From the NCBI GenBank assembly GCA_028285465.1, contig JANQPD010000091.1:1-64000 (forward strand): a stretch of 64,000 nucleotides of DNA. Direction: 5' to 3'. The DNA comes from Owenweeksia sp. (GTDB lineage Bacteria > Bacteroidota > Bacteroidia > Flavobacteriales > Schleiferiaceae). Positions 1 through 64,000 of the stretch are shown one piece after another; the first letter of the stretch is position 1, and each line of letters begins with the position of its first letter. The position numbers and the translations under genes are program-made. The notes beneath the pieces are model-generated. The model saw only the letters and a list, made by a program, of their open reading frames with translations. It did no database searches and was not told the origin of the DNA.

Positions 1-1
1 G

Positions 2-370
2 AGTAATGGAGCCACTACTGCCAGCATTACAAACCTTACTGCCGGTACCTATTCCGTTACCATAACAGATGCCAACGGATGTACCGACTCCGCCAGCACT
101 ACCATCACTGAACCTACTCTGCTAAGTGCCTCTTCGGTTAAGACAGACGTAGTCTGCAATGGAGAAAGTGACGGATCAATTGATCTCACTTCATTTGGAG
201 GAACAGCCGGGTATACCTATAGCTGGAGCAATGGAGCCACTACAGAAGACCTAAATGGTATATCTATCGGTACGTATACGGTAACAGTAACCGATGCCAA
301 TGGATGTACGGCTACCAACAGCCAAACGATGAGTGAACCTTCTAAACTAATAGGAGGATCGGTGAATTAA
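2..370 (+). CDS. SprB-repeat adhesin, 3' end only (5' part outside window)
   Basis: An open frame runs in from the left edge and stops at TAA 368-370. It encodes about 122 residues made of the end of one SprB-type repeat, with [16 protein letters not shown], and one complete repeat, with [14 protein letters not shown] and [16 protein letters not shown]. These repeats are known from SprB-type surface adhesins and other large Bacteroidota surface proteins. The protein ends [11 protein letters not shown] with no T9SS sorting domain after the last repeat. The next gene ends the same way (GGSVGKK), so the two look like tandem paralogues. Its 5' end, signal peptide and total length cannot be seen. 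Confidence 0.85.
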
Positions 371-471
371 GAATGTGAAATACAAGATGGAAAGGAGAAG
401 AGTACTCTACAAAGCAATTAATATGTTAACTCACTAAAAGAAGTGGTTTAAAAAAGACCATAAATCAAACA

Positions 472-2898
472 ATGAAAAAAGAAAACACCAAAATCGTATT
501 ATTGTGTATTCAGTCCTGTGTGCTCAATTACAAGCGATTATTTCACCCTGTTTTATATTCTGCTGTCATTGTTATAGTAGGTGCTTCGAGCATTATGAAA
601 GTTGCAGCAGGCACTCATGACAAAAGCCTGGCTGATCGCGAAAAACCTATGCTTTTGAGCTCCCGGATGGTTGTTCCCCTCCCTTCCGTTGCAGTTTCAT
701 TACCTCAACAAGTGAACTTTGACGGTTTTACTGGCTCTAACCTGAACACAGTTTTCCCCAATTGGCAAGAAGCAACAGGAGCAAGCAGCCCTTCCGGAAC
801 GACTTCAAACTGGACCGACCAAACGGGTTTAGGTACTTCCGGAAATACAACCGCCCGGATCAACTTATATTCTGACTTTAATGAGCAATGGATAGTAGGT
901 CCCGTCATAAACCCTTCCGCTTCGGATGAATTGAGCTATAAAGTAGCGGTGACGAACTGGAATTCGATTACCAGCGGGGATGTTATGGGTGCGGATGATA
1001 TGTTGCGTGTCATGATCTCTACTGATAACGGAAGTTCCTGGAGTGCCGTGGATACCGTAGATGCCTCTGATAATTTAACGATAACCTTAACGGAAAGAAA
1101 AGTTGATCTTTCTCCTTATGCAGGTCAGGACATAATTATTGCTTTCCTGGCTACAGATGGCCCCATAGATAATTCAGAGGATTATGACCTTCACCTGGAC
1201 GACATTTTCATAGGACAAGCAACCACAACAAGCAGTTTAGTTACCCAGGATATTTGTTATGCCGATATTCCTCCCGCTTTCAATAACCTGGATTCGATCT
1301 CCGGAGGGACCGGCCCGTTTACCTATTTGTGGCAAACTTCTACTGATACAGTAAGCTGGTCAGCTGCTGCAGGAGATAATGACTCCATTTCCTACGTGCC
1401 TACGATGGCCTTGTTTGACACTACCTATTTCCGTAGGGTAGTGATCGATCAATCATGTGGAGATTCAGCTTTTAGCAATATCATAAAAGTTCAGGTACCC
1501 GATTCCTTGTCGTTGGATACCACTATCTCAAACGTAAGCTGTAATAGTTTAAGTAACGGATCGATAGATATGACCGTTTCCGGAGGAGCTTCTCCATATA
1601 GCTATTTGTGGAGTACCGGGGCCACCACCGAAGACCTAACAGCATTAACGGCAGGTACGTATACCGTAACTGTAACCGATGACTTTAGCTGTACGGTAGT
1701 AAATAGTTATACCATCACCGAACCGGCCACCTTAATGGCTGCTGGAGCGGTAGACAGCAACGTAAGCTGCAACAGCTTTAGCGATGGGGGCGCTACCGCC
1801 AGTGCTGCAGGAGGTACTATGCCCTACACCTACACATGGAGCAACAGCGCCACAAACGCCAGCATTACAGGTGTGGTAGCGGGAACTTATAGTGTTACCA
1901 TCACAGATGCCAACGGCTGTACCGACAGTGCAAGCGTAACCATTACAGAACCGGCTACCTTAGTGGCCGCTACCGTGGTAGACAGCAACGTAAGCTGCAA
2001 CGGGTTTAGCGATGGAGGCGCTACCGCTTCTGCCACAGGAGGTACCATGCCCTACACTTATGCATGGAGCAACAGCGCCACTACGGCCAGCATTACAAGC
2101 GTGGTAGCAGGAACTTATACCGTAACCATAACGGATAACAATGGGTGTACGGCTACCAGCAGCACCGCAGTTACCGAGCCCGCCACGCTAATGGCCGCTA
2201 CCGTGGTAGACAGTAACGTAAGCTGCAATGGGTTTAGCGATGGGGGCGCTACCGCTTCTGCCACAGGGGGTACCATGCCCTACACTTATGCATGGAGCAA
2301 CAGCGCCACTACGGCCAGCATTACAAGCGTGGTAGCAGGAACTTATACGGTAACCATTACTGACAACAATGGGTGTACGGCTACCAGTAGTACTACAGTT
2401 ACCGAGCCCGCCATGCTGATGGCTGCCACAGTAGTAGACAGCAATGCAAGCTGCAACGGGTTTAGCGATGGGGGTGCTACCGCTTCTGCTACAGGAGGTA
2501 CCATGCCCTACACTTATGCATGGAGCAACAGCGCCACTACGGCCAGCATTACAAGTGTGGTGGCAGGAACTTATACCGTAACCATTACTGACAACAATGG
2601 GTGTACGGCTACCAGCAGTACTGCGGTTACTGAACCTGCGGTGTTGATGATTTCAGGGACCCCCACCCCTGCTTCCTGCACCGGGGGTAGTGACGGCATG
2701 ATCACCACCACCCCATCAGGTGGCACTATGGCATATACCTACCTCTGGAGCAACGGAAGTACTACAAAAGACCTGACCAACATAAGTGCCGGAACTTATA
2801 CGGTAACGATAACGGATGCCAACGGATGTACAACCACCAATAGCCAAACTGTGAATGAACCCGCCGGGCTTACCGGGGGTAGCGTGGGCAAAAAATAA
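472..2898 (+). CDS. Secreted SprB-repeat protein with jelly-roll/MAM-like N-terminal domain
   Basis: This 808-residue protein probably acts at the cell surface. A hydrophobic segment lies at about residues 27-45, a long-n-region signal or anchor. Residues 80-250 look like a 'choice-of-anchor J'/MAM-like jelly roll (VNFDGFTGSN at the start, LHLDDIFIG at the end). Residues 255-345 are an Ig/PKD-like module that the next gene shares closely (QSCGDSAFSN). Six SprB repeats fill the rest; units 2-5 are exactly 228 bp apart and nearly identical in DNA. The protein ends EPAGLTGGSVGKK and I see no T9SS sorting domain, which is odd for this type. It lies 9 bp before the next adhesin gene, so the two are probably co-transcribed. 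The function as an adhesin is an inference. Confidence 0.85.
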   Translation: MKKENTKIVLLCIQSCVLNYKRLFHPVLYSAVIVIVGASSIMKVAAGTHDKSLADREKPMLLSSRMVVPLPSVAVSLPQQVNFDGFTGSNLNTVFPNWQEATGASSPSGTTSNWTDQTGLGTSGNTTARINLYSDFNEQWIVGPVINPSASDELSYKVAVTNWNSITSGDVMGADDMLRVMISTDNGSSWSAVDTVDASDNLTITLTERKVDLSPYAGQDIIIAFLATDGPIDNSEDYDLHLDDIFIGQATTTSSLVTQDICYADIPPAFNNLDSISGGTGPFTYLWQTSTDTVSWSAAAGDNDSISYVPTMALFDTTYFRRVVIDQSCGDSAFSNIIKVQVPDSLSLDTTISNVSCNSLSNGSIDMTVSGGASPYSYLWSTGATTEDLTALTAGTYTVTVTDDFSCTVVNSYTITEPATLMAAGAVDSNVSCNSFSDGGATASAAGGTMPYTYTWSNSATNASITGVVAGTYSVTITDANGCTDSASVTITEPATLVAATVVDSNVSCNGFSDGGATASATGGTMPYTYAWSNSATTASITSVVAGTYTVTITDNNGCTATSSTAVTEPATLMAATVVDSNVSCNGFSDGGATASATGGTMPYTYAWSNSATTASITSVVAGTYTVTITDNNGCTATSSTTVTEPAMLMAATVVDSNASCNGFSDGGATASATGGTMPYTYAWSNSATTASITSVVAGTYTVTITDNNGCTATSSTAVTEPAVLMISGTPTPASCTGGSDGMITTTPSGGTMAYTYLWSNGSTTKDLTNISAGTYTVTITDANGCTTTNSQTVNEPAGLTGGSVGKK
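1753..2664 (+). repeat. Four 228-bp tandem SprB-repeat units
   Basis: The phrase encoding DSN(V/A)SCN begins at 1753, 1981, 2209 and 2437, a strict 228-bp (76-codon) step. Units starting at 1981, 2209 and 2437 are almost identical at the DNA level over most of their length, which points to recent unequal exchange or conversion. The outer repeats of the same gene are more diverged. Confidence 0.85.
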
Positions 2899-2907
2899 AC
2901 TTGACTT

Positions 2908-5900
2908 ATGAATAGACTAACTACATATCAAAAGCAGATGAAAAGTATTTCATTAAAGTGGATGGCTTTTTCCTTACTCTTTATGTACTCGACAGGCAGT
3001 ATTGGACAACAGAGTAAGTTGTTTTCTAAAAGCACTCCTAACGAAGTTAAGGATAAGCGAACACCTACTTCCAAGACATATGACCTTGGCGATGGTAAGC
3101 GAATGACTCGTGTGTACGATGGTCGGGTGCATTACCAAAGCGGACAAGACGGATGGCAAGACATCAACACAACGGTAGTTCCTTCTGCAAGTACTACCTA
3201 TGCTTTTGAAAATATTACCAATGGAGTTAAGAGCTACTTTCCAGCGATACTATCAGAAGAGGAAGGCGTGAAAGTAGTGAATGATGCAGGCCACTACGTT
3301 ATGGGAAGCGTATTTTCTTTTAGCCTTGAAGATGACGTAAATGCCACACAGGTACCCTACCGGGTAAATATTGACTTGCACGGTATAGCCGCATCCAAAA
3401 CAGCACCCAACAAAGTGATTTATAACGGGGGACACGAATTGGGTTATCTCGAATACGAAGTTGGCTATAACAGCTTGAAGCAGCAATTCATACTGGAAAA
3501 ATTACCCGAAAGCTTCAAAACGTCCGGTAAGAAATATTTATCGATGCACGAAACAGTAGAGCTACCGGAAGGCTGGATAATAGAAGCGAATGGTAAAGAG
3601 GTGATCGAAACTGCCGCCACGCGGGGCCAGTTGGTAGTGAAAAACAAAAAAAGAGAATTTGCCTTCAGTATTCCCTTACCGGAAGTATATGAACAAGCTG
3701 ACCGGGGTGAGATACTTTACCCGGACGGAAATATGGAACAGAGCTTTCTGGTACAGCGCTTAAAGGACAATCGCTATTCCCTGAAAATTTCCGTTCCGAT
3801 GAACTGGCTAATGGCACCCGGCCGTGTTTTTCCTATAGTGATCGACCCCAGTTCTAACCACGCCGGTAACTGGGGAGGATGGCTGGATGATGCAGTAGGC
3901 ATTGTAGAGGGCAATCCCACCACTTTTGTTTTTGCAGGAGCATTGAGTGGAACCGATCATATAGGCTGGACCAGGTTTGATGTTTCGTCAATCGATGACG
4001 GAGCTACAGTAGATTCGGTAATACTCGAATTAGCATGTAATAATACAGGAGCGAACACTCCTGTAAATATCAAAGTAAATGACGTAACCGGGACATACGG
4101 ACCCTACACCTCCCATAGCCCAACTGCTTTTTCCGATTTAAACGATGGTACGTATACCAGTGTTTCCATAACCGGAGCGGGCACTTATAGCAACATATAC
4201 CTGGGCGCACAGGCTTCCTCAGACCTGGAGAGCAGGCTTAGCAGTGATGAGTTCCAGGTTGCCCTTGATGCAGATAATGATCCTGCCTGGAAGCGCTTTA
4301 CCTCCAACCTCAACAACATCACAGTTGTGTATAATGTAGTTCCAACAGTAAATATCTGCTATGGAGACGTAGCCGGTACTTTCGACAATATCGACTCCAT
4401 TACCGGTGGGGTGGGCCCTTTCACCTACCAATGGCAGGTTTCCGCAGATATGGGTACCAGCTGGATGGCTGCCCCCGGGAACAATGACTCCATTGCGTAT
4501 GAAGCCCTTACCAACCTCTTTGATACTACTTTTTACCGGAGAAGGGTAATCGACCAATCCTGCGGGGATTCTGCCTTTAGTAATGTTATTGAAGTACATG
4601 TACCGGATTCCCTGCAATTGGATACAACGGTATCCAACATAAGCTGCAACGGCTTTGGCGATGGTAGTGTAGACCTCAGTGTGCTAGGCGGAGCTTCTCC
4701 CTTTACTTTCCTCTGGAGCAACGGGGCCACTACTGAGGACGTGAGCAACCTGTCTGCCGGTACCTATACGGTAACGGTAACCGATGACTTTAGTTGCACC
4801 GTGGTGAACAGTTATACGATCACCGAACCGGCCACTTTAGTAGCCGCTGCAGCGGCAGACAGCAATGTGAGTTGCAACAGCTTCTCTGACGGGGGCGCAA
4901 CCGCTTCTGCTACCGGCGGCACCATGCCTTTTAATTTCCTATGGAGCACCGGGGCTACCACAGCCAGTATTACGAATTTAGCAGCCGGTACGTATACCGT
5001 AACCATCACCGATGGAAATGGCTGTTCTGCTACAAACAGCACCACGATTACCGAACCCACTTTACTTAGCTCAACTGCCGTAGTAGACAGCAACGAAAGC
5101 TGTGCCGGGCAGGCCAATGGTGGCATTACGGCTTCGGCCACAGGAGGCACCCTCCCCTATGCTTTCAACTGGAGCACCGGGGCTACCACCGCTTCTATAA
5201 CCGGTTTGGCCGCAGGCACCTATACGGTAACGATCACCGATGGGAATAACTGTCAAGTCATCGATAGCGCCACGGTGATCCTGCAAGACATCATAGCGCC
5301 TACTATCGTATTGAAAAACATTACGGTGTACCTGGACGCTACCGGCAACGCCAGCATTGCAGCCGCCGATGTAGACAGCGCCAGCACCGATGCCTGTGGC
5401 ATTGCTTCGCGCAGCGTTACACCTAGCAACTTTAGCTGTGCTGATATTGGTGCCAATACGGTAACCTTTACCGCTATAGACATTAGCAGCAACAGCGACA
5501 GCGGTACCGCTACGGTAACCATTGTAGATACCGTTTCCCCTGCCGTAACTACACAAGATATAACGGTGTACCTCGATGCCAATGGGCAAGCCAGTATTAC
5601 CACCGGAGATATCGACAATGGAAGCAGCGATGCCTGTGGCATTCAAAGTATGTCCTTAGATACAACCTCTTTCGATTGCGATGACCTGGGAGCCAATACC
5701 GTTACCCTTACCGTTACCGATGTAAATAGCAACAGCAATTCAAACACTGCTACGGTAACGGTACGCGATACGATCACTCCGATGGCAGCGGCTCAGAACC
5801 TCACTGTATACCTGGATGCCAGCGGGCAGGCCAGTATTACCGGAGCTATGGCCAACAACGGCTCTTCCGACAACTGCCAAAGCAGCCTGGTGTATACTCT

Positions 5901-8900
5901 TTCGCAAAGTGTATTTGGCTGCGGGGACGAAGGTTTGAACATAGAAACTCTTACTGCCACAGATGCCGATGGCAACAGTTCTACTACCACCTTCCTGGTA
6001 GAAGTACAGGATACCATCAGTCCCACGCTCATCACCAAAACCATTACCATACAACTTGGAGCAACCGGTCTGGCCAGTATTTCTCCTTCACAGCTCGACA
6101 GTGCCAGCTTTGACAACTGTGCCAACCAACTGTTCTACAGCGCTACCAAAACCAGCTTCAACTGCAGCAACCTGGGGGCAAACCAGGTGGGCATTACCAT
6201 TACAGATGGCGAAGGCAACAGCACTAGTGGCTTTGCCACGGTGATCGTGGAAGACAACATAAACCCGGTAGCCCAAAGCCAGAATGTTACCGTACAACTT
6301 GACGCCAGCGGAAACGCCAGCATCACGGCCGCTATGGTAAACAACGGTTCTACCGACAACTGTGCTATTGACAGCATATGGGTAAGCCATACAAGCTTTG
6401 ACTGCAACAACCTGGGGCAAAACAGCGTGACGCTTAGTGTAATGGACCCCAGCGGGAACGTAAACAGCACCAATGCCATTGTAACGGTAGAAGACAACAT
6501 AAACCCGGTTGTGGTGACACAAAACATCACTGTGCAACTCGATGCCTCCGGGGCAGCGACCATCACTACTGCAGATATCGACAACGGAAGTGCGGACAAC
6601 TGCGCCATCAGCTCCCTGAGCCTGGATGTGAGCAGCTTTGGCTGTGCCGATGTAGGTGCCAATACCGTAACACTCACGGCAACAGATGCCGGTGGAAACA
6701 GCGCGTCCAACACCGCTACGGTGACCGTAGAAGACAATATCAACCCTACCGTTGCCACACAAAATATCACCGTGCAACTTGATGCCACCGGGGCAGCGAC
6801 CATTACTACTTCAGATATCGACAACGGAAGTACCGACAACTGCGCCATCAGTGCCCTGAGCCTGGATGTAACCAGCTTTAGTTGTACGGATATAGGCACC
6901 AATACCGTGACCCTAACGGCTACCGATGTAAACGGGAACAGCGCGTCCAACACCGCTACGGTTACTGTGGAAGACAATGTGAATCCTACTGTTGTTACAC
7001 AGAACATCACCCTACAGCTCGATGCCTCCGGGGCGGCGACCATCACTACCGCAGATATCGACAACGGAAGTACCGACAACTGCGCCATCAGCGCCCTGAG
7101 CCTGGATGCAAGCAGCTTTAGCTGTGCCGATGTAGGCACCAATACCGTGACCCTTACCGTTACTGATGTAAACGGCAACAGTGCTTCAGGCACCGCTACG
7201 GTGACTGTGGAAGACAATGTGAATCCTACTGTTGTTACACAGAACATCACCGTACAGCTCGATGCCAATGGAACAGCCAGTATTGTCGCTGCCGATATCG
7301 ACAACGGAAGTGCGGACAACTGCGCCATCAGCTCCTTAAGCCTGGATGTAAACAGCTTTAGCTGTGCCGATGTAGGCGCCAATACTGTAACCCTTACCGT
7401 GACCGATGTAAACGGAAACAGTGCCTCTAATACCGCTACGGTGACTGTGGAAGACAATGTCAACCCTACCGTTGCTACACAAAACATCACCGTACAACTT
7501 GATGCCACCGGGGCAGCGATCATTACTACTTCGGATATCGACAACGGAAGCGCGGACAACTGCGCCATCAGCTCCTTAAGCCTGGACGTAAGCAGCTTTA
7601 GTTGTGCCGATATAGGCGCCAATACCGTGACCCTAACGGCTACCGATGTAAACGGGAATAGCGCTTCAGGCACCGCCACGGTGACCGTTGCCGATGGACT
7701 GGCTCCCGTGGTGCAGGTGCAGAACATTACCGTTTACCTGGACGCAAACGGCACGCATACCGTATTGCCCGCAGATGTAGACAACGGCACGACCGACAAC
7801 TGTGGTACCATAAGTAACACTTCCCTGGACATCAGCAATTTTGATTGTGCCGATCTGGGGCAAAACCTGATAACCTTTACCGCTGTAGACGCCAATGGGA
7901 ACAGTGCTTCGGCAACCGCTTTTGTTACCGTGCTGGATACCATCTCGCCCAGCATAAACAACCTCCCAGCCACCATCACAGCCTATGCTACCCCTAACCA
8001 ATGTGCTACTACCGTACAGTGGCCTACCATTACAGCGGGAGACAACTGCAACAATGCCTTTATAAACACCAGCCAGGTTAACGGAGGGCTTTTCCCTAAA
8101 GGCACAACCACCGTGATCGTGAATGCCTTTGATGGCAGTGGCAATAGCGTAAGCGGTTCTTTTGACGTGGTGGTTCTTGATACTGTATCGCCTGTCATCA
8201 CCGGTTTGCCGGTAAACTTTACCATAGTACCCAACCCCAACGGTTGCGATGCTACGGTAAGCTGGGCAGCCCCCAGTGCTTTTGACAACTGTGGAGTAGC
8301 CAGCTTCACCAGCAACATTGCTTCGGGAAGTACCTTCCCCGTAGGTACCACTACCGTTACCTACACCGCTACCGATGCCGATGGAAACGCTTCCAGCGCC
8401 AGCTTCAACGTTACCGTTACCGATGTCATTGCTCCTACCATAACCGGGGTACCGGCAAACATTACGCAAGATGCTGATCCCGGAAGTTGTGCCGCCAACG
8501 TCACCTTTACTGCTCCGGTAGCGGGAGACAATTGTACGGGCGCTACCCTGGCAGCATCCCACATCAGTGGCAGCAGCTTCCCGGTAGGCACTACTACCGT
8601 TAGCTTTACCGCTACCGATGCCGCTGGAAATACAAGCAATGCAAGCTTTACCATTACCGTAACAGACGGCGAAAAACCGGTGGTTACCAGTGTGCCGCCA
8701 AGCGATACCGTTGGCATATGCGGGGCCACTTATGTATACCCCCTGCCTACCGCTACAGACAATTGCGGACCGGTTACCGTTACACAGCTTTCCGGCTTGC
8801 CCAGCGGAAACATCTTCCCCGCGGGTATTACCCAGAATGTGTTCAGGATCAGCGATGCGGCCGGAAACGACACCATTGTAGATTTTACCGTGGTGATCGT

Positions 8901-9621
8901 CCCCCAAGGGCAGCCTCAACTGCCTGCCGTGATCGAAATATGTGCCAACGCACCTGGCTTCGACATTACCCTGGGTCAGGACATCACCTGGACAGGAAAC
9001 GGGGTAACCAACAACGGTACTGCCTTTGAACCCGCACAAGCGGGTGTGGGTCGCCATATTTTAAGCTATACTTTTAATGATGATTACGGATGTACGGTAA
9101 CCGGCAGCATCAGCATTACCGTATTGCCGGTACCTTCTACACCGGTCATCATACAGCTTGCTTCCACTACCATCGGTACACAGGGCGCTTACGCTACCTA
9201 CCAGTGGTTCCGCAATGGGGTGGCCATAGCAGGTGCTACCGATCCTACCTACACCTATACCGAAGGAGGAAATTACCAGGTAACCGTGGGCAATACCAGC
9301 GGATGCCAGGTATACGGACCCGGGTACATTGTGGGTGAAGGCGGTACAGGAATAGGTATCGAGGAAAGGCCGCTGGCTGACCTTAAACTATACCCCAACC
9401 CTACCTCAGGCGCTATCACCATTGACCTGGGTATGGAGCAGGAACGCACTTTGGATATTGTATTGTTCAGCCTGGATGGAAGAAAAGTAATGGAAAAACA
9501 CGGCCGAAGTGACCTCAGCGGCAAAATGAGACTCGACCTGAACAAACTCCCTAAAGCCGCTTACTTCTTACAGGTAAAGGGTAGTGAAGCATCCGTGGTG
9601 CGCAAAATCATACTTTACTAA
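2908..9621 (+). CDS. Giant multidomain adhesin: DNRLRE-like, SprB, HYR-like repeats, T9SS sorting domain
   Basis: This is a 2237-residue secreted protein. A signal peptide ends near residue 34 (SIGQQ); the Met at residue 11 (nt 2938) is an alternative start. Residues 35-310 resemble the N-terminal part of RHS/YD-type wall proteins (VFPIVIDPS). Residues 315-475 look like a DNRLRE domain (WTRFDVSSIDDGATVDS). A PKD-like module shared with the previous gene and three SprB repeats follow. Eleven 80-residue HYR-like repeats occupy about 791-1671, each with DNC or DAC and F.C cysteines that may form a disulfide. Four classical HYR domains (PATITAYATPNQC-type) and an Ig-like region come next. The T9SS type A sorting domain starts near 2155 (LKLYPNPTSG) and ends VVRKIILY. 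A role in surface adhesion or gliding is likely but not shown. Large antisense frames over the repeats are composition artefacts. Confidence 0.9.
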   Translation: MNRLTTYQKQMKSISLKWMAFSLLFMYSTGSIGQQSKLFSKSTPNEVKDKRTPTSKTYDLGDGKRMTRVYDGRVHYQSGQDGWQDINTTVVPSASTTYAFENITNGVKSYFPAILSEEEGVKVVNDAGHYVMGSVFSFSLEDDVNATQVPYRVNIDLHGIAASKTAPNKVIYNGGHELGYLEYEVGYNSLKQQFILEKLPESFKTSGKKYLSMHETVELPEGWIIEANGKEVIETAATRGQLVVKNKKREFAFSIPLPEVYEQADRGEILYPDGNMEQSFLVQRLKDNRYSLKISVPMNWLMAPGRVFPIVIDPSSNHAGNWGGWLDDAVGIVEGNPTTFVFAGALSGTDHIGWTRFDVSSIDDGATVDSVILELACNNTGANTPVNIKVNDVTGTYGPYTSHSPTAFSDLNDGTYTSVSITGAGTYSNIYLGAQASSDLESRLSSDEFQVALDADNDPAWKRFTSNLNNITVVYNVVPTVNICYGDVAGTFDNIDSITGGVGPFTYQWQVSADMGTSWMAAPGNNDSIAYEALTNLFDTTFYRRRVIDQSCGDSAFSNVIEVHVPDSLQLDTTVSNISCNGFGDGSVDLSVLGGASPFTFLWSNGATTEDVSNLSAGTYTVTVTDDFSCTVVNSYTITEPATLVAAAAADSNVSCNSFSDGGATASATGGTMPFNFLWSTGATTASITNLAAGTYTVTITDGNGCSATNSTTITEPTLLSSTAVVDSNESCAGQANGGITASATGGTLPYAFNWSTGATTASITGLAAGTYTVTITDGNNCQVIDSATVILQDIIAPTIVLKNITVYLDATGNASIAAADVDSASTDACGIASRSVTPSNFSCADIGANTVTFTAIDISSNSDSGTATVTIVDTVSPAVTTQDITVYLDANGQASITTGDIDNGSSDACGIQSMSLDTTSFDCDDLGANTVTLTVTDVNSNSNSNTATVTVRDTITPMAAAQNLTVYLDASGQASITGAMANNGSSDNCQSSLVYTLSQSVFGCGDEGLNIETLTATDADGNSSTTTFLVEVQDTISPTLITKTITIQLGATGLASISPSQLDSASFDNCANQLFYSATKTSFNCSNLGANQVGITITDGEGNSTSGFATVIVEDNINPVAQSQNVTVQLDASGNASITAAMVNNGSTDNCAIDSIWVSHTSFDCNNLGQNSVTLSVMDPSGNVNSTNAIVTVEDNINPVVVTQNITVQLDASGAATITTADIDNGSADNCAISSLSLDVSSFGCADVGANTVTLTATDAGGNSASNTATVTVEDNINPTVATQNITVQLDATGAATITTSDIDNGSTDNCAISALSLDVTSFSCTDIGTNTVTLTATDVNGNSASNTATVTVEDNVNPTVVTQNITLQLDASGAATITTADIDNGSTDNCAISALSLDASSFSCADVGTNTVTLTVTDVNGNSASGTATVTVEDNVNPTVVTQNITVQLDANGTASIVAADIDNGSADNCAISSLSLDVNSFSCADVGANTVTLTVTDVNGNSASNTATVTVEDNVNPTVATQNITVQLDATGAAIITTSDIDNGSADNCAISSLSLDVSSFSCADIGANTVTLTATDVNGNSASGTATVTVADGLAPVVQVQNITVYLDANGTHTVLPADVDNGTTDNCGTISNTSLDISNFDCADLGQNLITFTAVDANGNSASATAFVTVLDTISPSINNLPATITAYATPNQCATTVQWPTITAGDNCNNAFINTSQVNGGLFPKGTTTVIVNAFDGSGNSVSGSFDVVVLDTVSPVITGLPVNFTIVPNPNGCDATVSWAAPSAFDNCGVASFTSNIASGSTFPVGTTTVTYTATDADGNASSASFNVTVTDVIAPTITGVPANITQDADPGSCAANVTFTAPVAGDNCTGATLAASHISGSSFPVGTTTVSFTATDAAGNTSNASFTITVTDGEKPVVTSVPPSDTVGICGATYVYPLPTATDNCGPVTVTQLSGLPSGNIFPAGITQNVFRISDAAGNDTIVDFTVVIVPQGQPQLPAVIEICANAPGFDITLGQDITWTGNGVTNNGTAFEPAQAGVGRHILSYTFNDDYGCTVTGSISITVLPVPSTPVIIQLASTTIGTQGAYATYQWFRNGVAIAGATDPTYTYTEGGNYQVTVGNTSGCQVYGPGYIVGEGGTGIGIEERPLADLKLYPNPTSGAITIDLGMEQERTLDIVLFSLDGRKVMEKHGRSDLSGKMRLDLNKLPKAAYFLQVKGSEASVVRKIILY
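5281..7920 (+). repeat. Eleven tandem 240-bp repeats in perfect register
   Basis: Equivalent positions (the segment encoding (Q/K)NITV(Q/Y)LDA.G) fall at 5311, 5551, 5791, 6031, 6271, 6511, 6751, 6991, 7231, 7471 and 7711, exactly 240 bp apart with no insertion or deletion. Units from about 6511 to 7700 are nearly identical in long stretches, while the first five and the last are diverged. Conserved residues include D(N/T)xxP at the start, DNC(A) in the middle and FxCxDxGxN later in the unit. Confidence 0.9.
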
Positions 9622-9644
9622 TCACCCAAGCAATCCAAAAGACT

Positions 9645-10886
9645 ATGAAAAAAACCATCCATACATTTATTGCGGCAGCCCTCTTTTCGGTAGTGGCACA
9701 AGCGCAAGACGGAAGAGATACCACATTAAAAACGTTTAGCATAGGCCTTAGGGCCGTACACCTGTACGACCTGCCCGCCTATCGTTTTGACGATGCTATG
9801 AGCCGGGACATGCGTGGGCTTAACGGGGATAAAACTTCTTTTGACCTGGGGGTTGATCTTTATCTCGAAAAACAATTTACGCCACTGTTTGGTGCCCAGC
9901 TCGGCTTTCGGTACGCTACACTCACCGGGGCCAATGAAACGGAGTATTACACCAATACGTTCTACCAAGGGCAACTTGACCTTTTATTCATTCTCAGTAA
10001 CCTCGATGCTTTCCATACCAACAGCCGCTGGAATTTTTATACCAAGGCAGGGATAGGCAACGGAAGTTTTACCTCCGAGCAATTTTTGATCGAGGACGAT
10101 GCACAGGATGACCGGGTGGAAGACAACTTCTGGGAAACACATGCAGGAGCGGGCATACAGTACGAATTAAACAACAGCCTGCGCCTGGAACTGGAAATGC
10201 TGTATAATGTAGCGCTTACCGATGGCTTTGATGGTTTTGACAACGCCACGGGCAGCGACAATTATTTAACCACTGCGCTGGGTATTGCCTATACATTCGG
10301 CAAAAAAGAGAAAAAACCCATGTATGCCGTAAATTACTTTGGAGGAGAATACCTGGACATGGGCAGCGATGCCTCAACCCCTGACGCTCCTTCAACACCT
10401 GTAACCGAAGAGGCCGCCGCAGAACAGCCCGATGAGTTAGGCGAAATGCGCACGGAAATAGCCAGTATGGAAAACCAGCTGGAAGAGCAGAAGCGCATGT
10501 TGTCTGCCGTAAACCGCAAACTCGAAAAGCAGGAAGAGGAAATTAACCAGATCAAAAACAGCCGAAACGCTGCAATGGGTACTGGGGTGTACTTTGCTTT
10601 TGATTCCAGTTACCTGAGTAATACAGCCAAAAAACAACTGGCAGATGCATTGGGTGGTATGGAAAACAAATCAGACGTTAAACTGGAGCTGACCGCTTAT
10701 GCCGATAAGGTGGGAAGCGATGCTTATAACAAAGATCTGAAACAGCGCAGGGCAGAAAGTGTACAAGCTTTCCTGACCAAGCTTGGCTACAATGCCGCAA
10801 ATATATCTGTGCAAATGGGAGAGCGCTCAGACTTTGGTTCGGAAGACCAGTTCCTGAACCGTAAAGTAGTAGTAACCCCCTTGTAA
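9645..10886 (+). CDS. OmpA-family outer membrane protein
   Basis: The protein has 413 residues. A signal peptide ends near residue 21 (VVAQAQ). Residues 22-230 look like an outer-membrane beta-barrel, with alternating hydrophobic strands ending in aromatic residues. Residues 245-305 form a charged coiled coil (ELGEMRTEIASMENQLEEQ). Residues 310-413 are an OmpA C-terminal domain that binds peptidoglycan: YFAFDSSYLSNTAKKQL, then a degenerate LELTAYADKVGSDAYNKDLKQRR. It starts 23 bp after the giant adhesin and ends at a clear terminator, so it is probably the last gene of the adhesin operon. In Flavobacterium, OmpA-like genes often lie near sprB, which suggests a role in adhesin display or anchoring. 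That role is inferred. Confidence 0.88.
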   Translation: MKKTIHTFIAAALFSVVAQAQDGRDTTLKTFSIGLRAVHLYDLPAYRFDDAMSRDMRGLNGDKTSFDLGVDLYLEKQFTPLFGAQLGFRYATLTGANETEYYTNTFYQGQLDLLFILSNLDAFHTNSRWNFYTKAGIGNGSFTSEQFLIEDDAQDDRVEDNFWETHAGAGIQYELNNSLRLELEMLYNVALTDGFDGFDNATGSDNYLTTALGIAYTFGKKEKKPMYAVNYFGGEYLDMGSDASTPDAPSTPVTEEAAAEQPDELGEMRTEIASMENQLEEQKRMLSAVNRKLEKQEEEINQIKNSRNAAMGTGVYFAFDSSYLSNTAKKQLADALGGMENKSDVKLELTAYADKVGSDAYNKDLKQRRAESVQAFLTKLGYNAANISVQMGERSDFGSEDQFLNRKVVVTPL

Positions 10887-10908
10887 GCGTTAAATTTTAT
10901 TATAAGGA

Positions 10909-10940
10909 AGAGCCGTCAACATAAGTTGATGGCTCTTTTG
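10909..10940 (+). terminator. Rho-independent terminator after the adhesin/OmpA operon
   Basis: Arms AGAGCCGTCAAC (10909-10920) and GTTGATGGCTCT (10925-10936) pair over 12 bp with one G-U, around a 4-nt loop, and a short T-run follows. Confidence 0.85.
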
Positions 10941-10968
10941 TTTCGTACCAGACCCCGCCCTATTTTTA
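10937..10968 (+). promoter_or_regulatory. Bacteroidota-type promoter, start codon adjacent
   Basis: TTTG at 10937-10940 is followed after 20 bp by TATTTTTA at 10961-10968, one base short of TAnnTTTG. The predicted transcription start falls at or just before the GTG start codon at 10976, so the mRNA may be leaderless. It overlaps the T-run of the preceding terminator. Confidence 0.5.
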
Positions 10969-10975
10969 CGGTAAC

Positions 10976-13006
10976 GTGAGGGAACCCACATCCATTTTTC
11001 TAAAAGCGCTTCTTTTTGTCATTGGCTTTTCGCTGTATGCTAAAACCGTTTACTATGCGTATACCCTTGACGACAAGTTGTACATCACGCAAAATGCTTT
11101 CGTAAAAAAGGGCCTTAAGGGCTTACCGGATGTCTGGACCAAAGATCTTATGGAAGGGTATGAAGCTTCTACTTCTCCCGGCTTACTCACCGGAGGCAGG
11201 TACCGCCCCTTTGCACTTACGCTCCATATTATAGAGCAGGAGTTGCATGGCAACGACCCTTTTTGGTGTCACCTCTTCAATGCCTTCCTCAATGGGTTGC
11301 TGGGCATAGTCGCTTTCCTGTTTTTTAAGCAGCTCTTCGGCTTCTCCGTTTCACCTGCACTAGGCAAATGGGCTGCTCTGGCCGGGGCGCTCTTTTACAT
11401 GCTCCACCCTCTCCATGTAGAAGCCATAGCCAATATCCGTAACCGCGATGAGTTGCTTTCAAGCCTCTTAGGTATGGGAAGCGTATTCCTGTTTACCCGG
11501 TATGTCCTCCATCAAAAGCTTCCCTTTCTTTTGTCCGGCTCTTTTATCCTGCTTATGGCCTTATTTACAAAAGAGTCTGCCATTAACTTCGTACCCGTGC
11601 TCCTGCTTTTCCTGCTTATCTTTTCCAGTCCCATGCAGTTAAGCAGAAAGTTTGCTTTACGCATTGCGCTTAGTGTGTCACTCGTTATGGCATTCGCTTT
11701 TTCTCTGCGGCATTTGGCTACCCACTCCCCTTCAGCGGAAGAAACGGTACCCGAGCTGCTGAACCAGGTCTACCTGAATGCCGATACAGAACAGCATATT
11801 TCAGGCATTTTATACGTATACGGACTTGGCCTTAAACTGCTTTTCCTGCCTTACCCGCTTACACATGACTATTATCCCTACCATCCGTTCAGGACCTTTG
11901 CCGAACTTGAGCGGGGAATAACCCCTTACCCCGGCTTTACCGAATGGCCCGTGCTCCTTTCAGCAGGGGCACTGCTTCTGCTGCTGTTTCTCCTTTTCTT
12001 TTCCTTTTTCAGGCGGCATTTGCATTTTAAATACCGCCTGATCGCTTTTTGCATCAGCGTTTTCTTTGGCACCACTTTGCTTTATGCCAATATATTCTTT
12101 GAGATCGGCTCGTTTTTCAATGAACGCTTTCTCTTTGTAGCCAGCCTGTCCCCAGCCTTGCTTTTCGGCTATGCCGTAGGATCACTCAGGCAACGGAAGA
12201 AACTGCCCGCTTATATCTTATTACTCCTCTTTTCTATCGCTTTTGCTGTTGTAAGTGCTATGCGGATCAGCGACTGGAAAGATGACAACCACCTGGTGTT
12301 GGCCGATGCCCGCGTGTCTACGGGAAGTGCCCGTGCCAACCTCATAGCGGCAGAAGCCTCCCTGCGATTGGGGCAACGCAACGACAGGGCAGACCTGCAT
12401 CTTTTACAAGCTCCTTTCAACACCTTCACCGAACAGGGTGTTTTCTATGCTGAAAGAGCACTGAAGATCTACCCCACCTACCTGGCTCCCCTTGATATAT
12501 TGGGCAACCTCTATTTTGAGCAGGGAAAAGCAGCGCAAAGCTTTGCCTTGTTTAGCCGTTATTACCGTCAAAATCCCATCCCCAGGATATGGGGCAATTT
12601 GCTGTATGTAGCGGAAAGTGAATTGGAGAAAGGAAGGACAAACGAAGCAGGAGGTTTTTACCTGGCTTTAAGCAACATAGCCAACAATCCCAACCAAAGA
12701 GCGGAGGCCTATGCACGCCTGGGCAAACTCAAGGGGCAGCAGTTGAATCAATTGGATAGCAGTATTTTTTATTTGAACAAGGCAGTATCCCTTAACCCTG
12801 CACGGGCCAGCTACCGGGAAGACCTGGGTACTGCCTATGCCATTTCCGGAAAGGCGAGCGAAGCAAAACAAGCACTTAAAAAAGCCTATGCGATTGGTGC
12901 TGCAAATAAGAACCTCCTGCAAAACCTCAGCCTGTTGTACCGGCAATTGGGAGTACCGGACTCGGCTCTTTACTTCCAAAACCTGGCGACTGAAAAGGAT
13001 CGTTAA
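10976..13006 (+). CDS. TMTC-like GT-C membrane protein with C-terminal TPR repeats
   Basis: The protein has 676 residues and starts with GTG; no in-frame ATG lies nearby. About ten hydrophobic segments cover residues 8-420. The first periplasmic loop carries YTLDDKLY (Asp32-Asp33), the position of the acidic motif of GT-C glycosyltransferases. HPLHVEAIANIRNRDELL near residue 140 is typical of the DUF1736/TMTC family. Residues 470-676 form TPR repeats (ALKIYPTYLAPLDILGNLYF; AVSLNPARASYREDLGTAYA). Related eukaryotic TMTC proteins transfer mannose to proteins. A bacterial role in protein O-glycosylation is plausible, since Bacteroidota glycosylate many exported proteins, but the donor and target are unknown. 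It stands as a single gene between a terminator and rpsP. Confidence 0.75.
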   Translation: MREPTSIFLKALLFVIGFSLYAKTVYYAYTLDDKLYITQNAFVKKGLKGLPDVWTKDLMEGYEASTSPGLLTGGRYRPFALTLHIIEQELHGNDPFWCHLFNAFLNGLLGIVAFLFFKQLFGFSVSPALGKWAALAGALFYMLHPLHVEAIANIRNRDELLSSLLGMGSVFLFTRYVLHQKLPFLLSGSFILLMALFTKESAINFVPVLLLFLLIFSSPMQLSRKFALRIALSVSLVMAFAFSLRHLATHSPSAEETVPELLNQVYLNADTEQHISGILYVYGLGLKLLFLPYPLTHDYYPYHPFRTFAELERGITPYPGFTEWPVLLSAGALLLLLFLLFFSFFRRHLHFKYRLIAFCISVFFGTTLLYANIFFEIGSFFNERFLFVASLSPALLFGYAVGSLRQRKKLPAYILLLLFSIAFAVVSAMRISDWKDDNHLVLADARVSTGSARANLIAAEASLRLGQRNDRADLHLLQAPFNTFTEQGVFYAERALKIYPTYLAPLDILGNLYFEQGKAAQSFALFSRYYRQNPIPRIWGNLLYVAESELEKGRTNEAGGFYLALSNIANNPNQRAEAYARLGKLKGQQLNQLDSSIFYLNKAVSLNPARASYREDLGTAYAISGKASEAKQALKKAYAIGAANKNLLQNLSLLYRQLGVPDSALYFQNLATEKDR

Positions 13007-13024
13007 AAAAATGCCTGACAACTC

Positions 13025-13053
13025 TTGGAATACCAATACTTTGCCTACATTTG
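13025..13053 (+). promoter_or_regulatory. Promoter of rpsP-rimM
   Basis: A perfect -7 box TACATTTG lies at 13046-13053, with TTGG at 13025-13028, 17 bp upstream, as a weak -33 element. The leader to the ATG at 13109 contains a small hairpin, GGGTC-GGG-GACCC, at about 13078-13090. Confidence 0.55.
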
Positions 13054-13108
13054 CAGCCCTCAAAAAATTAATTAACCGGGTCGGGGACCCTTATAAAACA
13101 ATTAATAC

Positions 13109-13663
13109 ATGGCAACTAAAATCAGATTGCAACGCCACGGTAAAAAAGGAAAACCCTTTTACCACATTGTAGTAGCCGATAGCCGCGCAAAGCGCGACGG
13201 ACGTAACATTGAACGCCTGGGTAGCTACAATCCCAATACCAACCCTGCGACTATCGAAATGAATTTTGATCGTGCTCTATACTGGGTACAAAGCGGGGCA
13301 CAACCTACGGACACCTGTCGTGCCATGCTTTCCTACAAAGGCGTGCTTATGAAAAAACACCTTTTAGACGGTGTGAAAAAAGGAGCTTTTGACGAAGCAG
13401 AGGCGGAAAAGCGCTTTGATGCCTGGGTAGAAGAAAAAGCGGGCAAGATCGAAGGCAAGAAAGAAAATCTCAGCAAGGCTAAAGAAGAGGCCAAAGCCAA
13501 AGCACTTGAAGCAGAGGCAGCCGTAAATAAAGCCCGCGAAGAAGCCCGTGTAGCAGCAGAGGCGCCTGAAGTAAGTGAAGAAGAGGCTCCCGAAACCGAA
13601 GCCACTGCTGAAGAAGCACCTGAAACCCCTGCTGAAGAAGCTTCGGAAGAGACCAAAGAATAA
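13109..13663 (+). CDS. rpsP: 30S ribosomal protein S16 with long acidic C-terminal tail
   Basis: S16 belongs to the small ribosomal subunit and helps its assembly. The first 80-90 residues match the family: [31 protein letters not shown], then [11 protein letters not shown]. The protein is 184 residues, about twice the usual bacterial length. The extra part, from about residue 105, is low-complexity and rich in Ala and Glu ([16 protein letters not shown]). Such extensions are common in Bacteroidota S16. rimM follows 4 bp downstream, the classical rpsP-rimM pairing. Confidence 0.97.
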
Positions 13664-13667
13664 ATCC

Positions 13668-14201
13668 TTGCGCAAGGAAAACTGTTTTCTACTGGGCCAC
13701 ATCAGCCGCAAACATGGCTATAAAGGGGAGCTGGTAGCAGTTTTTGATACCGATCGCGCAAATGAATACGAACAATTGGAATCAGTATTCCTCGAAACCC
13801 GGGGAGAACTGGTTCCTTTTTTTATTGAATCCCTCGCCAGGAATTCCAAAGGGCATTTCATCCTTCGCTTTGAAGGAGTCGAGCATGCAGCCGAAGCCGA
13901 AAAACTCCTGGGGCGTGCACTCTACCTGCCCAAAGAGGTTTTGCCACCCCTTAGTGGTAAAAACTTCTATTACCACGAAGTGGAAGGTTTCGAGATGCTC
14001 GACCAGGCAGCCGGTAATTTGGGGGTATGCAAGGCCGTAATTGACCGCTCTGCGCAGCCTATTTTTTTAATTGAGCATCCAAGCGGTAAGGAGGTGCTCA
14101 TACCGGCCATTGATGAATTTATTGAACACATTGCACGCGAGAAAAAACAGATCCTGCTCAACTGCCCCGAAGGACTTGTTGCGCTATATCTGGATGAATA
14201 A
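13668..14201 (+). CDS. rimM: Ribosome maturation factor RimM
   Basis: RimM assists 30S head assembly and binds ribosomal protein S19. The 177-residue product shows the N-terminal RimM domain (LLGHISRKHGYKGELVA) and the C-terminal PRC barrel (FYYHEVEGFEML; KEVLIPAIDEFIE; LLNCPEGLVALY). I chose the TTG at 13668 because homology begins immediately after it and it follows the rpsP stop by 4 bp. An in-frame ATG at 13575 would add a basic, non-homologous stretch read from inside rpsP. A TTG start may limit translation relative to S16, an inference. Confidence 0.92.
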   Translation: MRKENCFLLGHISRKHGYKGELVAVFDTDRANEYEQLESVFLETRGELVPFFIESLARNSKGHFILRFEGVEHAAEAEKLLGRALYLPKEVLPPLSGKNFYYHEVEGFEMLDQAAGNLGVCKAVIDRSAQPIFLIEHPSGKEVLIPAIDEFIEHIAREKKQILLNCPEGLVALYLDE

Positions 14202-14235
14202 GAAAATGCATATGGCCAGGCACATCCACCCGTAA

Positions 14236-14937
14236 ATGCCCTCTCCCGGTTTTCAATTCAAACAGTTTTATGTAGCCCACGACCAATGCGCCCATGCCGT
14301 GGGCACTGATGGCGTTTTGCTGGCGGCCTGGGTCAACTTTCAGCATCCTCAAAACATCCTGGATATCGGTTCGGGCAGCGGGCTCATTTCCTTAATGTGT
14401 GCCCAGCGGTATCCCGGGGCGGAAATACACGGTATAGAGCAGGATGAGCCCGCTTACTGGCAGTCTTTGGGTAATATTGCCAAAAGTCCTTTCGCGTCCC
14501 GCGTACATCTTTTTCACGGTGACTTCAGGATGTATCCCTTCCGGAAAACATATGAGGCCCTGATCAGCAACCCTCCGTTTTTCAAAGGGGTTACTTCCAG
14601 CGGTATAGAAGCACGCGACAAGGCCCGTGCAAGCCTGTCTTTGCCCCACGAAACCTTATTGGAGCGGGCACTGGAATTACTTGCCCCTGCCGGGAAGCTG
14701 GCTTTAATTCTTCCAAGAGAAGAAGCACGGCTATTCATACAACTTGCTGGCCAGGCAGGCATCCACTTAATCCGGCTTTGTCGGGTATACGGCCGCCCGG
14801 ATGCCGCAGATAAGCGATGGCTGATGGAATTCGCCAGGCATAGTGGTCCACTTCAGGAAAGCACGCTTTACCTCAGAGAAGATACCGGAAGCTTTACCAC
14901 CGCCTACCGCGCCCTTTGCCAGGATTTTTACCTTTAA
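14236..14937 (+). CDS. tRNA1(Val) (adenine-37-N6)-methyltransferase-like (TrmN6/YfiC)
   Basis: This 233-residue SAM-dependent methyltransferase probably N6-methylates adenine 37 of a tRNA. The SAM-binding loop ILDIGSGSGLISLM is near residue 41, and the N6-adenine catalytic motif NPPFF is near residue 113. The N-terminal FKQFYVAHDQCAHAVGTDG is typical of the family. An in-frame stop immediately precedes the ATG, so the start is secure. It follows rimM by 34 bp. Its stop codon overlaps the stop of the convergent gene (shared TTAA). Confidence 0.85.
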   Translation: MPSPGFQFKQFYVAHDQCAHAVGTDGVLLAAWVNFQHPQNILDIGSGSGLISLMCAQRYPGAEIHGIEQDEPAYWQSLGNIAKSPFASRVHLFHGDFRMYPFRKTYEALISNPPFFKGVTSSGIEARDKARASLSLPHETLLERALELLAPAGKLALILPREEARLFIQLAGQAGIHLIRLCRVYGRPDAADKRWLMEFARHSGPLQESTLYLREDTGSFTTAYRALCQDFYL

Positions 14938-16574
14938 AGCTTACTCAGTTTTTCCGACTGCACCTTACCTGATTTAGACTGCACCTGCAACACATATATG
15001 CCTGCCGGCAAGGAGGAGGGCAACTGCACTTGGGCTGTTTTTGACTGATCGATCCTTTGTTCAAACACCTTTCTTCCATGTATGTCAAATAAGGCAAGCT
15101 TATTCAGCAGCTCTTCTGCCGAAAGGTAAAATGTACCGGTAGTGGGGTTCGGAAAAAGGGTAAAGCTTAGTGGCTGACGTTCTTCCAACGAAACGTTACA
15201 ACCCAGACAAGGGAATTGCTGTGCGTCAAAAAAGCTTCTTATATGCGTTACCGCACTATCTACAGCCGCTAAAATAGGACAGGGGCTTGCTTTGTCAGGT
15301 TGAGAAACCAACACATAAGCCAACTCAAAAACATATGCTTCACCCGGCAGCAAATGTTCGGTCTCCTGCGAAGCTATGAGGCGCATATCCCTACTAGTAT
15401 TAGCCGGCGGTTGAAACCAATCTTCCTGGTTGTTATAAAGCCATCTTGTTATAGACGAGTTCCCGGAAGGAGTATAGCCATCACCATTTAACATGCTTCC
15501 ACATCCACTGGCATTTTCGACTACAATAGGCCGGCCGTTCTTCCAGCGTTGGTTTAAGTAATTTCTGTATTCCTGAGAGGTAGAAGGGTCTGTCATCACA
15601 GAAGGAACAGCGCCTACGCCAGAATTAAAATAGCCTCCTACTCCTGAAAACGCTTTGCCAATACTTACTAAAGCAATTGCCGGTGGGTTTATACCAAACC
15701 CTATCGGGCCTTCGTCATCTACATCGGCGTTATAACAAAAGCCGTAGGAATGCAAACTATCGGAGCCATTAAGATCATCAAACGCGAAACCCAAATCAAA
15801 ATCATTCCAATGCCCCAGCTTGATCTCGTTCAGGGTGTCTGAACCCCGGTTAAGGATACGGTAGTGTAAAAAGACGGCATTATTCACAAAAGAGTCAGAA
15901 GCAGAGTGAATTGCATAAGCCATCAAATGTATCTCTGCATTAAGAGAAGGGCCATAATTATTTCCTTTTTCCCTGCGCTGGTCATTAAAGATCATGTATA
16001 TGGCTTCGTCGCCCCTTATTAAGGGGTATTCTCCCAGCAGAGGTTCATACCTTTTATTGCCATTTAAATCCATGAAGGGAGCTAAGAGAAGAGGCTCTCC
16101 TTTAGCTGTATCGCCATGTGCCGGCCAGTCTCTGATTGAAGGGGGGGGTGCATAGATCTGATTGTTAAAATTTGCCCGGTGCGCATTTATATCTTCCTTG
16201 CTTATATGCCAGACCCGGTTGTACCGTTGCGCATAATCAGCCTCCAAATAACGACTGTCGTTTTCTGCTATAGGGCCGTAGGAATAGTCTGTTTTCATAG
16301 AAGAGTCAGAAGGCAGGTGGTATTTCTGTACAGAAAGCAATATGTTGTTTTCAGTATCCAAAGCACTCAACCACATGGAACTTGCAAATACAGCACTTGC
16401 CCGGTTATGCGATTTGGAACGAAAATAAGCCCAACTGCTATCCGTCTGAAACAAACCGCCATTCGCGGTAAAAGCAGCGCGGATATTGTTTACATCCAGA
16501 GAATCAAAAACCTGGGCAACCGATGTAAGAGTGGGGAGCAAAAAGATCGAAATGAGTGTAAAAAAGTGTTTCAT
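14934..16574 (-). CDS. Secreted protein with T9SS type A sorting domain, function unknown
   Basis: The protein has 546 residues from the Met that opens a clean signal peptide (MKHFFTLISIFLL, ending TSVAQ). The frame is open for 12 more codons upstream. The body contains AP(F)MDLNGNKRYEP and GDEAIYMIFND followed by NAEIHLMAYAI, a pattern I associate with a family of Bacteroidota secreted proteins of unknown role. The C-terminal 75 residues are a T9SS sorting domain (FTLFPNPTTGTFYLS; LPAGIYVLQVQ), so the protein should cross the outer membrane and be attached or released there. It is a monocistronic gene convergent with trmN6. No catalytic motif was recognised. Confidence 0.85.
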   Translation of the reverse strand: MKHFFTLISIFLLPTLTSVAQVFDSLDVNNIRAAFTANGGLFQTDSSWAYFRSKSHNRASAVFASSMWLSALDTENNILLSVQKYHLPSDSSMKTDYSYGPIAENDSRYLEADYAQRYNRVWHISKEDINAHRANFNNQIYAPPPSIRDWPAHGDTAKGEPLLLAPFMDLNGNKRYEPLLGEYPLIRGDEAIYMIFNDQRREKGNNYGPSLNAEIHLMAYAIHSASDSFVNNAVFLHYRILNRGSDTLNEIKLGHWNDFDLGFAFDDLNGSDSLHSYGFCYNADVDDEGPIGFGINPPAIALVSIGKAFSGVGGYFNSGVGAVPSVMTDPSTSQEYRNYLNQRWKNGRPIVVENASGCGSMLNGDGYTPSGNSSITRWLYNNQEDWFQPPANTSRDMRLIASQETEHLLPGEAYVFELAYVLVSQPDKASPCPILAAVDSAVTHIRSFFDAQQFPCLGCNVSLEERQPLSFTLFPNPTTGTFYLSAEELLNKLALFDIHGRKVFEQRIDQSKTAQVQLPSSLPAGIYVLQVQSKSGKVQSEKLSKL

Positions 16575-16837
16575 AGCATAGGGTTTACATATGCTATTAT
16601 TGACGTCCATCTTTTTGTTAGGTTGTCTGCCTGTAGTGTTCCTTTGAAACAGATAAGCTTAAGAACCTTATTCCCAGAAGGCTTTACAAGTGTTTCCGGA
16701 CCTGGGTAAACCTGGGAGGATTTTTCCGGGATAAACTGCCCCATTTAACCTCATTGAAGTAAAGACGTATGTATTGGATTTATAAACCGTCCTCCAGTTA
16801 CTCCGGGCATGGGCTACAGGACTCATCCTGTACGTTT

Positions 16838-18184
16838 TCAGTACCCTTTATAGGGGATCTCTTTTTCTACGAAGGTGATGCCATATTCTTGCAATTCAGC
16901 CAACATAGGCGTATAGATCTCTTTGGTGACGGGAATTTGTACGCCCGGTTTTCTGATATTTCCTTCCAGTATATGCCGGGTAGCAATACCTACAGGCAAG
17001 CCTACGGTTCGCGCCATGGCTGTATGCTGGCTGTCTACGCCCTTCGTCACCATGCTGCTTTCCAGCATCTTTTTTTGCCCGTTTAGCAGGTAACCGAACT
17101 TGTGGTACATTACGATCATATCCTTATCTCCCTCTTCCAGTTTCCACTTCCGCTCCAAAATGTGTTGCAGGGCCCGTGCCGGGCTTGCTTTGGCCAAACC
17201 TATTGGTTGATCGTCAAAAAGCCCCAGCCATTTTAGTTTCTCTATAAGTTCGCTATCCAGGGGAATATTGAGATAATGCATAAGCTTTAACTCCACGCTA
17301 TCTTTTGGGTTATAGGCCAAAAAGGTATTGGTGAACTGGCGGTGGGTCATCTCCTCTACTCCCTCCAATACGTAACTGTCATCGGTCATACCCAGTTTAA
17401 CGAACACGTCCCATGCCCTGCAAAAACCCGGTCTGCGCAAGGTTCCGCGGAAAATAGTGGGGATGTCTTCAAGTCCATACACCTTGCGGTAGCGCAGCGA
17501 ATCCCGGTTGGCATACCCTTCAAAACGCCCGAAGCCTTCTATTTCCATTAATTCGGTACGTCTGAAAAGCTGGTGATAAGGAATGTATTTGTACTGTCCT
17601 TCCTGTATAAATTTTACGGCTCCCCCGCTTCCTGCCAGTACCACGTTCCTGGGGTTCCAGGTAAACTTGTAGTTCCAGGGATTGTTGTCGCTTTCAGGCG
17701 CTACCAGCCCCCCGGTGAAAGACTCAAAAATGAGCATCTTTCCTCCTGCTTTGCGGATCTCATCCAGTACCTTCATAGCACTTAGGTGATCAATACCGGG
17801 ATCTACGCCAATTTCGTTGATCATGATCACCCCGGCTGCCTTTGCCCGCTCATCCAATGCCTTCATTTCTTCCGAAATGTAGGAAGCTGTAACCATATGT
17901 TTTTTTAGCGCGATGCAGTCTTGCGCCACCGGAACATGCATATGTGCCGGCAACATACTGATCACGATATCATGCTCCGCAATAAGGCTTGTCCGGCTCA
18001 TGTGGTCTTCTACATCGAATACTACAGCTGTACAGCGCGCATGTCCCTTCGCCTTTTCTTCAGCGAGGTCAAGTACGCGGTCGGCTATGGTGATGTGCCA
18101 GTCGGATGCTTCGGATTTAGCTTGTAAATAAGCAATCAAACTAGCGGTGGAGCGGCCTGCTCCTATGATCAGGATTTTTTTCAT
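16838..18184 (-). CDS. Saccharopine dehydrogenase-like NAD(P)-binding oxidoreductase
   Basis: The product is 448 residues from MKKILIIGAGRST; the frame extends 15 codons further upstream without family similarity. An N-terminal Rossmann fold (IIGAGRSTASLIAYL) is followed by the saccharopine dehydrogenase C-terminal domain (INEIGVDPGIDHLSAMKVLD; FTGGLVAPESDNNPWNYKFT). Relatives form or split saccharopine in lysine degradation (the glutamate-forming, LYS9-like branch), giving alpha-aminoadipate semialdehyde and glutamate. Substrate is inferred from family only. It is a single gene with its own promoter, divergent from the DUF4476 gene. Confidence 0.8.
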   Translation of the reverse strand: MKKILIIGAGRSTASLIAYLQAKSEASDWHITIADRVLDLAEEKAKGHARCTAVVFDVEDHMSRTSLIAEHDIVISMLPAHMHVPVAQDCIALKKHMVTASYISEEMKALDERAKAAGVIMINEIGVDPGIDHLSAMKVLDEIRKAGGKMLIFESFTGGLVAPESDNNPWNYKFTWNPRNVVLAGSGGAVKFIQEGQYKYIPYHQLFRRTELMEIEGFGRFEGYANRDSLRYRKVYGLEDIPTIFRGTLRRPGFCRAWDVFVKLGMTDDSYVLEGVEEMTHRQFTNTFLAYNPKDSVELKLMHYLNIPLDSELIEKLKWLGLFDDQPIGLAKASPARALQHILERKWKLEEGDKDMIVMYHKFGYLLNGQKKMLESSMVTKGVDSQHTAMARTVGLPVGIATRHILEGNIRKPGVQIPVTKEIYTPMLAELQEYGITFVEKEIPYKGY

Positions 18185-18201
18185 GAATGGGAATGTGCCC
18201 G

Positions 18202-18230
18202 CAAAAATAGAATTAAAGGGCAGCCTCAAA
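18202..18230 (-). promoter_or_regulatory. Promoter of the saccharopine dehydrogenase-like gene
   Basis: Read on the minus strand: TTTG (18230-18227), 17 bp, then TATTTTTG (18209-18202), a perfect -7 box. The start codon at 18184 is about 12-15 nt past the expected transcription start. Confidence 0.65.
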
Positions 18231-18246
18231 AATATTTGCTACACTT

Positions 18247-18254
18247 TACCTTTG
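18247..18254 (+). promoter_or_regulatory. -7 box of the DUF4476/DUF423 pair
   Basis: A perfect TACCTTTG lies 19 bp before the ATG at 18274. No good -33 element is visible at the right distance. Confidence 0.5.
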
Positions 18255-18273
18255 CGCATGTAAATCACATGGC

Positions 18274-19080
18274 ATGAAGAAAGCCCTTTTGTTGGTTGCG
18301 GGCTTATTTGTTTTGAAGTCTTACGCCCAAATTGATGTGTTCTTTGAGAGCCGTTCGGATCATGCCTTACTGATCGGTGTGGATCAATTTGCGCAAAACC
18401 CGGAACCGGTTACTCAGGCCGTTATTACCGGATTGGATACGGGCCTGCATCAAATCAGCATTGTGGCATTAGGACCAGATACCTTACGCTACGAACGGGA
18501 GATACGTCTTTTGGAAAAGGAAAAGCAACACTACGTGCTCCAAAAAGATTTTACAGGCGAGGTGAGGTTGCAATACCGGGGCATTATAGAGCGCTTTCCG
18601 CTGGAAGCCATAAAAATTGAGCAGCAACGCCTCCTGGCATGGGAGCGTTTTAAAAATAGGACCCTTAAACCAAAGGAACCTCAAACCAACCGCGTTGTAA
18701 AGGTTCCCGCCCCTCCCGAAGAAGTTATTCCCGATGCATTGATAAAGAAAAGGGAAGCGCGAAAGGATTCGCTAAATGAACGCGCACTGGCCCGGGCCAG
18801 TGAGAAAAAAGAAGCCCTCATGTATACGGAGGCTATAGCAGCAATAAAGCAACAAACCTTTGAGTTCGAAAAGCTACAAGTAGCCCTTCGTTTTGTGAAT
18901 GAGCACAACATTACCCTTGTCCGTGTAAAAGAGCTGGCCCGTTTGCTGCGCTTTGACGACAGCCGTTTACAACTCGCCCTGCAAGCGAAAAAGAAGTTGG
19001 CGGTTGCGGAGAAAAAAGAACTGGCAGACATCTTCCAGTTTGAATACAGCCGCAATGCGTATTTAAAGAGTTTAAGATGA
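18274..19080 (+). CDS. Secreted DUF4476-domain protein
   Basis: The protein has 268 residues with a signal peptide (MKKALLLVAGLFVLKSYAQ). The N-terminal half reads as a beta-sandwich-like domain (IDVFFESRSDHALLIGVDQ). A charged linker is followed at about 175-268 by helical repeats of the DUF4476 type (LARLLRFDDSRLQLALQAKK; DIFQFEYSRNAYLKSL). DUF4476 is common in secreted Bacteroidota proteins and has no known biochemical role. Its stop overlaps the next start by 4 bp (ATGA), so translation is probably coupled. Confidence 0.8.
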   Translation: MKKALLLVAGLFVLKSYAQIDVFFESRSDHALLIGVDQFAQNPEPVTQAVITGLDTGLHQISIVALGPDTLRYEREIRLLEKEKQHYVLQKDFTGEVRLQYRGIIERFPLEAIKIEQQRLLAWERFKNRTLKPKEPQTNRVVKVPAPPEEVIPDALIKKREARKDSLNERALARASEKKEALMYTEAIAAIKQQTFEFEKLQVALRFVNEHNITLVRVKELARLLRFDDSRLQLALQAKKKLAVAEKKELADIFQFEYSRNAYLKSLR

Positions 19081-19475
19081 AAATGGATCCGGTGAAAGCG
19101 GGGGCTATCTTGGGTGCCCTGGCTGTAATAGCAGGTGCTTTTGGAGCGCATGCCCTCAAAGGAGTATTGGCAGAAGATGCTTTAGCCAGCTTCCAAACAG
19201 CTGTACGGTATCAAATGTGGCATGCACTTGCCCTGCTTTTCCTCGGGGGAGTAAAGCAAGAGGTGAAGACGAGAAACGGTGTTGCACTCTTTTGGTGCTG
19301 GGGAACAATCTTATTCTCAGGTTCCATTTATTTCCTGCATTTAGGGCCATTGTTAAGCGGCACTTCATGGCGCTTTTTAGGGCCTGTAACCCCTGTTGGG
19401 GGCTTGTTACTGATCTTGGGGTGGAGCCTGCTGTTTATTGCCCAGCTTAAAAAGCGTAAAAAATACACTAAGTAA
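19077..19475 (+). CDS. DUF423 family inner membrane protein
   Basis: This 132-residue protein has four hydrophobic segments. Its N-terminal signature GALAVIAGAFGAHALKG and the later FQTAVRYQMWHALALL are characteristic of DUF423 (YgdD-like) proteins. Function is unknown for the family. It is coupled to the preceding DUF4476 gene by an ATGA overlap. Confidence 0.9.
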   Translation: MKMDPVKAGAILGALAVIAGAFGAHALKGVLAEDALASFQTAVRYQMWHALALLFLGGVKQEVKTRNGVALFWCWGTILFSGSIYFLHLGPLLSGTSWRFLGPVTPVGGLLLILGWSLLFIAQLKKRKKYTK

Positions 19476-19532
19476 GATTTCTTTTTAAAGCCTTTTTTTG
19501 AGCATTTCTGCCCCCTGTAGAAGCGGAAACCC

Positions 19533-19540
19533 TAACTTTG
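19533..19540 (+). promoter_or_regulatory. -7 box of pckA
   Basis: A perfect TAACTTTG lies 49 bp before the pckA ATG. The leader is A-rich, including AAAAAAGGAGAAC at about 19560-19572. A TTTCTG at 19505-19510 is the only -33 candidate. Confidence 0.55.
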
Positions 19541-19589
19541 CAAGTTTAAAATTCTATAACAAAAAAGGAGAACTAAAAATCTCAACTTT

Positions 19590-21203
19590 ATGACGTTTAA
19601 GGAAATCAAGCCCGCAAATTCCTCTCTCTCAAGGTATGGTATTGAACATGAAGATGCCCTTTGGAATTTGGCTCCCGAAGATCTGGAAACTATCAGTCTT
19701 GAACAAAACATGGCCACCCGCTCAAGCCTGGGGGCTATCGCTATAGATACCGGTGAGTTTACCGGTCGCTCTCCAAAAGACCGTTTCATCGTAGAAGATG
19801 CCCTTACCAAAGATGCGGTTTGGTGGGGAGATATCAACATAAAATTTGATGCGGATAAGTTCGATAAGCTACATGCAAAACTCGCTGACTACATGAGCAA
19901 TAAGCGGGTTTATGTACGGGATGTATATGCCTGTGCAGATGAGCGTTACAAGTTGAAGATACGCGTGATCAACGAGCTCCCATGGAGCAATATGTTTGCC
20001 TATAATATGTTCTTACGCCCCAGCGAAGAGGAGCTGCAGGATTTTGAACCCGATTGGGTGATACTAAACGCACCGGGCTTTAAAGCTGATGCTGAAACAG
20101 ATGGTACCCGTCAACACAATTTTGCCATACTTAATTTCAGCAAGCAAATGGCCATTATTGGAGGTACCGGGTATACCGGTGAAATCAAAAAAGGCATTTT
20201 TTCCGCCTTAAACTTTATACTCCCCCACCAAAAAGATACCTTAAGCATGCATTGTTCTGCCAATGTAGGCGAAGAAGGAGATACCGCTCTTTTCTTCGGG
20301 CTTTCGGGAACCGGAAAAACCACACTGAGTGCAGATCCCGAGCGTAAGCTTATCGGGGATGACGAGCACGGATGGACTTCAGATGATGTGATCTTCAATT
20401 TTGAAGGCGGCTGCTACGCCAAAGTAATTGACCTCAGTGAAGAAAAAGAGCCTGACATTTACAGAGCGATTAAACAGGGAGCCTTGCTGGAGAACATTTC
20501 TTTTAAGAACGGGACTAAAGAAGTAGATTTTGAAAGCAGCAAAAAAACGGAAAATACCCGGGTAAGCTACCCTATTGATCACATCAACAACATCCAGAAA
20601 CCTTCTTTGGGTAAAAACCCCAAAAATATTTTCTTCCTTACCTGCGATGCCTACGGAGTTTTACCTCCTATTTCCAAACTAAGTCCCGGCCAGGCAGCCT
20701 ATCATTTTATAAGTGGTTATACGGCTAAAGTAGCCGGCACAGAAGCGGGCATCACCGAGCCCAAAGTAGCTTTCTCCGCCTGTTTTGGCGCTCCTTTTAT
20801 GCCTTTGCACCCTACGGTTTATGCCGATATGCTGAGTGCTAAAATGCAAAAATCAGGAGTAAATGTTTGGTTGGTAAACACAGGCTGGAGCGGTGGCGGT
20901 TATGGAGTGGGTAGCCGCATGAAGCTAAAATATACCAGGGCTATGATCACCGCAGCGATTAAGGGCGAACTGGAAAACGTGTCGTATACCGAGCATGAGG
21001 TCTTTGGTCTGTTGATGCCGGATACCTGCCCAAATGTTCCCGATGAGGTGTTACACCCACGCAATACCTGGAAAAACCAGGAGGCATACGACCAGGCTGC
21101 AAATGAGCTGGCCCGGAAATTCAATGCAAACTTTGAAAAGTTTGCGGCAAACGCCAGTGAAGAAATTTTGGCCGGGGCACCCAAGGCAACCGTCAAAGTT
21201 TAG
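19590..21203 (+). CDS. pckA: Phosphoenolpyruvate carboxykinase (ATP)
   Basis: PckA converts oxaloacetate and ATP to phosphoenolpyruvate, CO2 and ADP, the entry to gluconeogenesis. The 537-residue length is typical. It shows FTGRSPKDRFIV near residue 52, the P-loop GLSGTGKTTLS near 236, the metal-binding LIGDDEHGW near 253, and NVWLVNTGWSGG near 427. It is monocistronic: a strong terminator follows. Together with mdh at the right end of the window it supports growth on non-sugar carbon, an inference. Confidence 0.97.
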   Translation: MTFKEIKPANSSLSRYGIEHEDALWNLAPEDLETISLEQNMATRSSLGAIAIDTGEFTGRSPKDRFIVEDALTKDAVWWGDINIKFDADKFDKLHAKLADYMSNKRVYVRDVYACADERYKLKIRVINELPWSNMFAYNMFLRPSEEELQDFEPDWVILNAPGFKADAETDGTRQHNFAILNFSKQMAIIGGTGYTGEIKKGIFSALNFILPHQKDTLSMHCSANVGEEGDTALFFGLSGTGKTTLSADPERKLIGDDEHGWTSDDVIFNFEGGCYAKVIDLSEEKEPDIYRAIKQGALLENISFKNGTKEVDFESSKKTENTRVSYPIDHINNIQKPSLGKNPKNIFFLTCDAYGVLPPISKLSPGQAAYHFISGYTAKVAGTEAGITEPKVAFSACFGAPFMPLHPTVYADMLSAKMQKSGVNVWLVNTGWSGGGYGVGSRMKLKYTRAMITAAIKGELENVSYTEHEVFGLLMPDTCPNVPDEVLHPRNTWKNQEAYDQAANELARKFNANFEKFAANASEEILAGAPKATVKV

Positions 21204-21227
21204 CCCGGAAACAGGGCGATTGTTTAG

Positions 21228-21258
21228 ATCCCGGCTTCCAAAAGAGGCCGGGATTTTT
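21228..21258 (+). terminator. Terminator of pckA
   Basis: Arms ATCCCGGCTTC (21228-21238) and GAGGCCGGGAT (21244-21254) pair over 11 bp with one G-U, around a 5-nt loop, followed by TTTTT. Confidence 0.9.
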
Positions 21259-21272
21259 AGTATATATGCAGT

Positions 21273-22232
21273 ATGAATCTATTTGCAAAACACTGTATCT
21301 GGATAATGGGACTGCTTTCTTGCTCATTATCCGCCCAAAAACCAAACTATATTCACCTCGACAAATATGTGCTTTTGGGAAGAGACACTATACACTACAC
21401 CTATGCCTTTGACCAATCCCTGGAACAAGCGGGTAAACTGGTTATCATTATCCCGGGGTCAGGCCCTACAGACCGGAACGGGAATAGCATGGTCATGAAG
21501 GGAAACGGGCAGCCTTACAAAATGCTGGCCGATAGCCTGAGCAAAAAAGGTTTTGCCAGTGTACGTTACGATAAACCGGGAGTAGGTCAGAGTACCTATG
21601 TTGAAGGCGAAGAGCGCATGCTTTTTGATCTGAATGTACAAGTAGTGCAGGCGCTCATAAAAGCAGAGGGGAAAAAAGAGCTGAAGATTTACCTGGCCGG
21701 ACATTCCGAAGGTTCGTTAGTAGGCATGCTGGCTGCACAAAGATCGGATGTAAGCGGTTTTATCTCTATGGCAGGACCCGCACGAAATGCGAGCGAAGTA
21801 TTGAAAGGGCAACTATCTGAAAGTCCCGGCCTTTCGGCCGAATTGAAAAAAGATTGCCTTCAAAACATAGACAGCTTAGCGCAGGGGTATAAAGTCAAAA
21901 AATACAATCCTTTGCTGGCGAGTCTCTTTAGACCGAGCGTGCAACCCTACCTTATCAGTTGGTTTGCGTACACCCCTACAGAGGAGATCGAGAAACTTGA
22001 CATACCTGTTTTGATCATCCAGGGAAAGAAAGACTTGCAGGTGCCTGCCGCTGCCAGTGAAGCCCTTGCGCACTTCGCTGCTGATGCGGAATTGAAGCTA
22101 TACGATCAAATGAACCACGTATTTAAGAACGTGACGGATGATGCAGAAAATCGTTCAAGTTATACAGATCCCGACATGCCCATTTCCGAAGAGATGGTAG
22201 CTGATCTTACCCATTGGTTAAAAGCGCACTAA
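21273..22232 (+). CDS. Secreted alpha/beta hydrolase
   Basis: The protein has 319 residues with a signal peptide (MNLFAKHCIWIMGLLSC, ending SAQK; a lipobox is conceivable at LLSC). The serine-hydrolase nucleophile elbow is GHSEGSLVG near residue 147. The oxyanion region is IIPGSGPTDRNGNS near residue 60. The acid and base are likely the Asp in IIQGKKDLQVP and the His in YDQMNHVF. This architecture matches periplasmic esterases/peptidases of the YqiA/BAAT-like hydrolase group. Substrate unknown. The next gene begins 13 bp downstream. Confidence 0.8.
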   Translation: MNLFAKHCIWIMGLLSCSLSAQKPNYIHLDKYVLLGRDTIHYTYAFDQSLEQAGKLVIIIPGSGPTDRNGNSMVMKGNGQPYKMLADSLSKKGFASVRYDKPGVGQSTYVEGEERMLFDLNVQVVQALIKAEGKKELKIYLAGHSEGSLVGMLAAQRSDVSGFISMAGPARNASEVLKGQLSESPGLSAELKKDCLQNIDSLAQGYKVKKYNPLLASLFRPSVQPYLISWFAYTPTEEIEKLDIPVLIIQGKKDLQVPAAASEALAHFAADAELKLYDQMNHVFKNVTDDAENRSSYTDPDMPISEEMVADLTHWLKAH

Positions 22233-22245
22233 TAAGGCTACTTTA

Positions 22246-22602
22246 ATGAACAAAACAGCCACCAGCATTTATTACTCGGGCATCGTGCTTATTTTGTTTG
22301 GTCTTACCTTAATGCTTATCCCCGAGCGGGTGATGATCTTTTTCTGGAATGACTTCGTGTTCGATTTTTGGCTGCGCACCCTGGGCTATTTCATGGCCCT
22401 CGAAGGTTTCATATGTTATAAGGCAGCCAAGGCCAACTGGAAAGACTTTTTCCTCTGGATCCGCAATATCCGCATTTGGCAGCCCTTGTTTTTTATAGCC
22501 ATCATCCTAAACGACTTTGCAAACCCAGGCTTATTGCTCTATTCTTCTGTCGAGATCGTTTTTGGCGTATGGACGTTTATGGTATATTCACAGGATTACT
22601 AA
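22246..22602 (+). CDS. Small four-helix membrane protein, unknown
   Basis: The product is 118 residues with hydrophobic segments at about 9-27, 38-58, 72-90 and 95-113. It is rich in Trp and Phe. I recognise no family. It sits 13 bp after the hydrolase gene and likely shares its transcript. It is convergent with phoH, ending 3 bp from that gene's stop. The ATG and uninterrupted hydrophobic pattern support a real gene. Confidence 0.65.
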   Translation: MNKTATSIYYSGIVLILFGLTLMLIPERVMIFFWNDFVFDFWLRTLGYFMALEGFICYKAAKANWKDFFLWIRNIRIWQPLFFIAIILNDFANPGLLLYSSVEIVFGVWTFMVYSQDY

Positions 22603-22605
22603 ACG

Positions 22606-23976
<1,371 letters not shown>

Positions 23977-24089
23977 AAAAAGTCGTAAAGTTTTCCTCTA
24001 AATTATCGCTTTAGCTACCTCAACAAAACACGGCCTCAAAGATTATCTTCACAAAATAAGCACGCCAATGTTGATAAAAAACGTACACT

Positions 24090-24188
24090 TACCTAGGCTT
24101 CCATAACTGTACGGAAAGCGAAGGAACCCAGCCCACTGATTGGTTAGACAACAAGCGGCTAAACAGCCTGGTGTTTACCACCCTGTAA
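24090..24188 (+). pseudogene. Fossil of the 3' end of an LruC-domain gene
   Basis: These 33 codons (32 residues plus stop) read YLGFHNCTESEGTQPTDWLD, then NKRLNSLVFTTL. They match the last residues of the intact gene downstream (YPSFQNWAESEGTQSTDWLD, then NLVNNLVFNTL). DNA similarity is clear, including GAAAGCGAAGGAACCCAG in both. An in-frame stop at 24072 and no further similarity upstream show that it is not a gene. It is followed by a palindrome at about 24186-24200. A former tandem copy, now mostly deleted, is the simplest reading. The rest of the 23977-24380 gap holds a TTTTCCC-N5-GGGAAAA hairpin (24254-24272) and the promoter. Confidence 0.85.
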
Positions 24189-24300
24189 AAAGCGCTTTTT
24201 ATACCCGCTATCCAAATACAACATGCCCCAAATTGAATACAGATTTCCCCTACTTTTCCCTATTTGGGAAAATCACAGGTGAATAAAAAATTTCAATTTA

Positions 24301-24330
24301 TTGATTTTCAATTGTTTGTAATTACATTTG
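24301..24330 (+). promoter_or_regulatory. Promoter of the LruC-domain lipoprotein
   Basis: A perfect -7 box TACATTTG lies at 24323-24330, with TTGA at 24301-24304, 18 bp upstream, as a weak -33 element. It lies 50 bp before the ATG at 24381. Confidence 0.55.
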
Positions 24331-24380
24331 CTTCTGGCACGGTAATCCCGACAGAAAAGCTGTATCAGAAAGGTATTATT

Positions 24381-26102
24381 ATGAAAAAGTTAAGTCTTTG
24401 CATTGTTTTATGTGGCTTTGCCATGGCCTGTACCAAGTTTGAAGAGCCCTCTTCAAAAGGTCCGAATGCTTCGGTGGAAAGCCTGAGTGAGATATCTGTA
24501 GATCCTTCTTTTAACTGGAGCAATAGCATTAAAGGTGCTATTACTGCTCAAGTGAATTCTGATAACCTTCATACTGAAGGCAGTACCGTATACTTGAAAC
24601 TCGGTGATCAGAGGCTGGCTCAAACGAAAGTGAAAAATGGTTTTGTTGAGTTCTACGCTTCTATTCCTCAAACATCGGATCAGCTTTACCTGGAGTTTCC
24701 CGGCACTAATGAAACCGTATTGGCAAAGGTTAACGACAGCCAGGTGTTTGCAGTAGGCGACCAGGATCGTTACGCACTTTTAGACGATACACTGAGTAAT
24801 AGCACCGGAAAAAAATCAGCTATGGCTAAGACTATGGCCAATGTGCTCATTAATGGTGATTTTGAGATCGATGATATAGGAGAAGACGATAATGCGTATT
24901 GGATACTGCGCACCACAGGTAAGTGGTATTCAGATGACTTTTCTGATGGAGAACGCACCATTGAAAGTGGAAGCAACGTATACAAGAGTACTAAAAACAG
25001 TTCTTGGGTAGGCATTTACCAGGCAGTGGCCGGCTATGAAAATACTTCGTATACAGCCAGCTTTGACTATTACAGCAATTCAGGGAATAAAGTAAAAGGT
25101 TACGTAGATTTCTTCGATGGAAACGGAAACTGGCTGGGTTATCATACTTTTTCAAGGTCTGCCAGTAGCGGAACAGGGGTTGGTACATTAAGTGGTACCA
25201 CGCCAGCCAACACCGCTTACTTACAGGTAAATCTTTTTGTTCGAAAATACAGTTGGGTAGACAACGTAAGCCTGGATATAACCAATCCCGCTCCCGATGC
25301 TGACAACGATGGGGTAGCAGATGCCGATGATGCTTACCCCAATGATCCCGCCCGGGCTTACAACAGCTATTTCCCTACTACCGGCTACCAAACACTCGCC
25401 TTTGAAGACCTCTGGCCCTTCCAGGGAGATTATGACTTTAACGATGTAGTGATCAGCAACCAGGTAAACTGGGTACGCAACGCCAACAATGAACTGGTTG
25501 AAGCCAACTTCAGCATATCACTGGATGCCGTGGGAAGCGGGTATACGAACGGACTGGCTATCGTACTACTGGATGCAAACAAAAACGTTATTGCCCAGAA
25601 TATAATCGCTTCGGTAAGCGGTGATGCTTCTGCAGATCCGGATGTAACCAATGGTATTGTTGTGTTTAATGATGTATTTGCTGCACAAAGCACCTACTAT
25701 CAAAACAACGGGGAAGGCCCAAGTGCGCCTGCCGATGTATTCACGTTTACTGTAACTTTTAATGCCAATGCCGGTACGCAGGACTTACTACCCGATACCT
25801 ACATCTACCGGACAGACGACCGGGGCCTGGAAGTACACCTGGATGGTTTTACAGGCACTTCTATGGCCAATGTGAGCTACTACAATACGGGAGATGATGT
25901 GAATGGTACCTACAACACCAGCAGTGGCCTACCCTGGGCCATCGAGATAGTATCTGCAAATAAGAGTTTTGCACACCCTAATGAAAAGATTGACATTACC
26001 CAGGCCTACCCAAGCTTCCAGAACTGGGCAGAAAGCGAAGGAACCCAGTCTACCGATTGGTTAGACAACCTGGTGAACAATTTGGTATTCAATACCCTAT
26101 AA
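24381..26102 (+). CDS. LruC-domain outer lipoprotein
   Basis: The 573-residue protein starts at the Met that opens a lipoprotein signal (MKKLSLCIVLCGFAMAC, lipid Cys at 17). The open frame extends 39 codons upstream over the promoter, so those are excluded. Residues 175-305 form a carbohydrate-binding-like beta domain (NVLINGDFEIDDIGEDDNAY). A DADNDGVADADDAYPNDP calcium-binding motif near 310 leads into the LruC domain (YQTLAFEDLWPFQGDYDFND; HLDGFTGTSMANV). LruC, named from Leptospira, is surface-exposed but of unknown function. The gene is monocistronic with a strong terminator. Confidence 0.88.
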   Translation: MKKLSLCIVLCGFAMACTKFEEPSSKGPNASVESLSEISVDPSFNWSNSIKGAITAQVNSDNLHTEGSTVYLKLGDQRLAQTKVKNGFVEFYASIPQTSDQLYLEFPGTNETVLAKVNDSQVFAVGDQDRYALLDDTLSNSTGKKSAMAKTMANVLINGDFEIDDIGEDDNAYWILRTTGKWYSDDFSDGERTIESGSNVYKSTKNSSWVGIYQAVAGYENTSYTASFDYYSNSGNKVKGYVDFFDGNGNWLGYHTFSRSASSGTGVGTLSGTTPANTAYLQVNLFVRKYSWVDNVSLDITNPAPDADNDGVADADDAYPNDPARAYNSYFPTTGYQTLAFEDLWPFQGDYDFNDVVISNQVNWVRNANNELVEANFSISLDAVGSGYTNGLAIVLLDANKNVIAQNIIASVSGDASADPDVTNGIVVFNDVFAAQSTYYQNNGEGPSAPADVFTFTVTFNANAGTQDLLPDTYIYRTDDRGLEVHLDGFTGTSMANVSYYNTGDDVNGTYNTSSGLPWAIEIVSANKSFAHPNEKIDITQAYPSFQNWAESEGTQSTDWLDNLVNNLVFNTL

Positions 26103-26123
26103 GAATTCCCTTTAAACACAGAC

Positions 26124-26150
26124 AAGCCCCGCCAATGGTGGGGCTTTTTT
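26124..26150 (+). terminator. Terminator of the LruC-domain gene
   Basis: Arms AAGCCCCGCC (26124-26133) and GGTGGGGCTT (26137-26146) pair with one G-U around a 3-nt loop, and TTTT follows. It lies just beyond the convergent metF stop. Confidence 0.9.
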
Positions 26151-26152
26151 GT

Positions 26153-27106
26153 TTAAAACACAGCCGAGGCTATGGCTTTAATGTTATCCACTTTGCCCAT
26201 GCTGTAAAAATGAATAACCGGAACCCCGGCTGCTTTGAGTGCCTTGCTTTGCTCCACTGCCCATTCCACCCCAACCTGGCGTACAGCTTTATTATCTGCA
26301 CAGGCAACTACCTCTTTCACTAAGGCATCCGGTAAGTCTACGTTAAAGCGATGCGGCAGCAGGCTAAGGTGTTTTTTAGTGGCAATAGGTTTAATTCCCG
26401 GGATAACGGGTACCTGTATACCTGCCTCCCTTACTTTTTCTACATAGTCGAAGTAAGCTTGATTATCAAAAAACAACTGTGTTGTAATATACTCCGCCCC
26501 GGCATCTACCTTCTCTTTTAGCTTTTCAATGTCATTGTTGATGCTAGGTGCCTCAAAGTGTTTCTCGGGATATCCCGCCACACCGATGCAGAAATTAGTA
26601 GGCGTAGAGTTCTGCAACTCCTCGTCCAGGTACTTGCCTTCATTCATCCGGCTGATCTGGCTTACCAGGTCTCGCGCATATGCATGCCCGTCTTTTTCAG
26701 GCACAAAGTAAGTCTCGCCTTTCATGCTGTCTCCACGTAGGGCCAGAACGTTTTCAATACCCAGGAAATCCAGGTCTATCAGCGCGTTTTCCGTATCTTC
26801 TTTATTAAACCCGCCACATAAGATATGCGGCACTGCATCTATCTTGTACTTGTTTTGTATTGCGGCACAGATCCCTACCGTTCCTGGACGTTTTTTAATC
26901 GTTTTTTGTTCGAGAAAACCATTGGGCAGCCGCTTGTAAACCACTTCCTCCCGGTGGTAAGTAACGTTTACAAAGGGAGGGTTAAACTCCATTAAAGGGT
27001 CTATGCTGTTGTAAATAGCTGAAATATTCTGCCCCTTTAGAGGAGGTAATATCTCGAAACTAAAGATGGTTTCCTTGGCTTGTTTGATATGCTCTATTAC
27101 TTTCAA
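26153..27106 (-). CDS. metF: 5,10-methylenetetrahydrofolate reductase
   Basis: MetF is an FAD enzyme that reduces 5,10-methylene-THF to 5-methyl-THF, the methyl donor for MetH. The product is 317 residues, normal length. It shows FSFEILPPLKG near residue 16, PFVNVTYHREE, LALRGDSMKGE, FCIGVAGYPEKH near 173, and ITTQLFFDNQAYFDYVEK near 210. It is the last gene of a metH1-metH2-metF operon, 75 bp after metH2, so it should share the upstream SAM-I riboswitch control if transcripts read through. Confidence 0.95.
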   Translation of the reverse strand: MKVIEHIKQAKETIFSFEILPPLKGQNISAIYNSIDPLMEFNPPFVNVTYHREEVVYKRLPNGFLEQKTIKKRPGTVGICAAIQNKYKIDAVPHILCGGFNKEDTENALIDLDFLGIENVLALRGDSMKGETYFVPEKDGHAYARDLVSQISRMNEGKYLDEELQNSTPTNFCIGVAGYPEKHFEAPSINNDIEKLKEKVDAGAEYITTQLFFDNQAYFDYVEKVREAGIQVPVIPGIKPIATKKHLSLLPHRFNVDLPDALVKEVVACADNKAVRQVGVEWAVEQSKALKAAGVPVIHFYSMGKVDNIKAIASAVF

Positions 27107-27181
27107 TTTCTCTTTTTTTTATCTATAAAGCTCAACTTGGATACGGCTTCATTTTTACTTCCACTTTAACCACCTGAGGGG

Positions 27182-29839
27182 TTATGCTTCATCAACCAGG
27201 TTTGGCCGTAACCATTTCTCTGCTTCCTGTACTGAAATTCCCTTGCGGTGCGCATAGTCTTCCAGCTGATCCCGCCCGATCTTTCCCAACCCAAAATACT
27301 TGGCCTGCGGATGCCCGAAGTAATACCCGCTCACCGAGGCGGCCGGATACATCGCCAGACTTTCGGTAAGATGCATCCCCAGGCTATTTGCATCCAGCAC
27401 GTTGAAAATGGTTTGCTTTTCCAGGTGGTCCGGGCAGGCCGGATAGCCTGGAGCAGGACGTATACCCCTGTATTTTTCTTTGATCAACGCTTCGTTTTCA
27501 AGTGCTTCATCAGCCGCGTAGCCCCAGTATTCCTTGCGTATTCTTTCGTGCAACCATTCAGCGGCCGCCTCAGCCAGGCGGTCTGCCAAAGCTTTTACCA
27601 TTATGGACCGGTAGTCATCATGCTCTTTTTCGTATTGCTCTACCAGTTGCTCTATACCCAGGCCGGCCGTAACGGCAAAGCAGCCTACATAATCTTTACA
27701 ATCGCTATCTGCAGAAGCTATAAAATCACTCAATGCCAGGTTAGGTGCACCTTTGGCCTTTTTACTTTGCTGGCGCAAGGTTCTGAATCTTTCCTCTTTA
27801 CCCGAGGGAGGGTAAAAACGGATGTCATCGCCCTCTGCCTGCGCTTCAAAAAGGCCAAAAGCCCCTTTAGCCTGTAATTGCTTCTTTAAAACGATCTCGT
27901 CCAGCATGCTTTGTGCATCTGTGTAGAGTGCCCTCGCTTCCTCTCCGACCACCGCATCTTCCAAAATACCGGGGAACTTGCCATGCAGCTCCCAGGTCAT
28001 AAAAAAAGGAGTCCAGTCTATATACCTTCGTAAGGTGGAGAGGTCAATTTCTTCAAATACCTTTATTCCCAGGAAATGGGGTGTATAGGTTGCTTTTGCA
28101 TCAAACTCAAACTGCCCTTTATTGGCCCGTGCCTGCTCCAGGCTCAGGTATTGCTTCGTTTGTCCCCGGTTCAAATAGCCCTCCCGCAGCTTGGTATACT
28201 CCTCGGCAAGTTTTGTTTTGAACGCCCCGTGGTTGGCCCTGGAAGACAAGGTTTGTGCTACGGGGACGCTGCGGCTTGCATCGTTTACATGTACGGCTAT
28301 GCCCGAATACTCGGGGTAAATCTTTACGGCTGTATGTGCCCGCGAGGTGGTAGCGCCTCCTATCATCAGTGGTGTTTTCATGGCGCGCCTTTCCATTTCG
28401 CGTGCTACATATATCATCTCATCCAAAGAAGGAGTAATAAGGCCACTTAAGCCAATTACATCCACCTGCTCCTCCTCTGCTTTGGCCAGTATTTTTTCGA
28501 GGGGCACCATTACACCAAGGTCTACAATATCAAAATTATTACAGGCCAATACCACACTCACTATATTCTTACCTATGTCGTGTACATCACCTTTCACCGT
28601 GGCCATCAATATCTTGCCCTTCTTTTGCTGATCACTGGCATTGGCTTTCTCCGCTTCCATAAACGGTTCCAGGTAAGCCACTGCCTTTTTCATTACACGG
28701 GCCGATTTTACCACCTGGGGCAAAAACATTTTACCGGAGCCAAAAAGATCTCCTACCACGTTCATCCCATCCATTAAGGGGCCTTCAATTACTTCCAGGG
28801 TTTTATTTGCCTGTTGGCGGGCCGCTTCTACATCTTCCACTATGAAATCCGTGATTCCCTTTATCAAGGCATGTTCTATGCGCTTTTTTACCGGAAGCTC
28901 CCGCCACGTATTGTCTTTAAGGATGCTTTTCGTTTCTCCTTTAAAGCGTTCGGCAAAATCAAGCAAACGTTCCGTAGCCTCTTCCCTCCTATCCAGCAAC
29001 ACATCCTCCACTCTTTCCAAAAGGTCTTTCGGGACCTCTTCATACACCTCCAGCATACTTGGGTTCACAATGCCCATATCCATACCATGCTGAATGCCAT
29101 GGTATAAGAATGCCGCGTGCATGGCTTCCCGCACCGCCTGGTTTCCGCGAAAACTAAAAGACACATTGCTTACTCCACCACTCACTTTAGCCCCGGGCAG
29201 GTGTTCTTTGATCCATTGTGTGGCCCGGAAAAAATCCAGTACATTGCTGCGGTGTTCTTCAATGCCAGTGGCCACAGGGAAGATATTGGGATCAAAAATG
29301 ATGTCCTCTTTCGGAAAATGCACTTTTCCCACCAGCAAGTCGTAAGAACGCTTACAGATTTCTATACGTCTCTCGTAGGTATCGGCCTGTCCCCGTTCAT
29401 CAAAAGCCATTACAATTACAGCAGCCCCGTAACGCTTTACTAGCTTTGCCTGGTTGAGAAACTCCGCTTCCCCACCCTTTAAGCTAATGGAGTTGACCAC
29501 CGGTTTCCCTTGCACACACTTCAGCCCTGCCTCTATGATCTCCCATTTTGAAGAATCGATCATAATGGGTACGCGGCTGATGTCGGGTTCGGCTGCCAGC
29601 AGATGTAGGAATTTCACCATGGCCGCTTTGCCGTCCAGCATGCCTTCGTCCATATTTACATCGATGATCTGGGCTCCCCCCTCCACCTGCTCACGCGCTA
29701 CCTCCAGGGCAGCGTCAAAGTCTCCTTCTTTTATCAAGCGAAGAAACTTCCTGGACCCCGTAACATTGGTGCGCTCACCGATGTTTACGAAATTACTGGC
29801 AGGGCTGATCTTTAAAGGCTCAAGGCCTGATAATTTCAT
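27182..29839 (-). CDS. metH: Methionine synthase, C-terminal part (folate, cobalamin and activation domains)
   Basis: This cobalamin-dependent enzyme part carries the 5-methyl-THF-binding (pterin) domain ([15 protein letters not shown] near residue 23), the B12 cap, the B12-binding domain ([13 protein letters not shown], with His as lower cobalt ligand, near 430), and the SAM-binding reactivation domain ([14 protein letters not shown] near 795; [13 protein letters not shown]). It has 885 residues from the Met at 29839. An upstream in-frame Met at 29887 would overlap the previous gene and adds no family sequence. The homocysteine domain is missing here and is encoded by the preceding gene, 10 bp upstream. 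Together they make one MetH; this split is common in Bacteroidota. Confidence 0.95.
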
Positions 29840-29849
29840 GTTTGTGTTT

Positions 29850-30863
29850 TTAATCGACAACCAATTGCCGGTTTTTTCTTGGGCCATACGCCTTAGCCAA
29901 TTCAGCCATAGCCTGAATATGTGCGGGTGTAGTACCGCAACAACCCCCGATGATGTTTACTATGCCAAGTTCCAGGTATTCCTTCATAAGACCGGCCATT
30001 ACTTCCGGGGTTTGGTCGTACGTGCCAAAAGCGTTGGGCAGGCCCGCATTGGGATGCACCGAAACATTAAACCTGGACTCCCGGTCCAGTACCTGTACGT
30101 ATGGCCTCAACTGGTCCGCTCCCAATGCACAGTTAAAGCCCACTGAAAATAATGGGACGTGAGAGATACTGGTAAGAAAAGCTTCGGCCGTCTGGCCAGA
30201 AAGGGTACGTCCACTGGCATCGGTTATGGTACCCGATACCATGATTGGAATTTCCTTACCGAGGTCATCAAAAAGCTCTGTAATGGCAAAAAGAGCCGCT
30301 TTGGCATTGAGGGTGTCAAAAACGGTTTCTACCAAAAGGCCATCTACTCCTCCCTTGATCAGGGCGCTCGCCTGCTCGTAGTAATTCACTTTTAACGTAT
30401 CAAAATCTATGGCCCTAAAACCCGGGTTGTTCACATCAGGAGATAAACTTGCCGTTTTGTTGGTGGGGCCCATAGACCCGATCACGTAACGTGGTTTACC
30501 TGGCGTTGCCGCTGTAAAGGCATCGGCCACCTCCCGCGCTATTTTCGCAGACTGTTCATTGAGTTCCGGCACCAGGTCTTCCATATGGTAATCGGCCATA
30601 GAAATACGCGTTCCGTTAAACGTATTGGTCTCTACGATATCGGCCCCTGCCTCAAAATACCTGCTGTGTATTTCTTTTATGATATGGGGTTGCGTAAGGG
30701 AAAGCAGGTCATTGTTCCCTTTGAGATCGTACGGGAAATCCTTAAATCTTTCGCCCCGGTAATCTGTTTCCGTCAGTTTGTGTTCCTGGATCATGGTACC
30801 CATGGCCCCGTCCAGGATCAGTATACGCTCTTTGGCCGCATCGGGCAAGCTTTGTTTTGTCAT
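29850..30863 (-). CDS. Methionine synthase, homocysteine-binding (N-terminal) part
   Basis: This 337-residue homocysteine S-methyltransferase domain corresponds to the first module of full MetH. It has [13 protein letters not shown] near residue 15 and zinc ligands in [12 protein letters not shown] near 240 and [14 protein letters not shown] near 307. It works with the folate/B12 part encoded 10 bp downstream to make methionine from homocysteine. Its 5' leader is a SAM-I riboswitch. The ATG lies within a potential hairpin (see regulatory entry). Confidence 0.95.
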
Positions 30864-30889
30864 AGTGCAATAGTTGTCTATGACTTATC
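30860..30889 (-). promoter_or_regulatory. Start-codon hairpin and anti-P1 segment of the SAM-I leader
   Basis: On the RNA, UCAUAG (30883-30878) can pair with CUAUGA (30865-30860), which contains the metH1 start codon, across a 12-nt loop. Overlapping it by 2 nt, GAUAAGUC (30889-30882) is a perfect 8-nt complement of GACUUAUC (31029-31022), the 5' strand of riboswitch helix P1. Without SAM this anti-P1 pairing would break the start hairpin. With SAM, P1 would free the segment to close it. This suggests translational OFF control, and is inferred from pairing only. Confidence 0.5.
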
Positions 30890-30924
30890 GAGAACTTTAT
30901 GTAGAATATGATTTGTTGCTGCGA

Positions 30925-31034
30925 ACGCCTCTCATCTTTCCACGCCTTGCGTGGTGGGAAGTAGCACCCGGCTAGCCCGGGTTGCTAAGATGTCATAGGG
31001 CCCAAACCCTCGATCTTTCTTGATAAGTCGAGGC
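30925..31034 (-). ncRNA. SAM-I (S-box) riboswitch
   Basis: Read on the minus strand, the leader has CUUAUCAAGA opening P1 (31027 downward), then P2 with GAGGG and GGGCCCUAUGAC, then AGCAACC, P3 (CCCGG/CCGGGU), GGUGCUA-UUCC, P4 (CCACGC-AAG-GCGUGG) and AAAGAUGAG closing P1 (30936-30931 pairs with the 5' CUUAUC). The order and conserved elements are those of the SAM-I family, which binds S-adenosylmethionine and turns off methionine genes. It sits directly upstream of metH1. Confidence 0.95.
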
Positions 31035-31065
31035 GAAGGTAATAGACGCATGTGGAATTTGCAAA
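31034..31065 (-). promoter_or_regulatory. Promoter of the metH1-metH2-metF operon
   Basis: On the minus strand, TTTG (31065-31062), 20 bp, then TACCTTCG (31041-31034), which differs from TAnnTTTG at one base. Transcription would begin within a few bases of riboswitch helix P1. Confidence 0.7.
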
Positions 31066-31110
31066 AGGAAATCGCCCGAACCCTTGGAATCGATCAAACA
31101 TGAAAACACC

Positions 31111-31173
31111 GCACAGGTAGCCGTTATTGTGCAAATACATCGCCCGACCAAACAACCAAGCCTCTACCTGTGC
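31111..31173. repeat. 10-bp inverted repeat with 43-bp spacer
   Basis: GCACAGGTAG (31111-31120) and CTACCTGTGC (31164-31173) are perfect complements. They lie between the small lipoprotein stop and the metH promoter. A smaller CGGAA/TTCCG hairpin lies at about 31181-31196. It may be a 3'-UTR structure or part of a terminator without T-run; role unknown. Confidence 0.6.
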
Positions 31174-31198
31174 TGCTGCATCGGAAGTAACGTTCCGT

Positions 31199-31651
31199 TT
31201 AGCGGCTTTTCACAAACGCATAAAGAGCAGAATCCACCGTATAGCTACTGGTAGATGCGTCTATACAATACGCTCTGTCACCATAATCCCAACCAGCACC
31301 GCATAAAGGCGACACTGCCACTTCAACAGCATCTGCAGCGCGGCAACTATCCAAACGAAACATATAAGAAAGGGTATCATCAAATTGAACATAAAGTGAA
31401 TCAGCCGTAAAAAGACCTAGATTACGCCCTTCGATAGTTACTTCTTCTGTAAAAGTCGGGCGGGTATCGTTCAACTGAAAGGCTAGTCGCGGATTATCAA
31501 GTTCAAGAATTCCAAAGTAGTTGAATTCAACCTTATGTTCCGTGCTATTCGTATAAAAAAACCTGTTTACATGAGTTTTATGCTCGCAATCTTCTTCGCA
31601 TCCAGCCAAAAACATCGCAATTAGAATAAACAAATAGCTAAGGCTTCTCAT
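31199..31651 (-). CDS. Small cysteine-containing lipoprotein
   Basis: The protein has 150 residues with a lipoprotein signal (MRSLSYLFILIAMFLAGC, lipid Cys at 18). The mature part is a probable small beta domain with several cysteines (GCEEDCEHK; RLDSCRAADAVEVAVSPLCG; AYCIDAS). I recognise no family. It begins 10 bp after the HExxH lipoprotein gene, so the two form a transcription unit. The pairing suggests a partner, chaperone or inhibitor of that putative peptidase, which is speculation. Confidence 0.75.
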   Translation of the reverse strand: MRSLSYLFILIAMFLAGCEEDCEHKTHVNRFFYTNSTEHKVEFNYFGILELDNPRLAFQLNDTRPTFTEEVTIEGRNLGLFTADSLYVQFDDTLSYMFRLDSCRAADAVEVAVSPLCGAGWDYGDRAYCIDASTSSYTVDSALYAFVKSR

Positions 31652-31661
31652 ACTCCTTTAT

Positions 31662-33494
31662 TTATGGGTTAATGCCGATGTAATCCCCAAACAAAGAATC
31701 CAGTTCCATTCCTTCACCGGGATTCCAATACTGGTTGCGGAGGTTATTGCGCAATTCCCACCTGTTTTTCACATTGTGTAATGCATTCTGTATCTGATAG
31801 GGGGCATAGCCAGATACGTAATCGTTCGGGAAATTTTGGGTTCCGTCACAACCTATGAAAAAATCCTGGCCATCAATATAAAAAATATTGCCTTGCGGAA
31901 TAGTACCCAGTAAACAGTTTGCTCCATCAAAGGTAACCCCGGGAGGGCACCCTCCTCCAGGAAGCGGGGTATGGTAAAAATTACCATTCCAGGTAAAAGG
32001 CTGCGTTCCCGCCGGGGCAGAGCCTATCCTGCATGCCATTCCCCTGCTCGACCTTACCCGAACACCCTGGCTGCATGAAGGGGTATTGGGGTTATCAGAG
32101 CTTCCCCATCCTCCAATTTGATTTTCATCATCTATGAGGTCTACAATTAAAGGACTATAGCCCTCTCCATTAGATACAATACTAGGGTCTGTCAATACTT
32201 TCCACTGCATTCCGTTATTAAACTCAGGAGTAGAGCCATTACCATAGCGGTGAAACGTAAAGTGCCAATCAATACCCGCCGCAAAGCTTTCGACCAGGAG
32301 GTCTTCTACCTGATTAAAGTTTCCCGGAAGGCTCCAGTGCACAGCATGGGTAAGCTCATGAATGGTAGTGGCATATATTTGAGATGCGCTTCTTGAAGCA
32401 TCTTTTATCCTGATCCTTGGCCAGGAAATAAGCGTGCGCCAATAGGCATGGTCATTCGTACTCCCGTTTTTATAGGCTCCTATTTTTAGTTTCTTCCATG
32501 TTTTACCCGGAGGACGTTGCATGCCGTGCCGGTTGCCGTAATAGTATTGATGAGCGGCAACGTGAATACACGCATAGAGTTTTCTTCGTTGATCAAGAGC
32601 TGAGTTGATGGTTGTATTCCATGCCGACTTCGTTTTTGGCCCTTTCGTATACGCTTGTAACCATACACCCTGTCGGATGGTAAAGCGGCTTCTTTCCCAT
32701 TTGATTTTGTACCGTACTCTACCCCTGTACCTTTTGCTTACCCAAAAATCACCGTTAGCATTTGTTAAAGTATAGGCCGTTTTGAACCACCTCCTTACGT
32801 AGATCTTAACGCCTTCTAAACCAGCAGTAGTGTTCAAATCATTATCGGTAAATCTTATGCGTCCCTGGGGATTGTACCTGCGCGCCAAAGTTTTTCCATT
32901 GACGCCCTCTTCCTCACCGAAGTCTTCTTCATTCCATAAGCCCAGCAGCTCAAAGGACCGCTCTTCAACGGTATAATAGTTTTCGTCCTCTCCGTCTTCA
33001 CCATCCAGGAAAACTTCAGAAAGCACCTGGTAAGGTACGTCGGGTAAATCCCCGTTTACCGGATATACCCCATAATAATACGTATATCCTTCTTCCGGCA
33101 AAGAAGGGTCATGGTAAAAGTCGCCATCTTCGATTATTTCATAATCCAAGGGATGGTCAAATAACTCTACATCCGGGTTTTCTGCCAATAGATCATACTC
33201 TTCATCATTTGAAGGGGCAAAGCGAACATACCGGTGCGTTGCTGTGATTTCAAGTTCATCACCTCCAAGAACTCCTTCGTCAATAAGCGTTTGATAAGCC
33301 GTTCGCATAGCCTCTATGGCATATGGATTAGGCAGTTGTTCTCCGAGCACGATAAAGCCATCTCCTTCGGTTTCATCGCTTTTCTCTTGTCCACTGTTTT
33401 CAACCGGATTAGTTTCGACCGCCTCTTTTTTACAGCTTATGCTTATAAAAAAAAGTGCACTAAAAAGACAAAAGACAATAGGTGATTTTTTCAT
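31662..33494 (-). CDS. Putative zinc metallopeptidase lipoprotein
   Basis: The protein has 610 residues. A lipoprotein signal ends at SISC (lipid Cys near 21), followed by an acidic tether. Residues 65-205 are acidic (EEYDLLAENPDVELFDHPLD). About 225-290 looks like a carboxypeptidase-regulatory/Ig-like beta domain (LEGVKIYVRRWFKTAYTLTN). TTIHELTHAVHW near residue 378 is a zincin HExxH motif; a third ligand may be the Glu in LLVESFAAG about 20 residues on, a gluzincin-like spacing. The last 100 residues are Gly- and Cys-containing. No T9SS domain is present; it should be lipid-anchored. Substrate unknown. It heads a two-gene unit with the small lipoprotein. Confidence 0.75.
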   Translation of the reverse strand: MKKSPIVFCLFSALFFISISCKKEAVETNPVENSGQEKSDETEGDGFIVLGEQLPNPYAIEAMRTAYQTLIDEGVLGGDELEITATHRYVRFAPSNDEEYDLLAENPDVELFDHPLDYEIIEDGDFYHDPSLPEEGYTYYYGVYPVNGDLPDVPYQVLSEVFLDGEDGEDENYYTVEERSFELLGLWNEEDFGEEEGVNGKTLARRYNPQGRIRFTDNDLNTTAGLEGVKIYVRRWFKTAYTLTNANGDFWVSKRYRGRVRYKIKWERSRFTIRQGVWLQAYTKGPKTKSAWNTTINSALDQRRKLYACIHVAAHQYYYGNRHGMQRPPGKTWKKLKIGAYKNGSTNDHAYWRTLISWPRIRIKDASRSASQIYATTIHELTHAVHWSLPGNFNQVEDLLVESFAAGIDWHFTFHRYGNGSTPEFNNGMQWKVLTDPSIVSNGEGYSPLIVDLIDDENQIGGWGSSDNPNTPSCSQGVRVRSSRGMACRIGSAPAGTQPFTWNGNFYHTPLPGGGCPPGVTFDGANCLLGTIPQGNIFYIDGQDFFIGCDGTQNFPNDYVSGYAPYQIQNALHNVKNRWELRNNLRNQYWNPGEGMELDSLFGDYIGINP

Positions 33495-33709
33495 AACAGG
33501 TTAATACGTTTAATTAGAAAGTGCAATGTTACGTCTATTTACAGGATCTTTTTGCATAGTGTAAGAATTTAACACTTTGTTAGAGCAGCTTCCTTTCCGG
33601 ATTGTCAAACCGGGCATTTTCCTTCACTTGTATATTTTTCCAAAACATGCTATTTCTCATGTTTAAAGAAACACGACTTAAATAGTTTTGCTTTTCAATA
33701 CACATTATA

Positions 33710-34984
33710 ATGAAATACGCCACGGCTCGCCAGGCCCTTTCCTCCATAAAATCAAATACCAACCTGTTTATTCACAGTGCTGCCGCAGCGCCCAGAGCGC
33801 TTGTAGAAGGTTTGGTAGAACGGGCAGATGAATTGAGGGAGGTAAACATCTATCAATTACACACGGAAGGTCCTGCTCCCTATACCGAAGCCCAATATGC
33901 CGCATCTTTCACGGTACATGCGCTCTTTATCGGTAAGAACTGCCGTAAAGCGGTAAACGAGGGGCGGGCACGTTTTGTGCCCTGTTTTTTAAGTGAAGTC
34001 CCGATTATGTTCCGCGAGGGGGTTATCCGCATTGATACCGTACTGATCCAGGTTTCTCCACCAGACAAGCATGGTTTCTGCAGCCTGGGGGTATCGGTCG
34101 AGGCTACACGCGCCGCCATAGAAGTTGCCGACACTGTAATTGCCCAGGTAAACCCTCAAATGCCCCGTACACACGGGGATAGCTTCATTCACCTGAATGA
34201 GATCGATGCCTATGTAGAACTGGATACTCCCCTGCCGGAGCACATACCCGCTCCCCTGGGAGAAGTGGAACGTAAAATAGGCGCGCATATAGCAGGTATT
34301 ATCGAAGATGGCGCTACGCTGCAAATGGGCATCGGTAGCATTCCGGATGCCGTATTGGCCTGCCTGGATAACCACAAAGACCTGGGGATACACACGGAGA
34401 TGTTCTCTGACGGGGTTATTCCGCTGGTGGAAAAAGGCGTTATTACAAATGCACAAAAAAAGATCCACCCGGGCTACCTGGTTTCGGGTTTTCTGATCGG
34501 CAGCCGCAAACTATACGACTTTGTAGATGACAACCCCATGGTACGGCTGCTGGATATACAGTACGTAAACGATACAAAAGTGATCCGCAAACTGGAAAAA
34601 ATGACGTCTATAAACAGTGCTATTGAGGTAGACATTACCGGCCAGGTGAGTGCGGATTCTATTGGCACCCGGATGTACTCCGGAGTAGGCGGTCAAATGG
34701 ATTTTATACGGGGGGCTTCCTTTTCAAAAGGAGGTAAGCCCATTATTGCCTTACCTTCGGTTACTAAAGACGGGGCTTCTAAGATCAGTGCTATGTTGAA
34801 ACCCGGTGCCGGTGTAGTTACCACCCGTGCACATGTACAGTATGTGGCTACGGAATACGGCATTGTGAACCTTTACGGCAAAAGCCTTACCGAACGCGCC
34901 AAGGCCATGATCAGCATTGCGCACCCAAAACACCGGGAGGCCCTGGAAGAAGCAGCGTACCAGCGCTTTGGAAGTTTAGCTTAA
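33710..34984 (+). CDS. Acetyl-CoA hydrolase/4-hydroxybutyrate CoA-transferase family protein
   Basis: This 424-residue class I CoA-transferase moves CoA between acetyl-CoA and carboxylic acids. The catalytic Glu lies in LGIHTEMFSDGV near residue 233. The glycine-rich stretch ATLQMGIGSIPDAVLA precedes it, and YSGVGGQMDFIRGAS, with FSKGGKPIIALPS, follows near 325. Length fits 4-hydroxybutyrate CoA-transferase relatives; the acceptor acid cannot be read from sequence. It is a single gene whose stop overlaps the stop of the convergent lipoprotein gene (TTAA). Confidence 0.92.
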   Translation: MKYATARQALSSIKSNTNLFIHSAAAAPRALVEGLVERADELREVNIYQLHTEGPAPYTEAQYAASFTVHALFIGKNCRKAVNEGRARFVPCFLSEVPIMFREGVIRIDTVLIQVSPPDKHGFCSLGVSVEATRAAIEVADTVIAQVNPQMPRTHGDSFIHLNEIDAYVELDTPLPEHIPAPLGEVERKIGAHIAGIIEDGATLQMGIGSIPDAVLACLDNHKDLGIHTEMFSDGVIPLVEKGVITNAQKKIHPGYLVSGFLIGSRKLYDFVDDNPMVRLLDIQYVNDTKVIRKLEKMTSINSAIEVDITGQVSADSIGTRMYSGVGGQMDFIRGASFSKGGKPIIALPSVTKDGASKISAMLKPGAGVVTTRAHVQYVATEYGIVNLYGKSLTERAKAMISIAHPKHREALEEAAYQRFGSLA

Positions 34985-35982
34985 CGTTTTTCTGGCAATA
35001 CCACCCATTGAGGAGGTAGATCTGAACGGTGTTTGTAGTGGTATACATAACGTATGGTCTCTTTGAGCCCGGTCCGTACCCAAAGTTGTTCCCGCACGGC
35101 ATTGCCTAAGTGTACATTGTAGATCGTATCAACATGACCATTCTCCTGAAAAAGTGTGGGGTAAGGCCTTCCACCTGTGAGGTGTACCCTTAATTCTGCA
35201 TGACGGTTCGCAATGAGGTCCTTGAAGCGATAATACCAACCTGACCCTGCGTTTTGCCTGGCTTTGTAAGACAGGTGCTGAAAATCAGATTGCAATATCC
35301 TGTTTGGCAGGGGAACTCCGTTTCGGTGCTTCACCCGCCAATGGTAGCCTTTTTGATCGAGGAAAAACCAGGGTTGGATCACCTTTGCTTCCTCAAAAAG
35401 TACGCTATTTCCGGTGAGGTCTTTAATTTGCCCCATCCAGTCGAAAAAAACAACAGCCCGCTCCATTGCCGTATCTTCCCGTATCCTCTCTATTTCTACA
35501 CTATCCAGGTAGTCTCCTTCTTGTTCGCAAATGTTGTGTACATACAAAATGCCCGCATAGCTCAGTTCATCTAGCCGGGTGGTTTCGGTATAGGAATAGG
35601 TCTCAGAAGGCTCCACTTCCACATCGGCTCCCATCAACAACAAAGCGAGACCAAAAACATCAGGACCTGTCGTGCCTGTTTTTTCTTCCGTTTTATAATA
35701 CGCCTGATGATCGAGTAATATGACTCCGTCAAAGCCGGAAGCAAAGGCCTCGGCCTGCAGGTGCTTCTCAATGAAAGAGGGCGCGACATCCGTAAGACGT
35801 AAATGATATTCCCCTTGCTTCACGTAAGGCAGAACCGGGTTTTGCCCTATGTAAAATACATCCGGGCTTAAAGACGTTGGATTAGTGCGTGTCATTCTCC
35901 GGGCTTCCATGAGGTCCATTTGATAGCTGCCGCACGAGGCAAAAAACAAAAAAACAAAATACAGGCAGGTCTTCTTCAACAT
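34981..35982 (-). CDS. Lipoprotein of unknown function
   Basis: The protein has 333 residues from the Met that opens MLKKTCLYFVFLFFASC (lipid Cys at 17). The frame is open a further 39 codons, but these would run into the metK promoter and leader and carry no signal peptide. The mature part has mixed alpha/beta character (GEYHLRLTDVAPSFIEKHLQ; DGVILLDHQAYYKTEEK). I recognise no family; the pattern recalls Bacteroidota outer-membrane lipoproteins with a DUF6340-like layout, but this is weak. It is divergent from metK and convergent with the CoA-transferase. Confidence 0.75.
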   Translation of the reverse strand: MLKKTCLYFVFLFFASCGSYQMDLMEARRMTRTNPTSLSPDVFYIGQNPVLPYVKQGEYHLRLTDVAPSFIEKHLQAEAFASGFDGVILLDHQAYYKTEEKTGTTGPDVFGLALLLMGADVEVEPSETYSYTETTRLDELSYAGILYVHNICEQEGDYLDSVEIERIREDTAMERAVVFFDWMGQIKDLTGNSVLFEEAKVIQPWFFLDQKGYHWRVKHRNGVPLPNRILQSDFQHLSYKARQNAGSGWYYRFKDLIANRHAELRVHLTGGRPYPTLFQENGHVDTIYNVHLGNAVREQLWVRTGLKETIRYVYHYKHRSDLPPQWVVLPEKR

Positions 35983-36053
35983 ATAGAAACTGGTTTCACC
36001 ATCTTTAACTAAAACGATGCCAATAAAGCCGGAGTTCTTTTCACTTCTTTTAA

Positions 36054-36061
36054 TACATTTG
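36054..36061 (+). promoter_or_regulatory. -7 box of metK
   Basis: A perfect TACATTTG. The predicted transcription start (about 36066-36068) coincides with the first helix of the SAM-II-like element, giving a leader of about 112 nt before the metK ATG. Confidence 0.6.
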
Positions 36062-36067
36062 CCCCCC

Positions 36068-36118
36068 GGTGGAAAAATTTGTTCTGATTGCAACCACACT
36101 AAAAAATGCTAAAGCAGT
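36068..36118 (+). ncRNA. Candidate SAM-II riboswitch in the metK leader
   Basis: The segment can fold as the H-type pseudoknot of SAM-II. P1 is GUGG (36069-36072) with CCAC (36094-36097). P2b is CUG (36084-36086) with CAG (36115-36117). P2a is AUU (36087-36089) with AAU (36105-36107). Conserved-looking segments are in the right order: AUUUG and UUGCAACCAC, then CUAAA, then GCUAAAG (36108-36114), comparable to what I recall of the Agrobacterium metA element. It sits between a promoter and metK. P1 and P2 are short, so this needs a covariance search. Confidence 0.55.
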
Positions 36119-36146
36119 GCATTTTTAGCTTTTTGCAATCGGTTTT
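36086..36146 (+). promoter_or_regulatory. Alternative long hairpin with T-run in the metK leader
   Basis: GATTGCAA (36086-36093) pairs perfectly with TTGCAATC (36133-36140). Inside it CTAAAAAATGC (36099-36109) pairs with GCATTTTTAG (36119-36128) apart from one extra A. GGTTTTTT follows. It uses the same bases as the SAM-II-like pseudoknot, so the two folds exclude each other. It resembles a terminator or an anti-aptamer structure. Confidence 0.55.
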
Positions 36147-36178
36147 TTCTCCGTTTTAATACAAAAGATTAAAAGCAA

Positions 36179-37432
36179 ATGGCGTATTTATTTACTTCCG
36201 AATCTGTTTCCGAAGGACATCCCGATAAAATTTCCGATCAAATCTCCGATGCGATCATAGACCACTTCCTGGCGCTTGACCCGGATTCTAAAGTGGCGTG
36301 TGAAACCCTGGTAACCACCGGGCAGGTTGTGCTGGCGGGCGAAATAAAATCCAATGCCTATGTAGATGTACAGAGTGTGGCCCGGGAGGTGATCAAACGC
36401 ATTGGATACACCAAAGGCGAATACATGTTCAGTGCCGACAGTTGCGGTGTATTGTCGGCCCTGCACGAGCAAAGCCCCGATATCAACCAGGGGGTGGACC
36501 GGGGCACTGCTGAAGAGCAAGGTGCAGGAGACCAGGGTATGATGTTCGGTTATGCAACCAATGAAACCGACAACTACATGCCGCTGGCGCTTGACCTGAG
36601 CCACAGCATATTGATCGAGCTGGCTAAGCTTCGCAAAGAAAACCAGGAGATCACTTATTTGCGCCCGGATGCCAAGGCACAGGTTACCATCGAGTATTCG
36701 GATGACAACCAGCCTCAAAAGATCACCACCATTGTGATTTCAACGCAGCACGATGAATTCGCAGACGAGGCTACTATGCTAAAGAAGATCAAAGAGGATC
36801 TCATCCAGATTTTGATCCCACGGGTAAAAGCTTCTTTAAAACCGGAATTACAGGCTTTGTTTACCGATGATATTACCTATCATATCAATCCTACCGGGAA
36901 ATTTGTAATTGGCGGCCCGCACGGAGACGCAGGCCTTACAGGTAGAAAGATCATCGTGGATACCTATGGGGGTAAGGGAGCCCATGGAGGAGGTGCCTTT
37001 TCCGGAAAAGACCCAAGCAAAGTAGATCGTTCTGCGGCTTATGCCACGCGCCACATGGCCAAAAACATGGTAGCTGCAGGCCTGGCCGATCAAATCCTGG
37101 TACAGGTTTCTTACGCCATAGGTGTGGTAGAACCTACGGGTATTTTTGTAGATACGTACGGCACTTCAAAGGTGAATATGACCGATGGAGAAATTGCGAA
37201 AAAGGCCGCCGAGCTCTTTGATATGCGCCCGGGGATTATCGAGCAACGCCTGAAGCTGCGTAACCCGATGTATGCAGAAACAGCGGCCTACGGCCATATG
37301 GGCCGGGAAACCAAAACCGTAGATAAAGTGTTTTTTGATGGCAATGGAAAAGAAATACGCAAAGCGGTAGAACTTTTTACCTGGGAGAAACTGGATCACG
37401 TAGAAGAAGTAAAAAAAGCCTTCGGTTTGTAG
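36179..37432 (+). CDS. metK: S-adenosylmethionine synthetase
   Basis: MetK makes S-adenosylmethionine from methionine and ATP. The product is 417 residues. It carries [20 protein letters not shown] at residues 5-24, [14 protein letters not shown] near 120, and the P-loop-like [19 protein letters not shown] near 275. A 25-30-residue insertion around 150-180 relative to E. coli MetK is usual in Bacteroidota. It completes the methionine cycle with the metH/metF operon 5 kb away. Its structured leader suggests SAM feedback. Confidence 0.97.
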
Positions 37433-37482
37433 GCCTGCAGCTATTGTTTTATTGGTCTTAAGCCATACAAAACGCAGGTGGC

Positions 37483-37490
37483 TATCTTTG
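37483..37490 (+). promoter_or_regulatory. -7 box directly before the PH-domain gene
   Basis: A perfect TATCTTTG ends 4 bp before the ATG at 37495, so a transcript from it would start at or next to the start codon (leaderless). No good -33 element is seen. Confidence 0.5.
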
Positions 37491-37494
37491 CCTA

Positions 37495-37902
37495 ATGGTA
37501 TTTTATTCAAAGCGCTCAATTGGTTTGGGCCTTTTCCTGTTTGTGCCGCTGACTAGTCTATTGGTTGATGCCTTACTTAACAAGGGCGGCCTGACCTTTG
37601 TTTTACCTTTGGTTATTCTGGCCCTGGTAAGCTGGCTTTGGTTTGGTACACGTTACCTTATCAAAGGCGATAAGTTGGTTGCCTGGGCAGGCTTTATTCC
37701 TTATCCACCCGTTGCCATTCAAAAGATCATACGGATCAAACCCACCCGTAGCTTCATTGCTGCCCCGGCTTGTTCCATGGATCGCCTTTTGGTGCAATAC
37801 GGCACATCGGATTATATCATTGTATCTCCAAAAGACAAGCAAGGTTTTGTACAAGCCCTGTTGGCAAGGAACCAGAACATTGAAGTACAGGGTGACCTGT
37901 AA
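37495..37902 (+). CDS. Small membrane protein with bacterial PH-like domain
   Basis: The product is 135 residues. Two hydrophobic segments lie at about 8-27 and 31-50. They are followed by a beta-rich domain (YLIKGDKLVAWAGFIPYPPV; IIRIKPTRSFIAAPA; VQYGTSDYIIVSPKDKQGF), the usual order for short bacterial PH-domain membrane proteins. Role unknown. It follows metK by 62 bp but has its own -7 box. Confidence 0.75.
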   Translation: MVFYSKRSIGLGLFLFVPLTSLLVDALLNKGGLTFVLPLVILALVSWLWFGTRYLIKGDKLVAWAGFIPYPPVAIQKIIRIKPTRSFIAAPACSMDRLLVQYGTSDYIIVSPKDKQGFVQALLARNQNIEVQGDL

Positions 37903-37975
37903 GTTTAAACCTGTGTTAATAGTTGTTTCATAGGTTTTTATTTACCTTAAGCCCTTTAATCCAAATCACATAAAA

Positions 37976-38353
37976 ATGAAAACAGAAGAAACCGCAAAAA
38001 GATTGGTAGAGCTTTGCCGTCAGGGCAAAAACAACCAGGCATACGATGAACTTTTTGATCCAAATGCCGTGGCTATAGAGCCGGAAGGTTATCAAGGCCC
38101 TTCACGCGTAGAAGGCCTTGATAACCTGCGTAAGAAGTCAGCACAGTTTGCCGAAATGGTAGAGGAAATGCACAGCATGGAAATTTCCGATCCCATAGTA
38201 GCGGACCGCTTCTTCAGCTGCACCATGGATATGGACGTTACCTTTAAGGGCATGGGGCGCAGCAAAGATGCAGAGCTATGCCTTTATGAAACCAATGATG
38301 AAGGCAAAATCATTAAAGAGCAGTTCTTTTTTACCCCACCCCCACAAGGCTAA
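37976..38353 (+). CDS. SnoaL-like/NTF2-fold protein
   Basis: This 125-residue protein has the helix-helix-strand pattern of the SnoaL-like (NTF2) fold: TAKRLVELCRQGKNNQAYDE, then LFDPNAVAIEPEG, and a C-terminal sheet (MDVTFKGMGRSKDAELCLYE). No catalytic residues can be assigned; such proteins are often unknowns or isomerase-like. An unusual 16-bp inverted repeat lies inside the gene (38087-38126). A terminator follows the stop. Confidence 0.75.
   Translation: MKTEETAKRLVELCRQGKNNQAYDELFDPNAVAIEPEGYQGPSRVEGLDNLRKKSAQFAEMVEEMHSMEISDPIVADRFFSCTMDMDVTFKGMGRSKDAELCLYETNDEGKIIKEQFFFTPPPQG
38087..38126. repeat. Near-perfect 16-bp inverted repeat inside a coding sequence
   Basis: GGTTATCAAGGCCCTTC (38087-38103) and GAAGGCCTTGATAACC (38111-38126) are complementary except for one extra C, with a 7-nt loop ACGCGTA. 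It encodes EGYQGPSRVEGLDNL within the SnoaL-like gene. The mRNA would form a very stable hairpin. Confidence 0.85.
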
Positions 38354-38372
38354 ACATAAATTAAGTCACTTG

Positions 38373-38403
38373 AAAGCCGCTTGTCTACCGGGCGGCTTTT
38401 TTT
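38373..38403 (+). terminator. Terminator of the SnoaL-like gene
   Basis: AAAGCCGC (38373-38380) pairs with GCGGCTTT (38392-38399), followed by a T-run to 38403. Confidence 0.85.
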
Positions 38404-38411
38404 ATCCACAT

Positions 38412-38440
38412 ATTGAAGGCATAGCTTCAATGGTTTTTTT
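38412..38440 (+). terminator. Second terminator-like hairpin
   Basis: ATTGAAG (38412-38418) pairs with CTTCAAT (38425-38431), followed by GG and seven T. It may back up the preceding terminator. Confidence 0.6.
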
Positions 38441-38450
38441 AACCCATAAA

Positions 38451-38480
38451 AAAAGCCGTCTCTTTTCAGAAGCGGCTTTT
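38451..38480 (-). terminator. Terminator of typA
   Basis: AAAAGCCG (38451-38458) and CGGCTTTT (38473-38480) are complementary; the minus-strand transcript ends in a long U-run after the stem. It lies 6 bp beyond the typA stop and probably works in both directions. Confidence 0.8.
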
Positions 38481-38485
38481 TCTTT

Positions 38486-40279
38486 TTATTTCCCTGAGCG
38501 TTTACGCTCGTGTTCTTTCAGTAAAATTTTGCGCAAGCGGATAGATTTTGGAGTAACCTCTACATACTCGTCTCCCTGTATATACTCCAATGCCTCTTCC
38601 AGGGAGAATTCAATATGTGGAGCAATGCGCATTTTGTCGTCCGCTCCGGCAGAGCGCATGTTGGTTAGTTTTTTTGTTTTGGTTACGTTTACCGTAAGGT
38701 CGCCTGCCCGGCTGTTTTCACCGATCACCTGCCCCTCGTATATTTCTGCACCCGGGGGAATAAAAAAGCGTCCCCTGTCTTGCAGGTTGTTGATGGAATA
38801 AGGAATGGACGTTCCTGTTTCCAGGGCAATCAGCGAGCCGTTTTGCCTACCGGGTATTTCGCCTTTATGGGGTTGAAATGCTTTAAAGCGGTGGCTCATA
38901 ATGGCTTCCCCGGCCGTTGCGGTAAGCAGGTAATTACGCAAACCTATAATGCCGCGTGAGGGGATCTCGAATTCCAAATGCATCCGGTCTCCCTTAGGCA
39001 TCATCTGCTTTAACTCCCCTTTGCGTAAGGTAATGGCCTCTATGGCTTTACCATGCATCTCTTCCGGTAGGTCAATGCTGAGTTCTTCTACCGGTTCATG
39101 GCGTACCCCTTCTATTTCTTTAATGATCACCTGGGGCTGGCCGATCTGTAGTTCATAGCCTTCCCTCCGCATGGTTTCTATAAGTACGGAGAGGTGTAGT
39201 ACTCCCCGCCCGTACACGCGAAAAGTATCGGCAGAACCGGTCTCTTCTACACGAAGGGCCAGGTTTTTCTCCAGTTCTTTGGTCAGACGGTCTTTAATGT
39301 GCCGCGAGGTTACATACTTGCCTTCTTTACCAAAAAAGGGAGAGTCGTTAATGGTAAAGGTCATGCTCATGGTAGGCTCATCAATTTTAATAGTGGGCAG
39401 GCCTTCGGGTTGTTCTGCATCGGCTACGGTATCTCCGATCTCAAAACCTTCAAGTCCGGTAAGCGCACATATTTCCCCGCTTTGCACCTCTTCTACCTTA
39501 CGTTTCTCAAAGCCCTCAAAAACAAAGAGCTCCTTTATTCTTGACCTTACCTTTGTGCCATCCCGCTTCACCAGGATTACCGGCATATTGGGTTTTAAGG
39601 TACCCCGGTGTACGCGGCCTATGGCAATACGCCCTATAAAAGAAGAATAATCCAGGCTCGTGATCAGCATTTGCGCACTCCCCTCGTTCGGTGTCGGGGC
39701 GGGTATTTGATCTATGATGGTGTCTAACAAGTACGTAATATTATCTGTGGGGGTTTTCCAGTCGGCTCCCATCCAACCTTGTTTGGCACTTCCGTATACG
39801 GTTTCAAAATCGAGCTGCTCTTCGGTAGCGTCCAGGTTAAACATCAGCTCAAATACCATCTCATGTACTTCCTCAGGTGTACAGTTGGGTTTGTCTACTT
39901 TATTGATCACCACGACCACTTTCAACCCCAGTTCAATTGCCTTGGACAATACGAAGCGGGTCTGCGGCATAGGCCCTTCAAAAGCATCCACCAACAACAC
40001 CACGCCATCTGCCATATTGAGTACCCGCTCAACCTCACCTCCAAAGTCGCTGTGCCCGGGGGTATCCAGGATGTTGATCTTATACTCTTTATAGTGTACG
40101 GATACGTTTTTGGCCAAAATCGTAATGCCCCGCTCACGCTCCAGGTCGTTGGAGTCCATGATGAGCTCCCCTGGCGTTTCGTGGTCTTCAAACAACTTGC
40201 CCGCCAGCAACATCTTGTCTACCAAAGTGGTTTTGCCGTGATCTACGTGCGCGATGATGGCTATATTTCTGAGATTCAT
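38486..40279 (-). CDS. typA: Translational GTPase TypA/BipA
   Basis: TypA is a ribosome-binding GTPase of the EF-G type, linked to ribosome assembly and stress tolerance. The 597-residue length is typical. It has the P-loop [15 protein letters not shown] near residue 10, the switch I RERGITI near 50, [16 protein letters not shown] near 75, NKVDKP near 130, and the C-terminal TypA-specific domain ([20 protein letters not shown]). It is a single gene with its own -7 box and terminator. Confidence 0.97.
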
Positions 40280-40304
40280 GCCGATACCTTTGTTAAAATG
40301 GCGG

Positions 40305-40312
40305 CAAAGGTA
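40305..40312 (-). promoter_or_regulatory. -7 box of typA
   Basis: Minus-strand TACCTTTG, a perfect match, 25 bp before the start codon. No clear -33 element. Confidence 0.5.
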
Positions 40313-40371
40313 CGGGTATTCTTTGGGTTAGCGTGTTATGGAAATAAAAAGATTTTCTGTAGAAAAGAAGC

Positions 40372-40926
40372 TTAGAGGTCTTCACGCAACACGCCCTTGA
40401 TCACCAGGTCTACCGTATCCCCGTATCCGCGGTCGGCAATACATGTTTCTTGTTCTTTGATCACTTTGGCTTCCAGGTGCATGGCATAACTGCTGGCATC
40501 CAGCTTTTGCACAAAACACCAACCCGTGCTATCGGCTATCCATTTACACATGGCATAATCAATATTCATCAGGTTAAATCCGCAATGCCCTGGCCCATAT
40601 TGACTATTAAAAGGTTGTGTAAAATAGGTAGTGTCTCCGAGTAGCATATGATCTGTAAAATAGTATTGATTTAAGAAGAACTCCTCTTCTACCAACTCAT
40701 AAGTGGCTACATTAAGGCTAAGCGAAGGTCCCTCTATTATAGAATCTCTTAAGTTCAGATAGGCCTCCATAAAATCCTCTACTTTCTCTCCATTAAGCCG
40801 TATAGCCCCATCAAGGTAGGCCTCACCTTTTAAATGATCCGGCAAACGTGTAGGAGACTCTTCCTTTTTAGTACACCCGACTAAGAAAATCAGGGAACCA
40901 GCCAATAAAAACACCTTCAATTTCAT
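40372..40926 (-). CDS. Lipoprotein, second copy of the protease-linked family
   Basis: The product is 184 residues with a lipoprotein signal (MKLKVFLLAGSLIFLVGC, Cys at 18). It is clearly paralogous to the neighbour at 41006-41551 over its whole length: LPDHLKGEAYLDGAI, NVATYELVEEEFFLNQYYFT and a C-terminal part that is nearly identical (SYAMHLEAKVIK, ETCIADRGYGDTVDLVIKGV). I recognise no family. Its ATG overlaps the TGA of a protease sorting-domain fossil, copying the layout of the other copy. It may modulate or protect against the protease (speculative). Confidence 0.8.
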   Translation of the reverse strand: MKLKVFLLAGSLIFLVGCTKKEESPTRLPDHLKGEAYLDGAIRLNGEKVEDFMEAYLNLRDSIIEGPSLSLNVATYELVEEEFFLNQYYFTDHMLLGDTTYFTQPFNSQYGPGHCGFNLMNIDYAMCKWIADSTGWCFVQKLDASSYAMHLEAKVIKEQETCIADRGYGDTVDLVIKGVLREDL

Positions 40927-41005
40927 GGCATTATGATTTTTACTGTATGCTCTTTGTCCCTATTTCGAATACGCAAAAGATAAAAGCCACCTGGAATACG
41001 GTTGG
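40923..41005 (-). pseudogene. Fossil of a protease T9SS sorting-domain end
   Basis: Between the two lipoprotein genes the minus strand encodes VLTNRIPGGFYLLRIRNRDK, then EHTVKIIMP and a stop. This matches the end of the intact protease (LPKGFYLLRIRDEDKERILK, then IIVP and a stop). Its TGA overlaps the next lipoprotein ATG as ATGA, exactly as in the intact protease/lipoprotein pair. It has no start and is only the tail of a duplicated unit. Confidence 0.85.
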
Positions 41006-41551
41006 TCAATACAGACGCAGCACGCCCTTGATCACCAGGTCTACCGTATCCCCGTACCCGCGGTCGGCAATACACGTTTCCTGCTTCTTAATCACTTTGG
41101 CTTCCAGGTGCATGGCATAACTGCCGGCATCCAGCTTTTCCACAAAACACCAACCCAAGTCATTTGCCCTCCAAGCACATATGACGTAATCCGTACTCAT
41201 AAATTGAAACCCACAATGACTGGAAGTAAATGGACTAGGCGGGTTTTTAAAAAAGGTAGTATCATTTAACAACATATGGTCAGTAAAGTATATCTGGCTT
41301 AAATAAAACTCCTCTTCTACCAATTCATAAGTGGCCACATTGAGCCCAAAAGATGGTCCACCTATTAGTGAATCCTGTAAATTTATACTTGTTGCCATGA
41401 AATCCTTTACACTCTTGTTTTCAAGCCATATACTTCCCTCAAAGCGGGCGTTTCCTTTCAGGTAATCCGGTAAACTTGAGGGCTTCTGTTCTTTACTACA
41501 TGAGAACATGCACAACACGGAAAAAATTACCAGAAACGTTATTTTCCTCAT
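41006..41551 (-). CDS. Lipoprotein translationally coupled to a metzincin protease
   Basis: The protein has 181 residues with a lipoprotein signal (MRKITFLVIFSVLCMFSC, Cys at 18). It is a paralogue of the product of 40372-40926. The start ATG overlaps the protease stop (ATGA at 41551-41548), so expression is probably coupled and stoichiometry linked. Two conserved cysteines occur in both copies (SHCGFQF.. ; GWCFVEKLDA), plus ETCIADRG. No known domain was recognised. Confidence 0.8.
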   Translation of the reverse strand: MRKITFLVIFSVLCMFSCSKEQKPSSLPDYLKGNARFEGSIWLENKSVKDFMATSINLQDSLIGGPSFGLNVATYELVEEEFYLSQIYFTDHMLLNDTTFFKNPPSPFTSSHCGFQFMSTDYVICAWRANDLGWCFVEKLDAGSYAMHLEAKVIKKQETCIADRGYGDTVDLVIKGVLRLY

Positions 41552-43497
41552 GGTACGATTATTTTTAAAATCCTTTCTTTATCCTCATCCCTAATGCGCA
41601 AAAGATAAAAACCTTTTGGAAGGTCGCCCACTTCAAAAAGTACTTTCGGGGTTCCTACCAGTTTAAACCTTTGTTGATGCAATACCTCCAGGTTTGTATT
41701 TAAGAGCTCTATTTCTACTTCCTGCAGCGGCATTTTGCCAAACTCTATGGTAAGTACATCTCCCACAACCGGATTGGGATACACCTCCACCTCCTGTGCC
41801 GGCTCCGGTTCTGCGGAAACCGTTCCGTTCTTCGCCAATATGCAACCCAGCCCAAAGAAGTTTGCCGGGTAAACCTGTATGTTGTGGTAACGCGTAAAGG
41901 TATTGGTGCCGTTATGCACTTCCAGCTTTGTGCGCAAGATACCCCCTGGTGGTACGGAACCTATGGTAACCGTAAACCCATTTTGCTGGTTTACCAGGTT
42001 CCAGTTAATGCCGTCCACCCCAAAGTACCACTTATAGGTACAATTTGCACATGAGCCGGCATAGCAGGCAGACAAAACCAAAAGGTCTCCTTCACAGGCG
42101 CGGGTAGTGGCCCGTATTTCGTAATAATCAAAATCAACGGGAGGCTTATAGCCCGCTACTGTACATTTGTTTTGCTCTATATAGTTCTGGTTCTCCCGCG
42201 CTCCCTGATCACCTATAGATTTACCATACACGGTTACCTGAGGATTTGAAAAATAGGATATTCTCTCTTTCCTGACAATAGACCCGTACATAATAGTAGC
42301 TGCCTCGCGCCTGCGGCACAGCCAACAATTTTTATAATTGAACACTTTGGCGAGATTAGAAGCATTTTCACCGGGGCGCGTACGCACCTCGTGATCGGCC
42401 CCCAGATTGTGGCCGACCTCATGCGCAAAAGTTTGATTTGAAGAGACAAAAGGGTTAAAAATAGAAGAGCTTGTATTGGCATAAGCCGGAGCAGGGGCAC
42501 CGTTAAAACCCCGCCAGGCCAAGCCGTTAATCCCTACCGACCCTGTCCAGATATTTGCAATTACATGAAAAAGGTCTTCACTATATGACCTTGTATAAGA
42601 AGTTATTCCATCTAAAAAATCTCCATATTCCTGGAATGAGGTCTCTACAAGTGGTAAAACTGATATCCCTACCAGGCGCAAAGAGGGGTAATTGCCAGAA
42701 GTAGAGCTTCTTCTCGCAACCTTATTAAAAAAAGCAACTTTTGACCGGGCAAATTGAGTGGGGTTTATTCGAAAAAAACCGAGTGTGCTTAGAGATGCAT
42801 TCGTAAAGAAAATCCTAATGTCAATAATACACCCTCCCCCCAGCATACTGCAATCGGAAGGAGGCGGATCAACTATCCCCATGCTTAAAGCACCACCAAC
42901 AGAAGAATCTAAAATACCGCTACTATTCAAACCTTGGTTACTTGAGTTGCTTCCATTGGCAACTCTTACATAGCACTCGTCATTTTCTAAGACCTCGTAC
43001 CCAATCAAAAGGCATAAACCCTGCCCGATATCATAGACCTTATACTCAACATCAGTATAGGATATTTCTCCATAAAACGCTCCTTCATAAGCTTGTAAGT
43101 AGAAGCTAGCGCCTGCACAGTGGTCTTTATCTTCCTCAATCTCCCCTTCCCAGTATGGTTCGGCCCACAGTATATAATTATCGTCTTCTTTGTACTCGAT
43201 ATGGTTGATCAAGAATTGAGTTTCAGCGCAATCCAAGCCAGAGTAAATGGAGATAAACCCTTCTTCATTCGAGCCCGACAAAGAATTTATCCTTACAATT
43301 TCTTGGCTATAAGGCGCATCCGTATGGGCATCTACGTAGGCAATCAGTTCAGTATACCGGTCCATTTGTACCGGGGATAGATTACTGAGCCCATCCGGTT
43401 CCACCTCAATAAAGGGCGCAGCACTTTGCGCAAATACTTGACAGGATAAGAGTATAACACACAGGAAAGTAAAGGGAAAGCGCGAAGAAATAGACAT
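41548..43497 (-). CDS. Secreted metzincin (reprolysin-like) protease with T9SS sorting domain
   Basis: The protein has 649 residues. A signal peptide ends at VFAQ (residue 24), and an acidic propeptide-like region follows to about 200. The zinc site QTFAHEVGHNLGADHE near residue 357 has the full HExxHxxGxxH of metzincins. The Met-turn is probably AATIMYGSIV near 400. An Ig/PKD-like domain covers about 470-560 (TYKWYFGVDGINWNLVN). The C-terminal T9SS domain starts near 570 (VEVYPNPVVGDVL) and ends LKIIVP. It should be secreted through the outer membrane as a zinc endopeptidase; substrate unknown. Cysteines near 385-392 (KNCWLCRRRE) may form a disulfide. It is coupled to the downstream lipoprotein. 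Confidence 0.9.
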   Translation of the reverse strand: MSISSRFPFTFLCVILLSCQVFAQSAAPFIEVEPDGLSNLSPVQMDRYTELIAYVDAHTDAPYSQEIVRINSLSGSNEEGFISIYSGLDCAETQFLINHIEYKEDDNYILWAEPYWEGEIEEDKDHCAGASFYLQAYEGAFYGEISYTDVEYKVYDIGQGLCLLIGYEVLENDECYVRVANGSNSSNQGLNSSGILDSSVGGALSMGIVDPPPSDCSMLGGGCIIDIRIFFTNASLSTLGFFRINPTQFARSKVAFFNKVARRSSTSGNYPSLRLVGISVLPLVETSFQEYGDFLDGITSYTRSYSEDLFHVIANIWTGSVGINGLAWRGFNGAPAPAYANTSSSIFNPFVSSNQTFAHEVGHNLGADHEVRTRPGENASNLAKVFNYKNCWLCRRREAATIMYGSIVRKERISYFSNPQVTVYGKSIGDQGARENQNYIEQNKCTVAGYKPPVDFDYYEIRATTRACEGDLLVLSACYAGSCANCTYKWYFGVDGINWNLVNQQNGFTVTIGSVPPGGILRTKLEVHNGTNTFTRYHNIQVYPANFFGLGCILAKNGTVSAEPEPAQEVEVYPNPVVGDVLTIEFGKMPLQEVEIELLNTNLEVLHQQRFKLVGTPKVLFEVGDLPKGFYLLRIRDEDKERILKIIVP

Positions 43498-43558
43498 AAT
43501 AATTAAGGTTTAGTTGACCCTAAAATAATTATTTTTTGCCTACAATAGTTGCCCTACG

Positions 43559-44398
43559 TTACATCTTTAACACTTTTCCTTCTCCTATTAATATATCCTT
43601 ATTATTGTATAGTTTATACAACAACATCCCTTTCAAGTGCCGTACATCCACTTTGGCGTTTGGCGCCAGCCATTCTTCGTGCAGCATACGCCCGTTCAGG
43701 TCAAACAGTCTTAATTGTAGCTGTTCATTTCCCATATGTGCATTCCCCTTAAGGCTAACATAATCACCGGCCGGGTTGGGGAAAAGGCTTATTTGAAACT
43801 CAGCTTCCGAAGGGTCAGGCACGCCAATGCCGTTGCCGCTGAGGGCAAGGTTGTCAAAACGTACGTCAAGCCAATTGTTCGTAGTTACGTATTTAAAGGC
43901 GAGGTATGCCATGCCTGAAGTGGCCGGGATATTTACATCCGTTAATTTGCGCCATACGTTATCGTTTTGATACACTGTATCCCGGAAATCGTACAAGAGC
44001 GTAACGTTTGTAGCGGAGTCCGGATCCTGTGCCCCTCCTAAGAGGTAAAGGGCCACCGTATCGCCCGGCATTACCGTACCAAAGCCACCAAAGGCGTACC
44101 TCAAGGAATCGATGTTGCCGCCTATGCTGAAATCAAAGGCAGGGGAGACGAACCAATCTACCGTTAATTGAGTGCCGCCCACCGGGTAAAAATGCGTTAA
44201 AGCATTCGGAGAAGAAAAAGGCTGAAATGTAGAGAAGTCCCACCGGTCAAAACCCGTAGCTCCCTTTCTATGCTCTATCCAGCCATCTTGTGCATTAGCA
44301 TCGTCAAAATCCGTAAAATAAGGGAAGGTCGTTTGTGCTGTAAGGCTTGGGCAGGCAAATGCAAGGCCCAGGCTTGCGAGGCATAATAGTCTTTTCAT
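43559..44398 (-). CDS. Secreted jelly-roll protein with T9SS sorting domain
   Basis: The protein has 279 residues from MKRLLCLASLGLAFACPSLT, whose signal peptide ends at TAQ; the frame extends 22 codons upstream without signal-like sequence. Residues 25-190 are a choice-of-anchor J/MAM-like domain (FPYFTDFDDANAQDGWIEH; WLDVRFDNLALSG). The T9SS domain begins near 205 (EFQISLFPNPAGDYV) and ends GEGKVLKM. A binding role at the surface is likely; ligand unknown. Independent small gene upstream of the protease gene. Confidence 0.85.
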   Translation of the reverse strand: MKRLLCLASLGLAFACPSLTAQTTFPYFTDFDDANAQDGWIEHRKGATGFDRWDFSTFQPFSSPNALTHFYPVGGTQLTVDWFVSPAFDFSIGGNIDSLRYAFGGFGTVMPGDTVALYLLGGAQDPDSATNVTLLYDFRDTVYQNDNVWRKLTDVNIPATSGMAYLAFKYVTTNNWLDVRFDNLALSGNGIGVPDPSEAEFQISLFPNPAGDYVSLKGNAHMGNEQLQLRLFDLNGRMLHEEWLAPNAKVDVRHLKGMLLYKLYNNKDILIGEGKVLKM

Positions 44399-44462
44399 AA
44401 TCGTTTGTTTTTGTTTTCCGATATACAGACGAAAATATGCCTGAAAAAGTTGCGAGGGGTGC

Positions 44463-44503
44463 AAAAAAAAAGAGCCCGAGCACTAAAGCGCGCCCAAGCT
44501 CTT
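44463..44503 (-). terminator. Terminator of the thioredoxin-like gene
   Basis: AAGAGC (44470-44475) and GCTCTT (44498-44503) pair across an interior that can pair partly; the minus-strand transcript then runs into eight or nine U. Confidence 0.65.
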
Positions 44504-44524
44504 TCCAACCAACCAAATGTTTCT

Positions 44525-45268
44525 TTAATAAACCAACGCTCTTATAACGGCAGTGAAGCCTTTGTTATTGCGCAACCTTAAAAAATATAAACCCGGATCA
44601 AAGCCTTCATAATTATACTCATATATCCCTGATAATCCATCTGTTGCGTTTTTTTCTACCCGCCTTCCATGTAGATCAACGATTTCAATTACGAGATTTT
44701 CCTGCGGAAGGTTTATCAGTTTCCAGCTTTTTTTGTGGTGAACGAGGGCAATATCCCGGAGGGGATTTTTGTGCACTTCAACACTCAACATCTGATCACT
44801 GATCTCCAACGCCTTGTTTCTTGCATCCGTTTCACTGAACCCGTTGTACGCCAAACTGCTATCCCGCGGATCATATACATAGTAACGGGGAGTTCCCTGG
44901 TCGAGCCAATGCCTTTGCACGTCAATAAACGTAAAAATAGCCGACCAGCTATACTGTACGATCCATTGTGAAACAGCCTGGCAATCAGGATTCACGCTGC
45001 TGTAAATACGGGTCATCGCCCCCCAAACCGTAACCTTTGCGGTATTCTGTGCCGCCCACTGCTGCAGGCCACCGGCCCGGTTCCTGCAGGCACTGCAATC
45101 TGTTCCTTTAGAAGCCACCAGTAAAGGTTTGCCCGTGCTCAGCGCTTGGTAAATACTGCTGCTGTCGTTTTGACAATCTACCACCTGCACATTTGAAACT
45201 TGTGCAGAAGCATGAAAACCAATACCTGCGAAAAGGAGTATGCAAAAAGATACAAACGTCTTCATCAT
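44525..45268 (-). CDS. Secreted thioredoxin-fold protein with T9SS sorting domain
   Basis: The product is 247 residues with a signal peptide ending at ASAQ (residue 23). Residues 27-150 suggest a thioredoxin-like fold with a CSAC redox motif (LLVASKGTDCSACRNRAGG) and a later TPRYYVYDPRDSS, where TP could be the cis-Pro loop. The C-terminal 80 residues are a T9SS sorting domain (VEIVDLHGRRVEKN-like; GLYFLRLRNNKGF). This would be a thiol-active or redox protein delivered to the surface, unusual for a T9SS cargo. Activity is inferred from the motif only. Confidence 0.75.
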   Translation of the reverse strand: MMKTFVSFCILLFAGIGFHASAQVSNVQVVDCQNDSSSIYQALSTGKPLLVASKGTDCSACRNRAGGLQQWAAQNTAKVTVWGAMTRIYSSVNPDCQAVSQWIVQYSWSAIFTFIDVQRHWLDQGTPRYYVYDPRDSSLAYNGFSETDARNKALEISDQMLSVEVHKNPLRDIALVHHKKSWKLINLPQENLVIEIVDLHGRRVEKNATDGLSGIYEYNYEGFDPGLYFLRLRNNKGFTAVIRALVY

Positions 45269-45404
45269 CCTGTTTTAGTTTAAGTTTAATATCATATCCG
45301 GCTGTTTTAACCACATGTTGCCTTGAGATTTCATACCGAACCTGCATTATTTAACACCTCAAAAATGCCCAAAGCAGTTAAGGAAAGCTGTCAAAAAAGC
45401 GACA

Positions 45405-46133
45405 CTAAGCAAAAATGGCTTTATAGAGCATTAACACACCGCTGATCACCATAAAAGCAATGGCCAGTTTTCTAAAGTTGGTTTCGCTGATCTTTTGCAG
45501 CAGCTTCTTTCCGATAAAATTCCCTAAACCTATACCCGCTCCGAGAGCCAGGCCCCAAAGCCACATATCGCCATACAGGCTTCCGAAAAAAGTGTAACTC
45601 CCAATCTGAACAGCTCCGGCTGCAAAGGAGTTGAACGTCTTGGTGGCGATCAGAGCCTCTTTGTTCATTTCATAATTGAGCATAAAGGGATTCAGCAAAG
45701 GCCCTAGTGCCCCGGTAAGGGTGCTGATAAAAGGAATGAGAAAGCCTAAGGGAAGAAAATACCAAAGCTTCATCTTAAAGCTATGTTTTCTCTTCCCAAA
45801 GCGGTACTGAAAAATGGTAGAGACTAAAAACAGGCCAATGATCAACTGCATGGTTTCGCTCTTAAAAGAAGAAAGCAACCAGGCGCCCATAAATGCACCG
45901 ACCAACGAAGCTGGCAGGTAATAACCTACTATCGGCCAGTAGATGTGTTTCCAAAAAAGGATCAACCGTACGGGCCGGCCGATAAAATTACCGAGGTTCA
46001 TTACCGGAGCCACCTGCTTGGCGCCCACCAAAAAGCTAAGTACCGGGAGCAAGATAAGCGCTCCCCCACCAGCGGTAAGTGTACTTAAAGCAAAAGCTAA
46101 TGCCCCGGCTAATGCCAGATAGAAATAGAGCAA
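45405..46133 (-). CDS. TSUP (TauE/SafE) family membrane permease
   Basis: The protein has 242 residues with about eight hydrophobic segments. Typical TSUP features are the N-terminal GALAFALSTLTAGGGALILL and the internal repeat GFLIPFISTLTGALGPLLN. Family members export sulfite, sulfoacetate or other organosulfur anions. The stop of hemH lies 6 bp upstream, so it is the last gene of a hemH-TSUP unit; a link to heme is not obvious. Confidence 0.85.
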   Translation of the reverse strand: MLYFYLALAGALAFALSTLTAGGGALILLPVLSFLVGAKQVAPVMNLGNFIGRPVRLILFWKHIYWPIVGYYLPASLVGAFMGAWLLSSFKSETMQLIIGLFLVSTIFQYRFGKRKHSFKMKLWYFLPLGFLIPFISTLTGALGPLLNPFMLNYEMNKEALIATKTFNSFAAGAVQIGSYTFFGSLYGDMWLWGLALGAGIGLGNFIGKKLLQKISETNFRKLAIAFMVISGVLMLYKAIFA

Positions 46134-46139
46134 AGGAAC

Positions 46140-47159
46140 TTAGTTTTCTTGCCCAAATGTAGCCAATAGTTTTGCCCAATCCGGAGCATCATTCAGGCAG
46201 GGAACCAACGTAAACTCCTCTCCCCCGGCTTTCAGAAAGGTCTCTTTACCTTCTTCGCCCAGTTCCTCTATTGTTTCCAGGCAATCGCTTACAAAAGCAG
46301 GGCATATTACCACCAGTTTTTTTATTCCCTTAGCCGGAAACGCCTCTAGCTGCTTATCTGTAAAAGGGCGCAACCATTTGTTGTCCAGCCGGCTCTGAAA
46401 ACTATTGCTGTACTTTCCGGCAGGGATGCCAAGGCGCTTAACAACTTCCTCAGTGCTGTACAGGGTCTGATGCCGGTAGCAAAAGGTGTGGGCCGGAGAA
46501 TCTCTGGCGCAGCAGTTGTCTACAGTTAAGCAATGGCTTTTGGTGATGTCCGATTTTCTAACGTGCCTTTCCGGGATGCCGTGGTAACTGAACAATACGT
46601 GATCATATTCCGCCCGGAGATAAGGTTTTATGGAAGCAGACAGCACATCCAAGTAGCGCTTGTCCTTATAAAAGGCCTCTACCAGCGAATAGCTTATACC
46701 GGGAAAATGCTGTGTAAATACTTCCTGTGTTTTTACAGCTACCGTTTCATAGCTGCTCATGGCATAATGCGGGTAAAGCGGGACAACGGTAAAATGCGTT
46801 ACATCGGGGTAATCGGCCAATACACTCCTTACGCCTTGTTCTATAGAAGGCTTGCCATAGCGCATCCCAAGCCCTACGGGCATATCCGTATGCTTTTGTA
46901 CTTCTTGCTGAAGTCTTTTACTGATTATGATCAGCGGAGAACCTTCTTCTTCCCAAATGCTTTGGTAAGCTTCCGCTGATTTCTTCGGGCGGGTATTTAA
47001 AATAATGCCGCGTACCAGCAAGTTGCGTGCCCACAAAGGAAGGTCTATTACGCGGCCATCCATCAGGAACTCATCGAGGTACGGCTTTACGTCTTTTACT
47101 TGTGGAGATTCCGGTGAACCCAGGTTTACCAGGAGAATGGCTTTGTCGTGTGTCGTCAT
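46140..47159 (-). CDS. hemH: Ferrochelatase
   Basis: HemH inserts Fe(II) into protoporphyrin IX, the last step of heme b synthesis. The product is 339 residues. It has LLVNLGSPESPQVKDVKPYL at the start, LFSYHGIPERHV near 190 with the catalytic His, and DCLETIEELGEEG near 290 with the conserved Glu. An internal cysteine cluster (HCLTVDNCCARDSPAHTFC, residues about 205-225) recalls the internal [2Fe-2S] site described in some bacterial ferrochelatases. It lies near the AraC regulator, on the strand opposite hemA and the rest of the pathway. Confidence 0.95.
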   Translation of the reverse strand: MTTHDKAILLVNLGSPESPQVKDVKPYLDEFLMDGRVIDLPLWARNLLVRGIILNTRPKKSAEAYQSIWEEEGSPLIIISKRLQQEVQKHTDMPVGLGMRYGKPSIEQGVRSVLADYPDVTHFTVVPLYPHYAMSSYETVAVKTQEVFTQHFPGISYSLVEAFYKDKRYLDVLSASIKPYLRAEYDHVLFSYHGIPERHVRKSDITKSHCLTVDNCCARDSPAHTFCYRHQTLYSTEEVVKRLGIPAGKYSNSFQSRLDNKWLRPFTDKQLEAFPAKGIKKLVVICPAFVSDCLETIEELGEEGKETFLKAGGEEFTLVPCLNDAPDWAKLLATFGQEN

Positions 47160-47185
47160 GAGATTTTATACGTTAGGCCTCGCTT

Positions 47186-48148
47186 TTAAAGCTGTGCGGC
47201 CCTTGAAGTGAGGTATTTTTTTGGTGTAACCCCAAATTTTTTGCGAAAAGCTGCAATGAAGTGACTCGGGTTGGTGTAACCGATGTGGTAGGCAGCATCA
47301 TTCACCTTTATATGCTTGCTGTCCAAAAGCTGCCGTGCCGTATCCAGCCGGTAGTCGTTCAGGAACTGGAAAACCGTTTTACCGTAAATATTCTTAAACC
47401 CCTCTTTCAGGCGATATTCATTAAGTCCTACGTTTCTGGAAAGCTCCGCCAGCGTAAGGGGGTTGCTCATATGTTCGATGATCATTTTTTTTGCTTTCCG
47501 GATGCGCTCCACGTTCTCTTCATCGTTTAAAAAGGGACATTGTTCTACATCTGTTCCTTCCTCTCTATTAAAAAAGAGGGCCAGTATCTCATAGGCCTTT
47601 GCCTTTTCAAACACTTCTGCTGCCGGTCCCCGCATCTGGTTTTGAAACAACTGCCCTACGGTTAGCGCCATCATGGGAGACAGCTGCCTGTCTGTATAGT
47701 ACTTTTTATGGATGTTTTCCTTGTTTAAAAAGGCTATTTCTTCGCTTTCTTCGACAAAAAGTTTGTGCAATTGTTCTACGGTAATGTAAAGGAACAGGAG
47801 TTTGGCTTTACCCGGCACCCATATATCCAACGGCAGCGCCAAAGTGGGGTTGTAAAACAGCAGGCATTTTTCTTTTTCCAGTTGAAGTTTATAATTTCCC
47901 CCGCTAAACAAAAATTCTGCACCTCCCTCAGCCGCAAAGTAAAACTGGATCAGGCTCTGGTCTATTTCCCGCTTTACACGGAAAGGAGTTTCTCCTAGGT
48001 TCTCCACTCGGATCATGAAAACACCATTTCCTACGGAGGTATTTTTGATACTACTTTTTGGGGTATTTTCACCCGTCTCTTCTACATCAAAAGCCAATTC
48101 CATCCCTCCGTGTTTTAGCAAACCATTTAAATAAATAGCAGAAACCAC
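47186..48148 (-). CDS. AraC-family transcriptional regulator
   Basis: The product is 320 residues from a GTG at 48148; an in-frame ATG at 48103 is an alternative (MELAFDVEETG). The N-terminal half is a cupin-like sensing domain (QFYFAAEGGAEFLFSGGNYK). Two helix-turn-helix motifs of the AraC type fill 225-315 (LTLAELSRNVGLNEYRLKEG; HIGYTNPSHFIAAFRKKFGV). It is divergent from hemA and 26 bp upstream of hemH, so it probably controls the heme genes, as similar regulators beside hemA do in relatives. The effector may be heme or iron, which is inferred from location only. Confidence 0.88.
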   Translation of the reverse strand: MVSAIYLNGLLKHGGMELAFDVEETGENTPKSSIKNTSVGNGVFMIRVENLGETPFRVKREIDQSLIQFYFAAEGGAEFLFSGGNYKLQLEKEKCLLFYNPTLALPLDIWVPGKAKLLFLYITVEQLHKLFVEESEEIAFLNKENIHKKYYTDRQLSPMMALTVGQLFQNQMRGPAAEVFEKAKAYEILALFFNREEGTDVEQCPFLNDEENVERIRKAKKMIIEHMSNPLTLAELSRNVGLNEYRLKEGFKNIYGKTVFQFLNDYRLDTARQLLDSKHIKVNDAAYHIGYTNPSHFIAAFRKKFGVTPKKYLTSRAAQL

Positions 48149-48167
48149 CGTTTTTATTGGTGTCCAG

Positions 48168-48175
48168 CAAAGGTA
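48168..48175 (-). promoter_or_regulatory. -7 box of the AraC regulator (and hemH)
   Basis: Minus-strand TACCTTTG, a perfect match, 19 bp before the GTG start at 48148. The shared region to hemA is 138 bp. Confidence 0.55.
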
Positions 48176-48250
48176 TCTTTCAATTTAATTAGAACAACTC
48201 TAAATAACCACTTAGTACTAATTGGGATATTTTTTGTGCACATAGAGGTA

Positions 48251-48279
48251 TTTAAACACTCACTTATCGGATATTTTTG
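48251..48279 (+). promoter_or_regulatory. Promoter of the hem operon, start codon adjacent
   Basis: TTTA (48251-48254), 17 bp, then a perfect TATTTTTG (48272-48279). The likely start ATG at 48287 is 7 bp further, at the predicted transcription start, so hemA mRNA may be leaderless. Confidence 0.6.
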
Positions 48280-48286
48280 CCCCGCA

Positions 48287-49552
48287 ATGATGAAAGGATT
48301 CCAAGTTAGCCAGTTCTCCAATTTTTTCCTGGTTGGGGTAGATCATAAAACAGCTCCTATAAACATCCGCGAACGCTTCAGCCTGGATCAGTCTCAGGTG
48401 GCGCACCTCATACACAACTACAAGCAACTGGGGGGAGACGCCATGTTTGTCCTTTCTACCTGCAACCGCACCGAGCTTTATGGCTTTGGCAATTGTCCAC
48501 GTAGGATCATCGATCTGTTTTGCCGCATTTCGGGCGTTGATCATGAGACTTTTTTCCACATTCAAAACATAAAGCAAAACCGGGAGGCTATTGAACACCT
48601 GTTCCGGGTAGGTGCCGGTATGGAATCCAAAATTCTCGGTGACTTTGAGATCATCGGGCAGATAAAAAAAGATTTTCTCTTCTCCAAAGCACAAGAGGCA
48701 CACAATGCCTTTTTGGAGCGCCTGGTAAATAGTGCCATACAAGCTTCCAAGCGCGTAAAGAATGAGACGGAGTTAAGTACGGGCGCCTCTTCTGCTGCCT
48801 TTGCTGTTGTGCAAACCGTGAAGGAGCATCTGCAAAGCGGGGTATTCGGGCCCGATAGCAAAGTTGTATTGGTAGGCACCGGGAAGATCGGGCGTACTGC
48901 TTGTGAAAACCTCGTGAACCAGACACAGCTAAACGACATCACCCTGATAAACCGTACCCTTGAAAAAGCAGAACGCCTGGCCGTTCGTTTTGGCATAAAA
49001 CACCTTGGATATGCACACCTGGAGGAACAGGTAGACCAGGCGGATATCATTATTGTAGCAACAGGAGCTTCCCGCCCAACGGTTTTAAGCAGTGCATTTG
49101 TTACGCAAAAGCCCCGCTTACTGCTGGATTTAAGTGTGCCGCGTAATGTAGAACCCATCTTATATAACCGAGAAGGCTTTAAAGTGGTGGATATAGACCA
49201 CCTGACCACACTTACACAGGAAAGTCTTCACAGGCGTCAAAAAGAGATTCCCAAAGCAGAATCCATCATCAACGAAATGATCGGGGAGTTTTACCAGTGG
49301 CTGGAATCCCGTAAAGTGGCCCCTACCTTACAGGCTATGCGTGAGAAAATGGACCATTGGAAGCAAAAAGAGGTGCGGAACCTCCTGAAGAAGTTTCCCG
49401 GTATAGAAGAAGAGCAGGCGCTGCTTTTTGCCGACCAATTGTTAAATCGCCTTACCGGTCAATTTGCCCGACAATTGAGGGTTGGCGAGGACATCAATAG
49501 CGACTTGCGGACGATACACCATATCTTTGAGCTCGACAACCAGACATCTTGA
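48287..49552 (+). CDS. hemA: Glutamyl-tRNA reductase
   Basis: HemA reduces glutamyl-tRNA(Glu) to glutamate-1-semialdehyde, the first committed step of the C5 heme pathway. It has 421 residues from the ATG at 48287. The catalytic Cys59 is in VLSTCNRTELYGF. The NADPH domain contains VVLVGTGKIGRTACENL near 195, and LDLSVPRNVEP follows near 285. The frame is open back to a GTG at 48236, but that codon lies upstream of the promoter. The TGA stop overlaps the TTG start of hemC. Confidence 0.95.
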   Translation: MMKGFQVSQFSNFFLVGVDHKTAPINIRERFSLDQSQVAHLIHNYKQLGGDAMFVLSTCNRTELYGFGNCPRRIIDLFCRISGVDHETFFHIQNIKQNREAIEHLFRVGAGMESKILGDFEIIGQIKKDFLFSKAQEAHNAFLERLVNSAIQASKRVKNETELSTGASSAAFAVVQTVKEHLQSGVFGPDSKVVLVGTGKIGRTACENLVNQTQLNDITLINRTLEKAERLAVRFGIKHLGYAHLEEQVDQADIIIVATGASRPTVLSSAFVTQKPRLLLDLSVPRNVEPILYNREGFKVVDIDHLTTLTQESLHRRQKEIPKAESIINEMIGEFYQWLESRKVAPTLQAMREKMDHWKQKEVRNLLKKFPGIEEEQALLFADQLLNRLTGQFARQLRVGEDINSDLRTIHHIFELDNQTS

Positions 49553-50472
49553 GCAAGCAGCCCATAAAAATAGGTACACGCGACAGCAAATTAGCCGTTT
49601 GGCAAGCTGTACAGGTACAGCACAAGCTGCAAGCCCTTGGCTTTGAAGCCATTTTAGTACCTGTAAAATCACCCGCAGACATTGACCTTAATACGCCGCT
49701 GCACCAGTTTTCAGGAACAGGTATTTTTACTAAAATGCTGGACGAAGCACTATACCGGAAACAGGTTGACCTGGCCGTACATTCCCTTAAAGATTACCCT
49801 ACCACCCTGCCTCCCAACATCAGCTTAGCCGCAGTTTTGGAACGTGCTTCAGCAGAAGATATTCTCGTATACAAGGGTGAGCTTCCCAAGCTGGAAGAAG
49901 GCGTACACCTCCTGGCCAGCGGAAGCATCAGAAGGCAAGCCCAATGGAAACACCGTTTTCCCGGACATAAACTAACCGGTTTGAGAGGAAACGTACAGAC
50001 GCGTCTTAAAAAACTGGAAGAAAGCAATTGGACAGGGGCTATTTTTGCCAAAGCAGGCCTGGAACGCATTGGCCTTCTGGACGAAAAGCACATAGTTCTG
50101 GATTGGATGATTCCCGCGCCGGCACAAGGCATTATAGGGATTACCTGCCTAGAAGAAAATGAAACCCTTCTGCAGATACTGAAAGCATTGAACCACGCCT
50201 CTTCTTTCCTGGAAGCGAGTGTAGAACGCGCTTTTCTAAATCGTGCCGAAGGTGGGTGTTCTGCCCCCATTGGCGCGCGGGCGTATGCAGACCCAACCCA
50301 CATACGTCTTGAGGCGGCCATTTTTGAACCGGATGGCAGCAACAAGGCCGCGGTTGAACAAACCGTTCCGTTGGAGCAAGCCGCTGACCTGGGTAGGCAG
50401 CTTGCTGAAAAAGCGCTGGCAAAAGGCGGTGCTGCTATAATGAAAAAGATTAAAAATGCAGGAGAGAAGTAA
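49549..50472 (+). CDS. hemC: Porphobilinogen deaminase (hydroxymethylbilane synthase)
   Basis: HemC polymerises four porphobilinogens to hydroxymethylbilane. The product is 307 residues. It has IKIGTRDSKLAVWQ at the start, VDLAVHSLKDYPTTLP near 68, GSIRRQAQWKH near 125 and the dipyrromethane-cofactor cysteine in EGGCSAPIGARAY near 235. The start is a TTG at 49549 overlapping the hemA stop (TTGA), so translation is coupled. It overlaps hemD by 17 bp. Confidence 0.95.
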   Translation: MSKQPIKIGTRDSKLAVWQAVQVQHKLQALGFEAILVPVKSPADIDLNTPLHQFSGTGIFTKMLDEALYRKQVDLAVHSLKDYPTTLPPNISLAAVLERASAEDILVYKGELPKLEEGVHLLASGSIRRQAQWKHRFPGHKLTGLRGNVQTRLKKLEESNWTGAIFAKAGLERIGLLDEKHIVLDWMIPAPAQGIIGITCLEENETLLQILKALNHASSFLEASVERAFLNRAEGGCSAPIGARAYADPTHIRLEAAIFEPDGSNKAAVEQTVPLEQAADLGRQLAEKALAKGGAAIMKKIKNAGEK

Positions 50473-51184
50473 ACCCTTTAGTATATTCAGCACGCGTACT
50501 TTACCCGATGCGTTTAGTGAAAAGCTCACCCGGAGCGGCTTAAGACTTCGCCAGAAGGATTTTATAAAAGTCAATTATACATTCAATTCGGAAAGCTTTG
50601 CCACACAAATAAACAACCCCAACACGCAAGCCAGGGTCTTTACCAGTAAAAATGCCGTATATAGCCTGCAGAAGCTACTGGAAGAAGAAGCACTTGAGTT
50701 TGATAAGAAAAAGAACTTTACCGTAGGGGTGAAAGCTACGGAAATGCTGAGTGAGCTGGGCATAGAAACCAGTGCAAGAGCAACCCACGCCCTGGCCCTG
50801 GCGCAGATCATTGCACGAAACCCCGATGTGGAGGCAGTAGATTACTTCTGTGGGAACAAAGCGCTTGACGACCTTCCGGAGTACCTGGAAAGCAAAGGTG
50901 TAGCGGTACATAAAGAAGAAGTATACCAGACGGAATTGGTTATGCACGAGGTAGAAACCGCTACTATTGATGGCATCATCTTCCTGTCTCCCACCGCCGT
51001 GTTCAGTTTTTTCAAGAAGAATAAGCTGAACCCCAATGTTCCCTGCTTTTGCATAGGCGCCACTACATCTGAAGCCATACACCTGAGGTGTGATAATGTG
51101 CGTATTCCTTCAAACGAGCCGGTTTTAGAATCGGTGGTAAATAAGGTGATCGAATATTTTGAGAAGCGAGAAGCGGTAAAATGA
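50456..51184 (+). CDS. hemD: Uroporphyrinogen-III synthase
   Basis: HemD closes hydroxymethylbilane with inversion of ring D. The protein has 242 residues and, as usual for the family, low sequence conservation. It shows ARVFTSKNAVYSLQKLL near 60, FTVGVKATEMLSELG, and DGIIFLSPTAVFSFFKK near 165 with CFCIGATTSEA near 195. Position between hemC and hemE, with a 17-bp overlap with hemC, supports the call. Confidence 0.9.
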   Translation: MQERSKPFSIFSTRTLPDAFSEKLTRSGLRLRQKDFIKVNYTFNSESFATQINNPNTQARVFTSKNAVYSLQKLLEEEALEFDKKKNFTVGVKATEMLSELGIETSARATHALALAQIIARNPDVEAVDYFCGNKALDDLPEYLESKGVAVHKEEVYQTELVMHEVETATIDGIIFLSPTAVFSFFKKNKLNPNVPCFCIGATTSEAIHLRCDNVRIPSNEPVLESVVNKVIEYFEKREAVK

Positions 51185-51243
51185 AAACGCTGTGAGCCCC
51201 TTTTTTATGGCTCCGGTTAAAACAGACACTTACAAGTATTAAA

Positions 51244-52272
51244 ATGTCGGAAATAAAAAACGATTTATTACTAAAGGCTTTAAAGGGAGATGAGGTTTCC
51301 AGGCCACCCGTATGGATGATGCGCCAGGCCGGGCGTTACTTGCCTGATTTTATGAAACTCAAAGCCAGGCACTCTTTTTTTGAGCGGGTAGAAACGCCTG
51401 AATTGGCTACGGAAATAACGGTAATGCCGGTACACCAGGTGGGCGTAGATGCCGCTATTTTGTTTTCAGATATACTGGTTATTCCCCAGGCGCTTGGGGT
51501 CGAAGTGCAAATGGTTCCTGGGAAAGGACCTTACCTGCCTACGCCTATAAGAACAATGGAACAAGTGCAGGCCATTCCCGATGTTGATGTAAAAGACCGG
51601 CTGCATTATGTGTATGAGGCCATAGACCTTACCAAAGCATCCCTGGCCAATGAAGTCCCGCTGATCGGCTTTGCAGGCTCTCCCTGGACCATATTGTGTT
51701 ATATGGTAGAGGGACAGGGCAGCAAAACTTTCGACAAAGCCAAAGCGTTTTGTTACGAGCAACCAGAAGCTGCCCACTTATTGCTCACGAAAATCACCCA
51801 CGCCACTATTGCCTATTTAAAAGAAAAGGCGGCACATGGTTGCAATGTACTACAGCTATTCGATAGCTGGGGAGGCTTGCTTTCTCCCCTGGATTATGAA
51901 ACCTTTTCCCTGCATTACATCCGCGAAATGGTGGATGCCTTGCATAAAACCACTCCCGTTATTGTATTTGGAAAAGGTTGTTGGTTTGCCCTGGAGGAAA
52001 TGGCTAAAATGCCGGTTTCCGCTTTAGGGGTAGATTGGACCATTACGCCCCAAATGGCAAGAGAGTTTACTGGTTTCAACGTTACCCTGCAAGGCAATTT
52101 CGACCCGGCCCGCTTACTCTCTCCCATACCCGATATACAGCGCCTGGTTAAGCAAATGGTAGATGACTTCGGAAAGTATAAGTACATCGCCAACCTGGGA
52201 CATGGTATTTTACCTAATATACCGGTAGATCACGCCAAAGCCTTTGTAGAGGCCGTAAAAAGCTACGGATAA
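51244..52272 (+). CDS. hemE: Uroporphyrinogen decarboxylase
   Basis: HemE removes four carboxyl groups from uroporphyrinogen III to give coproporphyrinogen III. It has 342 residues with the two family signatures: [17 protein letters not shown] near residue 21 and [16 protein letters not shown] near 142. The Asp in [14 protein letters not shown], near residue 80, is the expected catalytic Asp. Operon position is fifth among the hem genes, 59 bp after hemD. Confidence 0.96.
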
Positions 52273-52302
52273 AAGAAGCCCTATTCCCGAGTTTAATTTT
52301 AT

Positions 52303-53211
52303 ATGATCAAAGAAAAATTCACACAATACATCCGCGATCTTCAGGATGAGATATGCTTAGCCTTAGAAAAGCTGGATGGACGGGCAACATTTACGGAAGA
52401 CCATTGGGAGCGGCCAGGTGGCGGTGGAGGACGTTCACGGGTACTGGCCAATGGAAGTATCTTCGAAAAAGGTGGGGTAAGCACTTCTGTGGTACACGGT
52501 GAAATGCCAGAGCAACTAAAGAAAAACATGAAAACGGAAGGCCAGGCGTTCTTTGCCTGCGGGCTTTCCCTGGTCATCCATCCCGAAAACCCCTTTGTGC
52601 CTACCGTACATGCCAATTACCGCTATTTTGAGATGTATAACGAAACGGGCGAACGCATTGACGGATGGTTTGGGGGAGGCACGGACTTGACTCCCTATTA
52701 CCTTTTTGAAGAAGATGCGCTTCATTTTCACGAGACCCAGAAAACCTATGCCGATCGCCATGGTGCTGACCTGTATCCCCTTTTTAAGAAACAGTGCGAT
52801 GCCTACTTCAGGAATCATCACCGAGAAGAAGCCAGAGGCATCGGAGGTACCTTTTTTGATTACCTGAAACCAGATGCGCAGCGCAGTATAGAAGACTGGA
52901 TGGCTTTTGTCATGGACATGGGATATAGTTTCCTACCCGGTTATCTGCCTATCGTAAGGCAAAGAATGCATATGCCCTGGAACGAGGAGCAACGTTACTG
53001 GCAGGAATTGCGCAGGGGGCGCTACGTAGAATTTAACCTGGTACACGACCGGGGCACTTTGTTCGGACTCAAAACCAACGGCCGCACGGAAAGCATCCTA
53101 ATGAGCCTGCCTCCGCGTGTACGCTGGGATTACAACGTAGCCCCGGAAGCAGGCAGTGAAGAAGCCCGGCTCCTCGCAGTATTGAAACAGCCAAAAGACT
53201 GGGTAAAATAG
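52303..53211 (+). CDS. hemF: Oxygen-dependent coproporphyrinogen III oxidase
   Basis: HemF uses O2 to convert coproporphyrinogen III to protoporphyrinogen IX. The protein has 302 residues with GGGGRSRVLANG near 38, GVSTSVVHGEMP, WFGGGTDLTPYYLFEEDA near 125 and EFNLVHDRGTLFGLKT near 245. Its presence points to aerobic heme synthesis. No hemN or protoporphyrinogen oxidase is in the window. It is the last gene before the inserted toxin-antitoxin pair. Confidence 0.96.
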   Translation: MIKEKFTQYIRDLQDEICLALEKLDGRATFTEDHWERPGGGGGRSRVLANGSIFEKGGVSTSVVHGEMPEQLKKNMKTEGQAFFACGLSLVIHPENPFVPTVHANYRYFEMYNETGERIDGWFGGGTDLTPYYLFEEDALHFHETQKTYADRHGADLYPLFKKQCDAYFRNHHREEARGIGGTFFDYLKPDAQRSIEDWMAFVMDMGYSFLPGYLPIVRQRMHMPWNEEQRYWQELRRGRYVEFNLVHDRGTLFGLKTNGRTESILMSLPPRVRWDYNVAPEAGSEEARLLAVLKQPKDWVK

Positions 53212-53265
53212 GTTTAATGCGTAATGCGACAAGATTATAAAGAGGATTATACGTGTATATTTTTT

Positions 53266-53273
53266 TAAATTTG
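53266..53273 (+). promoter_or_regulatory. -7 box of the toxin-antitoxin pair
   Basis: A perfect TAAATTTG, 17 bp before the ATG at 53291. It is flanked by TACGTGTA (53250-53257) and TACGTAAA (53274-53281), AT-rich half-sites that could be an operator for the antitoxin. This is inferred. Confidence 0.5.
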
Positions 53274-53290
53274 TACGTAAATTAATTCAT

Positions 53291-53551
53291 ATGAATGCGA
53301 AACTCACACTCTCTCTGGATAAAGAAGTTATTGAGCAGGCCAAAGCCTACGCTAAGGAACAAGGTATATCGGTTTCCAAAATGGTAGAAAACTTCATAAA
53401 AATAACCACCTCCAGGAAGAGAGAAAAAGAAGTTGACGAAATTGAGATTAGTGATTTTGTGAAGTCTTTAGCGGTACCGGGATTGAAGTACAGAACCAAA
53501 AAGCAAATGCGGGCGGAGCGCTTAAGTTACCTGGACAAAAAATACTCCTAG
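53291..53551 (+). CDS. Antitoxin of a VapBC-like pair (DUF6364-like)
   Basis: This 86-residue protein begins with a strand and helix of the ribbon-helix-helix type: KLTLSLDKEVIEQAKAYAKE, then GISVSKMVENFIK. This matches DUF6364-type antitoxins of Bacteroidota. The C-terminal half (EIEISDFVKSLAVPG) is likely the toxin-binding tail. It ends 1 bp before the PIN gene. It probably represses its own promoter and neutralises the PIN nuclease. Confidence 0.85.
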   Translation: MNAKLTLSLDKEVIEQAKAYAKEQGISVSKMVENFIKITTSRKREKEVDEIEISDFVKSLAVPGLKYRTKKQMRAERLSYLDKKYS

Positions 53552-53552
53552 T

Positions 53553-53966
53553 ATGAAAAAGCTGTTTATTGACAGCGATGTGTGTTTGGATGTACTTACA
53601 GACCGCCAGCCCTTTGCTCAAAAATCGGCCCAGCTTTTTACTTTGCTACATAAAAAGCAGATAACCGGTTTGATATCCGCGCTTTGCTTAATAAATGTGC
53701 ATTACTTTCTAAGAAAAGACGTAGGTGATGAAAATGCACGTACTGCGATTTTGCGCTTGAAAACATTACTCACCGTACATGCAGTAACCGATCAAATCAT
53801 TGATCAGGCACTCATATCCAATTTTAACGACTTTGAAGACGCAGTACAGCATCTGACTGCATTAAAGGCCGGTGCTGAAGGGATTATTACCCGAAACCTA
53901 AAAGATTTTAAGCATTCTAAGCTACCCGTTTACACCCCGGAAGATTTCCTTAAACACTTTATCTAA
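53553..53966 (+). CDS. PIN-domain toxin (VapC-like)
   Basis: The 137-residue protein is a PIN ribonuclease. Acidic residues Asp7, Asp9 and Asp13 are in LFIDSDVCLDVL. Later catalytic acids fit NFNDFEDAVQHLTAL near 92, and ITRNLKDFKHSKLPVYTPED near 112. VapC-type toxins cut tRNA or rRNA, and the target here is unknown. It follows the antitoxin directly, and hemB starts 3 bp after its stop, so hemB probably depends on transcripts passing through this pair. Confidence 0.88.
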   Translation: MKKLFIDSDVCLDVLTDRQPFAQKSAQLFTLLHKKQITGLISALCLINVHYFLRKDVGDENARTAILRLKTLLTVHAVTDQIIDQALISNFNDFEDAVQHLTALKAGAEGIITRNLKDFKHSKLPVYTPEDFLKHFI

Positions 53967-53969
53967 AGC

Positions 53970-54977
53970 ATGTTACAACGCCCCAGAAGATTACGACAAT
54001 CACCCGCCCTGCGTGAAATGGCCGCGGAAACCCGTTTGCATCCCGCCCAATTCATCGCCCCCCTGTTTGCCATGGAAGGCGAAAACCAAAGGGAAGAAAT
54101 TGCTTCTATGCCGGGCTATTACCGCTATACCCTGGACTTGCTCGTAGAGGAGGTAAAAACCTTATGGGATATGGGATGCCGATCTGCCCTGCTGTTTGTA
54201 AAGGTAGAAGACGCTTTAAAAGATAATGAAGGCAAAGAAGCCATAAACCCGGACGGCCTGATGCAACGCGGTATCCGGGCCATAAAGGAAGCTGTTCCCG
54301 GCATTTGCCTGATGACCGATGTGGCTATGGACCCCTACTCCTCCTTTGGTCACGATGGCATTGTGGAGAACGGGGCCGTGCTCAACGATGAGACCATAGG
54401 CGTGTTGGCTGATATGGCAATCAGCCATGCCCAGGCCGGTGCAGATTTTGTAGCCCCCAGCGATATGATGGACGGCCGCATTGAAGCCATCCGCATTGCC
54501 CTGGATACTGCGGGGTTTACACAAACCGGTATAATGGCCTACAGCGCCAAATATGCCTCCTGTTTTTATGGCCCCTTCCGGGATGCCCTCGACTCTGCCC
54601 CCGTGGATATGCAGGACATTCCCAAAGACAAGAAAACCTACCAGATGAATCCGGCCAATGCCGTGGAAGGGCTCAAAGAAGCACAATTGGATATAGAACA
54701 AGGGGCAGACATGATCATGGTAAAACCCGCGGTTGCCTACCTGGATATCATTTGCAGAATAAAGGACATTTCTCCCGTGCCGGTAACTGCTTATCACGTA
54801 AGCGGAGAATACGCCATGATAAAAGCAGCCGCTGCCAAAGGCTGGGTTAACGAAGAAGAGGCAATGGTGGAAGTACTTACCTCCATTAAAAGAGCCGGGG
54901 CAGACCTGATTGCTACTTACTTTGTGAAGGAGATTATTGAGTTGCTTCAACGCAAAGACGCTAAGTACGCAGAGTAA
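53970..54977 (+). CDS. hemB: Porphobilinogen synthase (delta-aminolevulinate dehydratase)
   Basis: HemB condenses two 5-aminolevulinates to porphobilinogen. The protein has 335 residues. Schiff-base lysines lie in AYSAKYASCFYGPFRDA near 195 and IMVKPAVAYLDII near 250. The region that holds three zinc cysteines in zinc-type enzymes reads DVAMDPYSSFGHDGI here, so this is a Mg-type (non-zinc) enzyme. The last residues (LLQRKDAKYAE) are encoded by one arm of an inverted repeat around the next gene, so the natural C-terminus may have been altered by that insertion. Confidence 0.95.
   Translation: MLQRPRRLRQSPALREMAAETRLHPAQFIAPLFAMEGENQREEIASMPGYYRYTLDLLVEEVKTLWDMGCRSALLFVKVEDALKDNEGKEAINPDGLMQRGIRAIKEAVPGICLMTDVAMDPYSSFGHDGIVENGAVLNDETIGVLADMAISHAQAGADFVAPSDMMDGRIEAIRIALDTAGFTQTGIMAYSAKYASCFYGPFRDALDSAPVDMQDIPKDKKTYQMNPANAVEGLKEAQLDIEQGADMIMVKPAVAYLDIICRIKDISPVPVTAYHVSGEYAMIKAAAAKGWVNEEEAMVEVLTSIKRAGADLIATYFVKEIIELLQRKDAKYAE
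54948..54965 (+). repeat. Left arm of the inverted repeat around the GxxExxY gene
   Basis: CAACGCAAAGACGCTAAG. It is complementary, with two mismatches in 18, to the segment at 55397-55414 on the other side of the gene. It lies within the last codons of hemB. Confidence 0.75.
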
Positions 54978-54989
54978 CAAATTTTATCA

Positions 54990-55373
54990 ATGAATTTAAA
55001 TGATCTTTCACACGAAGTAATAGGAGCAGCTATTGAAGTGCATCGCAACTTAGGCCCTGGACTGCTTGAGTCTGTTTATCAAAGTTGCCTTTTTGTAGAA
55101 CTCCAAAACCGAAAGATTTCTTTTAAAGCCCAAGCTGTTGTACCAATTCAATATAAAGGTAAACTCATTGAGAAAGATTTTATACTTGACTTTTTGATCG
55201 AGGAAAGTTTGGTTGTGGAGCTTAAATCTCTTGAAGTTGTATTACCTGTGCATAAAGCCCAGTTACTCACTTATCTTAGGCTTACCAATAAATCACTTGG
55301 CCTTTTAATTAACTTTAATGAAGTACTTCTGACGAATGGGATTACCCGAATTGTCAACAATTTCAAAGAATAA
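54990..55373 (+). CDS. GxxExxY protein (PD-(D/E)XK-like)
   Basis: This 127-residue protein has the name-giving motif GPGLLESVY near residue 22. It continues with a nuclease-like core: KDFILDFLIEESLVVELKSL, where Asp and the E-x-K resemble a PD-(D/E)XK site. GxxExxY genes are scattered as small mobile-looking insertions in Bacteroidota and others; function is unknown. It sits between hemB and hemL, in the same direction, and is bracketed by inverted repeats. It does not fit the pathway. Confidence 0.88.
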   Translation: MNLNDLSHEVIGAAIEVHRNLGPGLLESVYQSCLFVELQNRKISFKAQAVVPIQYKGKLIEKDFILDFLIEESLVVELKSLEVVLPVHKAQLLTYLRLTNKSLGLLINFNEVLLTNGITRIVNNFKE

Positions 55374-55377
55374 CAAA

Positions 55378-55414
55378 CTTAGCGGAGCTTTGCGGCCTCA
55401 GCGTCTTCGCGTTG
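55378..55414 (-). repeat. Right arm of the inverted repeat around the GxxExxY gene
   Basis: Read on the minus strand: CAACGCGAAGACGCTGAG (55414-55397), then CGCAAAGCTCCGCTAAG (55394-55378), i.e. two related copies of the arm. They lie between the gene and hemL. Confidence 0.75.
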
Positions 55415-55427
55415 ATGTAAAAACAAA

Positions 55428-56726
55428 ATGAAAACAAAACAAAGCAAATCCCTTTTCGAAACGGCCACTGCCTATATTCCGGGAGGGGTTAATTCCCCGG
55501 TAAGGGCATTTAAATCTGTAGGGGGAGACCCTATTTTCATAAAAAAAGCAAAAGGGGCATACCTGTATGATGAAGACGGGAACCGTTACATCGATTACAT
55601 CGCTTCCTGGGGCCCTATGCTATTGGGGCACGCCTACCCGCCTGTAGTAGAAGCTATCCGGAAAGCCGTTGAGCACTCCACGTCTTTTGGTGCCCCCACC
55701 GAACTGGAAGTACAGCTGGCCAAACTTATTTGCGAAAACATTCCCAATGTGGAGCGGGTACGGATGGTAAATTCCGGAACAGAAGCCACGATGAGCGCCA
55801 TTCGCCTGGCAAGAGGCTTTACGGGCAAAGACAAGTTCATAAAATTTGCCGGTTGTTACCACGGGCACGGCGATGCTTTTTTGATCAAGGCAGGCAGCGG
55901 AGCCGTTACTTTGGGACATCCCAGCAGCCCGGGTGTTACCGAAGGAACTGCTAAAGACACCTTACTCGCAGAGTACAACGACCTGGATAGCGTTAAAAGA
56001 CTAGTTAGTGCGCATAAAAACGAAATTGCCGCTCTCATTATTGAACCTATACCCGGCAATATGGGCTGTATCTTACCGGAGCCAGGCTTCATTGAAGGGC
56101 TTCGTGCGCTCTGCACCCGGGAAGGTATTCTCCTGATCTTTGATGAAGTAATGACCGGCTTCAGGCTCGGTTTTGGCGGTGCCCAGGAGGCATTGGGAGT
56201 GCAAGCAGACCTCGTTACTTATGGCAAAGTGATCGGTGCAGGCCTGCCCGTAGGGGCCTATGCCGGCAAGGCAGAGATCATGGAGTTTGTAGCGCCCAAT
56301 GGTCCGGTATACCAGGCGGGCACCTTGTCGGGTAACCCCATTGCCATGACGGCAGGCTATACGCTTTTACAGGAGTTGAAAGACAAGCCGCAATACTATA
56401 CGGAGCTGGCAGGCAAATGCAAAGCTTTGCACGAAGGGCTGGCAAGCCTTTTAGAAGAAACAGAGCTCCCCTGGACCATCAACCGGAAAGGGTCTATGAT
56501 CAGCCTGCATTTCACGAATGTGCCCGTACGCGATTTTGATTCAGCCGGCACCGGGGCCAATGACTACTTCAAACAGTTTTTCCACGGCATGTTGAAGCGG
56601 GGCATTTACCTTCCACCTTCAGCTTACGAAAGCTGGTTCTTAAGCAATGCGCTCAGTGAAAAAGATATTGAAGAAACACTTGCCGCAGCCGGGGAAACTA
56701 TTGAAGAAATGAATCAGAAGCGTTAA
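55428..56726 (+). CDS. hemL: Glutamate-1-semialdehyde 2,1-aminomutase
   Basis: HemL is a PLP enzyme that turns glutamate-1-semialdehyde into 5-aminolevulinate. The product is 432 residues: [20 protein letters not shown] near 17, [19 protein letters not shown] near 115, [13 protein letters not shown] near 238 with the PLP Asp, and the PLP lysine in [15 protein letters not shown] near 270. Its product is the substrate of HemB. It is the last hem gene of the cluster. Confidence 0.97.
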
Positions 56727-56756
56727 TATAGCTAAGCCAAAATACCCATAAGCACT

Positions 56757-57212
56757 ATGCACATTCCGGCCACCTCTCCCTCAGATTATATAAGCAAGCT
56801 GCCCGAAGAACGCAGCACAGCGGTTTCGCGCTTGCGCAACATATTCAATACACATTTACCAAAGGGGTTTGAAGAGTGTATGAGCTATGGTATGATCGGC
56901 TGGGTAGTACCACACTCCCTTTACGCACAGGGCTATCACGTTAACCCCAAGCTACCTCTCCCCTTTATCAACCTAGCCTCGCAAAAGAATTTTGTAGCCG
57001 TTTACCACTCCGGCATCTACGCCAACCCTGAATTGATGCGTTGGTTTAAGGCGGAATATGCACAGCGGGTAAAAACAAAGCTGGATATGGGCAAGAGTTG
57101 CATCCGGCTCAAAAAGATGGAACACATCCCCTTCGAGTTGTTCAGTGAGTTAGCTACAAAAATGACGGTAGAAGAGTGGGTGAAACGCTACAAAAAACAG
57201 GTGAAACGCTAA
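56757..57212 (+). CDS. DUF1801-domain protein
   Basis: The 151-residue protein has the YdhG-like pattern of DUF1801: YISKLPEERSTAVSRLRNIF near residue 12, then FEECMSYGMIGWVVP near 38 and a C-terminal helix MTVEEWVKRYKKQ. The family is of unknown function with a small alpha/beta fold. It lies 30 bp after hemL. Its stop codon falls in a doubled AACGCTAAG (57205-57222) that resembles the arms around the GxxExxY gene. Confidence 0.85.
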   Translation: MHIPATSPSDYISKLPEERSTAVSRLRNIFNTHLPKGFEECMSYGMIGWVVPHSLYAQGYHVNPKLPLPFINLASQKNFVAVYHSGIYANPELMRWFKAEYAQRVKTKLDMGKSCIRLKKMEHIPFELFSELATKMTVEEWVKRYKKQVKR

Positions 57213-57222
57213 GAACGCTAAG
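57205..57222 (+). repeat. Tandem 9-bp repeat AACGCTAAG x2
   Basis: AACGCTAAG occurs twice in a row and covers the DUF1801 stop codon. The core ACGCTAAG matches the hemB-side repeat arm (54958-54965). Confidence 0.7.
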
Positions 57223-57259
57223 GCAATTTGGTGTACATAAGCCGCCCACTCGCTGACCT

Positions 57260-58243
57260 CTAGGACAAAGTAAATGCTTCGCTATACCGCTGCCGATAGG
57301 CCATAGGCGTTAAGCCAGTGATCTTGCGAAAAGCCCTGCGAAATGCCTTGCCATCAGAATACCCAACCTTATACATCACCTCCAGCACGCTAAATTGCCC
57401 GCTTTCAAGGTCCTTTTTGGCCGCTTCAATTTTTACCCGTTGTATGTATTCGGAAACGGTATTCGAAGTAGCCTTCTTAAACCTGCGCTCCAGGCTCCTG
57501 CGCCCTAAAGCAAATAAAGAGGCAATGTCTTCTACGGTAATGCGCTCCGCGTAATTTTCTTCTATATAGGTTTGTGCCTTTTTGATCTGTCGATCGTCAT
57601 GCGTTTTCTGGCCTTCAAAGATGATAAAGGGAGACTGGCTATGTTTGTCTATATCGATCATAAACGTTTTGGCAATACGTATGGCCATATCACGGCCCGT
57701 ATGCCTTTCAACCAGGTACAGCAGTAGGTTGAGGTACGAATAAGCACCTCCGCTGGTATACACCCCATCGTCTGCGGTCATTATTTTATCATCTACCAAG
57801 GGAATGTGCGGGAACATCGCTTTAAAATCAGCGGCCCTCGACCAATGCGTAGCGCAGGTTTTTCCATCCAGTAAGCCGGTTTGGGCTAAAAAGAAGGTGC
57901 CTACGCAGTAGCAGGCCACTTCGGCTCCCCGTGCATGCTGTTGTACAATCCAGGGAATAAAAGCACGGTTGAGTTCGGCTGCAGCCAAAGGGTCTCCGAA
58001 TAGGGCCGGCACAAAAATGAGGTCGGTTTTCTTTACTTGTTCTACCAGCACCTCCGGTTTTATCGTGAACAGGCCCCGTTTTTGGTGCGTTTCGGGGCTT
58101 AGACCCACCAACTGGATGTGGAAGGCGGGCGGAAGTGCCTGCGCTTCCAAAAAACTGTTGACCTGGGTAAGGATCTGGTGGGTACCTTCTATGTTCACAA
58201 GACTGGCATCCCCTTTTGGTATCAATATGGATACGTGTTTCAT
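57260..58243 (-). CDS. GlxA-family transcriptional regulator (DJ-1/PfpI plus AraC)
   Basis: The product is 327 residues. Residues 1-195 form a class I glutamine amidotransferase-like domain (LIFVPALFGDPLAAAELN; the nucleophile position reads VACYCVGTFFLAQTGLLDGK). Residues 230-320 hold two AraC-type helix-turn-helix motifs (ITVEDIASLFALGRRSLER; VLEVMYKVGYSDGKAFRRAF). Such regulators usually bind small nitrogenous ligands and control neighbouring catabolic genes; the target here is unclear. The 261-bp gap to the next gene holds only that gene's promoter. Confidence 0.9.
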   Translation of the reverse strand: MKHVSILIPKGDASLVNIEGTHQILTQVNSFLEAQALPPAFHIQLVGLSPETHQKRGLFTIKPEVLVEQVKKTDLIFVPALFGDPLAAAELNRAFIPWIVQQHARGAEVACYCVGTFFLAQTGLLDGKTCATHWSRAADFKAMFPHIPLVDDKIMTADDGVYTSGGAYSYLNLLLYLVERHTGRDMAIRIAKTFMIDIDKHSQSPFIIFEGQKTHDDRQIKKAQTYIEENYAERITVEDIASLFALGRRSLERRFKKATSNTVSEYIQRVKIEAAKKDLESGQFSVLEVMYKVGYSDGKAFRRAFRKITGLTPMAYRQRYSEAFTLS

Positions 58244-58433
58244 CTTAATTGCGCATAATGATTAACTCCCTCAACAAGCAGTGTATAAAGCTAAAGCTTT
58301 TCCTTACGATTCCGTATTTTCTTCTTCAGGATTTAGCGTTTCACCGGATGTACCTTTCCGCTACCTGCAACCCCTGTCTCATCAACCGCATTGATGTAAG
58401 GAGATGAGGTCCAGCTTTTTTCTTTAAGTGTGA

Positions 58434-58463
58434 TTTAAATAAATATACTGCCGGATACATTTG
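58434..58463 (+). promoter_or_regulatory. Promoter of the DUF3224 gene
   Basis: TTTA (58434-58437), 18 bp, then a perfect TACATTTG (58456-58463), 41 bp before the ATG at 58505. Confidence 0.5.
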
Positions 58464-58504
58464 TCAGAATACCTACTTTCATCCCCCAATTTAAATCCCT
58501 GTTC

Positions 58505-58906
58505 ATGAAAATATCCGGCACCTTTAAGGTAGACCTTGCCCCGCTTGACGCTTTTGAAAAAGGCAAAAACAATATCCAAATCAGCCGTATGTCTATCAAT
58601 AAGACCTTCTCCGGTTCTTTAGCTGCCTGCAGCAAAGGAGAGATGTTGAGCGCTGTGAGCCCGGTAAAGGGATCGGCTGGTTACGTAGCCATAGAGCAAG
58701 TAGAGGGAACGCTTGACGGAAAAGAAGGAAGTTTCGTTCTTCAGCATTTCGGAAGTATGGGTAGCGGGACACAACGCCTCATCTTAGAGGTAGTGCCCGA
58801 TTCCGGTACAGGCCAACTGGAAGGGCTTCGCGGAAGTATGGAGATCACCATCAAAGAAGGACAACATTTCTACACCTTCAACTATACACTGGAACACTTG
58901 TCGTAA
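58505..58906 (+). CDS. DUF3224-domain protein
   Basis: This 133-residue, signal-less beta-rich protein matches DUF3224: GTFKVDLAPLDAF at the start, SINKTFSGSLAACSKGEML, YVAIEQVEGTLDGKEGSFVL near 60 and SGTGQLEGLRGSMEI near 100. The family has an allene-oxide-cyclase-like barrel and no established role. Own promoter; it lies upstream of the two VOC genes. Confidence 0.9.
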   Translation: MKISGTFKVDLAPLDAFEKGKNNIQISRMSINKTFSGSLAACSKGEMLSAVSPVKGSAGYVAIEQVEGTLDGKEGSFVLQHFGSMGSGTQRLILEVVPDSGTGQLEGLRGSMEITIKEGQHFYTFNYTLEHLS

Positions 58907-58958
58907 TACGCCCCTTAAATTGTCGCGTGTTAACCTAAAAGATGCGGGCAGGCCCAGT

Positions 58959-58966
58959 TACCTTTG
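58959..58966 (+). promoter_or_regulatory. -7 box of the VOC gene pair
   Basis: A perfect TACCTTTG, 87 bp before the ATG at 59054. The leader between them contains no obvious structure. Confidence 0.45.
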
Positions 58967-59053
58967 AGTATCCATAAACTAGGAGTATGTTTCTTCTCCG
59001 GCATAAGTCAATCACCTTCCGGGAGTAAACCTACTTGTTCAAATCCACTACAA

Positions 59054-59464
59054 ATGACAAAAGAATTTTGGTTAAACCTCCCGGTCAAGAACCTGCCAAA
59101 GGCCAAGGCTTTTTTTAAGGCCCTTGACTTTTCTTTCAACGAGGAAAAGGAAACCGAAGAGATGCTTCCCATGTGGATAGGAGAGGTAAAGCTCCCGGTC
59201 ATGCTCGTTGCCCGGGATACCTTCCAGCACTATACGCAGCACCCCGTAACGGATACGGCCACTTCCTCGGAAATACTCATTTCTTTTGATGCAGAAAGTA
59301 TAGCAGAGGTAGATGCCCTTGCAAAAAAAGTGGAAAAAGCCGGAGGACATGTTTTTGCCCGGCCAGCTGAAATACAAGGCTGGATGTACGGCTTTGCCTT
59401 CACCGACCTGGATGGCCATCGCTGGAATGCCATTTATATGGATATGCGCAGACGCCCGCAGTAA
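59054..59464 (+). CDS. VOC (glyoxalase/bleomycin resistance) family protein
   Basis: This 136-residue protein is a vicinal-oxygen-chelate fold of two beta-alpha-beta-beta-beta units: FWLNLPVKNLPKAKAFFKAL at the start, and EVDALAKKVEKAGGHVFARP, then GFAFTDLDGHRWNAIYMDM at the end. The frame opens earlier (TTG at 58964), but similarity starts at the ATG at 59054. The second gene of the pair follows 27 bp downstream. Metal and substrate unknown. Confidence 0.88.
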   Translation: MTKEFWLNLPVKNLPKAKAFFKALDFSFNEEKETEEMLPMWIGEVKLPVMLVARDTFQHYTQHPVTDTATSSEILISFDAESIAEVDALAKKVEKAGGHVFARPAEIQGWMYGFAFTDLDGHRWNAIYMDMRRRPQ

Positions 59465-59491
59465 AATACAACAAGCATAAAACAAAACGAC

Positions 59492-59872
59492 ATGTTACAA
59501 CAAAGCAAAGCCTTCAGTGGCTTTTCCGTGAATGACCTGGCACAAGCCAAAGCCTTTTATACAGAAACCCTTGGGCTCCTGGTAAAAGACAACCCCATGG
59601 GCTTATTGGAATTGCATCTCGAAGGCAATAATCCTTTGATCATTTACCCTAAAGAAAATCATCAAGCGGCCACTTTTACTATCCTTAACTTTCCCGTACA
59701 GGATATTGATTCCATTGTAGATCACCTGACTTCCAAAGGCCTTAAAATGGAGCGCTATGAAGGATTTGATCAGGATGAAAAAGGCATTGCACGGGGAAAT
59801 GAAGGGCCGGAGATCGCCTGGTTTAAAGACCCGGCTGGTAACATTCTTTCCCTGATCCAGGAAACGCATTGA
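59492..59872 (+). CDS. VOC (glyoxalase-like) family protein
   Basis: The 126-residue product has the VOC pattern: FSGFSVNDLAQAKAFYTETL at the start, FPVQDIDSIVDHLTSKGL near 68 and IAWFKDPAGNILSLIQE at the end. It forms a pair with the preceding VOC gene and is about as similar to other VOC proteins as to that neighbour. Substrate unknown. The 242-bp gap after it holds nothing clear apart from the next promoter. Confidence 0.9.
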   Translation: MLQQSKAFSGFSVNDLAQAKAFYTETLGLLVKDNPMGLLELHLEGNNPLIIYPKENHQAATFTILNFPVQDIDSIVDHLTSKGLKMERYEGFDQDEKGIARGNEGPEIAWFKDPAGNILSLIQETH

Positions 59873-60087
59873 TCCATTTTTAGGCTCCGTATGGCGAAGC
59901 TACGAAGACATATTGCAACATTCGTTTTCCTATAAAAGCTTATGCAAGCAGCCTCCTTTACGGACTCTTTTAAACGGTTTATTTGATAATGTTACACGTT
60001 TAAGGGTAGTTATTATAGCATAATTACCCATAAGTTTTCTATATGAAGATGATCTGCTTTTACATGCAAAAACGCTCAAAAGATTAC

Positions 60088-60095
60088 TAGCTTTG
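60088..60095 (+). promoter_or_regulatory. -7 box of the small unknown gene
   Basis: A perfect TAGCTTTG, 19 bp before the ATG at 60115. Confidence 0.5.
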
Positions 60096-60114
60096 ACTGT
60101 TCAAGATTGAAGCC

Positions 60115-60327
60115 ATGGTAGAGGTGTTTAAAACAAATGTGCAAAGCGATGAGGATGCTGAGAAACTTCTCCTTATGATACACAACACCTTACCCGGGTA
60201 CAGGGCAAATTTTGACCTGGAAGACTGCGACCGGATCTTAAGGGTAGTACATGCAAAAGCCGTAAACGCACAACAGCTCATACATCTTGTTTCAAAGGAA
60301 GGTTTTTTTGCTGAGCCTCTTCCCTGA
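60115..60327 (+). CDS. Small cytosolic protein, unknown
   Basis: The product is 70 residues, with no signal peptide. The order strand-helix-strand-helix (MVEVFKTNV; DEDAEKLLLMIHN; YRANFDLEDCDRILRVV; AQQLIHLVSKEGF) suggests a ferredoxin-like (HMA-type) fold without the metal CxxC. Similar short proteins occur in Bacteroidota, but I cannot name a family. A well placed -7 box and good codon pattern support it. Confidence 0.7.
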   Translation: MVEVFKTNVQSDEDAEKLLLMIHNTLPGYRANFDLEDCDRILRVVHAKAVNAQQLIHLVSKEGFFAEPLP

Positions 60328-60453
60328 CCCACCTCTTAAGAATAACCTCTTTCTGCTCCCTCCTAAGGTCCTTTCATGCGGTAGCAACATGGCTGGAAAA
60401 CAAAACAAGCGGGAGAAAATGACGTTTTCCCTGCGCTTAATCCTGCAAAACTT

Positions 60454-60461
60454 TAGATTTG
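60454..60461 (+). promoter_or_regulatory. -7 box directly before the thioesterase gene
   Basis: A perfect TAGATTTG ends 3 bp before the ATG at 60465, so a transcript from it would start at the start codon (leaderless). Confidence 0.5.
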
Positions 60462-60464
60462 AGC

Positions 60465-61010
60465 ATGGAATACAAAAAAATAGCCGACTCCCAGATCAAA
60501 ATGACGCAATTGATGCTGCCTTCACATGCCAACTTTAGCGGAAAGATACACGGAGGGTATGTATTGAGCCTTATGGACCAGGTGGCCTTTGCCTGTGCTT
60601 CAAAGCATTCCGGGCACTACTGCGTTACTGCCTCCGTAAACAAGGTGGACTTCCTAAACCCCATACAAGTGGGCGAACTGATCACGCTAAAAGCTTCCGT
60701 TAATTATACGGGGCGTACCTCTATGCTGGTGGGCCTGAGGGTAGAGTCCGAGAACATTCAGACAGGTGAGATCAAACATTGCAATTCCTCTTATTTTACC
60801 ATGGTGGCAAAAGATGAGCAGGGAAACAATATAGAGGTGCCCGGTTTAATTCTGACCACTAAAGACCAGGTAAGACGTTTTGCACGCAGTATCGTTCGCC
60901 AGGAAGATACCCGGAATAGAAGCGGTTCTTTTAACGCAAAAGATTTTAGACTGGAAAAGTATCTTGAGCTGGTACAAGCGCAGAACGTGAAAGTGGAGCT
61001 TCCCTCTTGA
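60465..61010 (+). CDS. Acyl-CoA thioesterase, hotdog fold
   Basis: The protein has 181 residues from the ATG at 60465 (an in-frame TTG lies 6 bp upstream, inside the -7 box). It is of the YciA/BACH type: the catalytic Asp is in GKIHGGYVLSLMDQVAFACA near residue 34, followed by VTASVNKVDFLNPIQVGELI near 60. It hydrolyses acyl-CoA to free acid and CoA; chain length cannot be told. The 45 C-terminal residues after NIEVPGLIL are an extension. A terminator follows. Confidence 0.9.
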   Translation: MEYKKIADSQIKMTQLMLPSHANFSGKIHGGYVLSLMDQVAFACASKHSGHYCVTASVNKVDFLNPIQVGELITLKASVNYTGRTSMLVGLRVESENIQTGEIKHCNSSYFTMVAKDEQGNNIEVPGLILTTKDQVRRFARSIVRQEDTRNRSGSFNAKDFRLEKYLELVQAQNVKVELPS

Positions 61011-61050
61011 CGTGCAGTCCGTAAAATGCTTTTTACTTCGGTCACCAAAT

Positions 61051-61081
61051 CTTAGTAAGGTTTCCTTACTAAGGTTTCTTT
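61051..61081 (+). terminator. Terminator of the thioesterase gene
   Basis: CTTAGTAAGG (61051-61060) pairs perfectly with CCTTACTAAG (61064-61073) around a 3-nt loop, followed by GTTTCTTT. Confidence 0.8.
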
Positions 61082-61124
61082 ACTACCTCTGTATTAATGC
61101 ATATAGAGAACCCCTTTCCGGTAA

Positions 61125-62963
61125 TCATACATATCCCTTCGCCTGCAATTTGAAGAGGGCTGCATATTTGCCGTCTTTTTGCATTAATGCTTCATGACTG
61201 CCAAGCTCAAGCAATCGCCCGTTTTCCAAAAACAGGATACGATCCGCCATACGCACCGTACTGAAGCGGTGGCTGATCAGTACAGCCGTACGCCCTTGCA
61301 TCAATTCACTGAAGCGAACAAACACTTCGTTTTCCGCGCGGGCATCCAGAGCGCTTGTAGGCTCGTCTAAGATCATCAATTGTGCATTGCCCATGTACGC
61401 GCGGGCCAAAGCAACTTTTTGCCACTCTCCTCCACTCAACTCCACGCCTCCCTGAAAACGTTTGCCCAATACCTGGCCGTACCTGCCGGGTAATTTATTG
61501 ATTACTGTATCTGCCAGGCTCTTTACCGCACTTTTCTCAATACGCTCCTGCTCGTTCAAATGTGCAATACTCCCTATAGCTATGTTCTCATCAGCTTTCA
61601 TCTGAAACTTTACATAGTCCTGGAAAATGATGCTTACGTTTTTACGCAAGCTTGCCAGGTCATACTCCCTTAAATCAACGCCATCAAGCAAAATTCTTCC
61701 TTCAGTAGGCTCATACAACCGGGCCAAAAGCTTTACTAAAGTGGTTTTGCCTGCTCCGTTCTCCCCTACCAGTGCCAGTTTTTCCCCCGCTTTTAAATGG
61801 AAGGAAAGGTTGCGAATAGACCAGTTTTCACTGCCGTGGTATTTAAAGCTTACGTTTTCAAAGGTGAAGCCTTCCTCTATATGATCCGGCACTTTGCGTT
61901 TGTGCGCAGATGGTTTGATCTGGGGTCTTAAAGCAAAGAAATCGAACAGGTCCTGGAGGTACAAGGCACTTTCTCCTATCTGGGTAAAGCGGTTCATGAT
62001 GTTTTGCAGCATGTTGCGCATTTGCAAAAAAGAGCCGGCCAAAAAAGTAAGCTTTCCTACCGATATCTCCCCCTGCACTGTATCGTATATGATGTACACG
62101 TATGCTCCATAGTAGGCTAAGGTACCTATGGCAGACAGCAACACTCCCCAAAAGGCCCTGCTGCTGGCCAGCTTCTTGTTTGCTTTATAATATGCATCTG
62201 CGAGTTCTTTAAAGCGCTGCGCAATAAAATCCTGGAGCCCAAAGATCTTGATCTCCTTGGCGGTTTCGTCACTGGCGCCTATGTAGCGTAAATAGTCCAG
62301 TTCCCTGCGTTGAGGGGTCCAGCCACGTGTAAGGCTATAACTTCTTTCGCTAAAAGCACTCTCCCCCAAAAATGAAGGAATAATGGCCACGAATAAAATA
62401 AGGATAAGCAGGGGCTTAAAAGCAATGAGGCCGATGGAAAAGAATAGGATGGTAATAATGTCTTGCGCCTGTGTAAGGGTCTGGCTCATTAAAACTGTCC
62501 GGCTGGTGGTTTGCCTGCGCGCACGTTCCAGTTTGTCGTAAAACCTGCTGTCTTCAAATTGATACAGGTCCAGCGTGGCCGCATGTTTGATCAGCTTTAC
62601 TGAAGTCTGGTTACTGAAAAGGTCACCGAGCAGGCTATCCAGCAGGGTTATCCCCCGGTTGATGATGTCACTCAGCAAGGCAAGGCCCAACTCCATGCCC
62701 AGGTACAACCAGATCAGACGGAAGGAAGGCGTGGCCTGGTCTATTTGAAGGATAATCTCATCGATGATCAGCTTTCCCACCCACAGCATAATTACCGGAA
62801 TGGCAGCCTTGGCCAGGCGCAGCAGGATATTGCCCAGGGTCATAACAGGCGATGTATCCCAGATCATCTTAAAAAAGCGCGGCAGGTTCTGAAAAGCACC
62901 CAGCCTTTCTTTCACACTTACTTTATCTTCTCTTGGTTCAAAGGGGTTCCTGATGATTGCCAT
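61125..62963 (-). CDS. ABC exporter, fused membrane and ATPase domains
   Basis: The protein has 612 residues. About six transmembrane helices lie within 30-330. The ATPase follows: Walker A LVGENGAGKTTLVKLL near 400, signature ELSGGEWQKVALARAYMG near 505, Walker B LMILDEPTSALD near 525, and the H-loop His in VLISHRFSTVRM near 558. The signature has GGEW in place of the commoner GGQ. It would work as a homodimer exporting a lipid, peptide or drug; substrate unknown. It is convergent with the thioesterase and follows mdh by 84 bp, separated by a terminator. Confidence 0.92.
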   Translation of the reverse strand: MAIIRNPFEPREDKVSVKERLGAFQNLPRFFKMIWDTSPVMTLGNILLRLAKAAIPVIMLWVGKLIIDEIILQIDQATPSFRLIWLYLGMELGLALLSDIINRGITLLDSLLGDLFSNQTSVKLIKHAATLDLYQFEDSRFYDKLERARRQTTSRTVLMSQTLTQAQDIITILFFSIGLIAFKPLLILILFVAIIPSFLGESAFSERSYSLTRGWTPQRRELDYLRYIGASDETAKEIKIFGLQDFIAQRFKELADAYYKANKKLASSRAFWGVLLSAIGTLAYYGAYVYIIYDTVQGEISVGKLTFLAGSFLQMRNMLQNIMNRFTQIGESALYLQDLFDFFALRPQIKPSAHKRKVPDHIEEGFTFENVSFKYHGSENWSIRNLSFHLKAGEKLALVGENGAGKTTLVKLLARLYEPTEGRILLDGVDLREYDLASLRKNVSIIFQDYVKFQMKADENIAIGSIAHLNEQERIEKSAVKSLADTVINKLPGRYGQVLGKRFQGGVELSGGEWQKVALARAYMGNAQLMILDEPTSALDARAENEVFVRFSELMQGRTAVLISHRFSTVRMADRILFLENGRLLELGSHEALMQKDGKYAALFKLQAKGYV

Positions 62964-62980
62964 AATGCAAATATCTTATG

Positions 62981-63020
62981 AAAAGAAAAACCCCTCTTCC
63001 TGCCAGGGCAAAAAGAAGGG
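62981..63020 (-). terminator. Terminator of mdh
   Basis: On the minus-strand RNA, CCCUUCUUUUU (63020-63010) pairs with GGAAGAGGGG (63000-62991), with some G-U pairs and a 9-10-nt loop, followed by UUUUUCUUUUC. Confidence 0.75.
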
Positions 63021-63047
63021 CTTATGATAAAAGCTATTTATAAAGCT

Positions 63048-63968
63048 TTACAAAAGGCCGTTTGTTTTGCGCACGGCATCGGCACTTTCCTGTAACTTTT
63101 CTTTTTCGGCATCATCCAACCCGATCTCCACAATTTCTTCGATGCCGGATCTGCCGATAAGGGCCGGAACCCCGATGCAAATGTCATCCAGGCCGTATTC
63201 TCCTTCCAGTTTACAAGAGCAGGGGAACATTTTTTTACTGTCTTGCGCAATGGCCTGTACCATGGCCGAAACCGCTGCCCCGGGCGCATACCAGGCAGAA
63301 GTGCCCAACATTTTAGTAAGGGTGGCTCCGCCAACTTTAGTGGCTTCCTTAACCTCTTCCAGGCGCTCCCCGCTTATAAATGCGGAAACAGGCACGCTGT
63401 TACGCGTAGCCAGGCGGGTCAAGGGGATCATGCCGGTGTCGCTATGGCCACCGATCACCATTCCGTCTACATCACTTGCCGGACACTCCAAGGCCTCGGC
63501 CAAGCGATATTTGAAGCGGGCAGAGTCAAGCGCGCCCCCCATACCAATGATACGGTTCTTGGGTAAGCCCAATTCTTTATGTGCCAGGTAAGTCATGGTA
63601 TCCATAGGATTAGAAACCACGATGAGGATCACATTTGGAGAGTGCTCGATGATCTTACCGGCTACGTCTTTTACAATGCCGGCATTAATGCCGATGAGTT
63701 CTTCACGGGTCATTCCCGGCTTACGTGGAATACCGGAAGTAATTACCGCCACATCGCTATCGGCTGTTTTGCTGTAGTCGTTGGTGCTCCCTATAATTTG
63801 AGTATCAAATCCATTCAGAGAAGCGGTTTGCATCAGGTCCATGGCCTTGCCTTCGGCAAAGTTTTCCTTGATGTCTACCAACACCACTTCTGAAGCAAAA
63901 TTTTTGATGGCTATGTATTCGGCACAACTGGCCCCTACGGCACCGGCACCTACTACGGTAACTTTCAT
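63048..63968 (-). CDS. mdh: Malate dehydrogenase
   Basis: Mdh interconverts malate and oxaloacetate with NAD in the TCA cycle. The protein has 306 residues of the LDH-like MDH group: VTVVGAGAVGASCAEYIA at the start, ITSGIPRKPGMTREEL near 80 with the substrate-specificity Arg, LIVVSNPMDTMTYLAH near 113, and GGHSDTGMIPLT near 172 with the catalytic His. Only 32 bp of upstream sequence remain in the window, so its promoter cannot be assessed. Oxaloacetate links it with pckA. Confidence 0.97.
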   Translation of the reverse strand: MKVTVVGAGAVGASCAEYIAIKNFASEVVLVDIKENFAEGKAMDLMQTASLNGFDTQIIGSTNDYSKTADSDVAVITSGIPRKPGMTREELIGINAGIVKDVAGKIIEHSPNVILIVVSNPMDTMTYLAHKELGLPKNRIIGMGGALDSARFKYRLAEALECPASDVDGMVIGGHSDTGMIPLTRLATRNSVPVSAFISGERLEEVKEATKVGGATLTKMLGTSAWYAPGAAVSAMVQAIAQDSKKMFPCSCKLEGEYGLDDICIGVPALIGRSGIEEIVEIGLDDAEKEKLQESADAVRKTNGLL

Positions 63969-64000
63969 AGTATAAGGTATTTGAAATGTTTAAGTATGAT

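Follow-up and report, generated by a model that had tools for sequence, protein, structure and literature searches.

Several described systems share features with the locus analysed here. Periscope proteins (Rib, SasG, Sgo_0707) present tandem folded domains at the cell surface, with an N-terminal part beyond them and a C-terminal anchor, and the available portion of PMC8201768 treats Rib domains as periscope stalk domains. In SprB/SprF-type pairs, a type B T9SS adhesin is followed by a downstream gene for a PorP/SprF shuttle, and Fjoh_3952 also appears to be anchored through a PorE homologue (both from the excerpted text of PMC12618676). The same excerpt describes type A domains as all using the PorV shuttle, and a dedicated partner would therefore be unneeded for their export. 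Two families of surface repeats are also comparable: HYR domains (PF02494), and the LapB repeat of about 80 residues (NCBIfam NF033932, LapB_rpt_80). A search of the open-licence PMC literature found no description of an OmpA protein paired with a type A adhesin, or of an HYR stalk type. In the parts available, PMC9950754 deals with a different gene pair, and the term HYR is absent from the main text of PMC8286594 and PMC9210967.

The window, a stretch of 64,000 nucleotides from Owenweeksia sp. (contig JANQPD010000091.1), contains an open frame on the forward strand (2908..9621) for a stalked surface protein of 2237 aa, in which the Pfam families HYR, SprB and Por_Secre_tail score above their cut-offs. 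On balance, we favour the interpretation that its central repeat array is the stalk of a periscope-like, T9SS-exported surface adhesin that has a dedicated outer-membrane protein (OMP) as partner. The N-terminus is hydrophobic and ends before GQ, and is signal-peptide-like by eye only. The N-terminal region (aa 1-491; 2908..4380, + strand), a putative distal tip, was used to search for orthologues and matched 0 of 59 relatives at E 0.001 and nothing in Pfam at E up to 5. No adhesive or binding domain was recognised in it by Pfam or NCBIfam; the NCBIfam model DNRLRE reached 22.3 bits over aa 342-468, under its cut-off of 34. It is followed by SprB repeats with approximate borders (4624..5286, +), which comprise three Pfam stretches (63.1 bits against a cut-off of 28; best at aa 573-608) and the repeat families D2, D3, D5 and D7. 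Downstream of the array lies a C-terminal module of 561 aa (7936..9618, +), conserved among relatives, with four HYR domains (Pfam), an Ig-like stretch and a T9SS type A sorting domain (aa 2161-2235; 9388..9612, +). The sorting domain scored 39.0 bits against 23 with TIGR04183 and 48 against 27 with Por_Secre_tail, which places the protein among type A cargo as defined by a C-terminal type A sorting domain. PorU and SprA of the T9SS machinery are both above cut-off in the genome, each in two pieces split over two contigs. Of the fibrillar-adhesin layout (adhesive domain, stalk and anchor), a stalk and a sorting domain are present; no adhesive domain was recognised in aa 1-491. The word adhesin in the original prediction is supported by the architecture (SprB, HYR-like, HYR and type A sorting domains) rather than by a recognised binding domain.

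The array itself consists of 11 tandem HYR-like units within the frame, at 5287..7935 (2649 bp, +), with lengths of 80, 80, 81, 81, 80, 80, 80, 80, 80, 80 and 81 aa. It is genuine and far above chance, with a Tandem Repeats Finder score of 1561 over 6517-7685. The original prediction of eleven repeats is borne out for the in-frame tandem units, but not for their exact 240-bp register without indels: 8 of the 11 units have 80 codons, and units 3, 4 and 11 each have one extra residue, placed between two cysteines (spacing 15 against 14). The span of 5281-7920 given earlier assumed 11 x 240 and is therefore out of phase past unit 3. The central units 6-10 (6493..7692, +) had been called nearly identical, which overstates their pairwise similarity of 78-87% in DNA and 47-76% at fourfold sites, with dS of 0.40-1.14 and dN of 0.06-0.10 (NG86). 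Among these units dN is far below dS. Their residue identity of 81-88% agrees with the periscope definition of tandem repeats that exceed 50 aa and are at least 80% identical, whereas units 1-5 and 11 share at most 71% identity with any other unit and are well below that definition. The protein further differs from described periscope proteins in being T9SS cargo of a Gram-negative, and its unit number was compared between species only.

The stalk units are predicted to be HYR-like beta-sandwich (Ig-like) domains. An AlphaFold2 model of two units built with an alignment had a pLDDT of 97.3 and a pTM of 0.79, and supersedes a poor structure obtained without one (pLDDT 56.0). Its nearest solved fold is tandem Rib domains (Z 9.7, rmsd 4.0, 145 aligned). 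A sequence search against solved structures gave at best a PKD-like match at E 0.036; a viral fold library returned assorted Ig-like matches, and PHROGs nothing helpful. The units share general fold class and motifs with HYR, which 8 of the 11 match weakly at E up to 1 (best E 9.9e-05); unit 7 scored 17.6 bits against a gathering score of 21.7. The LapB repeat model passed its cut-off for the whole protein (57.6 against 45), but no single stretch passes alone (0), and 4 of the 11 units match, with a best E of 0.062.

Two cysteines are invariant across all 11 units and would be joined by a disulfide bridging a hairpin. The presumed pair is Cys37 and Cys51, whereas the four downstream HYR units have a Cys pair 15 apart, at 22-37 spacing. 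We tallied 289 units of relatives, which are non-independent and come from 44 genomes with two unmapped loci counted as one; fragments having over 6 gaps were dropped beforehand, as were repeated units, loci of the window itself and the G049 loci L034, L057, L066 and L100-L104. Both cysteines occur in 235, Cys37 only in 37, Cys51 only in 15 and neither in 2. No covariation of Cys37 and Cys51 was found in these units (p 1.0), and Cys51 and Cys21/22 are mutually exclusive (0/23). The disulfide link proposed earlier is consistent with the invariant pair in the window; in relatives its support is only indirect, from that mutual exclusion, and 15 of the 289 units there have Cys51 without Cys37.

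Directly after the stalk gene, 23 nt past its stop, starts a gene for an outer-membrane protein of 413 aa (9645..10886, +), a putative partner with a barrel (OMP_b-brl, 38.5 bits against 28.7) and an OmpA domain (46.4 against 27.2). This arrangement resembles the SprB/SprF-type pair in that a secreted adhesin gene directly precedes an OMP partner gene. It differs in the type A sorting domain and in the partner, an OmpA-tailed barrel that had no match to PorP/SprF models of Pfam and NCBIfam at E 0.01. The C-terminal module recurs at 19 loci, the window included, and all 19 have an OMP homologue downstream on the same strand, full length in 18 and a barrel without the OmpA tail in G098. Two separate scans of 88 genomes ranked the same 15 loci top, all with same-strand neighbours, and an order-wide scan added four more, each with the neighbour present. 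Distances among modules and among partners correlate (r 0.96; 0 of 5000 permutations). Any pair of linked genes would also be expected to diverge in parallel. Two OMP homologues, in G049 and G060, had no detected C-terminal module beside them, and only 10 of 20 fetched array loci have an OMP homologue, so stalk units are used without the OMP partner elsewhere.

From architecture and conserved adjacency, we infer roles in adhesion and partnership as follows. The N-terminus would be the distal binding tip, its reach set by the rod that the units would form. The OMP would serve the adhesin as a dedicated partner or anchor, with its OmpA domain as the tie to peptidoglycan; it probably helps to hold the stalk protein on the cell. 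Tentatively, this may extend to a two-gene Bacteroidota surface system, in which a type A stalked adhesin has an OmpA-barrel anchor of its own, co-inherited with it and linked to peptidoglycan, besides or replacing the PorV/A-LPS route, and the stalk, set between a conserved base and a tip that changes, is resized in domain blocks of about 80 aa. A competing explanation, which we consider possible but rather doubtful, is that the stalk protein is ordinary type A T9SS cargo with general attachment (PorV, PorU, A-LPS), and that the OMP is co-inherited and co-transcribed but independent in action. The sorting domain above cut-off is compatible with this, as are the descriptions of type A cargo as PorV-using (excerpt of PMC12618676) and A-LPS-linked (excerpt of PMC9950754), and linkage alone could explain the parallel divergence. 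However, the two genes adjoin in 19 of 19 loci with the C-terminal module, which span more than one family of the order, and G028, G125 and G048 each carry two paralogous pairs; this exceeds the expectation for unrelated neighbours.

That assembly created the array, or its number of units, is barely credible. The contig does start within an SprB-repeat frame, and the assembly therefore broke at a nearby repeat, but exact repeats in the array reach 48 bp at most and 51-mers never recur. In addition, the separate genome G017, which is the nearest relative found, has 11 units too, of which units 1-5 match those of the window by position in both directions. For these reasons, collapse of the array appears unlikely. 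Another reading sees the array mainly as a substrate for recombination, in which unit number and sequence turn over rapidly for the sake of variation (antigenic or length switching). Two sister loci are separated by a three-unit duplication, G122 and G049 have near-identical arrays (in G049 apparently about 100 near-identical units, with 1-base length differences that may be sequencing errors), and units 6-10 carry a mosaic signal (PHI-like p 0.001; longest-run global p 0.026). Nevertheless, the dS among central units, the shortness of exact repeats, the equal count in G017 and the 21 units in each of four related loci make such turnover very improbable. In the favoured reading of a periscope-like stalk, recombination within the gene would add or remove whole units, and the central units would have been homogenised at times, between long divergence under purifying selection. 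Units 6-10 are closer to each other (best identity 0.85-0.89 inside the protein) than to G017 units (0.68-0.74), which supports concerted evolution among them in the past; given their dS, the ongoing homogenisation that had been proposed is not supported.

The pitch of roughly 80 aa seen in the array is that of a repeat family; among 148 genomes sampled from the order, 25 carry this family. Across the 20 fetched loci, 173 of the 241 adjacent pitches not exceeding 96 aa are exactly 80 aa, but 113 of 289 relatives' units have an internal indel relative to the model. The proposed strong length constraint is therefore weakly supported, and the variable unit length in relatives that was to count against it is partly found, with 79-82 aa common and pitches up to 96. 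All 3 length changes in the window fall in the Cys37-Cys51 loop, but a general restriction to this loop was rejected: in relatives it contains just 44 of the 130 insertions and 27 of the 87 deletions. The copy-number variation that had been suggested between strains is seen here between species: unit number differs by whole units, from 3 to 21 among 15 homologues, and the three-unit duplication is one such case, in a comparison with one genome per species.

Eighteen loci from a single scan of genome contigs were set aside (0/18 with a stalk unit at domain E <1e-4), and the unit alignment, run against viral contigs, yielded 7 pattern matches and 0 relatives. Pfam and NCBIfam models recognise the stalk unit weakly, and such arrays are therefore probably under-annotated. 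If the partner role is true, type A cargo, described in the excerpt of PMC12618676 as sharing one general shuttle, would include adhesins with their own OMP anchor. The homologues also provide natural length variants on one conserved base, useful for studying effects of adhesin length.

The stalk protein of the window (2237 aa; 2908-9621) is followed by a gene for an outer-membrane protein (OMP; 413 aa) that starts 23 nt past its stop, and both the barrel and the OmpA domain of the OMP score above the Pfam cut-offs. The conserved C-terminal 561 aa of the stalk protein (here the module: four HYR domains, an Ig-like stretch and a T9SS type A sorting domain) are common to fifteen loci of the taxonomic family. 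When 88 family genomes were scanned separately with the module and with the OMP, the candidates scored in each genome being capped in number, the same 15 loci topped both scans, at 234 bits or more for the module (next, 96.3) and at least 64 bits for the OMP (next, 53.4). In all 15 the OMP lies 3' of the module on the same strand, the two being separated by a projected -25 to +55 nt. Scanning 296 genomes of the order yielded 16 module loci (E up to 1e-40) and 18 OMP loci (E up to 1e-15). Four of these module loci were additional (one each in G059 and G098, two in G048) and an OMP homologue adjoins all four, giving 19/19 for both scan sets together. The G098 partner has 219 aa and the barrel only; in this pair (L143, G098:C41) the adhesin ORF runs from 2646 and the partner ORF from 5716. 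Conversely, the module adjoins 15 of the 18 OMP loci. The OMP locus of G524 adjoins a 315-aa protein having only the end of the module, and near the OMP homologues of G049 and G060 no module was detected in the fetched stretch.

Module and OMP distances are correlated (r 0.96 over 105 pairs; 0 of 5000 permutations). G028 and G125 have two paralogous pairs each, and every pair there retains a partner type of its own. Both patterns are also what linkage by itself would produce. The conserved pairing with the OMP is the part worth following. We infer export, anchoring, a rod shape and adhesion for the stalk protein: most likely it would leave the cell by the SprA translocon, its type A domain would direct sorting, and its base would stay at the outer membrane with the OMP, which would hold on to peptidoglycan through its OmpA domain; the stalk would carry a variable tip outward. 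The genome has both PorU and SprA. One account of Flavobacterium johnsoniae (PMC12618676) describes type A domains as all using PorV, and type B adhesins as often having a partner gene directly downstream, one of them appearing to be held by a PorE homologue. Our literature search found no published description of the variant proposed here, an OmpA-barrel neighbour beside a type A adhesin.

The alignment of the eleven units has 15 invariant columns, including D1, P5, D35, C37, F49, C51, D65 and N69. Matches to known families are weak: Pfam HYR matches eight of the 11 units at E up to 1 (unit 7, 17.6 bits against a cut-off of 21.7), and NCBIfam LapB_rpt_80 matches four. AlphaFold2 modelled units 8-9 with pLDDT 97.3 and pTM 0.79 from a 10-row alignment built of unit pairs within the protein; because all rows are paralogues from a single array, the scores express confidence in the fold and are no independent test of it. 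Without the alignment the values were 56.0 and 0.34. The solved fold nearest to the two-unit model is that of tandem Rib domains (6s5y; Z 9.7, rmsd 4.0, 145 aligned), followed by Rib and PKD domains (Z 8.0-8.8), and C37 and C51 are predicted to flank a hairpin of strands 39-44 and 48-50.

Cysteine pairing was assessed across relatives, the window excluded, on 289 distinct full units. Cys9 and Cys73 occur together in 69 units, Cys9 alone in none and Cys73 alone in nine, six of which have Cys7. Cys51 is absent from all 23 units that have Cys21 or Cys22, and Cys37 is present in every one of them. We read Cys37 as a cysteine that may have alternative partners, Cys51 in the stalk type and Cys21 or Cys22 in the classic HYR type. 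The window protein contains both types: its 11 stalk units, and four HYR units whose paired cysteines lie 15 apart. Against this reading, Cys51 occurs without Cys37 in 15 of the 289 units and Cys37 with neither partner in 14; covariation of Cys37 with Cys51 was not found among these units (p 1.0).

Upstream of the stalk gene, the contig begins inside a SprB-repeat frame (1-370), followed by an 808-aa ORF (472-2898). Both stop just past SprB repeats (GGSVN, GGSVGKK), and no separate sorting-domain stretch passed in the 808-aa ORF.

With borders set from the first cysteine of each unit, the stalk array occupies 5287-7935, with lengths of 80, 80, 81, 81, 80, 80, 80, 80, 80, 80 and 81 aa. The original prediction of an exact 240-bp register without indels thus fails for three of the eleven units, whose extra residue lies in each case between the two cysteines. 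Nor are the central units (6-10) nearly identical, as had been proposed: they share 81-88% of protein and 78-87% of DNA sequence, with dS of 0.40-1.14 and dN of 0.06-0.10 across the ten pairs (NG86), so purifying selection accounts for much of their likeness. Within the array, exact repeats reach at most 48 bp. The repeats appear to be of an ordinary kind, a periscope-like stalk (PMC8201768).

Comparison with a relative, G017, pairs units 1-5 by position in both directions, and unit 11 only from the window to G017 (in the other direction it finds unit 8). Within the window protein, units 6-10 reach 85-89% identity with a sister unit, against 68-74% with any unit of G017. This places the homogenisation or re-amplification of the central block after the G017 split, though not in recent time. 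Mosaic tests within units 6-10 were weakly positive (longest run, global p 0.026; PHI-like, p 0.001). Homogenisation is stronger in G122 and in G049. Five adjacent unit pairs of G122 share 94-97% of DNA sequence, and recent homogenisation is more plausible for this array (L065, G122:C1:3135500-3147500) than for that of the window. In the single-contig relative G049, units of 240 bp with four cysteines form a tandem array of about 100 (L066, L103 and L104; G049:C1:2405604-2429578), with 101 anchors over 24 kb. Its frame is broken by 1-base length differences that look like long-read error, and 95 of 100 units are identical after homopolymer compression.

Stalk units counted before the module number 11 in the window, G017 and G007, 14 in G003, 16 in G439, 8 in G471 and 3 in G009; 21 in G125a, G097, G440 and G441; 7 in G028a and G024; 10 in G125b and 18 in G028b (a and b being paralogous loci of one genome). 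A contig end cuts the frames of G017 and G471, but the first G017 unit lies 112 aa inside the frame, so that array looks whole. The modules of G028b and G439 are 97% alike, and what sets their arrays apart is a tandem duplication of three units (G028b units 11-13 versus 14-16, 89-99% alike). G125b has three units more than G028a. The four 21-unit loci have one and the same set of pitches; by our own count the best match keeps its position for 19 of 21 units from G125a to G097 and for 20 of 21 when G097 is compared with G441, but for no more than 10 of 21 from G440 to G125a. The N-terminal parts of the module loci form several groups without overall likeness.

At the level of the order the unit profile matched in 25 of 148 genomes, and at that of the phylum in 32 of 296, both counts including the window's genome and the two sets having some genomes in common. 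Among pitches of up to 96 aa at 20 fetched loci, 173 of 241 are exactly 80 aa and 228 are 79-82 aa (123 and 177 of 190 by hand count, leaving out the broken-frame G049 array), and 113 of the 289 units from relatives have an internal indel against the unit model. The pitch of about 80 aa is a loose property of the repeat family. An OMP homologue occurs at 10 of the 20 array loci, so the units reach beyond the gene pair. The two array genes at L067 (G064:C1:5500-19500) lie 4.8 kb from each other, do not differ in unit scores or neighbour identities, and seem to stem from a recent gene duplication.

Follow-up and report, generated by a model that had tools for sequence, protein, structure and literature searches.

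A predicted SAM-II riboswitch of the RF01726 subtype before metK, with a SAM-I riboswitch before metH-metF, in Owenweeksia sp.

SAM-II riboswitches have been known from Bacteroidetes since Corbino et al. 2005 listed one in Bacteroides thetaiotaomicron (PMC1273637), and Weinberg et al. 2010 listed RF01726 as 'SAM-II long loops, Bacteroidetes, marine' (PMC2864571). The metK leader studied here, located in a 64-kb stretch of DNA (hereafter the window), resembles RF01726 in sequence and structure above the cut-off, in its Bacteroidetes host, in its short pseudoknot and in its conserved core. The aptamer itself does not differ, with L3 being short in the window's copy while several relatives carry long inserts in L3 or L1. 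The metA motif RF00521 (PMC1273637) shares P1, the H-type pseudoknot and the segments AUUUG, UUGCA and GCUAAAG, but it targets metA, metX or metY, often together with a terminator, and the window's leader stays below its cut-off (15.4 of 36 bits). In S. meliloti, SAM-II has been documented to control metA at the level of translation (PMC9373788), and control of translation initiation is likewise proposed for the window; however, the S. meliloti switch masks a Shine-Dalgarno sequence, whereas the window's leader has no evident Shine-Dalgarno sequence and would have its start-codon region masked.

Barrick and Breaker 2007 found both SAM-I and SAM-II in Bacteroidetes, with no single species possessing both (PMC2258182), while Sherlock et al. 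2022 described SAM-II in series with SAM-V and, in a few cases, with SAM-I/IV (PMC9481103). These tandems resemble our locus in having two SAM-sensing classes per genome but are arranged in series on one transcript, whereas in the window the two classes are on separate transcripts, metH and metK, that point away from each other. In the literature searched, which is incomplete and therefore weak evidence of absence, we found no report of SAM-I and SAM-II in one genome beyond this tandem survey, and no description of a divergent metH/SAM-I and SAM-II/metK pair or of a leader-specific anti-aptamer strand.

The aptamer in the metK leader

The metK leader and its gene comprise the following features:
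36054-36061, + strand: Bacteroidota-type -7 promoter box TACATTTG, directly before the aptamer (sequence)
36063-36122, + strand: SAM-II long-loop type aptamer RF01726 (55.1 bits, gathering score 44)
36069-36072 with 36094-36097, + strand: P1, GUGG with CCAC (four standard pairs in 36 of 36 sequences)
36077-36080 with 36104-36107, + strand: inner pseudoknot, AUUU with AAAU (98.6% of cells paired)
36084-36086 with 36115-36117, + strand: outer pseudoknot, CUG with CAG (63.9% of cells paired)
36086-36097, + strand: conserved GAUUGCAACCAC, including the 3' strand of P1 (sequence, alignment)
36108-36114, + strand: conserved GCUAAAG, ligand-binding region of SAM-II (RF01726 match, alignment)
36179-37432, + strand: metK, methionine adenosyltransferase (TIGR01034, 507 bits)

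A covariance-model search aligned RF01726 from its first to its last position (1-60) at 36063-36122. This is the single RF01726 match in the whole genome (3.84 Mb) and, with E-values of 8e-8 in the window and 1.2e-9 across the genome, lies far beyond chance. Judged by sequence and predicted structure, the metK leader is a true SAM-II riboswitch of the catalogued RF01726 subtype in its usual place, and SAM is its presumed ligand. The initial annotation had read a -7 box, P1, both pseudoknot pairings and segments such as GCUAAAG from the letters alone, all of which are present, and its proposal of SAM-II before metK is borne out by the RF01726 score, helix covariation and conservation in relatives. 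Its recommended scan with RF00521 (the alphaproteobacterial SAM-II family, SAM_alpha) remained under the cut-off, which rules that family out, and the positive result came from RF01726 instead; the divergent or new class that it had also considered is ruled out by above-cut-off membership in RF01726 (PMC2864571). At an E threshold of 10, the covariance-model hits in 35900-36300 included no SAM-V match.

The short helices could hint at a chance match or a non-functional relic, an explanation that is already refuted statistically by the genome-wide E-value and left with next to no probability by the conservation of promoter, aptamer and gene as a set and the covariation of P1. Variants of known aptamers can switch ligand and SAM binding is presumed here, so an aptamer structurally related to SAM-II but responsive to another ligand (e.g. 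SAH), or a new class, also has to be weighed; yet the score exceeds the curated RF01726 cut-off, the core TTGCAACC..GCTAAAG is kept in the aligned rows and the gene is metK, and we consider this highly improbable. If the aptamer binds SAM, SAM-selective modulation would be expected at UUGCAACC and GCUAAAG.

Helix conservation was evaluated in an alignment of 36 leaders and in 125 unique metK leaders containing the aptamer core. The SAM-II structure was 87.5% paired in the 36 leaders compared to 82.8% after shuffling and 43-60% when slid along the alignment, and the percentage paired, the number of cells with two-sided changes and the covariation score exceeded those of every shuffled and slid version; pair counts and pair-type counts showed no excess over shuffles in the same alignment. 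The covariation that the initial annotation had asked for in all three helices is clear for P1, paired throughout, where the second pair swaps between U-A (22 leaders) and A-U (14) without any break, and where 124 of the 125 leaders keep pairing (65 U-A, 59 A-U, one exception). The inner pseudoknot helix is almost always paired yet nearly invariant in the 36 leaders. The outer one has two-sided changes at all four columns there, at the lowest proportion of paired cells of the three helices, and a signal among the 125 that is weak but above permutation. Leaders were gathered with a pattern fixing TTGC[AG]ACC[AT]C and GCTAA, so the invariance of TTGCAACC and GCTAA is partly by construction; for the 5' partner in the covarying P1 pair, the pattern allowed A, C or T. 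An outward extension of P1 by one or two pairs was rejected, as the outer columns pair inconsistently. Hairpin-like inserts of ~20-50 nt are located in L3 or L1 of the aptamer in the relatives L017 (1501-1607), L018, L019, L020 and L021.

The standard target of RF01726 here is metK: the motif was present in 22 of 149 genomes of a class-wide sample, and metK followed it in every one of the 21 readable loci, among them the one in the window. Together with the description of RF01726 from Bacteroidetes in 2010, this removes the novelty that the initial annotation had attached to SAM-II before metK in Bacteroidota. Of 296 genomes sampled from the window's order, 202 contained RF01726, spread over 70 of 90 genera, and a TAnnTTTG box lies at most 45 nt upstream of P1 (mostly 5-17 nt) in 115 of the 125 unique leaders. 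The aptamer by itself is ordinary, and the metK leader should be annotated as RF01726.

Several observations accompany these loci. In three strongly reduced genomes of ~0.6 Mb from the same order (G182, G286, G301), SAM-II is retained only as a weak match (E 5e-4 to 8e-4), which may represent a riboswitch in decay. A Flavo-1 RNA (RF01705, 70.5 bits) follows directly behind metK in Flavobacterium hibisci (L056, 9381-9459). In the window, the longest reading of the ORF at 34981-36099 (- strand, GTG at 36099) crosses the metK promoter and aptamer; a start at an internal ATG near 35981, which would give a lipoprotein-like N terminus, looks more plausible, and 34981-35991 had no NCBIfam match.

Two SAM-sensing classes at metH and metK

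The second riboswitch of the window and its genes are arranged as follows:
30929-31029, - strand: SAM-I (S-box) riboswitch aptamer RF00162 (70.7 bits, threshold 44.4)
29850-30863, - strand: N-terminal part of metH, homocysteine methyltransferase domain (NF007024 / TIGR02082 positions 2-339)
27182-29887, - strand: remaining domains of metH (NF007024, 1508.8 bits, profile 340-1230)
26153-27106, - strand: metF, methylenetetrahydrofolate reductase (TIGR00676, 311.7 bits)

Like RF01726, RF00162 has a single match in the genome, and it is situated upstream of metH1-metH2-metF, 5 kb from the metK leader and on the opposite strand, just as the initial annotation had recognised. MetH is split at 27182-30863 (- strand) into ORFs of 337 and 901 aa that share 38 bases. 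Behind SAM-I in L171 and L175, the N-terminal MetH is similarly short (333-336 aa), whereas the MetH frame of genomes with a close head-to-head arrangement is longer.

The co-occurrence of the two classes is widespread. Covariance-model searches detected both SAM-I and SAM-II in 165 of the 296 genomes of the order, SAM-II only in 37, SAM-I only in 10 and neither in 84. One methionine cycle is therefore read by two unrelated aptamers, as had been suggested for the window, and this holds widely. Distances were taken from coordinates among the matches listed for the order plus a few genomes of the class sample; among these, at least 43 genomes had SAM-I and SAM-II on one contig no more than 20 kb apart, 40 of the 43 head-to-head. 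Among the matches listed, the 22 pairs with less than 300 bp between them all had this orientation; many are separated by 65-71 bp, and the 22 span five families of the order. In all eight close pairs whose SAM-I side was read, the gene behind SAM-I was metH. Both classes near metK were found in Flavobacterium hibisci, Polaribacter sp. Hel1_85 (head-to-head, 229 bp between them), Euzebyella saccharophila and Flagellimonas flava, the latter two not head-to-head.

The window contains the same two genes in the same orientation with 5 kb and four ORFs between them, and is thus best read as an opened-up version of the metH/metK pair. Genomes of family f33 in the class sample (G031, G069, G129) possess SAM-II without SAM-I, which may be why the 2007 survey lacked species with both classes. 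We see even chances for a more general picture, i.e. an order-wide divergent pair of metH (SAM-I) and metK (SAM-II), often less than 100 bp apart, in which a leader-specific anti-aptamer strand would alternate between aptamer and start codon without a Shine-Dalgarno sequence, the window being a version separated by ~5 kb.

A putative translational switch in the metK leader

Two complementary segments of the leader are central to the proposed switch:
36068-36094, + strand: 5' half of the aptamer, complementary to the downstream strand (duplex -19.1 kcal/mol, z -2.6)
36132-36153, + strand: anti-aptamer strand, the putative expression platform (duplex, full-leader fold)

Beyond what the initial annotation had described, folding of the full metK leader gave a single long hairpin (-27.3 kcal/mol, z -2.4) in which these two segments pair with each other, and when the aptamer is removed from the fold, UUUGC (36132-36136) pairs instead with GCAAA (36175-36179), ending on the A of the AUG. 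Complementarity of this kind recurs among relatives: in 119 leaders the downstream stretch paired with the aptamer 5' half at a mean z of -2.29 against dinucleotide shuffles. Restricting the comparison to 63 leaders whose downstream stretches are dissimilar gave a mean z of -2.13, with p <=0.05 reached in 60% and missed in 40%, compared to -0.89 when the aptamer half was swapped for that of another leader and +0.56 for the control against the first 45 nt of the metK coding region. The strand thus appears to be fitted to its own aptamer in each leader, and in our folding models this leader-specific complementarity suggests a translational OFF switch. A local hairpin confined to GCUAAAG was rejected as a general switch (mean z -0.74, p 0.05 in 20%) and is present in some leaders (L135, L213).

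Terminators accompany most proteobacterial SAM-II switches (PMC2258182, PMC1273637), and the window's leader has U-rich stretches at 36130-36134 and 36143-36148, which would be in keeping with transcription attenuation, an intrinsic terminator forming ahead of metK once SAM is bound. However, a terminator scan of the leader found no terminator-like site at 35950-36250. Across the leaders, a median of 27 nt separates the end of the anti-aptamer strand from the start codon, and the T content after the duplex (0.41 compared to 0.39 background) is not enriched and no T-run follows. Moreover, the U-run at 36143-36148 is buried in the long hairpin, and a hairpin involving it competes with the aptamer, which would give attenuation the wrong sign. 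We therefore regard attenuation as unlikely.

As ViennaRNA folds without pseudoknots, folding with the aptamer excluded served to mimic the SAM-bound form. In the 63 leaders, the unpaired fraction of the start region (-12..+3) decreased from 0.526 in the free fold to 0.418 upon aptamer removal, whereas with shuffled downstream strands it changed only from 0.505 to 0.489 (difference p 6e-5, n=63). The window's own start region went from 0.41 to 0.20. This effect on accessibility is modest (~0.1 on average) and absent from some leaders. Since the long hairpin excludes the aptamer, SAM must oppose the hairpin, and if the hairpin were repressive, SAM would relieve it and switch metK on; but positive feedback on a SAM synthetase would be unusual and the hairpin form leaves the start region more accessible on average, making an ON switch very unlikely.

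A translational OFF switch is favoured by the complementarity to the leader's own aptamer, the lack of a T-run or terminator and the closing of the start region on aptamer removal. With effect sizes being modest and the fold calculated without pseudoknots, the translational mode is a best guess, and the OFF sign, i.e. SAM lowering MetK, would also follow the usual logic of SAM synthetase control. According to this model, the aptamer would begin at or just after the metK transcription start. At low SAM, the anti-aptamer strand would occupy the aptamer 5' half in the long hairpin, leaving the start-codon region relatively open so that MetK is made. Upon SAM binding, the aptamer would close into its P1 and pseudoknot form and release the downstream strand, whose UUUGC would then pair with GCAAA, and translation would drop, resulting in an OFF switch on SAM synthetase. 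The SAM-I switch would control metH-metF in the opposite direction, with one metabolite acting through two unrelated RNA folds on two steps of one pathway. Taken as a whole, an RF01726 SAM-II translational OFF switch of metK next to SAM-I/metH-metF is the explanation we hold to be probable.

The interest of this locus rests on the paired arrangement and the putative expression platform rather than on the aptamer. The routine presence of SAM-I and SAM-II in one genome, often in one intergenic region, updates the 2007 statement that no species has both. It also makes for a natural comparison, within one cell, of two SAM sensors, one on the making of methionine and the other on its conversion to SAM. 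If true, masking of the start codon would supply riboswitches with a concrete expression platform in bacteria not dependent on Shine-Dalgarno sequences.
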